Virus record (IMG/VR): IMGVR_UViG_3300030012_003061
Location: 1-26,188 of that record
Length of the DNA: 26,188 bases
Source: a virus
Strand: one strand, 5' to 3'
The notes below the pieces were generated by a model, which ran no database searches, was not told the DNA's origin, and was given only the letters and a program-made list of their open reading frames with translations. Of this stretch, positions 1 through 26,188 are shown in pieces. Each line of letters opens with the position of its first letter. Positions within the stretch are counted from its first letter, which is position 1. The position numbers and the translations under genes were made by a program.

Positions 1-353
1 TTGTTATTAATGAAAATACAATTTCTTCTTATTGATTTTCTTAACTTAACATTGCCTTTGTAATTATTAATCATCTCAACAGGATCACCTGTCCAATACT
101 GCCACAGGTCTGCAACATAATCTTCAAGGAGTCTACCATGAAACATAACTTCATTGTCTATGTTCTTAATGTTTGCAGTGCCAACAGATTGATTCCATCT
201 AGTTATCTTTGAGGTCCAAGGGTTTAGACCTAGTAATGTAGAAGCATCTGATCCTCCAACCATACCTTTGTACACTAAAGATTTTCTTAATGTAACCCAC
301 TCATCATAATTTAAATGTGCTGTAGGAATTTTTGTAAGTTTTGGTTTAGCCAT
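1..353 (-). CDS. YqaJ-type phage recombination exonuclease, N-terminal part (cut by window edge)
   Basis: Reads leftward from the ATG at 353 and stays open to the window edge, giving 117 residues without a stop. Residues about 33-46 read GGSDASTLLGLNPW, and about 71-84 read FHGRLLEDYVADLW. These match the two N-terminal hallmarks of the YqaJ/lambda-exonuclease family (a G-G-S-D-A-x-x-x-L-G-x-x-P-W block, then a G-x-x-L-E block that carries an early acidic catalytic residue). Family members are 5'-3' double-strand exonucleases that work with an annealing protein in Red-type recombination. The rest of the nuclease core (D/ExK) lies outside the window. The gene lies 2 nt after the ribbon-helix-helix gene and downstream of an annealing-protein candidate at 643-1179, which fits a recombination operon. 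Family assignment is by motif; the exact activity is inferred. Confidence 0.85.
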   Translation of the reverse strand, partial: MAKPKLTKIPTAHLNYDEWVTLRKSLVYKGMVGGSDASTLLGLNPWTSKITRWNQSVGTANIKNIDNEVMFHGRLLEDYVADLWQYWTGDPVEMINNYKGNVKLRKSIRRNCIFINN

Positions 354-355
354 AA

Positions 356-547
356 TTATTTATTGTTTTTGTAATCATATTTACCTAGATCTTCCCCATA
401 GAAACATACCTCTATCGCCATCCTTACAAGGTCTGATACGTTTTTATCTAAGTGTAATGAAAGTTTATCGAGCCTGTCACCTTCTGAAGGCGTTACTCTA
501 AATGTTATTCGTTTACTTTTTGTTTCGTTTTTTACTCCTCTATCCAT
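356..547 (-). CDS. Ribbon-helix-helix (Arc/CopG-like) DNA-binding protein
   Basis: A 63-residue protein whose residues about 14-47 follow the RHH pattern: a short beta-strand KRITFRVTPSE, then two helices (DRLDKLSLHLDKN and VSDLVRMAIEVCF). Proteins of this fold are usually dimeric repressors or antitoxins that insert the strand into the major groove. The ATG at 547 is chosen; a GTG at 553 in the same frame abuts the T-tract of the terminator at 556-634 and is less likely. No toxin gene is adjacent, so a phage regulator is more likely than an antitoxin. Its operator is not known; the palindromes at 1456 and elsewhere are candidates. Confidence 0.7.
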   Translation of the reverse strand: MDRGVKNETKSKRITFRVTPSEGDRLDKLSLHLDKNVSDLVRMAIEVCFYGEDLGKYDYKNNK

Positions 548-555
548 TCTCACAG

Positions 556-634
556 AAAAAAAAGGGAGGGCGTTGACAAAGGTAGTAACCTGTGTGAGTT
601 ACTCAATTGCTGTTGGTTTAGTGGAACCCTCCCT
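556..634 (-). terminator. Intrinsic terminator with long structured loop
   Basis: On the minus strand an 8-bp GC-rich stem (AGGGAGGG at 634-627 with CCCTCCCT at 570-563) is followed by an 8-T run (563-556). The 56-nt apical part holds its own 6-bp hairpin (AGTAAC 584-589 with GTTACT 598-603). It starts just after the stop of the 643-1179 gene and ends just before the RHH gene, so it could end or attenuate transcription inside the recombination operon. Confidence 0.65.
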
Positions 635-642
635 GTTATTAA

Positions 643-1179
643 TTATTTAGCCGCCTTACTTGTAGCAACCTTTGATTTTTGTGCGTTGATAGATTTCTTT
701 AATGTTGAAATCTGATCTGACGACATTTGATTTTTATAGGCAGGTAGCCTTTGTTCTACAACAGAGTAATCTATTTTGATATGCTCCAACATATCATTAA
801 AGATTGCATCTATCCCCACGCTCTTTACCTTTTGTAATTCCTTCGCTTCATCCTCATCCATAATCGTATCCTCTGCGGAGTCATTGATACCAAAGATAAA
901 TAGGGCTCTGTTCAATGCACCTGACTGACACTTTTGAAAAGAAAAAGGTTCACGGATGTTTTTGTGTGCCACTCCATCAGCCACAACCTCTTTGTCAGAA
1001 TTTAAAACTTTACCGATCATAACGATGATACTATCGTTCATGTCAATAATTTCTGTAGTTGTGGAATAACCTTCAGGTCTGAAGTAGTCGTTGAAGTAAT
1101 TTAATCTCTCAACCCAGGGTACAATTTGTTTACCTGCACCTATGGTTGTCTTCTTTAGTTTTCGCTTTAGTTTTGCCAT
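643..1179 (-). CDS. Putative single-strand annealing protein (Rad52/Sak/Erf-like)
   Basis: A 178-residue protein. The segment at about 30-95 has the look of the Rad52-like annealing fold: hydrophobic strands (EIIDMNDSIIVMIGKVL, VVADGVAH) followed by a helix with CQSGALNRALFIFGI, resembling the conserved A-x-x-x-A-L-K-R-A-x-x-x-F-G-I signature of Erf/Rad52/DUF1071-type annealing proteins. The C-terminus is Lys/Ser-rich and may bind DNA. The YqaJ-type exonuclease two genes downstream strengthens the call, because exonuclease and annealing protein are usually encoded together. No catalytic residue can confirm it. Start ATG at 1179 lies inside the 3' end of the preceding gene (50-nt overlap). The alternative is an unrelated small DNA-binding protein. 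Confidence 0.5.
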   Translation of the reverse strand: MAKLKRKLKKTTIGAGKQIVPWVERLNYFNDYFRPEGYSTTTEIIDMNDSIIVMIGKVLNSDKEVVADGVAHKNIREPFSFQKCQSGALNRALFIFGINDSAEDTIMDEDEAKELQKVKSVGIDAIFNDMLEHIKIDYSVVEQRLPAYKNQMSSDQISTLKKSINAQKSKVATSKAAK

Positions 1180-1393
1180 TGTTATAATTTATTAAATTGT
1201 TTAAATAAAAATGCACTATATAATATTTTCTTGTGTGAAACAAGATAGATTCCCAATCAAACACCCAACCTCTAATCCTACGCTCCATACACAACTCTTC
1301 GTAGTGCGTTAGCAAATACAGTTTGAAGTCCCTAAGAGAAAACCTCTTACGATCATGAATAATCTCTTTATTTTCGTAGTCAAACCTGACCAT
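1130..1393 (-). CDS. Unknown small protein overlapping the annealing-protein gene
   Basis: An 87-residue ORF starting at ATG 1393 and ending 50 nt inside the next gene in another frame. The first 65 residues look like a real folded protein (charged N-terminus, then aromatic-rich WVFDWES and a hydrophobic KYYIVHFYLNNL stretch). The last 23 residues (Lys/Asn/Thr-rich) are translated from the A/T-rich leader and start of the next gene and look incidental. It is the first gene downstream of the promoter/operator at 1432-1469. No function recognised. Confidence 0.55.
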   Translation of the reverse strand: MVRFDYENKEIIHDRKRFSLRDFKLYLLTHYEELCMERRIRGWVFDWESILFHTRKYYIVHFYLNNLINYNNGKTKAKTKEDNHRCR

Positions 1394-1431
1394 GTGTTAA
1401 AATAGTTTTTCATGTCGTGGTTAATTAATTG

Positions 1432-1469
1432 CAAATTATAAAAAATTTTTTTGTATGAACTATTGTTCA
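1432..1469 (-). promoter_or_regulatory. Promoter-like element with perfect TGAAC-N4-GTTCA palindrome
   Basis: The perfect palindrome TGAACTATTGTTCA (1456-1469) lies about 18 nt upstream (minus-strand sense) of a TATAATTTG box at 1440-1432 that resembles the Bacteroidetes -7 element TAnnTTTG. The palindrome would cover the -33 region, a typical repressor position. It also abuts the stop codon of the integrase gene, so it separates the integrase from the recombination genes that follow. Promoter activity is inferred. Confidence 0.5.
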
Positions 1470-2435
1470 TTAAGAATTTATTAACAATTTGCTATTTTCT
1501 TTTTGCTTCCTTATGCTATCCTTGTCAGAAGCCTTTACATACCTGTAAAAAGCAAGTGATCCATTAGCATGACCACTTATGTTTCTTACTTCCATTTCAC
1601 TCAATCCATTAGATAAGTGGTAAGTTATTCCACTTGACCTAAGTTTATGTGGAGTTATTAACTGCCAAAGAAATTTTGTCTCAGCATATGGATCTCCATT
1701 GTGATTGTATTTATAAATAACTTTTTGTTTTCTTAGTTCAGGGTATGACCTCATTAGTTCCCTTAACTTTTCTCTAAATATTTGAGGTTTCATTCCTAGA
1801 CCGTTTCTTTCCGCAAGAAACTCTTGAACATCTTTTGGTATATAAAAAGTGGACAAAGATCCTACACCCTTCTTTGTTATGATTGTTACTATGCCATCAT
1901 CAATTGTATTTTGGAAATTAATTAGATCACTAATTCTCATACATGAGTAAAGGCAAAGCCTGGTGTAATACCAAACCCTATGAAGAGACTCGTCCTCAGG
2001 TTTAGTCTGATGTATCATTTGAACATGTTCAGGGTCAAGTGCTATAACATCAGTTTGCAGTTCTCTCATTGATTGTAGTTTAGGAAAGTCGTAACCATAA
2101 AACGCTTCAGCCTTCTTTAAGGTTGCACGAATTATTTTTAAATGATTTTTTCTGGTGTTGGGGTGATAACATTCCTCAAGCAGAATATTTAAGTAGTCGT
2201 TTACATTTGTCTGTAGTAATCTACAAATCCTCAACCTATCTTTCCGTGATTTAGATTCGTTCAAGTCACAAGCATCAACATCAAAGTCAAAGTCATGATC
2301 GTTCATTGTGTTTAGAATCAATTGGTAGTTTGCAATTGTAAGTTTGTTAAACTTTCTACCATAATGTAAAATATGTCCGCTAGTCATCTTATCGATAATG
2401 TCAGACAATAGGAATTTAAATGTGCCTTCTTGCAT
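1470..2435 (-). CDS. int: Tyrosine recombinase / phage integrase
   Basis: A 321-residue protein with an N-terminal SAM-like core-binding region (about 25-115) and a C-terminal catalytic domain. The family residues are visible: Arg167 in SCMRISDL, Lys188 or 189 in ITKKGVG, His263-x-x-Arg266 in TPHKLR, His289 in ISGHA, and the nucleophile Tyr297 or Tyr299 in AFYRYV. Length matches typical integrases. It would cut and rejoin DNA through a 3'-phosphotyrosine intermediate for integration or excision. The phage is therefore probably temperate, though virulent phages also carry such enzymes for genome resolution. The leader upstream (2436-2580) contains a strong folded element and a degenerate copy of the TGAACnATCGTTCA palindrome. 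No clear attP core was identified. Confidence 0.93.
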   Translation of the reverse strand: MQEGTFKFLLSDIIDKMTSGHILHYGRKFNKLTIANYQLILNTMNDHDFDFDVDACDLNESKSRKDRLRICRLLQTNVNDYLNILLEECYHPNTRKNHLKIIRATLKKAEAFYGYDFPKLQSMRELQTDVIALDPEHVQMIHQTKPEDESLHRVWYYTRLCLYSCMRISDLINFQNTIDDGIVTIITKKGVGSLSTFYIPKDVQEFLAERNGLGMKPQIFREKLRELMRSYPELRKQKVIYKYNHNGDPYAETKFLWQLITPHKLRSSGITYHLSNGLSEMEVRNISGHANGSLAFYRYVKASDKDSIRKQKENSKLLINS

Positions 2436-2499
2436 AATTATTATGTTTAAATTGTTAAAAAAACCAGGATGTATAAATGAGATTGATTAAAAAGGCTAG

Positions 2500-2568
2500 A
2501 TGAAACCATCCCATACGCAACGTATGGGTCGTTTTTTGCAGTCCCTAGGGGACGGAACGATGGTTCAT
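2500..2568 (-). other. Three-way-junction RNA-like element upstream of the integrase
   Basis: A closing stem of 10 bp with one bulged A (2500-2510 with 2559-2568) encloses two perfect hairpins: CCATACG/CGTATGG with loop CAA (2511-2527) and GTCCC/GGGAC with loop TAG (2541-2553). The single strands between them are T- and A-rich. The fold can form on either strand; all neighbouring genes are leftward, so it would be transcribed after the stop of the 2581-2826 gene and before the integrase start. It is not a hammerhead (no CTGATGA/GAAA core). It could be a processing site, an attenuator for integrase, or DNA structure near an attachment site. Confidence 0.5.
2554..2567. promoter_or_regulatory. 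Degenerate TGAACnATCGTTCA operator-like site upstream of integrase
   Basis: On the minus strand it reads TGAACCATCGTTCC, one base away from the 14-bp palindrome found at 1456 and 8552. It lies about 120 bp upstream of the integrase start and overlaps the right arm of the folded element at 2500-2568, so folding and protein binding would use the same bases. Confidence 0.4.
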
Positions 2569-2580
2569 AACTTTTTGTCA

Positions 2581-2826
2581 TCACTCATTTAAAATTTTAT
2601 CAATTTCCTCAAGCAAAAGTCCATAGAATTCAATGATCTTCATTGATTCCTGAAACATTAATGGAGATACTCCTGTCTTTTTTTGATTTAGTGTGCTTTT
2701 CTTTGATTTACTTCCGTAGATATATTCACATACCTCGGTAGTAGGCACCGCTTTTATTTGTAACAACTTCAATGCTTTCTGTTTATAGGCATCGTGAGAA
2801 AGGTAGCCCTTTCTATTAGTTTTCAT
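2581..2826 (-). CDS. Unknown small basic protein
   Basis: An 81-residue protein from ATG 2826, which has an AGAGG stretch a few bases upstream; an in-frame GTG at 2847 would add seven residues. Lys-rich N-terminus, then a region (about 33-60) that resembles a helix-turn-helix in texture (VPTTEVCEYIYGSKSKKSTLN) and an amphipathic C-terminal helix. It could be a small DNA-binding regulator of the following integrase gene, but no family is recognised. Confidence 0.55.
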   Translation of the reverse strand: MKTNRKGYLSHDAYKQKALKLLQIKAVPTTEVCEYIYGSKSKKSTLNQKKTGVSPLMFQESMKIIEFYGLLLEEIDKILNE

Positions 2827-2866
2827 AATCCTCTTAATTAAGTCCACAGTTTAATATATTTTTAAT

Positions 2867-3412
2867 TTAAATAAAATTTCTTTTTTTTTCCAAGACATGA
2901 TCTACAATTTTTTTTAAACTCTTTGGTGTTTTAAAGTCTGATTGAAGCCTTTTTAACAACAGAAAGTCTACACATTCAAACATAGATATCAGCCTATTAT
3001 CTATCTCTGCATCAATGTTGTATTTCAGCATCTTGTTTCTTTCTCGCAACTCTTCGTAGTCTGATTTCAGATCTACATATTTCAATACTAAATCGCAATC
3101 GCTTTGAGCGAAATCGAAATTATCGTCAGATAATATTTTTAAAATATTATTGTATGTATTTACAAAACTTTTATCTGTATCCCAATATGCATTGAATTTT
3201 TTGAGACCATGAAGTACCGAAGCGTGATCTCTACTAACAAAAGATCCTATTTGTTCCGTAGTTAAATCGGTATTGTCTCTAACTATTTTAAAGTAGATGT
3301 ACCTGGCATCTACATTTTTCCTGATCCTATCTTTAGCCCTAACGTCAGCATTGGTAACGAAGTTAATTGTGTTGATCGTTTTATCTAAAGTCTCTTTCAG
3401 TTTTATATTCAT
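2867..3412 (-). CDS. Protein with DnaA domain-IV-like helix-turn-helix
   Basis: A 181-residue protein. Residues about 33-72 resemble the C-terminal DNA-binding domain of the initiator DnaA: an ARYIYFKIVRDNTDLTTEQIG helix pair followed by the signature RDHASVLHGL, close to DnaA's G-R-D-H-x-T-V-L-x-A. There is no AAA+ ATPase domain. The rest is helical with a coiled-coil-like stretch (about 110-135). The family knowledge is that domain IV reads 9-bp DnaA boxes. The inference is that this protein either marks a phage origin or captures the host's initiation machinery. It starts at ATG 3412, after a hairpin-bearing 59-nt gap. The AT-rich repeat region at 7979-8584 is the natural candidate target, but no clear DnaA box was seen there. 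Confidence 0.7.
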   Translation of the reverse strand: MNIKLKETLDKTINTINFVTNADVRAKDRIRKNVDARYIYFKIVRDNTDLTTEQIGSFVSRDHASVLHGLKKFNAYWDTDKSFVNTYNNILKILSDDNFDFAQSDCDLVLKYVDLKSDYEELRERNKMLKYNIDAEIDNRLISMFECVDFLLLKRLQSDFKTPKSLKKIVDHVLEKKRNFI

Positions 3413-3427
3413 AGTTTAAATTTAAGC

Positions 3428-3456
3428 AAGGGGTTCCCTGTAACAGAAAAACCCTT
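3428..3456 (-). other. Hairpin in the leader of the DnaA-like gene
   Basis: AAGGGGTT (3428-3435) pairs with AACCCTT (3450-3456) with one bulged G, enclosing CTGTAACAG (3438-3446), itself able to form a 3-bp hairpin. It lies in the short gap between the stop at 3472 and the start at 3412. No T-tract follows on the minus strand, so an mRNA stability or translation-control role is more likely than termination. Confidence 0.3.
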
Positions 3457-3471
3457 ATGTTATTATTTGTT

Positions 3472-3783
3472 TTAAATTAGTGCAGGTTGCGTCATCTTTT
3501 TACCTATCTCATATGATACATTCCAAAGATCTTTCCAATACTCTTTAGATCTTTCAATAGATCCAACAGCACCTTTTGGAACCTCGTACCTTGATGGTAC
3601 CACCAGGAAAATACTTATTGAATGTGATATTACAGGTAGATAACACGCACCGCTTTGTAGTGCATCCTTACATTTTTGAGTAATAGATCCGCCTATCTTC
3701 CAGGCTTCACCTGAATCGATAAGGTCTTGTATAATTTTGTAATTATACTTTCTTTGTAAGGATTTAATTTTACTCTCGTTCAT
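3472..3783 (-). CDS. Unknown protein, paralogue of the 5632-5910 product
   Basis: A 103-residue protein. It shares an ordered set of motifs with the product of 5632-5910: KIKxLQ near the start, LIDSGxAW (about 21-28), a G-rich turn, ALxSGACYLP (about 41-50), PSRxEVxKG (about 63-71) and GSxxxSxxYW (about 73-82). A similar small protein occurs, to my recollection, in other marine phages without known function. The mid-part is more hydrophobic here (ISIFLVV). Start ATG 3783 has an A-rich leader ending in AAACTGAAATT. The two copies are separated by about 1.8 kb on the same strand, which points to an old duplication. Confidence 0.7.
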   Translation of the reverse strand: MNESKIKSLQRKYNYKIIQDLIDSGEAWKIGGSITQKCKDALQSGACYLPVISHSISIFLVVPSRYEVPKGAVGSIERSKEYWKDLWNVSYEIGKKMTQPALI

Positions 3784-3869
3784 AATTTCAGTTTTTTTTT
3801 TAGTCTACATAAATAGTCTGACACTGCTAAAATAATCATTTTATTTGTCTGACCAAATTATTTTGCTAT

Positions 3870-4007
3870 TCATTTTGAATCATCGTTCAAATCTTCGAGT
3901 CGCTTCCACATATGTTTTTTACCATAAATGTTGTGAAACATAGCCCTGATAAATTTTTCAGGTGCATCAGGAAACATTTTTCTTATTTGTTTTAAATCTT
4001 CCTCCAT
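3870..4007 (-). CDS. Small unknown protein (45 aa)
   Basis: ATG at 4007 lies one base after the preceding stop codon (4009-4011) and the frame runs 45 codons to a TGA at 3870-3872. The product is strongly charged (begins MEEDLKQIRKMFPDAPEKF, contains YGKKHMWKRLEDL) and predicted mostly helical. The tight spacing to its upstream neighbour and the ordinary composition support a real gene. No family is recognised. The degenerate operator-like site at 3876-3889 lies within its last codons. Confidence 0.6.
   Translation of the reverse strand: MEEDLKQIRKMFPDAPEKFIRAMFHNIYGKKHMWKRLEDLNDDSK
3876..3889. promoter_or_regulatory. Degenerate TGAACnATCGTTCA operator-like site
   Basis: TGAATCATCGTTCA, one mismatch in the left half compared with the 8552 site. 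It lies about 93 bp upstream of the start at 3783; a TAATTTG box follows at 3856-3862 on the minus strand. The 86-bp leader of the 3783 gene also holds a direct repeat GTCTGAC at 3816-3822 and 3847-3853. Because the site overlaps coding sequence it could be a chance match. Confidence 0.3.
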
Positions 4008-4008
4008 A

Positions 4009-4248
4009 TTAATAAGTTATAACGATTATTAAGAAGGTTATGATCAAGCCCAACACACTATAAAACAATAGTTTATAATTAGTTTTCATTTGAGCATCTG
4101 ATCTGCCTTGATTTTTATATTTTTTCATTTCTATTTTATTTTTGGGGGGATCTTTTTTTGCCTGTTCATAACAAGACTCACATACAAACCAAAATCCCCT
4201 GGTTGTATCTATCTCTGCTTTACATATTTCGCAGAGTCGTTTTTTCAT
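4009..4248 (-). CDS. Small zinc-ribbon protein with C-terminal membrane anchor
   Basis: A 79-residue protein. CEIC (6-9) and CESC (23-26) form a two-knuckle CxxC...CxxC zinc-binding pattern. A basic linker follows (about 30-53), then a single hydrophobic segment (YSVLGLIITFLIIVITY, 63-79) at the very C-terminus, which suggests a tail-anchored inner-membrane protein with the ribbon in the cytoplasm. The start ATG overlaps the preceding gene's TGA (ATGA), implying translational coupling. Function unknown. Confidence 0.7.
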   Translation of the reverse strand: MKKRLCEICKAEIDTTRGFWFVCESCYEQAKKDPPKNKIEMKKYKNQGRSDAQMKTNYKLLFYSVLGLIITFLIIVITY

Positions 4249-4412
4249 TGCTTGATTTTAGATGATAACGAAACATATCTATACACACGATAAGAAAAAA
4301 CACGCCTTCTTGTTTTTATATCGAACCAATCCTTTCCGTTTTTGAATACGACATTTCCTGTATCAAGATTTCTATATGTTACGTTTGTAAACATTTCTTC
4401 AGACTTCTCCAT
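4245..4412 (-). CDS. Unknown small protein (55 aa)
   Basis: Start chosen at ATG 4412, which overlaps the upstream gene by 14 nt; a longer reading from 4466 would lie inside that gene and is less likely. The product (begins MEKSEEMFTNVTYRN) has a beta-rich look with a DWFDIKTRRRVFSYRVYRYVS tail that is basic and aromatic. It is coupled to the downstream zinc-ribbon gene through an ATGA overlap. No family recognised. Confidence 0.6.
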   Translation of the reverse strand: MEKSEEMFTNVTYRNLDTGNVVFKNGKDWFDIKTRRRVFSYRVYRYVSLSSKIKQ

Positions 4413-4611
4413 GTTCTTTGTTTTTAATGTTAGCAATTGTCTCATAGTATCCAAGTGACTCGTCAAAAAACTTGATCACTTCTTTTAACTGCTTTCTGCA
4501 CTCTACTAAATATTCGGTGCATAGTTCAGGATCATTGTCAAACTTTGTAAACAAAACTTGCAATGTGTTTTCTTTCAGAAACTTTTTCAGTTTAATATTT
4601 GTTCCTACCAT
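4399..4611 (-). CDS. Unknown small helical protein (70 aa)
   Basis: Starts at ATG 4611 with a short gap after the previous stop at 4623. The sequence is amphipathic and helical (residues 5-55 contain KLKKFLKEN, ELCTEYLVECRKQLKEVIKFFDES). A GGTCACCCC motif found repeatedly in the window lies immediately upstream of the start (4615-4623). No family is recognised. It belongs to a run of five small overlapping leftward genes. Confidence 0.6.
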   Translation of the reverse strand: MVGTNIKLKKFLKENTLQVLFTKFDNDPELCTEYLVECRKQLKEVIKFFDESLGYYETIANIKNKEHGEV

Positions 4612-4622
4612 TTTGGGGTGAC

Positions 4623-5000
4623 CTAGTTAAACTGCCCTCTCTCTTTTTCCATACGATCAGCATACTTACAGGCTTCATTATAAAAGTCTCTATCACCATT
4701 CTCTATATGATCAACAAAATCATTAAACCATATATAGACAGGATCATTGGTGAAACTATCCGTTTCCCTTACCTCTATATCATCTTCATACTTGCAATCA
4801 TTTAAGAATTTAACTCTAAAACCATTTGGTCTTATATGTTCCAGGATCATATCAATTTGGGAAACATCATCGCCATCCTCTTCCCAGGTTTTGCCTAAGA
4901 TCTTGACCGCTTCTTTATGAAGTCCATTTTGATTTACAAAATTACTCGTTGAGGTGTACCTTCCTAGGTACGAATTCTCTTTATCAGTTAGTCTGCTCAT
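4623..5000 (-). CDS. Unknown acidic protein (125 aa)
   Basis: An acidic protein rich in Asp/Glu with aromatic residues in the C-terminal half (DPVYIWFNDFVDHIENGDRD). The start ATG at 5000 lies inside the 3' end of the preceding gene (17-nt overlap). Small acidic early phage proteins often bind host proteins or mimic DNA, but nothing specific is visible here, so no function is assigned. Confidence 0.65.
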   Translation of the reverse strand: MSRLTDKENSYLGRYTSTSNFVNQNGLHKEAVKILGKTWEEDGDDVSQIDMILEHIRPNGFRVKFLNDCKYEDDIEVRETDSFTNDPVYIWFNDFVDHIENGDRDFYNEACKYADRMEKERGQFN

Positions 5001-5223
5001 TACTTTTATTTTTTAAATTAGACTTATCACTTGACAACCTGTCTATTAATTTTTCCAGGATGCCTTTGACTTTTACATGTTCCTTTTTACTAAGGATCTC
5101 ATTTAACCAATCTTCATCACTTACTATCTCTTCAGCGATCTTAGATATTGTATCAATTTTACTTTTCTGCTTTCTAAAAGCGTCAAAAGTTTCGTTTACG
5201 AATGGATCAACTTTACTCATCAT
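4984..5223 (-). CDS. Unknown helical protein (79 aa)
   Basis: Begins with two successive ATGs (5223 and 5220). Highly charged and helical with heptad-like leucine/isoleucine spacing (DAFRKQKSKIDTISKIAEEIV, GILEKLIDRLSSDKSNLK). Overlaps both neighbours (11 nt upstream, 17 nt downstream), as expected in a compact phage operon. No family recognised. Confidence 0.6.
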   Translation of the reverse strand: MMSKVDPFVNETFDAFRKQKSKIDTISKIAEEIVSDEDWLNEILSKKEHVKVKGILEKLIDRLSSDKSNLKNKSNEQTN

Positions 5224-5539
5224 TTTTATTTAAAGGATTATACATATCATACAAGGCTCTAGCCATCACAGGATCTCCTAGTGCGGTCATAAGTTCTTGT
5301 ATGTAACTTCTTTGTTCTCTTCCGTTTCTATATGATCTTGGATCATCGGAATACATATAGGTCCAATCGTGAGACTCACAAGCGGATTTTAATTCATCTC
5401 TTACTTCGTCCATGGATAGTTTTTTTATTGTTCCATGTTCGGCACCATTTACCCACTGCTCTGCAAGGGATAGAGATGAGGTACCAAGTTCTTGGTCTGG
5501 CAATTCGCCACCATAGAATAAATTTACTTTATAAAACAT
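5213..5539 (-). CDS. Unknown protein (108 aa), first gene after hammerhead C
   Basis: Starts at ATG 5539 after a leader containing AAAACTAAA, a motif shared by at least four start sites in this operon. The first part looks like a small alpha/beta fold (MFYKVNLFYGG, SLAEQWVNGAEHGTIKKLSMDEV) and the C-terminal half is helical (SYIQELMTALGDPVMARALYDMYN). It is the first gene of the RNA piece released downstream of the ribozyme at 5561-5610, so its mRNA would begin with a 5'-hydroxyl and the ribozyme fold. Function unknown. Confidence 0.65.
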   Translation of the reverse strand: MFYKVNLFYGGELPDQELGTSSLSLAEQWVNGAEHGTIKKLSMDEVRDELKSACESHDWTYMYSDDPRSYRNGREQRSYIQELMTALGDPVMARALYDMYNPLNKNDE

Positions 5540-5560
5540 TTCTTTAGTTTTAAATTAGTT

Positions 5561-5610
5561 TCTGTTTCGCCTTCTTCGGCTCATCAGCAAGAGACAATCT
5601 CTTGGACAGA
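5561..5610 (-). ncRNA. Type III hammerhead ribozyme C
   Basis: Read on the minus strand: TCTGTC (5610-5605, stem III 5' arm and cleavage triplet), stem I CAAGAGA/TCTCTTG with a 3-nt loop, the invariant CTGATGA, stem II GCC/GGC with loop GAAGAA, then GAAA and ACAGA closing stem III (UCUGU/ACAGA, 5 bp). All core residues of the hammerhead are present, in type III order (open ends at stem III). Predicted cleavage is after C5605. It lies between the stop at 5632 and the start at 5539, on the coding strand. Self-cleavage is known for the class and inferred here. Confidence 0.93.
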
Positions 5611-5625
5611 GGGGACATGGTCCCC
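5611..5625 (-). other. GC-rich hairpin directly 5' of hammerhead C
   Basis: GGGGAC/GTCCCC with a 3-nt loop. It abuts the stem III arm and follows the stop codon at 5632 by 6 nt. There is no T-tract, so it is not a terminator. After ribozyme cleavage it would be the 3'-terminal hairpin of the upstream message and could block 3'-5' exonucleases. Confidence 0.75.
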
Positions 5626-5631
5626 TACTCT

Positions 5632-5910
5632 TTACCAATTAAGTATTAGATCAGGATCAGAATAATATCTGACAGAGTTTTGAAAAGATCCTGTTGATCC
5701 TTTCTCTACCTCATCCCTTGATGGAATATAGTTTCCGTAATAATCACGACTACTTTTTTTTGGTAACATACAGGCACCTGATCTAAGGCTGTTCATTGCT
5801 TCCCTTCCCATGTGTCCTTCCATTCCCCAAACAATGCCTGTGTCTATCATACCCTGTAAGGATGACATTCCTAGTTCTTCCTGGAGTTTCTTAATCTTAT
5901 TATAATTCAT
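5632..5910 (-). CDS. Unknown protein, paralogue of the 3472-3783 product
   Basis: Start chosen at ATG 5910 (product begins MNYNKIKKLQEEL) because it aligns with the start of the paralogue and follows an AAAACTAAAATT leader; an upstream extension would overlap the preceding gene. 92 residues. Shared motifs: KIKKLQ, MIDTGIVWGMEG (about 21-32), SLRSGACMLP (about 38-47), PSRDEVEKG (about 61-69) and GSFQNSVRYY. The conserved Gly, Cys and Pro pattern suggests a compact fold; no catalytic motif is evident. Its stop is followed at once by the hairpin and hammerhead C. Confidence 0.7.
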   Translation of the reverse strand: MNYNKIKKLQEELGMSSLQGMIDTGIVWGMEGHMGREAMNSLRSGACMLPKKSSRDYYGNYIPSRDEVEKGSTGSFQNSVRYYSDPDLILNW

Positions 5911-5927
5911 AATTTTAGTTTTAATAG

Positions 5928-6179
5928 TTAACAATAGGTTATCACACCACCTTTAGACTCGTAATTGTCAATAAGTTTTTCAAGTGCATATTCATTGTAT
6001 ACTTCTGAATATTTTCTAACCAACCTATAATCTTTTGAATATTCATTGCCGTCAATAAATGTTGGTCCACCTGTTCCATTATTCCAAATGGAAATACTTT
6101 TTACATTAGTTCTGCACTCATACCCCAAACCTCTGCGAGTTTTAAAGTATCTAACCGACTTTACTTGTAAATCTTTCAT
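5928..6179 (-). CDS. Unknown small protein (83 aa)
   Basis: ATG 6179 is chosen (product begins MKDLQVKSVRYFKT); it sits one base after the upstream TAA, with the AAAACTAAA leader motif formed by the last codons of the upstream gene. An in-frame ATG at 6206 would overlap that gene. The sequence looks beta-rich (VKSVRYFKTRRGLGYECRT, KSISIWNNGTGGPTFIDG) with a C-terminal helix. No family recognised. Confidence 0.6.
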   Translation of the reverse strand: MKDLQVKSVRYFKTRRGLGYECRTNVKSISIWNNGTGGPTFIDGNEYSKDYRLVRKYSEVYNEYALEKLIDNYESKGGVITYC

Positions 6180-6180
6180 G

Positions 6181-6684
6181 TTATTTAGTTTTAGGTTTGA
6201 ATTCATATTCTTGTCTTAGATCACCTTCATGACATTCAAGAGGAAATAATTCCTTCATCAATTCTTTTTCATCACCAAATAAATATTTAGTGCCATGTTC
6301 TTTTAATTGATTTTTCATGTCTAAGGCAATCCAAGAATCTTCCAACAGCACTCTATAAATGTCCATGCTGATGTCTGTCCATTTTACATACTTTGGATTT
6401 TTGTTGCCTTCGTGATCTTTTTTCTGTAGTTGATCCCAAATTGTATCGTCTGCGTAATCTCCTTGAATTGTGATTTGATCACCTGACCAGGATCCGATGA
6501 GCGGACTTTTTGAAGGGTGATCTCCACCACCTCTTCCGTTACCTTCCGCAAGAAGCAATGATAAGCACTGAAGCAATCCTTTGCCATCTGAAGTGAATTC
6601 CATAAGTTTTAAACCATTTCCAAATGAATGAGGGTTTAAATACTCTTTTTTAGTTTTGTTAAAGACTTTATAATATTGTCCCAT
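6181..6684 (-). CDS. Conserved unknown protein of the 'MGQYYK' type (167 aa)
   Basis: Begins MGQYYKVFNKTKKEYLNPHSF and continues with GLKLMEF (about 24-30) and GSWSGDQITIQGDY (about 63-76). To my recollection this pattern recurs in short uncharacterised proteins from bacteria, phages and some eukaryotes. The conserved W-x-G-D-x-I-x-x-x-G-D-Y block suggests a binding or enzymatic site, but no activity is established. Start ATG 6684 follows an AAAACTAAAATC leader, directly downstream of hammerhead B, so this gene would be the first of the 1,151-nt RNA released between ribozymes B and C. Confidence 0.7.
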   Translation of the reverse strand: MGQYYKVFNKTKKEYLNPHSFGNGLKLMEFTSDGKGLLQCLSLLLAEGNGRGGGDHPSKSPLIGSWSGDQITIQGDYADDTIWDQLQKKDHEGNKNPKYVKWTDISMDIYRVLLEDSWIALDMKNQLKEHGTKYLFGDEKELMKELFPLECHEGDLRQEYEFKPKTK

Positions 6685-6710
6685 GATTTTAGTTTTTATA
6701 AATTATTATT

Positions 6711-6761
6711 TCTGTTTCGTCCTTTTGGACTCATCAGGGTAAGCACACACTTACCGACAGA
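6711..6761 (-). ncRNA. Type III hammerhead ribozyme B
   Basis: Minus strand: TCTGTC (6761-6756), stem I GGTAAG/CTTACC with loop TGTGTG followed by one C of the core, CTGATGA, stem II GTCC/GGAC with loop AAAA, then GAAA and ACAGA. Stem III is UCUGU/ACAGA. This is the most canonical of the three: every core position fits and stem II is 4 bp with the expected G-C at its base. Predicted cleavage is after C6756. It lies 20 nt after the upstream stop and 26 nt before the downstream start. Confidence 0.95.
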
Positions 6762-6776
6762 GGGGACAACGTCCCC
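6762..6776 (-). other. GC-rich hairpin directly 5' of hammerhead B
   Basis: GGGGAC/GTCCCC with a 3-nt loop, identical stem to the one at 5611-5625 but with a different loop. It begins 6 nt after the stop codon and abuts the ribozyme. No T-tract follows. Confidence 0.75.
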
Positions 6777-6782
6777 TATATC

Positions 6783-7010
6783 TTAAGCCTGATTTGGGGT
6801 GACCCTAGACTTAAACAAATTAACAATCGCACCTAGTATCACATAAAACACAAAGGCTTGGAAACAAGCACAAATGACATAGTAAGTGAATTGAGCGAAT
6901 CCGTGAACACTAGGGAGAATATGCATCATAATTCCTAGGGTTGCACTCATCAAAAAGAAAGTGATGAAAGTGATTAAAGTTGGTTCTACAAATTTTAAAA
7001 TAGTTTTCAT
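6783..7010 (-). CDS. Small two-helix membrane protein bracketed by two ribozymes
   Basis: Start chosen at ATG 7010 (product begins MKTILKFVEPTLITF, 75 residues). A longer in-frame reading from 7115 is rejected because it would translate through hammerhead A and its hairpin. Two hydrophobic segments (about 10-30, LITFITFFLMSATLGIMMHI; and about 38-60, FTYYVICACFQAFVFYVILG) joined by a short loop with His, so both ends probably face the same side. Could be a holin-like, exclusion or membrane-remodelling protein; no family recognised. The C-terminus FKSRVTPNQA shares VTPNQ, and underlying DNA, with the end of the 9171 gene product. Confidence 0.7.
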   Translation of the reverse strand: MKTILKFVEPTLITFITFFLMSATLGIMMHILPSVHGFAQFTYYVICACFQAFVFYVILGAIVNLFKSRVTPNQA

Positions 7011-7033
7011 AATTATATTTTTAATATTAGTTA

Positions 7034-7082
7034 TCTGTTTCTGCTTTCGCTTCATCAGGTAAGGCACACACCTTACGACAGA
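7034..7082 (-). ncRNA. Type III hammerhead ribozyme A (degenerate stem II)
   Basis: Minus strand: TCTGTC (7082-7077), stem I GTAAGG/CCTTAC with loop TGTGTG, CTGATGA, a short stem II GC/GC capped by a GAAA tetraloop, then GAAA and ACAGA. Stem III is UCUGU/ACAGA. The stem I loop is the same as in hammerhead B. The usual G-C pair at the base of stem II is replaced by A.A, leaving only two Watson-Crick pairs, so cleavage may be slower. Predicted cleavage is after C7077. It is the first ribozyme met by RNA polymerase. Confidence 0.88.
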
Positions 7083-7099
7083 GGGGGAACCTGTCCCCC
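7083..7099 (-). other. GC-rich hairpin directly 5' of hammerhead A
   Basis: GGGGGA/TCCCCC with a 5-nt loop, 5 nt after the stop codon at 7105-7107. Same position as the hairpins of ribozymes B and C, with a slightly different stem (the AC/GT pairs are replaced by one more G-C). Confidence 0.7.
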
Positions 7100-7104
7100 T
7101 TGGA

Positions 7105-7398
7105 TTATATCTCATTATTTACTAATGCTTTTGTTATTGCCTTCTTAAGTGATTGGTCACCTCTTGATATTGCACCTTCTAGATCACCAAGCAATACATG
7201 AAAGAAAAAACTTCCCTCCATTTTTTTGTGTGTTAGTTTCCAGGATAAATCCTCTTTGTCTGATAAGTAGAAATTTGCTCTAGCCTTGATGTGATCATTT
7301 ACAGGGTAGTATTTTGCGATGGCTTTTAACATGCCATAACCTGTAGCGTTGGTAAGTTTTTCTCTGTTGTTATCTGTTGTATTTTTCATAGTTTTCAT
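7105..7398 (-). CDS. Unknown protein (97 aa), first gene of the ribozyme operon
   Basis: ATG 7398 is chosen because it lies about 18 nt downstream of the predicted transcription start; earlier in-frame codons lie in the promoter. The product starts MKTMKNTTDNNREKL and has a helical core (GYGMLKAIAKYYPVNDHIKARANFYLSD) and a C-terminal helix with GDQSLKKAITKALVN. Charged, cytoplasmic, no recognised family. The same ATAATTATGAAAAC start context recurs at 7010, suggesting a shared cassette-like leader. Confidence 0.65.
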   Translation of the reverse strand: MKTMKNTTDNNREKLTNATGYGMLKAIAKYYPVNDHIKARANFYLSDKEDLSWKLTHKKMEGSFFFHVLLGDLEGAISRGDQSLKKAITKALVNNEI

Positions 7399-7408
7399 AA
7401 TTATTTGT

Positions 7409-7448
7409 TGAACGATAGTACAAATATATAAAAATAAAATAATACAAA
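7409..7448 (-). promoter_or_regulatory. Bacteroidetes-type promoter with operator-like palindrome for the ribozyme operon
   Basis: On the minus strand TTTG (7448-7445) and a perfect TAnnTTTG box, TATATTTG (7428-7421), are separated by 16 nt, a little shorter than the usual 19-21. A near-palindrome, TGTACTATCGTTCA on the minus strand (7422-7409), overlaps the end of the -7 box and the predicted start point. It is one mismatch from the TGAACnATCGTTCA pattern. This arrangement would allow a repressor to block initiation of the leftward operon. Confidence 0.6.
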
Positions 7449-7588
7449 ACAAGCCCTAATGTTGAAAAAGTGCGTTTTACGAAGGAAAAAAAGTTAAAAA
7501 TAATTTTTACAGGCGTTCAATTTAATGAAAAATTGGGGGGTATTTCGTTAAACTTTCGGCAAGATTTGGGGGTGACCGCCTTAAAATA

Positions 7589-7978
7589 CTATAGGGGGGA
7601 ATATAAATCCCTAATAAGATAGTTATATAAGCGTCTTAGTTGAGTTCTACCATATAGAGTAAGACAATATTGTTGACCCTTGTAGGGTTGTTTCCTGGTT
7701 AACCTTTCAATAAATCCATGATCTAATAATAGTTTATGTTCTCTGTAGATAGGATATTGATTATCTTTAGATGAACACCAGGACATCTTAACACATAGAT
7801 TAACTACCTGGGGAATCGTATAATATGTTAGATCTGATTTACTTTCGCTCTCACAAATACCACAGGCAAGAAACACCATCACAGACCTTTCCTGTAATAT
7901 ATTATCAATAGAATTTAGATACTTATTTACTGCGTGTTTGTGACTGAATAACTCTACTAATTTTTTAGATACTTTCAT
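7589..7978 (-). CDS. Winged-helix-like protein, possible phage regulator
   Basis: A 129-residue protein. The C-terminal half reads like a MarR/PadR-type winged helix: YTIPQVVNLCVKM (helix), SSKDNQYPIYREHKLLLDHGFIERL (recognition helix and turn), then a strand pair with KGQQYCLTLYGRTQLRRLYNYL, resembling the 'L-x-L-T-x-x-G' wing. The N-terminal 35 residues are helical. Position supports a regulator: it is next to the main divergent region and is followed by the leftward promoter with the operator-like palindrome. It could bind the TGAACnATCGTTCA sites, but that is a guess. ATG 7978 follows an A/C-rich leader. Confidence 0.6.
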   Translation of the reverse strand: MKVSKKLVELFSHKHAVNKYLNSIDNILQERSVMVFLACGICESESKSDLTYYTIPQVVNLCVKMSWCSSKDNQYPIYREHKLLLDHGFIERLTRKQPYKGQQYCLTLYGRTQLRRLYNYLIRDLYSPL

Positions 7979-8584
7979 TGTTGTTTATTGTTGGTTTTGT
8001 TTTGTGGTTTGTTGGTCCATTGGGTTGCATCGTAAAGATAAACAGATGCGATTTTTTTTCATAAGATTTCCTTTTGTCGTAGAATGTGCGGCAAAATTCA
8101 CCACCTGGTGTAAAATGTGGGGTCAAAAACTATAAGTGGCTGAGTGTCAGACGATAGGGGTGGGTTAGTCCACATAGGACTGATGCCCTTTTTGATCTAC
8201 AAAAGATTTTTTACAGGGTACCCAGTTCGCTTTTTTGCAGTTCCCAAATGCTTGACAACGCCCATATAGTATGTGTAGCCACATAAACACGCCTACAACG
8301 ATTCTGAGCAAAAATAAGAAACTTTAATTGAATTTTGGTACCATTATATCACCCATTTTTTTAAGCCGCTTAGAACTCCTAAAACATAGGGGTGCTTTAT
8401 AATATGTAATATACTTATAAAGATATTTAATATAATATATATAATATATAATATACTATATATATAGAGAGATAGACATTATGTCTAGCCCAGATAGACA
8501 CTTTGGCTATCAAGTTAATTGCTTGTTAAAAAAATCTTAAAAGGTCGGCATTGAACAATCGTTCATTTTACATATATTGCGTTT
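7979..8584. other. Divergent control region and possible replication origin (no gene seen)
   Basis: 606 bp without a convincing gene. From left: IR GCATC-N13-GATGC (8028-8050) around a TATCTTTA box facing leftward, near the regulator's promoter; a near direct repeat AATGTGCGGCAAAA (8083-8096) and AATGTGGGGTCAAAA (8114-8128) flanking a perfect palindrome CACCA-CC-TGGTG (8099-8110); a hairpin AGTCC/GGACT (8167-8181) ending in a T-run; an almost pure AT stretch (about 8399-8466); a palindrome TAGACAT-T-ATGTCTA (8473-8487) overlapping a 9-bp direct repeat AGATAGACA (8470-8478 and 8492-8500). The mix of an AT-only region, iteron-like repeats and divergent promoters fits an origin plus operator region. 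No standard DnaA box was found. Confidence 0.5.
8552..8579 (+). promoter_or_regulatory. Promoter with perfect TGAACAATCGTTCA operator for the rightward operon
   Basis: TTG at 8551-8553 and TATATTG at 8573-8579 (close to TAnnTTTG) are spaced 19 nt apart, as in Bacteroidetes promoters. The near-perfect inverted repeat TGAAC-AATC-GTTCA (8552-8565) covers the -33 element. The -7 box ends 5 nt before the first start codon at 8585, so transcription would begin at or almost at the ATG. Confidence 0.6.
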
Positions 8585-9187
8585 ATGGAAATGATTGGAC
8601 AACGGTTGGCAGTAAAAGTTCCAAAGAAATATCAAGATGAGGTAGTCTTCGATAACGGAGATAAGTTATACTTAGATGTTTCCTGGAATCCAGAACACCA
8701 TGTGACGATATGTGGAGAGGTCGTGGCTTTGCCTAGAGGAGAGTGGTGTAAAAACACAAGAGGTGAATGGATCAAGCAGGAGTTGGAAATAGGTGACCTA
8801 GCCTATTTTAATTATCTAACAGTAGATAAAGAGAATCTTGTTACAGGTGAAAGGGACATCTACCTTGTCGATTTAGAATCGGTCTATTGCTATGTACGAG
8901 GAGGAGCGATTACTGCTGTTGCCAATCATGTGTTAGTTGAACCACTTGTTATAGAAGATAAAGTGGGTTCAATCTATGTAGGTGTACCAAAAAAAAGTGA
9001 AACAAATGGTTACCTACGATTTATAGGGACCCCAAAAAAGGGATCTGATGATCTGGGCTTAGTAAGTGGTGATGAAGTTACCTTTCATGACCGATGTGCT
9101 TTTCTTAATAAGATCGAGGATGTTGAATATTATGTGATGCGACAGGATGATTTATTAGGAAAAATACTAAGTGGAGGGACCGTATAA
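8585..9187 (+). CDS. Tandem GroES-like co-chaperonin
   Basis: A 200-residue protein made of two GroES-like beta-barrels. Domain 1 (about 4-105) begins IGQRLAVKVPKKYQ and contains GEVVALP and IGDLAYFNYL. Domain 2 (about 110-195) reads AVANHVLVEPL, VGSIYVGVP, GYLRFIGTPKKG, LVSGDEVTFHD and ends YYVMRQDDLLGKIL, matching the GroES C-terminus (I-M-x-E-x-D-I-L-A). Bacterial GroES is one about 95-residue domain, so this is a duplication. Phage co-chaperonins such as T4 gp31 replace GroES to fold capsid proteins in GroEL. The domain 2 mobile loop (about 125-140) is clear; the domain 1 loop is less so. Start at ATG 8585 or the second ATG at 8591; the promoter position implies a leaderless mRNA. Confidence 0.75.
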   Translation: MEMIGQRLAVKVPKKYQDEVVFDNGDKLYLDVSWNPEHHVTICGEVVALPRGEWCKNTRGEWIKQELEIGDLAYFNYLTVDKENLVTGERDIYLVDLESVYCYVRGGAITAVANHVLVEPLVIEDKVGSIYVGVPKKSETNGYLRFIGTPKKGSDDLGLVSGDEVTFHDRCAFLNKIEDVEYYVMRQDDLLGKILSGGTV

Positions 9188-9734
9188 AATACCAGAATGT
9201 ATATTTAACCATGCAAAACTTTATGTTGAAACAAGGGTAATGGCTAACCGAGACCATTATAAAAAACTATACTGGAAATCCAGATCCTACCAATACAAAA
9301 ACCCCATACTGTTTGACGAGCCAATTGATAATGAATATTACACAGACTTTAAAGGAATATTGGCTGAATTATTAGTTAGACACCATTTCGATTTAAAAGG
9401 TGTGAACTATTTAACCTCCGCTTTTGTTAAGGAAAAAGGTGTGAGCGATCCTGATTTAACAGTTAATAATAACAGAATTGATGTCAAAGGTTGTGAGAGA
9501 TCGTTGAAAGTCAACATGTTTACCATAGACAAATTAGAGGTGGATTATATTCTATTTGTCTTATTTTTATCAAATCACAGGTATGTTCTATTGAACTTTA
9601 AAAAGAAAGATATAAAGAAATGGAACTTAATAACTGTGAATGAAAGAAACAAATATTATGAATTCAGGGTAGACAAACGTCAGTTTAGATCTGTCACCCC
9701 CAATCAAACTAACTATGAAAAGAAACTGGATTAA
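9171..9734 (+). CDS. Putative PD-(D/E)XK nuclease
   Basis: A 187-residue protein from a GTG at 9171 that overlaps the co-chaperonin gene by 17 nt; the next in-frame ATG is at 9240 and would drop a well-formed helix. Residues 62-67 (GILAEL) supply an early Glu66, followed by SDPDLTV (92-98, Asp95) and RIDVKG (102-107, Asp104-x-Lys106). That E...D...D-x-K spacing is the PD-(D/E)XK nuclease core seen in restriction, resolvase and repair enzymes. Role could be junction resolution, host DNA degradation or DNA-end processing; nothing in the sequence decides. The end of the gene carries the GTCACCCCCAATC motif (9693-9705). Confidence 0.55.
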   Translation: MEGPYKIPECIFNHAKLYVETRVMANRDHYKKLYWKSRSYQYKNPILFDEPIDNEYYTDFKGILAELLVRHHFDLKGVNYLTSAFVKEKGVSDPDLTVNNNRIDVKGCERSLKVNMFTIDKLEVDYILFVLFLSNHRYVLLNFKKKDIKKWNLITVNERNKYYEFRVDKRQFRSVTPNQTNYEKKLD

Positions 9735-9798
9735 AGCAATTACTTGGAATACAATATTTTTTGTAACTTGTGTGCTCTGGTATTACATTTTATCATGA
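9715..9798 (+). CDS. Micro-membrane protein (27 aa)
   Basis: Starts at ATG 9715 inside the last codons of the nuclease gene and ends in a TGA that overlaps the next gene's ATG (ATGA at 9795-9798). The product is MKRNWIKAITW followed by a hydrophobic stretch (NTIFFVTCVLWYYILS), a basic N-terminus plus one transmembrane helix. The double coupling to both neighbours argues for a real gene although it is very short. Function unknown. Confidence 0.6.
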   Translation: MKRNWIKAITWNTIFFVTCVLWYYILS

Positions 9799-9980
9799 TA
9801 CCACCAGAAAAAAAATTTCGAAAACTTGTCTATCAGATTACTGAGGACGATGGAAACCTAAAGAAGGTGTACCATGTAGAGTTCGAAACAGACAGGTCCC
9901 AAGAGTGGACCGAAAAACAATACCTCAGGAATAGACAAAATACATCTATGGAGTTTATTCAGGAGGAATATGAAGTATAA
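9795..9980 (+). CDS. Unknown small charged protein (61 aa)
   Basis: ATG 9795 is chosen because of the ATGA overlap with the micro-membrane protein; an upstream TTG reading would translate that membrane gene in another frame. The product (starts MIPPEKKFRKLVYQ) is acidic with KKVYHVEFETD and a C-terminal helix ending EFIQEEYEV. No family recognised. Translational coupling suggests it may act together with the 27-residue membrane protein. Confidence 0.6.
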   Translation: MIPPEKKFRKLVYQITEDDGNLKKVYHVEFETDRSQEWTEKQYLRNRQNTSMEFIQEEYEV

Positions 9981-9995
9981 CTTAAAACTAATATT

Positions 9996-10262
9996 ATGCC
10001 TATACCTAATGCAATCGAAAATGAAACATTTGATCATTATAGAAAACAAGAAGAAATAAAAAGAAAAACACTACAGGAGAGGGCTGAAGCACTTATAGAT
10101 GCTAAAGAACTTTTGTTACAACATGGTTATAAAATTATCGACCTTGAAAATCAAATACTAGACAGAGAAAATTTAGTAGACTTCAAAAAAAGAAGGTCAA
10201 TAGATTACAACCGAGTGAGAAAGCAGGGACATAGTGAAAAAACACATTCAATTATATCATGA
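9996..10262 (+). CDS. Unknown helical protein (88 aa)
   Basis: ATG 9996, 15 nt after the preceding stop. Nearly all helical and charged (NETFDHYRKQEEIKRKTLQE, ALIDAKELLLQHGYKIIDLENQIL), likely a small coiled coil. The opening NETFDHYRKQEEIK resembles NETFDAFRKQKSKID in the leftward gene 4984-5223, so the two may be distant relatives. The 3' end overlaps the HNH gene by 29 nt and its last residues look incidental. Function unknown. Confidence 0.6.
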   Translation: MPIPNAIENETFDHYRKQEEIKRKTLQERAEALIDAKELLLQHGYKIIDLENQILDRENLVDFKKRRSIDYNRVRKQGHSEKTHSIIS

Positions 10263-10518
10263 CGTATTTGACCACCAACCAGGTGATTGGATAGGCTGTG
10301 AAGTTTGTGATAGCACTGCTGTAGATGTACACCATATAAACCCTAGAGGCATGGGTGGATCCAGTGAAAAGGACACCCCAGAGAATCTTATGGCATTATG
10401 TAGAGAGTGCCACATACTATTTGGAGACAAGAAAAAATACAAAAACCTGTTAACAGTAATGCATCGTGAAAAAATCAAAAGAGTTATTGACTCTCTCTCA
10501 AGCGACAAAACTATCTAA
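10234..10518 (+). CDS. HNH endonuclease
   Basis: A 94-residue protein from GTG 10234. Zinc-binding pair C22-x2-C25 (CEVC), HH at 33-34 in VDVHHINPRG, Asn51 in PENLMALC, and C56-x2-C59-H60 (CRECH) give a complete HNH motif in the common small single-domain form. Such proteins nick or cut double-stranded DNA; in phages they act in packaging (near terminase) or as homing or DNA-degrading nucleases. Here it is 5 kb from the terminase, in an early-type operon with a PD-(D/E)XK candidate, so degradation or recombination fits better than packaging. Confidence 0.85.
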   Translation: MKKHIQLYHDVFDHQPGDWIGCEVCDSTAVDVHHINPRGMGGSSEKDTPENLMALCRECHILFGDKKKYKNLLTVMHREKIKRVIDSLSSDKTI

Positions 10519-10612
10519 AGAAGATTTAGGTATTTATATAGTAAATTTAAAATTGAATTATCCTTGGCATAAGGATATTAAGAATCTACAGGTGGTTTAC
10601 GATCAACTATAA
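10466..10612 (+). CDS. Small unknown protein (48 aa)
   Basis: A GTG at 10466 inside the HNH gene opens a frame of 48 codons to the TAA at 10610-10612; a TTG at 10487 is an alternative. Product begins MKKSKELLTLSQATK and continues SKEDLGIYIVNLKLNYPWHKD, a plausible amphipathic protein of ordinary composition. Without it the 10519-10606 gap would be unexplained. It ends 6 nt inside the convergent leftward gene. No function recognised. Confidence 0.5.
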   Translation: MKKSKELLTLSQATKLSKEDLGIYIVNLKLNYPWHKDIKNLQVVYDQL

Positions 10613-10792
10613 TTTATTTACAGCACGATCAATTTTATCAATAACATTTATTTTTACACCATAAACATCAGGAGAGTTAGATTCCTCTAATCTCACTAGT
10701 ACATCAAGTAATAGTTCTATTTTTCTCATAGCAAGTACCTCTTGGGTTTGCTTATCAGAAATGATAAACGGTTGTCCTTCTTCTTGTGCCAT
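10607..10792 (-). CDS. Unknown small protein (61 aa), last gene of the leftward small-protein operon
   Basis: ATG 10792 is chosen (product begins MAQEEGQPFIISDKQ); a GTG at 10837 lies inside the preceding gene. Helical C-terminal part (RKIELLLDVLVRLEES, KINVIDKIDRAVNKL). It lies 4 nt after the upstream stop and converges with the rightward operon, with no hairpin terminator visible between them. An 8-bp direct repeat ACGATCAA (10599-10606 and 10625-10632) spans the junction. Function unknown. Confidence 0.6.
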   Translation of the reverse strand: MAQEEGQPFIISDKQTQEVLAMRKIELLLDVLVRLEESNSPDVYGVKINVIDKIDRAVNKL

Positions 10793-10796
10793 AATG

Positions 10797-11819
10797 TTAT
10801 TGCCAATTAGTTTTACCTCTAGTGGTAGTAGATCCACGATTGCCTCTTCCTCTACCTAGTAAGTAATCATATCCTTGAGACTTTGCCCAGGCTACTGAGT
10901 CTTTTTCAGTTTTGTGTGATTTTAAAATTGCTTGTAGTTCTTCTGGAGACATTTTGACTCCATTGTTATTTAACTTCTTAGTCATAAATGCTATAGTTCC
11001 TACTGGAAGTTTAGTTGACCAATGATTAGTTTTTTCAAAGTCTTCCCTAGTCTGCTCTATAACTCTTTCTTCTTTTGTGGGTACAATTCTTTTAATTAGT
11101 TTTATTTCTGTTGTCTTTTGATCTTCTCTATATTGATCAGCAGCCGCTTTATATTCATCAAAACTATCATACTTTTCCTGAACATTATCTTTATTGCTTT
11201 CCCAAATACTTTTATCAGAAACGCCAGTATCTTCCCAATCTTTTACTATTTCCTTCTTTTCAACTACTTCCTTTTCTCCCTCAACAATTTCAGTTCTTCT
11301 TCTTACGTTTGCTGTGTTTTCATCTCCATCAACATAGTCCCAATCATAATTATCGTCTTGTCTTTTCTGGATTGCTGCTTGTCTTCTTTCTTCTCTTTCT
11401 TTTTCAGTAAAGTCCGCATATGGATCACCATCTCTATCAGAAACTTCCTGTCGTTGTTGTTTGACCTTTTCTTCTCTCATTCTCCTTGCTTCCGCAGCCA
11501 TCTCTATATTCTTTTTTCTTCTCGCTAAAGCCGCAGCCTTTTTTGCTTCCAAAGCCGCTTTTCTTTCTTCTGCTGCTTTCTGTGCTGCCGCCATTTGATC
11601 TGCTTTTCTTTGTTCTATTTTTGCTCTATTATAAGCAATTCTTTCTCTAATAATTTGTCTAGGGTCTGCACCCTCTGACGGTACAAAAGGTTTACTAGTA
11701 TCTATAGGGGGATCTATAGGGTCTATAGGAGGGTTACTCGCTGCTGCTTCTTTTACCTTATTTCTTCTCTCTTCAAGAATTTGTGCTACCGATTTTTTTT
11801 CTTTTACTGGATCTGCCAT
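10797..11819 (-). CDS. Long charged coiled-coil protein (340 aa)
   Basis: A low-complexity, highly charged protein. Residues about 60-135 are an Ala/Lys/Glu/Arg-rich helix (KAAEERKAALEAKKAAALARRKK type), about 140-260 are acidic with EVVEKKEIV and TEIKLIKRIVPTKEERVIEQTRE repeats of charge, and about 265-325 look globular (WSTKLPVGTIAFMTKKL, SPEELQAILKSHK, SVAWAKSQGYDYLLG). The C-terminus is Gly/Arg/Thr-rich (GRGRGNRGSTTTRG). A Pro/Asp repeat (PPIDPIDPPID) lies at 30-41. Possible virion-internal or scaffold-like role, inferred only from composition and its place among structural-type small genes. Confidence 0.75.
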   Translation of the reverse strand: MADPVKEKKSVAQILEERRNKVKEAAASNPPIDPIDPPIDTSKPFVPSEGADPRQIIRERIAYNRAKIEQRKADQMAAAQKAAEERKAALEAKKAAALARRKKNIEMAAEARRMREEKVKQQRQEVSDRDGDPYADFTEKEREERRQAAIQKRQDDNYDWDYVDGDENTANVRRRTEIVEGEKEVVEKKEIVKDWEDTGVSDKSIWESNKDNVQEKYDSFDEYKAAADQYREDQKTTEIKLIKRIVPTKEERVIEQTREDFEKTNHWSTKLPVGTIAFMTKKLNNNGVKMSPEELQAILKSHKTEKDSVAWAKSQGYDYLLGRGRGNRGSTTTRGKTNWQ

Positions 11820-11821
11820 GA

Positions 11822-12082
11822 TTACGCTACTCTAGTTAATGGTTTTACTCTAGTGGGTTTTCCTCCTGGATTGCCCTTTTTCTTTTTCTCACTTTTTTTT
11901 GCTGCTAATTGGCTTTTAGACATTTCACCAACAGTCTTAGGTGTTTTATCATTTACCCTTACACTTGGTCTACAATACTTACCAGTTGAGGACACAGAAC
12001 CACCTTCACCACATTTTTCACCTGTAGATGTGTTGATCCATTTTTCTTTGAACCATCTTCTTAATCCTCCTTGGTATGCCAT
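11822..12082 (-). CDS. Small basic protein with WFKEKW signature (DUF5872-like)
   Basis: An 86-residue Lys/Gly-rich protein with WFKEKWINTSTGEKCG (10-25), KYCRPSVRV (35-43) and KTPKTVGEMSKSQ (46-58). This order (W-F-x-E-K-W, C-G, C-R-P-S, T-P-x-T-x-x-E-M) is what I recall for DUF5872, found in marine phages and large DNA viruses; function is unknown. Two cysteines might bind a metal. It is separated by 2 nt from the coiled-coil gene. Confidence 0.7.
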   Translation of the reverse strand: MAYQGGLRRWFKEKWINTSTGEKCGEGGSVSSTGKYCRPSVRVNDKTPKTVGEMSKSQLAAKKSEKKKKGNPGGKPTRVKPLTRVA

Positions 12083-12264
12083 TACTTACCAACTTTTTTC
12101 TGTGCCAACATATGTGCTTCCTTGAAAGACTTACCATTTCTCATTACACCAATCATATATTTCAAGTGTGCTAGTGAGTGATGTTCAGCATGTTTTTTCA
12201 TAGTGGATTGTTCTTTCTTTGACAATCCTCCCATGTCTACTTTTTTTATTTTATTTACCTCCAT
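12082..12264 (-). CDS. Small His/Lys-rich protein (60 aa)
   Basis: Contains KKEQSTMKKHAEHHSLAHLKYM (about 16-37) and NGKSFKEAHMLAQKKVGK to the end. The pattern H-x-x-H-H-S-x-x-H and the ending S-F-x-x-A-H-x-x-A-x-x-x-V-G-K recurs, to my recollection, in short proteins of marine phages. Could bind metal or nucleic acid through the His cluster; not established. It starts within the end of the 12255-12410 gene and shares one base with the next start. Confidence 0.65.
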   Translation of the reverse strand: MEVNKIKKVDMGGLSKKEQSTMKKHAEHHSLAHLKYMIGVMRNGKSFKEAHMLAQKKVGK

Positions 12265-12410
12265 GATCCTCCTTTTGATTTATACCATTTACTTGCCCAT
12301 GCGTTAGCATAAGCAGAAGGGTAAACTTTAAATTTACGCTTTGCCGCAGCAATCGCTCTTGACCACAAACCTGGGTTTGATGGTTTTGGTTTCTTTATAG
12401 ACTTTGCCAT
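12255..12410 (-). CDS. Small basic protein with YPSAYANAWASKWYK signature (51 aa)
   Basis: ATG 12410 to TAA 12255. Product: NPGLWSRAIAAAKRKFKVY followed by PSAYANAWASKWYKSKGG. The same signature recurs in short proteins from marine phages and large viruses, by recollection, again without a known role. Tryptophan-rich and strongly basic, so nucleic-acid binding is possible. The 3' end overlaps the next gene by 10 nt. Confidence 0.7.
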   Translation of the reverse strand: MAKSIKKPKPSNPGLWSRAIAAAKRKFKVYPSAYANAWASKWYKSKGGSWR

Positions 12411-12411
12411 A

Positions 12412-12450
12412 TTATAAGCATAGTCCGCATCCTATACAAAATGGGCACAT
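12412..12450 (-). CDS. Possible cysteine-rich micro-peptide (12 aa)
   Basis: ATG 12450 to TAA 12412 encodes MCPFCIGCGLCL, with four cysteines in CxxC-x2-CxxC spacing. It fills the gap between two small genes on the same strand and ends just before the next start. The length is too short to be certain of translation. Confidence 0.3.
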   Translation of the reverse strand: MCPFCIGCGLCL

Positions 12451-12452
12451 AA

Positions 12453-12533
12453 TTAATATTTATTACTTGGTTTATAAGGTTTTAAAACCTTTACTTTTAC
12501 TTTCTTTTTCTTTTTCTTTGATTTATAATTCAT
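12453..12533 (-). CDS. Lysine-rich micro-protein (26 aa)
   Basis: ATG 12533 overlaps the TGA of the preceding gene (ATGA), and the frame ends at TAA 12453. Product: MNYKSKKKKKKVKVKVLKPY then KPSNKY, with half of the residues lysine. Such a peptide would bind nucleic acid non-specifically. The ATGA coupling is the main argument for reality. Confidence 0.5.
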   Translation of the reverse strand: MNYKSKKKKKKVKVKVLKPYKPSNKY

Positions 12534-12835
12534 GACGTTGTGTATTTAGCATTCATTAGACTGGCTCCATCAGCAGGGTCAACAATAAATTGAGTTTGAG
12601 ACATTTGATAATCACTGGTTGAAAAACTCGGTTGAGAGTTCATCTCAGTGTTCGTGTCTTGTAATGACTCTTTTCTTGCATTCCTTTTTGCTAGGCGGTC
12701 AGCCCTTTTTTTCATTCTTAATTGTTTCTTGGACATCTTCGGCTTTACCTTTTTAATATTAGGTAATTCCGCACTTACCTCCATTTTAGCAACAGAAGAA
12801 GGTTTAAGCATACTTGCTTTTTTTACTGGATCCAT
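12530..12835 (-). CDS. Unknown basic protein (101 aa)
   Basis: N-terminal 60 residues are Lys/Arg-rich (VKPKMSKKQLRMKKRADRL); the C-terminal part is Ser/Gln/Thr-rich and probably disordered (SFSTSDYQMSQTQFIVDPADG). The start lies 4 nt after the preceding stop. No family recognised. It fits a run of small basic proteins that may be packaged in the virion. Confidence 0.6.
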   Translation of the reverse strand: MDPVKKASMLKPSSVAKMEVSAELPNIKKVKPKMSKKQLRMKKRADRLAKRNARKESLQDTNTEMNSQPSFSTSDYQMSQTQFIVDPADGASLMNAKYTTS

Positions 12836-12838
12836 AAC

Positions 12839-13198
12839 TTACTTTTTAGAGTTTTTAAATTCAAACTTCTCACCTGTTATGGATAGTTTATCTATTACTT
12901 CTGTTTGTAAATCTCTTAATAGTTTTTCTAGTTTGTCTTTTTCGACAACCATACCTGCAACTTTATCTTCCAGAGCCTCATTCTTTGCTTTTAAGGATTC
13001 GACTTCTTCAGGGTTTTTTCCGATAAAGGTGTATATAACAACACTTAAAGACCCAACAAGCATACCGACAATAACTTTAAATATATCATTGTTTGTATCT
13101 GGTATTTCTTTAAATGCTAAAAACAATAATAAACCCATTACCATGGCAAATACTGTTGCTGCTCCTATATAACCTCTTAACTCTTTATTTTGAAACAT
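12839..13198 (-). CDS. Two-helix membrane protein with coiled-coil tail (holin/spanin-like)
   Basis: A 119-residue protein with two hydrophobic segments (about 10-29, YIGAATVFAMVMGLLLFLAF; and about 39-59, IFKVIVGMLVGSLSVVIYTF) joined by a short acidic loop, and then a charged coiled coil (about 61-105). The layout (two transmembrane helices near the N-terminus and a charged tail) resembles phage holins; the coiled coil is longer than usual. No lysin is visible in the window to back this up. Alternative: a virion membrane-contact protein. Confidence 0.55.
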   Translation of the reverse strand: MFQNKELRGYIGAATVFAMVMGLLLFLAFKEIPDTNNDIFKVIVGMLVGSLSVVIYTFIGKNPEEVESLKAKNEALEDKVAGMVVEKDKLEKLLRDLQTEVIDKLSITGEKFEFKNSKK

Positions 13199-13199
13199 A

Positions 13200-13457
13200 C
13201 TAATCTTTTTTATTATCTCTTTCTAGTTTTTTTATTTTGATTACGGTAATAGCATCACTCACATCTTCTTTTACATTTTCTGCTTTATCCTTAATGTTCT
13301 TTAAGAATTTACCAACCTTAGTCTTCTTTTCAGGATTCGCTTCTTTATCCATTCTTTTCTTTAGAAGGTTTATTTTTCCTTGTAAGAGTTTTGCTTTTAA
13401 TGAGCCTGGTTTAGCCTCACTTAGTTGCTTTTTTAATTCTTCCAATTTCTTTTCCAT
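13200..13457 (-). CDS. Small charged helical protein (85 aa)
   Basis: Lys/Glu-rich throughout (KKLEELKKQLSEAKPGSLK, KVGKFLKNIKDKAENVKED), with two amphipathic helices. It ends 1 nt before the membrane gene at 13198 and may be expressed with it. No family recognised. Confidence 0.6.
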   Translation of the reverse strand: MEKKLEELKKQLSEAKPGSLKAKLLQGKINLLKKRMDKEANPEKKTKVGKFLKNIKDKAENVKEDVSDAITVIKIKKLERDNKKD

Positions 13458-13460
13458 GGG

Positions 13461-14597
13461 TTATAATTTTATATTTAATCCTGCTTTCAAATATACTAAA
13501 TCCTTGTCCCAAAACTTAGTTTTTTCATACTCAGTAAAGACTCCAATCTTTTTCTTTTTATCAACATACCATCCAAATACAATTCCGTAGTTGAAGTCTA
13601 TCCAGTCGTCTTGACCTAAAAACCTTTCATAACTAAACTCTTCGTCACCATATATATGTTTGTGTTTTGGATAAACAGATGTCCAGGCGTGAGTCCAATA
13701 ACTGTCCCTGTAATGATAGTAATCTAAACCTGCGACAAAACTCAAAGTTCCTAGGGTTCCTATGGCATCTAGTTCTCGTCTGTTAAAATCGTTGACGATC
13801 CCCTGATAGTGTGTCTTCCTGAATTCAAGATCGGTATCCGAAATTCTATTTCCATCAGCGTCTAACCAGTACCAATCTATCTCATCCATTTCGCCATCAA
13901 AATCATAATCTATAGAATAGCCTATATCTTGAAACCCATATTGATACGCCAAATCCCACCAATTTGCAGGATACTCATTTCCATCAGGATCAACTAAAGT
14001 AGAGTTTAGAAAAACATCAATTGGATTGTACCCATAAGGTTTGTGTGTTCTTACAGCCGCTCCAACTGACAATGAGAACTTTTTTTTAAAAAGAGGTATT
14101 CTAAACCTAACATCAGCAGACTTATAATTTAAGTTTATCAATCCGTTTTGCTGAATTTCTGCTTTTGCCATCCACCAGTTAGCAATATACCTAACAAGAT
14201 ATCTCTGGCTCTCAAAGTCTCTTTTTTGCTGTCTACCTTTACTATACTGAACTAAATATTCTAAACCCTTTACGCTACCAATATTAGATTGTAAAGACAT
14301 GTTTTGTTCACTGCCATCATAAAATCTATTTTCTCTGTTTTCATAATCCATTCTGGCAATCTTACGCAGTCCAATCGACCACATAAAATCATTTGAAACT
14401 TCAGGCGTAATGTTTTGAACCTCACCTGCTTGTGTTACAAAATACCTTTCAGGAGTAAACAAAGGGCTGCTTTCGTTATAACTTCCATATACTGTGCTGT
14501 ATTTAAAAATGTCTTTAAAAAACTTTTTAAAATTACTGTCTTGTGCATTTAATGGAAATGACAAAAGGAACACTATTAATAATAATAATCTTTTCAT
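13461..14597 (-). CDS. Exported outer-membrane beta-barrel-like protein
   Basis: A 378-residue protein with a clear signal peptide (MKRLLLLIVFLLSFPLNA, cleavage near LNA-QD). The mature part has many alternating hydrophobic/polar aromatic-rich stretches (YLVQYSKG, YLVRYIANWWMAKAEIQQNG, FSLSVGAAV, LSFVAGLDYY, DFNYGIVFGWYVD) and a C-terminal strand YLKAGLNIKL, typical of outer-membrane beta-barrels in Bacteroidetes. Asp-rich loops (DYDFDGEMDEIDWYWLDADGN, about 228-248) look calcium-binding. Carriage by a phage suggests receptor masking or modification of the infected cell envelope. It follows an exported thioredoxin-like gene by 3 nt. Confidence 0.7.
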   Translation of the reverse strand: MKRLLLLIVFLLSFPLNAQDSNFKKFFKDIFKYSTVYGSYNESSPLFTPERYFVTQAGEVQNITPEVSNDFMWSIGLRKIARMDYENRENRFYDGSEQNMSLQSNIGSVKGLEYLVQYSKGRQQKRDFESQRYLVRYIANWWMAKAEIQQNGLINLNYKSADVRFRIPLFKKKFSLSVGAAVRTHKPYGYNPIDVFLNSTLVDPDGNEYPANWWDLAYQYGFQDIGYSIDYDFDGEMDEIDWYWLDADGNRISDTDLEFRKTHYQGIVNDFNRRELDAIGTLGTLSFVAGLDYYHYRDSYWTHAWTSVYPKHKHIYGDEEFSYERFLGQDDWIDFNYGIVFGWYVDKKKKIGVFTEYEKTKFWDKDLVYLKAGLNIKL

Positions 14598-14600
14598 ATT

Positions 14601-14939
14601 TTAAAATTTATTTGAAACAAGTTCCTCTACCTTAGATCTTATTTTTTTGTCAGTACCTTCAGGAAACTTTAGAGATATTCCTGCGTCAACTCTCATTATT
14701 TCTTTTCCGTTTTGAAAAAGCAATACTGTTGGTAGATAGACTATTTCTTCATTTACAAAATAGTCTTTGTGTTTTTCTAGATAATATGTAAAAACATTAC
14801 AGTCTAGGTTTTTTAAATTAACCTCAGCATCTTTTGTAAACTCTGCTGAAAACTGCACAACACTAATTGATTCTTTATACTCTTGACAAAAAGCCGCAGA
14901 AGATATTAGAACCAATAATAATGTAATATATTTTTTCAT
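14601..14939 (-). CDS. Exported thioredoxin-fold protein lacking the CxxC site
   Basis: A 112-residue protein with a signal peptide (MKKYITLLLVLISSAAFC, cleavage before QE). The mature region follows the thioredoxin order: VVQFSAEF (27-34, where WCxxC would be), a helix with CNVFTYYLEKHKDYF, the cis-Pro motif LPTVLLFQNGKE (68-79), and VDAGISL. The active-site CxxC is replaced by Ser-Ala, so redox activity is unlikely and a binding or scaffold role in the periplasm more likely. The Cys at 48 is unpaired. It starts with a 1-nt overlap with the previous stop (TAATG). Confidence 0.7.
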   Translation of the reverse strand: MKKYITLLLVLISSAAFCQEYKESISVVQFSAEFTKDAEVNLKNLDCNVFTYYLEKHKDYFVNEEIVYLPTVLLFQNGKEIMRVDAGISLKFPEGTDKKIRSKVEELVSNKF

Positions 14940-15241
14940 TATCTACCTTTCATTTCGTATAGCCTTTGTTCTATTTTTTCTAATGAAGATTTTATTTCTT
15001 GTACATCTTCACCAAGAACATTGGTTTTTTCTTCTACCCTCATAATGGACGACCTCACGAGTTCGTCTTTATAGGTAAACTCAACTTTTGAGATTTCTGG
15101 TTTTGGCTCCTCCATTGCAGTTTGTATTTGAGCCTGAAGTGTGAAGTAAGTTCCTGCTAGTGTGATTGTGAAAAAGATAATAACACCTATTGTCTTAAGA
15201 TCTAATTGGAGTTTCGTGTTTTCTGAAATCTCGGTTGCCAT
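14939..15241 (-). CDS. Single-span membrane protein with coiled-coil (spanin/holin-like)
   Basis: One hydrophobic segment (about 17-36, IGVIIFFTITLAGTYFTLQA) after a charged N-terminus, then a mostly helical soluble tail with Glu/Lys heptads (EEKTNVLGEDVQEIKSSLEKIEQRL). Could be an inner-membrane spanin-like or anti-host factor. The gene lies just upstream of the exported thioredoxin-like gene, with TAATG coupling. Function not established. Confidence 0.6.
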   Translation of the reverse strand: MATEISENTKLQLDLKTIGVIIFFTITLAGTYFTLQAQIQTAMEEPKPEISKVEFTYKDELVRSSIMRVEEKTNVLGEDVQEIKSSLEKIEQRLYEMKGR

Positions 15242-15252
15242 AATTTTATATT

Positions 15253-15387
15253 TTAAATTCTTCCTTGACCAACATATTTTTTAACATATTGCTTAGAGTT
15301 TTTTGTTCTACTTTTATTTTTACTATGAATCCCAGGTCTTTTTTTCCTAGACCTTTTAACATAACTTCTTAATACTATTCTTGCCAT
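15253..15387 (-). CDS. Small very basic protein (44 aa)
   Basis: ATG 15387 directly follows the stop of the preceding gene (TAG-ATG). Contains KRSRKKRPGIHSKNKSRTKN (11-30) and KQYVKKYVGQGRI. The block K-R-P-G-x-H-S-K-N-K-S with a Y-x-G-Q-G-R end recurs, to my recollection, in short phage proteins. Arg/Lys content is near 40 percent. Nucleic-acid binding is likely; role in packaging or virion assembly is a guess. Confidence 0.65.
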   Translation of the reverse strand: MARIVLRSYVKRSRKKRPGIHSKNKSRTKNSKQYVKKYVGQGRI

Positions 15388-15633
15388 CTACCAAGTTTTA
15401 CACGCCCAATACCTTGCTTTCCATCTAGGTCCAGGGTTATCACACTTATGTCTCGCTCTGAATGATTTTCTTCTAGCAGGAATATTTTTTTTAATCTTCA
15501 TGTTAGGATCGCCAAAATGAACTACTGTAACTTTTCCATTAGGTTTTTTTACATAAACCTTGGATTTTTTAGTAGGTCTTTCTGACTTCATAATCTTATT
15601 CAGGGTGACCTTTTTACCTTGATAAATCGCCAT
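15388..15633 (-). CDS. Small basic protein with HFGDPNM...RARHKC...RYWACK signature (81 aa)
   Basis: Contains KVTVVHFGDPNMKIKKN (34-50), ARRKSFRARHKCDNPG (53-68) and WKARYWACKTW (71-81). Two Cys and a His/Trp-rich C-terminus may form a metal site. The same architecture is found in short proteins of many marine phages, by recollection, without known function. It is the first gene of the leftward operon, next to the divergent promoter region (15634-15772). Ends in TAG directly before the 15387 start. Confidence 0.7.
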   Translation of the reverse strand: MAIYQGKKVTLNKIMKSERPTKKSKVYVKKPNGKVTVVHFGDPNMKIKKNIPARRKSFRARHKCDNPGPRWKARYWACKTW

Positions 15634-15749
15634 AATTATAGTTTCGGTAAATATAAGATTTGATACTCAGGGCTTTATAAAAATTTACTACTCAGATCAA
15701 CATATAATTGTCAACACTAAATATTTATAATACAACGAAACCAAAACTC

Positions 15750-15757
15750 TAATTTTG
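15750..15757 (+). promoter_or_regulatory. Candidate promoter (-7 box) for the packaging/virion operon
   Basis: TAATTTTG is a perfect TAnnTTTG box. Transcription starting about 5-8 nt later would leave a leader of about 8-10 nt before the ATG at 15773 and would exclude the upstream TTG at 15755. A TTTA 22 nt upstream is a weak -33. A second option is TTGTCAA (15708-15714). Moderate support only. Confidence 0.4.
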
Positions 15758-15772
15758 TATAAAACAAACAGC

Positions 15773-16369
15773 ATGTCTTTAACGGATATTTTCAACAAAC
15801 AAGATTTTGATAAGATGTTATTTAATCCTTTCAATATCAAAGGGTTAATAAAAAAGAAGCATCCAAAACTAAAAATGTTTAGTTCTTTTAATGACGCTTC
15901 GGAGAGTCTAATTAAATACGTTCTTTATATGTATGATGCCAATACACCACTGAAAGAACAGTTTCCAGATTTAAAAATTAGAAAAGAACAAGCGGCAATA
16001 TTGTCTGGCTTTGATCTTGATAAAGATAAGGACTACTTATCTCAAATATTCTTTTTTCTGGACAGTAAGATTATTGAAATGGCAGATGAGTTTTTAAGAA
16101 AACAAAACAACAGGGTTTGGTCTATGATTGTTTCTAATGAACAAACATTTTTTGAATACCAAACAAAGTTGCTAAGACCTGTAGACGGTGATAGAGATAA
16201 AGATATATTACAGGCTTTGCAGATCAAATCTAAAATTATGGATGATTTAAATACCATAAACGATAGGCTTGATTCATACTATATGAAATTGTACGGTGAA
16301 GATCAAGAGTTATTAAAAACCATCAAAGCAGATAAAAGACTAACGCCAGAGTTTATTGCTAATTTATGA
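15773..16369 (+). CDS. Gene upstream of the large terminase; candidate small terminase subunit
   Basis: A 198-residue, mostly helical, charged protein starting at ATG 15773 (MSLTDIFNKQDFDKM). Its stop overlaps the terminase start (ATGA at 16366-16369), so it is translated with it. The N-terminal half looks globular (DASESLIKYVLYMYDANTPLKEQF, IRKEQAAILSGFDLDKD), and the C-terminal third (about 115-185) is a coiled-coil-like helix (RDKDILQALQIKSKIMDDLNTINDRL). Small terminases usually carry an HTH and a helical oligomerisation core and lie in this slot. No HTH is obvious, so the call rests on position. Confidence 0.45.
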   Translation: MSLTDIFNKQDFDKMLFNPFNIKGLIKKKHPKLKMFSSFNDASESLIKYVLYMYDANTPLKEQFPDLKIRKEQAAILSGFDLDKDKDYLSQIFFFLDSKIIEMADEFLRKQNNRVWSMIVSNEQTFFEYQTKLLRPVDGDRDKDILQALQIKSKIMDDLNTINDRLDSYYMKLYGEDQELLKTIKADKRLTPEFIANL

Positions 16370-18354
16370 CAACAATAAATATACAGGGACTAGAAATAAA
16401 TATTCCTCCCAAAGGCTTTGTTCAGAATGTTATAACAGGTGAATTAGAAAAAAGACCTATTATAACAAGTTCATCTAAAAAGGCTGATCAGGTTTGGATA
16501 AGAACCGAATTGCCTGAAAATTATGATTATAAAAGATCTGAGGAAATCAAAAAGCAGGACGAAGACAAGGATTACTTTGATGTAGAGTTAGAAAACTTTA
16601 GATCACAAGAATGGGACAGAAGACTGAATGGTGTTTGGTTTATGAACAATGGCAAAGCAGAGTACATTACTGGTATGCATTACTTGTTTTTAAACTGGTG
16701 GAAAATAGACATTGGATACCCTGAGTTTAGAAAACCAGATCAAGAGTATTTTTATTTTTTACAAAAGTGTGTTGAAGATGAAAACTGCTTGGGAATGATA
16801 GAGTTAACAAAACGTAGACAGGGTAAAACAGTTAGGGCAGGTGTGTTTATGTTTGATCTAATATCAAGATCTAAGAATAAAAACGGAGGCATACAATCTA
16901 AAACCGCTACTGATGCAAAAAACAATGTATTTGCTAAGTCAATAGTTGGTCCATTTAAAAAACTACCAGACTTCTTTAGACCTGTATACGATCAGTCTAA
17001 GGGTGTCACCCCAACCTCAGAATTAAGATTTTATAGAACAACAAAGCGAGGAAGAAAATCGCTTGAAGATTTAGGTAAACCAGAACTTGAAAGTCAAATT
17101 GACTGGAAGAGTTCAGATAAATATGCATATGATGGAACAAAATTACACAGATACCTTGGTGACGAGGTTGGAAAAACTATGGAAGTTGATGTATGGGAAA
17201 GGCATAATGTTGTGCGTTTCTGTGCGGAACTGGATGGCAGGTATATTGGCAAGTTACTTTATACAACCACTGTTGAGGAAATGGAATCAGGTGGTGAGTC
17301 ATTTAAAAAGTTATGGGAAGCGAGTGATCAGCAAAATAGAAATGTTCATGGTAGGACTGCCAGTGGATGCTTTCGATTGTTTACACCTGCATTCAAAACC
17401 TTATACTTTGACAAGTATGGCTACCCAGATGAAGTTCGTGCTAAGAACTATTATCTGGCTGAACGCTCAAATCTTTCTAATGATGATCGTGCTCTTTCGA
17501 ATATTATTCGAAGGAATCCGTTCACTGTGGAAGAGGCTTTTAGGATAGACGGAGAAAGATCTCTGTTTAATGCAATGAAGTTAAACGACAGAATAGACAT
17601 TATAAGTTGGAAGGATAACTTGTACACTGTTGGAAACTTTGAATGGGTTGGAGACAGAGATACAGGTCATGTGGAATTCATACCTATGAGTAATGGTAGA
17701 TTTAGGGCATCATATTTGTTTGATGATTTTAAAGACGCAAACAACGTAATAAAAAGAGGTAAAAACTATATTCCCACCAGAAAAACTGAGTTTGTTATAG
17801 GATGTGACCCATATGATCATGATTCTACTGTAGATAGTAGAAGGTCTAATGGTGCTTTCTATGTATACAAGAAACACAACCCAGTATCAAATTTTTATGA
17901 TAGTTCTTTTATAGTTGAATATATTTACCGACCAAGTACCGCAAGACAATTTTATGAAGACGTTTTGAAGTGCTGTCACTATTATTCTTGTCAACTTCTA
18001 TTTGAAGATAATAAGATAGGAATAAAAAGTTATTTCGAAGACAGGGGGTATCTAGCATTTTTAATGCACCTTCCTGGAAGTATGAAACCTGGCATTAGTG
18101 GTTCTGTAAAAACGCATCAACAAATTGCTGAAATTACAGAAGACTATATTGAAACTCACATTGATAAAGTAATTTTTCCAGAATTATTAAAAGACTGGTT
18201 AGAATTTGATATAAGCAAAACAACAAGATTCGATGCGGCTATGGCAGCAGGATACACACTTATAGCAGATAAGAACATATTACTTAGAAATATAGAAAGA
18301 AAAGGAAATATAGTTGAAGCAAAAACAATGTTTAAAAGACACAAGGTAGGATGA
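16366..18354 (+). CDS. Terminase large subunit (ATPase and nuclease)
   Basis: A 662-residue packaging motor. ATPase: deviant Walker A KRRQGKTV (149-156), Walker B YLGDE (263-267) with catalytic Glu267, and a coupling motif LLYTTTVEE (297-305). Nuclease: Asp481 in FVIGCDPYDHD, Glu547 in LLFEDN and Asp623 in TRFDAAMA, the acidic triad of the RNase H-like domain. Long for a TerL; the first 100 residues add an extension. It translocates DNA into the prohead through the portal and cuts concatemers. Its stop overlaps the portal start by 4 nt (ATGA). Confidence 0.92.
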   Translation: MTTINIQGLEINIPPKGFVQNVITGELEKRPIITSSSKKADQVWIRTELPENYDYKRSEEIKKQDEDKDYFDVELENFRSQEWDRRLNGVWFMNNGKAEYITGMHYLFLNWWKIDIGYPEFRKPDQEYFYFLQKCVEDENCLGMIELTKRRQGKTVRAGVFMFDLISRSKNKNGGIQSKTATDAKNNVFAKSIVGPFKKLPDFFRPVYDQSKGVTPTSELRFYRTTKRGRKSLEDLGKPELESQIDWKSSDKYAYDGTKLHRYLGDEVGKTMEVDVWERHNVVRFCAELDGRYIGKLLYTTTVEEMESGGESFKKLWEASDQQNRNVHGRTASGCFRLFTPAFKTLYFDKYGYPDEVRAKNYYLAERSNLSNDDRALSNIIRRNPFTVEEAFRIDGERSLFNAMKLNDRIDIISWKDNLYTVGNFEWVGDRDTGHVEFIPMSNGRFRASYLFDDFKDANNVIKRGKNYIPTRKTEFVIGCDPYDHDSTVDSRRSNGAFYVYKKHNPVSNFYDSSFIVEYIYRPSTARQFYEDVLKCCHYYSCQLLFEDNKIGIKSYFEDRGYLAFLMHLPGSMKPGISGSVKTHQQIAEITEDYIETHIDKVIFPELLKDWLEFDISKTTRFDAAMAAGYTLIADKNILLRNIERKGNIVEAKTMFKRHKVG

Positions 18355-20708
18355 TATATAAAAAGAATAACGCAAACTATCCTAACCATAACGTAGATCC
18401 TAGAGAAAAAGGTAAAGAATGGTGTTTGCAATATGCAAAAGCAGCATGGTCTGATTACTCAAATCACGGTACACAATCGTTTCACAACAACAGGGGTTCT
18501 TATGCTAGGATAAAAGAGTATGCTCAAGGAAACCAATCAATCAATAAATATAAAAATCTATTGAATGTAGATGAGCAAGATAATGAATCTTGGTTTGCTA
18601 TAGACTGGAATGTGTTACCTATTGTTCCTAAGTTTAGAAGAATAGCACTTGGAAAACTAAGTAAGTCAGAATACAATATTACTGCATCTCCTATAGATGC
18701 AATAGCACAATCAGAGATTGAAGACTATTACAAAAAGACAAAAGCAAAAATAGATCTTAGAAAAGAAATGTCTAGGTCCTACCCAGGAATGGATCAGTTT
18801 AGTGCCTTAAAGAAAAAGCCTAATGAACCAGACAATGATGAGGAGTTAGAAATGCATATGGCTTACACTTTCAAGCATAATGCTGCTATAGAAATGGAGC
18901 AAGGAATTGAATTGGTTTTCTACACTAATGATTTAGAGGAAAAGAGAAAACAAATCCTTGAATCTTTATTTGATTTTGGTGTTGCAGGATATAAAGAATA
19001 CATTGATAGTAATGGATCTGTAAAACTAAGAGTGGTAAATCCACAAAAACTTTTAATATCACATTGTAATAAAAGAGATTTTTCAGATAAAATTCATGTT
19101 GGTGAAATAACAGAAATGACTATTGCTGATTTAAAACAAAGAGCAGGAGATCAGTTTTCTGAAAAAGAATATCAAGATATAGCAGAAAGGTTTTCAGGAA
19201 GACAGGGAGACACAAAAATGTTTCCATCAAATAAAAAGTTCTACAAACATTATGATGATAGAAAAATACTTGTTTTAGATATGGAGTTTTTCTCTGTCGA
19301 TCAAATGGTTCATGAATCAAGAGTTGACAAAAGAGGAAACAAAAGATTTGGAAGAGCATCATATAACAGTAGAAATAAGGTTAAGAAGAAGTTTGTTAGA
19401 TCATCATATAAAACAGTATATAAAATATCTTGGGTAGTTGACTCAGAATATTGTTATGATTTTGGTTTATGTAATGATATGAAAAGGGTTAAGTCTAATT
19501 TAATGGACACTGATCTTTCTTATCATATATTTGCTCCAGATTTTCACAATATGAAGCCTTTGGGTATTATGGAGCAAGTAATACCTATAGCCGATCAAAT
19601 ACAAATTTCCTGGTATAGACTTCAAAACGCTATCAATCAAGCAAGACCTAAAGGTATTATGATTGAGTTGGGAGCACTTGAAGACATCCCTTTAGGTTCT
19701 GGAGGACAACAAATGAAACCTATGGATGTTATTGACTTGTTTAACAAAACAGGTACGCTTGTTTACAGAAGAAATGACATAGCAGGAAAACCAACAAACT
19801 ATCGACCTATAGAAGAATTGGAAAATGGTTTAGGTCGAGATGCTATGGCATACTATCAAGTGATTCAAAATAACATAGAGATGATTAGACAGATTACAGG
19901 TCTAAATGAATTTACTGATGGATCAACTCCAGACCCTAGGGCGTTAACAACGACTGCAAAACTTGCTGCTCAAGCAACATCAAATGCTTTGGAGCACATT
20001 GTACAGGGTGAAAGATATTTGTTAGAAAAATTAGCATCAGCAGTTATTGTTAGATTGCAAGATTCTGTCAAGAAAAATCCAATTGAAGGTTATGTTAAAT
20101 CATTAGGAAAAAACACAATGGAATTTTTCCAAATGAGTCCAACAGTAACTAAGCATGAGTTTGGTATAAAAATAGAAGATAAACCAAGCGAAGAACAAAA
20201 AGTTAGACTAATGCAAATGCTACAAGCATCAGTTGCTCAGGGTCAGGTAGATTTTGAGGATGCTGTGTTTATAGAGCAAATAGAAAACTTAAAACAAGCA
20301 CAACAAGTTCTTGCATACAGAATTAAAAAGAAAAGAGAAGAGGCTGAGGAAAAGGCGAAACAAATGCAGCAAATGAATGGGCAGATACAACAACAGTCTG
20401 CACAGGCTGCTGAAGCGTCTAAACAGCAGACTATTCAAATGGAATTCAAACTGAAGGCAGAAATGCTAAAACTAGAAACTCAACTTAAATCTCAATTACA
20501 AAAAGAGAAATATGAGTTTGAGATGATGATGCAAGACGGAAGAGAAAGTAGTGCTTCTGAGAGAAATCTTTTAGATAATCTACCTACTAAAGAATTAATA
20601 CAACAAAAGGTAAATCAGGATTTGGCTGAGGAAGAACAAGATCCAATGGCACAGATGATGAACCAAATGCAGGGACAACCTCAAATGGGAGTTGCACCAC
20701 AACAATAA
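18351..20708 (+). CDS. Portal protein
   Basis: A 785-residue protein immediately after the terminase, as portals usually are. The N-terminal part has the ordered helix-rich look of portals (RGSYARIKEYAQGNQSINKY, WNVLPIVPKFRRIALGKL), the middle carries IPIADQIQISWYRLQNAINQARPKG and NNIEMIRQITGLNEFTDGS (a portal stem-like pair), and the C-terminus is a long Gln/Met/Glu-rich coiled coil (about 660-785). It would form the dodecameric ring at the head vertex. Family assignment is by size, order and composition; no single catalytic motif exists. Confidence 0.82.
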   Translation: MIYKKNNANYPNHNVDPREKGKEWCLQYAKAAWSDYSNHGTQSFHNNRGSYARIKEYAQGNQSINKYKNLLNVDEQDNESWFAIDWNVLPIVPKFRRIALGKLSKSEYNITASPIDAIAQSEIEDYYKKTKAKIDLRKEMSRSYPGMDQFSALKKKPNEPDNDEELEMHMAYTFKHNAAIEMEQGIELVFYTNDLEEKRKQILESLFDFGVAGYKEYIDSNGSVKLRVVNPQKLLISHCNKRDFSDKIHVGEITEMTIADLKQRAGDQFSEKEYQDIAERFSGRQGDTKMFPSNKKFYKHYDDRKILVLDMEFFSVDQMVHESRVDKRGNKRFGRASYNSRNKVKKKFVRSSYKTVYKISWVVDSEYCYDFGLCNDMKRVKSNLMDTDLSYHIFAPDFHNMKPLGIMEQVIPIADQIQISWYRLQNAINQARPKGIMIELGALEDIPLGSGGQQMKPMDVIDLFNKTGTLVYRRNDIAGKPTNYRPIEELENGLGRDAMAYYQVIQNNIEMIRQITGLNEFTDGSTPDPRALTTTAKLAAQATSNALEHIVQGERYLLEKLASAVIVRLQDSVKKNPIEGYVKSLGKNTMEFFQMSPTVTKHEFGIKIEDKPSEEQKVRLMQMLQASVAQGQVDFEDAVFIEQIENLKQAQQVLAYRIKKKREEAEEKAKQMQQMNGQIQQQSAQAAEASKQQTIQMEFKLKAEMLKLETQLKSQLQKEKYEFEMMMQDGRESSASERNLLDNLPTKELIQQKVNQDLAEEEQDPMAQMMNQMQGQPQMGVAPQQ

Positions 20709-20740
20709 AACAAATTTAATTTTAAATAAATCGACAAATT

Positions 20741-21925
20741 ATGGCAGAAGAAAATCAAGAATTTGATCCAACACAAATTAAAGTGGTGGACGAAAACGGT
20801 GAGGCACAAGATGTAAACATCCCAGAGCCTCCTAAAGAAGAGGAAAAACCTACAGAAGAAGTTCAGGAAGTTGAAAACAATGAAGAAAAAGTAGAAGAGC
20901 CTCAAGAAGAAACAGAAGAAACACAAGAGGAAGAAGTTACCCTTGCAAGACCAGAAGAGACAGAATCAGACTCTAATGATCAGTCAGAAGAGCCAGGTTA
21001 TGATACTCTTCAGTTATTTGATGAACTAGATCAAATATCTAAAGACCTTACAGGAGGGAAAGCCGAAACCCTTGAACAATTTTTTGATGAGTTTAAACGG
21101 ATGAGAGATTCGAGTCAAACTCAATTTAAAGATGACTACATCAAAAGTGCAGTCGATTATTATAATGCAAACGGAAACCTTACGCCTTATTTAGAGGCTA
21201 CTGCTGTTAACTATACTGAGATGACGGATGAGCAAATCATGAGATATGAGTTACAAAAACAAAATCCATCATTATCAAAAAGAGCAATTGATAAACTCTT
21301 TGATAGGGATATAATTAACAAGTACAATTTAGATGAGGATAAATTTAATGAGGACGATGTCGAACTCGGTAAAGAACTTCTGAAAGCAGACGCTTCTAAA
21401 CTGAGAGATAAATTTGTTGACGAACAAAAAAAATTCGCTCAACCTCAACCAGTTAAAACTGATGGTAAACAGGAAGCCGACCAGGAAGCCGCTCAAAAAG
21501 AGCAAATGGAAAAATGGATAAACGCTGTCCAGTCTAGTGATTATACCAAAGATGTAGTTGAAAACAAACGCATCTTGGTCCAATACGGAGACAATAAGTT
21601 TTCATATGAAGTTGATAACCCAAAAGATCTTCAAGAAATGACTGAGGATAATAATAAGTTTTTTCAACTTTTTAGAGACGATGATGGCAATATTGATTTT
21701 GAAAGATGGTATAAAGTGTTGGCGTTTGCTGTAGACCCTGAAGTTTATGATTCATCTCTTATTTCTCACGGACAAGAGTTAGGTCAAGAAAAGGTTGTTT
21801 CAGATTTGAAAAATCCTTCGAAACCTACTAAAAGTTCGCAAGAATATAGGAGCCCTAAAAGTCCTTTAGAAGGATTAATTGGTGCACTAGCAAGGGGTGA
21901 TTCAGATGTTAAAATCATTCGTTAA
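20741..21925 (+). CDS. Scaffold protein (putative)
   Basis: A 394-residue protein between portal and capsid genes, the standard scaffold position. The first 95 residues are extremely acidic and Pro/Glu/Gln-rich (disordered), the centre is helical (LFDELDQISKDL, ETLEQFFDEFKRMRD), and the C-terminus is basic (PTKSSQEYRSPKSPLEG...VKIIR), which fits capsid binding. Ala/Lys-rich helix at about 225-260. Acidic disordered start plus basic tail is common for scaffolds; no protease domain was recognised. Confidence 0.7.
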   Translation: MAEENQEFDPTQIKVVDENGEAQDVNIPEPPKEEEKPTEEVQEVENNEEKVEEPQEETEETQEEEVTLARPEETESDSNDQSEEPGYDTLQLFDELDQISKDLTGGKAETLEQFFDEFKRMRDSSQTQFKDDYIKSAVDYYNANGNLTPYLEATAVNYTEMTDEQIMRYELQKQNPSLSKRAIDKLFDRDIINKYNLDEDKFNEDDVELGKELLKADASKLRDKFVDEQKKFAQPQPVKTDGKQEADQEAAQKEQMEKWINAVQSSDYTKDVVENKRILVQYGDNKFSYEVDNPKDLQEMTEDNNKFFQLFRDDDGNIDFERWYKVLAFAVDPEVYDSSLISHGQELGQEKVVSDLKNPSKPTKSSQEYRSPKSPLEGLIGALARGDSDVKIIR

Positions 21926-21948
21926 ACAATTTAAATTTTAAAATAAAA

Positions 21949-23262
21949 ATGGAAAATTCTAATTATATAAGTTCCCTATCTTTTTTACAGCACTCTTTTG
22001 TGCAAGGTAGAGAAATCTTATCAAGCGTGTTGGACGTACAGAATGAAGAAGATTCATTCCTAGACGTTATGCAGTCTTTAGGCAAAATGAAGCCTACAAG
22101 TCAGCCAGTATACCATGCTTTTGTAAATGAAGCATTGTATAAAGACAACTCAATTGTAATTTCTGAAGCAGGTTCAGGTACTGGAAAACAATCAGGTATC
22201 TCAACTTCTTCAATTGGAAATGCAAGAGTTGGTGATTTAATGATGGGAGCATCAGGTAATGTTTACTTAATTACAGCAATTTCTGCTTCAAATGAAGTTG
22301 ACTTTGTACCAGTAGACGGAGCAGGTGATGCGACTGATTATGATGGAGGAGACGAAACATTCGTAGTTTTCTCTAACGCACAAGGTGAAGGTTCAGGATC
22401 TCCTGACCCAATCAAGTATGGACTAACTAAGCAGTCTAACAGAGTACAAATCTTTAAAAACAAATACAGAATTTCTGATGTTGCTAAAGCATCAAAAGTA
22501 ACTGTAGAGTATAAAGGTAAGCCTTACTTCATGTACAAAGGTACTTTCGAAGCATTAATGAGATTTAGAGCAGATATCTCTAACGCATTAATGTTTGGTA
22601 AAGGATCAGGAGACTTCTACGCAGGAGCATCTGTAGGTGACATGGCAATCGGTGGTAACGCTGTACAGACTACTAACGGTCTTAGAGAAGAGTTAAAAGC
22701 AGGTGGTATCTTGAGTTCAGGTAACCCATTAGCATTTGATACAGACGCTCTAAATACTTTAGAAGTAATCACTGCTGCTCTTAATAAAGCAAGAGCACCA
22801 AAAGATTACTGGATGTGGGTAGGTACTTCAGCAGGTATTAAACTTGACAATGCACTAAATGGATTGGATGGAACAGGATTTACTTCTGCAAGATTCAATG
22901 TAGATGGAAGAGAAATCGACCTAGGTGTAGACAAGTTTAAACTGTATGGAAGAACATTTAACAAGAAGCAACTTTCTATTCTTGATCACAATGAACTAGG
23001 TTCACAAGTGACAGGATCTGGAGAGATCTATCTTGTTCCTACAGGTCAAATCAAGACAGCAGGTGGTGCAGGTAACCAAGATTACTTACAAGTAAGATAT
23101 CTTGAGGGAGATGGAAACAACTATTCATTTAGAGAAACTCTAACTGGTGGATTGGCTCCTACTCCAACTAGTGCTGACTCAATTCTTGATGTAAACTACC
23201 AGGCTATTCTTGGTCTAGAAGTTTTAGGAAAAGAGCACTGTGCACTTGTTACAGGATTCTAA
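21949..23262 (+). CDS. Major capsid protein
   Basis: A 437-residue protein in capsid position, between scaffold and terminator. Codon use is noticeably cleaner and more repetitive than in neighbours (few rare codons, many GGT/GCA/TCT), as in highly expressed virion proteins. N-terminal helix NYISSLSFLQHSFVQGREIL, then QVYHAFVNEALYKD-like region (about 55-65), Gly/Ser-rich loops and a C-terminal TGGLAPTPTS. HK97-like fold is likely. The gene is followed directly by a strong intrinsic terminator. The A-rich leader lacks a Shine-Dalgarno site. Confidence 0.85.
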   Translation: MENSNYISSLSFLQHSFVQGREILSSVLDVQNEEDSFLDVMQSLGKMKPTSQPVYHAFVNEALYKDNSIVISEAGSGTGKQSGISTSSIGNARVGDLMMGASGNVYLITAISASNEVDFVPVDGAGDATDYDGGDETFVVFSNAQGEGSGSPDPIKYGLTKQSNRVQIFKNKYRISDVAKASKVTVEYKGKPYFMYKGTFEALMRFRADISNALMFGKGSGDFYAGASVGDMAIGGNAVQTTNGLREELKAGGILSSGNPLAFDTDALNTLEVITAALNKARAPKDYWMWVGTSAGIKLDNALNGLDGTGFTSARFNVDGREIDLGVDKFKLYGRTFNKKQLSILDHNELGSQVTGSGEIYLVPTGQIKTAGGAGNQDYLQVRYLEGDGNNYSFRETLTGGLAPTPTSADSILDVNYQAILGLEVLGKEHCALVTGF

Positions 23263-23276
23263 TATTAATTAATGAA

Positions 23277-23304
23277 GGGGGGAGTTCTTCTCCCCTCTTT
23301 TTTT
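23277..23304 (+). terminator. Intrinsic terminator after the capsid gene
   Basis: GGGGAG/CTCCCC stem with loop TTCTT (23279-23295) followed by TCTTTTTTT. It lies 14 nt after the capsid stop codon and would cap the capsid message. Partial read-through is expected because the next gene has no clear promoter of its own. Confidence 0.85.
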
Positions 23305-23316
23305 AAACAGCAAATT

Positions 23317-24138
23317 ATGATAAAAACAAAAGTATATAACAATGTTGGTACTCAACCAACTTTAAAAAGAGATGAGGTAAAGGTGTTTCAATGGTTGAAA
23401 GTAAAACCAGATCCTCAAAACAAAGGAAGGGTTATAATGCCTTCTGTTGCACTTGTTCCAAACATAGATAGAGTTTATGATGCAAAAAAAGATGACTATG
23501 TAGATATAGCAAATATTTCTACCTTAGGAGTTGGTGGTAAGCCTATTTTTGCACCTATTGCTTTTGAACGAAAAACAAAAGGAAGATTACTTTTAAAAGG
23601 AAGTAGAACAGGAGATAGAGAGGTATATCAATTTTTAATGATGTCAAACTACAATGCATCAAATCCAAATAGGGATAAAAATGTAACACCTTTGTTTGAA
23701 CTAGTAGAGCCAAACAAAAAGGCTGAAGAATCTAGAAAGAGCAGAACCCTTAGAAGAGAGGCAATGAATGTTGCTGCGGAGTTATCTGCTGCGGAAGTAA
23801 GAGAATTTGTCGCATCATTAAATAAAGATGAGAAGCGAGATATTTCTATACTAAGGGATGAACTTGAAACAATGGCTGAAAAAGATCCAAAACAGTTCAT
23901 CGCAATGAGTAAAGACAAAAACAAATCTATTCAGGCAAATGTCAAATTAGCAATGGATAAAAAAATTATTGCATTTGATAAAGAGTCTATGACCTTTAAT
24001 TGGGTGTCTACAGGTGAAGCAATAGTGCAAGTGCCAAGGTCATCTAAAAAAAGTTACCTACAAGGTTTTACTAACTTCGTTCTGAGTAACAAAAATGGGG
24101 ACTCAGTTTACGAAGAAATCGTAAAATTGCTTAAATAA
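23317..24138 (+). CDS. Unknown protein downstream of the capsid gene (273 aa)
   Basis: Start chosen at ATG 23317 (product begins MIKTKVYNNVGTQP); an upstream in-frame start at 23272 would translate through the terminator hairpin. The N-terminal half looks like a beta-rich domain (IMPSVALVPNIDRVYD, YVDIANISTLGVGGKPIFAPIAF). The C-terminal half is helical and charged (SRTLRREAMNVAAELSAAEV, KRDISILRDELETMAEK). Position suggests a head-completion, connector or decoration protein. No family recognised. Confidence 0.6.
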   Translation: MIKTKVYNNVGTQPTLKRDEVKVFQWLKVKPDPQNKGRVIMPSVALVPNIDRVYDAKKDDYVDIANISTLGVGGKPIFAPIAFERKTKGRLLLKGSRTGDREVYQFLMMSNYNASNPNRDKNVTPLFELVEPNKKAEESRKSRTLRREAMNVAAELSAAEVREFVASLNKDEKRDISILRDELETMAEKDPKQFIAMSKDKNKSIQANVKLAMDKKIIAFDKESMTFNWVSTGEAIVQVPRSSKKSYLQGFTNFVLSNKNGDSVYEEIVKLLK

Positions 24139-24158
24139 TTTGTTGTTGGTTTGTTTTG

Positions 24159-24198
24159 AAGCCGATCAACCTTTTTTAAGCGAGATCGGCTTTTTTTT
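24159..24198 (+). terminator. Intrinsic terminator
   Basis: AAGCCGATC (24159-24167) pairs with GATCGGCTT (24184-24192), loop 16 nt, followed by a run of T (24191-24198). It separates the 23317 gene from the tail-type genes. Confidence 0.85.
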
Positions 24199-24209
24199 AA
24201 CATTTAAAT

Positions 24210-25439
24210 ATGAGTACATATAGTAATAGTGTTGGTACAGTTGAGTTGGATTTTAAATATTCATTTGATCTAAGGACAACGCCTACACTTTATATTAATG
24301 ATTTCTCAACATATAGTGCAGCCCAACCAGGATCAAAATATTATTTCAAGGTCACTAGACCAGATGGGATTGTAAGAGATTTTCCATCAGACCTAAATCC
24401 AGACATAGAAGGAAGTGGTGGTAGTCAAATTTTAAGCAGGTACGAGTTTGTTCTGCCTTTAGATCCGTTATCAGGAAAAACTGCTCAAGGGACTTATAAG
24501 GTTGAAATGAAATATAAGGTTGATGGATATTCAAATGAAACTATAAAAACAAAATCACACTTTTTTGAGTATGCTGAAATAAATGTAACTCACGAAGATG
24601 ATATAGATGAGTTTACCCCTGAAGTCTTTGCTAAAGACACTACTGCCTCTTACACACTTACAAACTATACGACAAATACTTTTTCAAGAGAATTCAAAGT
24701 AGAGGCACCTAATGTATCAGGGTTTTCAGATGTTTTAAGCCTTTCTACTGGAACTACTTCTGCCGCAAGGAAAGTAAACCTGCTTAGTGATGGCAAATAC
24801 TACGACACTCAATACAAAATAACCCTAGATATAGTTCTTGATTTTACTAGCACTATAAATAGTTTTGTAACTGTTAGAGATGTGATACAAAGAATTTTCT
24901 TTATCGATGTATATAAACCTCCAACAAAGGAAGAGTTAATTGATGAGATAGATCAACTTAAAAATATAGTTGAAAGTTATGACGGAGTCAATGCAACTTT
25001 ATATAACAGGACGAGGGTCCAATACGAGGAAGTTGTAACTGGTTTAGAACATTTAAAAATGAGGCTAGACGCAGGTGATAATGACAATGAAAATAATGAG
25101 ATACTACAAAAGATTCTTAATATCTTGCGAAATAATGTTCCAAGAACCCACACAAATGATGTGTTAAGTTCGACAGAACTAGGAATATACTCTAGTGGAG
25201 CGGTAAATTTTTCCGCACTTACAGGTGTTCCTCAGTTTAATCCGTTTGAGACTTTTATATTTGAAAAGTCTGCGGCATCAGAAAATTGGGTTATAGAACA
25301 TAATTTAGGTAAAAAACCTTCGGTAACAATAGTTGACAGTGTTGATAATGTGGTGATTGGGGGTATAACATACAACGACAATAATAAGATAACAATAGAC
25401 TTTGATAGTGCAAAGTCAGGTAAAGCATATTTAAATTAA
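24210..25439 (+). CDS. Virion protein with tail-fibre-type C-terminal domain (409 aa)
   Basis: N-terminal two thirds are beta-rich, repetitive and Thr/Ser/Asn-rich (SVGTVELDFKYSFDL, YYFKVTRPDGIVRDF, YKVEMKYKVDGYS), followed by a helical linker (about 245-315, EELIDEIDQLKNIVES...). The last 50 residues read WVIEHNLGKKPSVTIVD, GGITYNDNNKITIDFDS and SGKAYLN, a C-terminal module recurrent in phage tail-fibre and neck proteins (W-x-x-x-H-N-L-G-x-x-P-x-V). Possible head-tail or fibre component. The start lies 11 nt after the terminator T-run. Confidence 0.65.
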   Translation: MSTYSNSVGTVELDFKYSFDLRTTPTLYINDFSTYSAAQPGSKYYFKVTRPDGIVRDFPSDLNPDIEGSGGSQILSRYEFVLPLDPLSGKTAQGTYKVEMKYKVDGYSNETIKTKSHFFEYAEINVTHEDDIDEFTPEVFAKDTTASYTLTNYTTNTFSREFKVEAPNVSGFSDVLSLSTGTTSAARKVNLLSDGKYYDTQYKITLDIVLDFTSTINSFVTVRDVIQRIFFIDVYKPPTKEELIDEIDQLKNIVESYDGVNATLYNRTRVQYEEVVTGLEHLKMRLDAGDNDNENNEILQKILNILRNNVPRTHTNDVLSSTELGIYSSGAVNFSALTGVPQFNPFETFIFEKSAASENWVIEHNLGKKPSVTIVDSVDNVVIGGITYNDNNKITIDFDSAKSGKAYLN

Positions 25440-25451
25440 AAATTAAAAATC

Positions 25452-26188
25452 ATGGCAATAGAATTTTTACAGCAGATAAGCCTCAATCAAACGCCTGTTA
25501 AAGGTTTTGTTCCAGAGGTTTTAACTACGACTGAAAGAGACAATCTTTCAAGTGTCACAGAGGGTAGAATTATTTACAATTCTTCCGTAGACAAGTGGCA
25601 GGGATATGTTGACGCAAGTTGGAGAGACTTGGGTGGAACATACAGTATTAGCACAGCAGCAGGAAGTGTTGCTGATGCAACATCAGGAATTGTAAGGCTT
25701 ACTGGTCCTACTTCATCAGACACAGATGATGTAACAATAGTAACAGCAGACAATGGTGGTCTTGAGATTTCAAACTCAACAGACACTATTACTATTAAAC
25801 ACCAGGACGCAGCCTCAGGTCTTACAGACTTATCGGCAGGTACAAGAACATATGTTACCGCACTATCGTTTGATAGTTTTGGACATGTAACAGACTATAA
25901 CACTGCAACAGAGTCTGTAACTCAAACAAGAATTAAGGCAGATGGTGGTTCAGCAGGTTTCCAGGCAGGAGACATAACTCTTAAGGCAGGTAATAACATC
26001 GCCATAACAGAGGACGCAAGTGATTCAACAATACTTAAAATTGCATCTTCTTTTACCGATACTGTACACACACTTGCAACTTATCAAGAAACTGTTGGCA
26101 ATGTTGTACATAAAGGTATAGCCCTTAGCAATGATGAAAACAGCACTGTAAATAAAGTAAGGATTATAGGGGATAGTAATGGTATTGA
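25452..26188 (+). CDS. Tail-fibre-like protein, N-terminal part (cut by window edge)
   Basis: Open from ATG 25452 to the window end without a stop (245 codons). The N-terminus has IIYNSSVDKWQGYVDASWRDLG (about 37-58), a short motif typical of phage fibre/structural proteins (Y-N-x-x-x-x-K-x-Q-x-Y-x-D-x-x-W-x-D-L-G). The rest is Thr/Ser/Asp/Gly-rich beta-repeat sequence (LTGPTSSDTDDVTIVTADNG, AGNNIAITEDASDSTILKI) as in trimeric fibres. Starts 12 nt after the previous stop with an A-rich leader. Receptor-binding function is inferred. Confidence 0.7.
   Translation, partial: MAIEFLQQISLNQTPVKGFVPEVLTTTERDNLSSVTEGRIIYNSSVDKWQGYVDASWRDLGGTYSISTAAGSVADATSGIVRLTGPTSSDTDDVTIVTADNGGLEISNSTDTITIKHQDAASGLTDLSAGTRTYVTALSFDSFGHVTDYNTATESVTQTRIKADGGSAGFQAGDITLKAGNNIAITEDASDSTILKIASSFTDTVHTLATYQETVGNVVHKGIALSNDENSTVNKVRIIGDSNGI

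Follow-up and report, generated by a model that had tools for sequence, protein, structure and literature searches.

Type III hammerhead motifs with abutting hairpins lie between genes of an operon in a marine Bacteroidota podovirus and recur among its relatives

Why would a phage place one small ribozyme motif again and again between neighbouring genes of a single operon? The question is raised by the window studied here, which is the whole 26,188-nucleotide stretch of the IMG/VR record IMGVR_UViG_3300030012_003061. An initial annotation had described three type III hammerheads on its minus strand, each between a stop codon and the next start in the orientation of the genes, and had suggested that they cut a polycistronic mRNA in a programmed manner. 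The window belongs to a marine Bacteroidota podovirus. Its terminase matches PHROG 6681 and its portal PHROG 6547, and the best named relatives by terminase (25-33% identity) are a Manatee Spring podovirus, Flavobacterium elemoviruses and Cellulophaga phages. Despite the two PHROG matches, membership of the Crassvirales was not adopted; the window is not called crAss-like because the nearest named phages are the elemoviruses and the Cellulophaga Pachyviridae/Pervagoviridae, with the Crassvirales more distant.

All three motifs were found at exactly the coordinates originally given, the shared stem III and complete core order held when the sequence was checked, and the predicted cleavage positions proved correct:

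7034-7082, minus strand: hammerhead 1, type III, predicted cleavage C7077/G7076
6711-6761, minus strand: hammerhead 2, type III, predicted cleavage C6756/G6755
5561-5610, minus strand: hammerhead 3, type III, predicted cleavage C5605/C5604

Common to the three elements are stem III (UCUGU/ACAGA), C as H17, the CUGAUGA core and GAAA. The hammerhead core (C3 U4 G5 A6 N7 G8 A9, G12 A13 A14, A15.1-U16.1 and H17) is complete in 3/3, and type III topology was confirmed, with stem III open and loops capping the other two stems. In hammerhead 1, stem I (GUAAGG/CCUUAC) carries the loop UGUGUG and stem II (AGC-GAAA-GCA) is reduced to 2 bp with an A.A mismatch at 10.1/11.1, both of which the initial annotation had overlooked. 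The same UGUGUG loop is found on stem I of hammerhead 2 (GGUAAG/CUUACC), together with a 4-bp stem II (GUCC-AAAA-GGAC) and a canonical G10.1-C11.1 pair, while hammerhead 3 has a 7-bp stem I and a 3-bp stem II (GCC-GAAGAA-GGC). The N10.1-N11.1 pair, a criterion used by Perreault et al. (2011), is thus G-C in hammerheads 2 and 3 and A.A in hammerhead 1. Since the loops UGUGUR and NAAA are conserved in phage type III elements, a tertiary contact between loops I and II is compatible with the data, though this is inferred from sequence alone.

The outcome of a type III covariance-model search, which had been proposed as a check, depended on the model. Searching the window with Rfam at curated thresholds gave no match to any hammerhead. 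At a relaxed threshold, RF00008 matched hammerhead 2 (6709-6763, 47.3 bits, E 1.2e-7) and hammerhead 3 (5559-5612, 36.6 bits, E 1.3e-4), and even then no RF00008 match was obtained for hammerhead 1 (7034-7082). The elements resemble RF00008 (Hammerhead_3) in open stem III, core and stem order, but unlike its members at the cut-off two of them score below it and one is not matched; the gathering score of 48.5 bits, reached by 0/3, is a curation threshold and not a structural feature. A lineage covariance model, built from 76 phage hammerheads that include hammerhead 2 and not hammerheads 1 and 3, scored all three (E values from 5e-22 to 3e-12): 74.6 bits for hammerhead 2, whose own sequence is in the model, 55.8 bits (E 6.9e-16) for hammerhead 1 and 44.7 bits (E 3e-12) for hammerhead 3, with the runner-up position in the window at 9.7 bits. 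The pattern CTGATGAN{4,20}GAAACAG gave 3 matches in the window compared to 0 in 100 dinucleotide shuffles. By sequence and structure, the three motifs are very likely genuine type III hammerheads; their self-cleavage is inferred, as there are no cleavage data.

The arrangement around the ribozymes is as follows:

7421-7448, minus strand: promoter match of Bacteroidota type, TTTG-N16-TATATTTG, from a motif scan (consensus match only)
7105-7395, minus strand: 96-aa ORF upstream of hammerhead 1, stop codon 7105-7107
7083-7099, minus strand: hairpin GGGGGA-CAGGU-UCCCCC, 0-nt gap to stem III of hammerhead 1
6783-7007, minus strand: 74-aa hydrophobic ORF between hammerheads 1 and 2
6762-6776, minus strand: hairpin GGGGAC-GUU-GUCCCC, 0-nt gap to stem III of hammerhead 2
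6181-6684, minus strand: 167-aa ORF (MGQYYK...) after hammerhead 2
5928-6170, minus strand: small ORF in the second segment
5632-5910, minus strand: 92-aa ORF, matching PHROG 3908 only weakly (E 7.6e-4); the nearest gene upstream of hammerhead 3
5611-5625, minus strand: hairpin GGGGAC-CAU-GUCCCC, 0-nt gap to stem III of hammerhead 3
5213-5539, minus strand: 108-aa ORF after hammerhead 3

The promoter match (7448-7421) lies just 5' of the first gene in the hammerhead island. The stop codons before the hammerheads (7105, 6783 and 5632) and the next ATGs (7007, 6684 and 5539) are as originally described, and the claim of placement between stop and start in gene orientation held. Pfam and PHROG searches gave no useful functional match for the genes between the window ribozymes, and no match at all for the 96-aa ORF. 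In relatives, the genes between ribozymes include ArdC-like, AAA, VWA/metallopeptidase and GGACT-domain proteins. The three hairpins, identified by their sequence and folding, had been overlooked in the initial annotation; they are GC-rich and occupy most of the interval between stop codon and ribozyme.

Occurrence across the clade had likewise gone unnoticed, as had the type I hammerheads of the closest relative. For an unbiased survey, relatives were picked by terminase alone and scanned if they reached 54 kb (n=6). Hammerheads were present in 5/6 of these near-complete relatives, among them G439, a 61,478-base contig that is the closest long IMG/VR relative (terminase 86% identical):

G439: two type I hammerheads
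G441: two type III and one type I hammerheads
G450: four type III hammerheads
G452: two type I hammerheads
G028: three type III hammerheads

In the sixth, G447, no hammerhead was detected, nor any other Rfam ribozyme at E 0.05, and the device is therefore not essential to the clade. Used by itself, the covariance model gave three hammerhead-bearing relatives instead of five, because it is blind to type I.

Wider scans of the collection were seeded by CTGTC...GAAACAG patterns, so that counts of H17 and stem III in the seed matches are biased towards C; elements with A17 come from the neighbours of the seeds. A tight pattern led to 8 viral contigs and a looser one to at least 120 stretches. With a scanner requiring core and stems, 158 distinct type III hammerheads were obtained from 92 loci, with up to five per locus, and stem-aware scanners gave no match in 3.6 Mb of dinucleotide-shuffled related sequence. 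When whole records were searched, most 50-67 kb contigs had 1 to 5 hammerheads each, clustered within a few kb. They lie on the strand opposite the terminase in 21/21 terminase-bearing genomes, which places them in the non-structural operon. Taking all loci together, 163 type III and 44 type I elements were found. Loci with two or more elements kept them on a single strand in 58/59 cases and mixed type I and type III in 22/59. The median distance from stop codon to hammerhead is 32 nt for type III and 1 nt for type I, and the next ATG follows after 23-25 nt in both.

The claim that the stems differ by compensatory changes held, as covariation across the phage hammerheads. In the 76-sequence alignment, standard pairs make up 95.4% of pair cells and 394 cells are changed on both sides, compared to 103 in shuffles; these counts are limited by the fact that the aligned hammerheads had been selected for pairing. 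Among matches chosen without regard to stem I, a stem I of at least 5 bp was present in 103/117 distinct matches, compared to approximately 11% in a half-swapped control in which the halves of different matches were joined. Compensatory change very likely maintains the three helices around the core, with the reservation that stem II of hammerhead 1 is so short.

The hairpins are likewise not peculiar to the window. An abutting hairpin was found in 85/161 type III compared to 2/43 type I elements (p 1.5e-9), with a gap to the hammerhead of exactly 0 nt in most cases, and 121/158 phage type III elements have a hairpin no more than 25 nt away. Roughly one phage type III element in two has no abutting hairpin. 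The 85 abutting hairpins are diverse in sequence, with 68 different 5' arms, and the median distance from hairpin to predicted type III 3' end is 7 nt. In type I elements, the ribozyme's own closed stem III hairpin ends 1 nt before the predicted cut.

Comparison of the window with G439 revealed that the flanks of the hammerhead island are conserved, while the genes at 7395-5632 are absent from G439, which at this position has other small genes and type I hammerheads at two junctions. One of these precedes the homologue of the window gene at 5213-5539, which itself follows the type III hammerhead 3, so the same junction is occupied by topologically different ribozymes. As with the motif, its position, the hairpin, the covariation and the clade-wide conservation, this swap at an orthologous junction is shown from sequence. 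The homologue of the 167-aa ORF in a further locus, L006, is preceded by a hammerhead of another subtype.

The reading that we favour is that the hammerheads self-cleave the early-operon RNA into shorter mRNAs with hairpin-capped 3' ends. It is likely, with cleavage inferred in the absence of cleavage data, and to that extent the programmed cutting first suggested for the window has strong comparative support. In each junction element a type III hammerhead comes straight after a short hairpin. Because the hairpin is not a terminator, RNA polymerase would read through the junction, and the hammerhead would then fold and cut on the 3' side of C17. The upstream mRNA would retain its hairpin and gain a 2',3'-cyclic-phosphate end about 6 nt beyond it. 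The downstream mRNA would open with a 5'-OH and the folded stems I and II, its start codon lying some 70 nt further on; in the type III case this message would carry the ribozyme body and then a leader of about 25 nt that is rich in A and U. The type III cut is predicted to fall after the 5' strand of stem III, leaving a loose end that the upstream hairpin, where present, would cap. The type I hammerheads of relatives may do the same job with no need of a separate hairpin, since their own stem III hairpin would become the 3' end of the upstream message. Between the abutting hairpin of type III and stem III of type I, most cuts would thus leave a hairpin near the upstream 3' end. A hairpin combined with a cyclic phosphate end should resist 3' exonucleases such as PNPase and RNase R. 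The early operon would in this way be divided into messages of one to three genes, with decay and translation uncoupled. Cleavage in the cell, protection of the 3' end by the hairpin and a benefit of the segmented message are all inferred. Promoter-like sequences similar to that of the window were seen by eye upstream of hammerheads in G439 and in Flavobacterium phage elemoA.

Three observations count against this proposal. Nearest-neighbour folding placed the hammerhead fold of the minimal window elements within 3 kcal/mol of the optimum, but a competing CUG/CAG pairing was favoured over stem III by 0.9-2.6 kcal/mol in hammerheads 2 and 3, with energies that leave out tertiary contacts. The other two are the type III elements without a hairpin and the hammerhead-free relative G447.

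The strongest rival casts the hairpin as a folding aid: by stacking on stem III, which is short and open, it would keep upstream RNA away from the ribozyme. In its favour, the gap is so often exactly 0 nt, and in phages stem III is shorter where a hairpin lies at 0-1 nt (mean 5.2 bp) than where no hairpin is close (6.3 bp, p 4e-6). However, the length effect was not significant in a set of Patescibacteria elements (p 0.31), and the open stem I of type I elements almost never has an abutting hairpin (2/43), though insulation would predict one there equally. We consider this rival rather less probable than its negation, and the two roles of the hairpin, as folding aid and as 3' cap, are not mutually exclusive and could possibly coexist.

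In a second rival, each junction would terminate or attenuate transcription, and the hammerhead behind would trim the RNA that reads through. A GC-rich hairpin does lie just past the stop codon at 3/3 window junctions, and a T run follows the hairpin in 4/38 elements with a gap above 3 nt. Against this, a U tract (at least 5 T in 8) follows only 1/85 abutting hairpins, a scan of the window found no terminator-like site at the three junctions, and the downstream genes would lose expression. The reading is very unlikely, and an intrinsic terminator was rejected for the window hairpins, which have no U tract.

It is similarly improbable that the hammerheads serve the mobility of gene cassettes and not mRNA processing, as retrozyme-like elements or recombination hot spots acting through DNA exchange or circular RNA. 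The hammerhead segment is indeed a variable island, given that genes 7395-5632 are absent between conserved flanks in G439, and from phage to phage homologous genes adjoin hammerheads that differ in subtype and topology. However, the hammerhead sequences are strongly divergent and their copies lack long flanking repeats, their tight placement relative to stop and start codons is not needed for mobility, and a search by Perreault et al. for spliced or circular products was negative (PMC3088659). Finally, that the sequences are inactive relics or chance occurrences is suggested by the window scores below the Rfam cut-off and the mispaired 10.1/11.1 of hammerhead 1, but was rejected on the shuffles (0 matches expected by chance) and the covariation and can be regarded as practically ruled out, as the core is kept, the stems covary across many phages and the A.A form recurs with a variable, paired stem I in 14/158 elements.

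The initial annotation had called a serial use of hammerheads as gene separators unusual, which was overstated, since such series in a phage operon were already described by Perreault et al. (2011; PMC3088659). In that work, prophage hammerhead clusters of Clostridium scindens, Azorhizobium and Agrobacterium tumefaciens flank single genes or short blocks, and processing into single-gene mRNAs was proposed; cleavage was shown in vitro for the tandem arrangements and in E. coli for that of Agrobacterium. The window is similar in having several neighbouring hammerheads around single genes or short blocks. In contrast to the window clade, the relevant sections of that paper contain no adjoining hairpin, no orthologous topology switch and no clade-wide pattern. 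U.U forms at 10.1/11.1 are mentioned there as supporting cleavage, but its final set rejected 10.1/11.1 mispairs, so that A.A and U.U forms would have been dropped. The hammerhead of haloviruses HF1/HF2 (HHphage; PMC3088659) resembles those of the window in being a phage hammerhead before a polycistronic message, for which a 5' end has been mapped no more than 3 nt from the cut. It differs in that it stands alone, in a virus of archaea, and has insertions in its core; there is no serial set with hairpins. RiboJ-type insulators of synthetic biology also combine a hammerhead with an adjacent hairpin, standardising message ends; these are engineered and place the hairpin on the downstream side, whereas the arrangement in the window is natural and has it upstream of the ribozyme. 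A 2023 study of permuted ribozymes (PMC10085705) reported ribozymes to be enriched in the neighbourhood of phage genes and of one another, the reason being unknown. Apart from this paper, the open-access literature searched held only reviews on phage hammerheads after 2011. Within that literature, the hairpin-hammerhead composite, the topology switch with its hairpin rule, the clade-wide occurrence and a coupling in the catalytic core are likely to be new.

The latter concerns position 17. In phage type III elements, U.U at 10.1/11.1 was found in 39/45 hammerheads with A17 compared to 7/113 with another H17 (p 2e-23), and in type I elements in 10/13 with A17 compared to 0/31 others (p 1e-7). 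These statistics are inflated by shared descent, and most of the ten type I cases have nearly the same stem II. The A17-U.U coupling, as an association, is nevertheless seen in both topologies with their different segment order, and is undescribed in the literature searched.

The architecture also extends beyond phages. A search of a GTDB genome set with the loop UGUGUR pattern gave 31 stretches, most labelled Patescibacteria or unnamed bacterial MAGs, with the same hairpin-hammerhead order as in the phages and with arrays in which as many as six elements share 8 kb; some arrays have cellular-looking genes between the hammerheads. In an even draw of Patescibacteria genomes, at least one such hammerhead was present in 28/380. 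A boxA-like GYTCTTT lies no more than 40 nt downstream of 20/77 Patescibacteria elements, compared to 0.9 expected, which is not so in phages. The open-access literature searched revealed no link between hammerheads and Patescibacteria.

A bolder reading joins these observations: the clade would routinely segment its early operon under a rule of one hairpin at every new 3' end, met either by a type III hammerhead with an abutting hairpin or by the stem III of type I, the two being exchanged at orthologous junctions; Patescibacteria would share the architecture, with the boxA-like motif reloading antitermination after each cut; and the A17-U.U coupling at 10.1/11.1 would run through the catalytic core of both topologies. 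Taken jointly, these claims remain tentative, and we would place them just short of an even chance.

Cultured relatives bring the favoured reading, self-cleavage into hairpin-capped mRNAs, within reach of experiment. In Cellulophaga phage phi19:3 (host Cellulophaga baltica #19), a type I hammerhead occupies 21767-21819 on the minus strand, with its predicted cut between 21775 and 21774; the gp051 stop codon falls inside its stem I, and 26 nt separate its end from gp050. The type III hammerhead of Flavobacterium phage elemoA (NC_055852, host BAL314) at 19084-19138, minus strand, is predicted to cut between 19132 and 19131 and lies about 15 nt before gp62, in the apparent leader of the operon. 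The two cultured phage-host pairs thus make the proposal directly testable. Rfam at its own thresholds reported only 2/48 hammerheads in 13 related loci; being largely invisible to standard annotation, hammerheads in viral DNA are underestimated in number. The role of phage hammerheads has been unresolved since about 2010, and a clade in which 5/6 near-complete genomes carry them at gene junctions, together with the topology switch and the hairpin rule, opens it to a direct test.

In the phage hammerheads, counted over loci L001-L129 and L298-L350, the identity of the cleavage-site nucleotide (H17) was associated with that of the first stem II pair. Among type III ribozymes, a U.U mismatch at 10.1/11.1 was present in 39 of the 45 with A17, as opposed to 7 of the 113 with another H17, and the type I ribozymes behaved similarly (10/13 with A17, 0/31 with another H17). 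The coupling of A17 to the mismatch, seen here as an association, holds in both topologies. C17 was accompanied by G-C or A.A at these positions.

With the curated Rfam thresholds, only 2 of the 48 hammerheads in 13 related phage loci (L024, L037, L049, L069, L078, L095, L115, L122, L127, L129, L005, L051 and L034) were reported, and nearly all of this group is therefore missed by standard annotation.

Two further features of the window were noted:

23265-23302, plus strand: strong GC hairpin with a T run on its 3' side (GGGGGGAGUUCUUCUCCCCUCUUUUUUU), located after the head gene at 21949-23262
1470-2435, minus strand: integrase/recombinase gene (PHROG 1, E 2.4e-15)

The hairpin is likely a terminator, and gave weak sRNA matches. 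The integrase/recombinase is kept in the closest long relative, G439 (L307); these phages could be temperate, or the enzyme may serve another use. G439 also has, at about 19735-19803, a sequence that resembles a tRNA gene (anticodon TCT, read by eye only), with the conserved first gene on one side of it and the hammerhead island on the other.

Arrays of the same hairpin-hammerhead elements as in the phages were found in Patescibacteria and unnamed MAG contigs (L140-L170; for example L144, L147, L156, L166 and L169), with up to 13 elements per genome and, between some hammerheads, genes of cellular appearance. Three MAG contigs (L149, L160 and L170), one labelled Saccharibacteria, share a ATCAGATTTG(CC) stretch approximately 25-40 nt 3' of their hammerheads. 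Across the Patescibacteria and unnamed MAG elements as a whole, a boxA-like GYTCTTT lay a short distance 3' of the hammerhead in 20 of 77 cases, compared to 0.9 expected. A hammerhead followed by an antitermination site, here boxA-like by motif, is a pairing that would be new.
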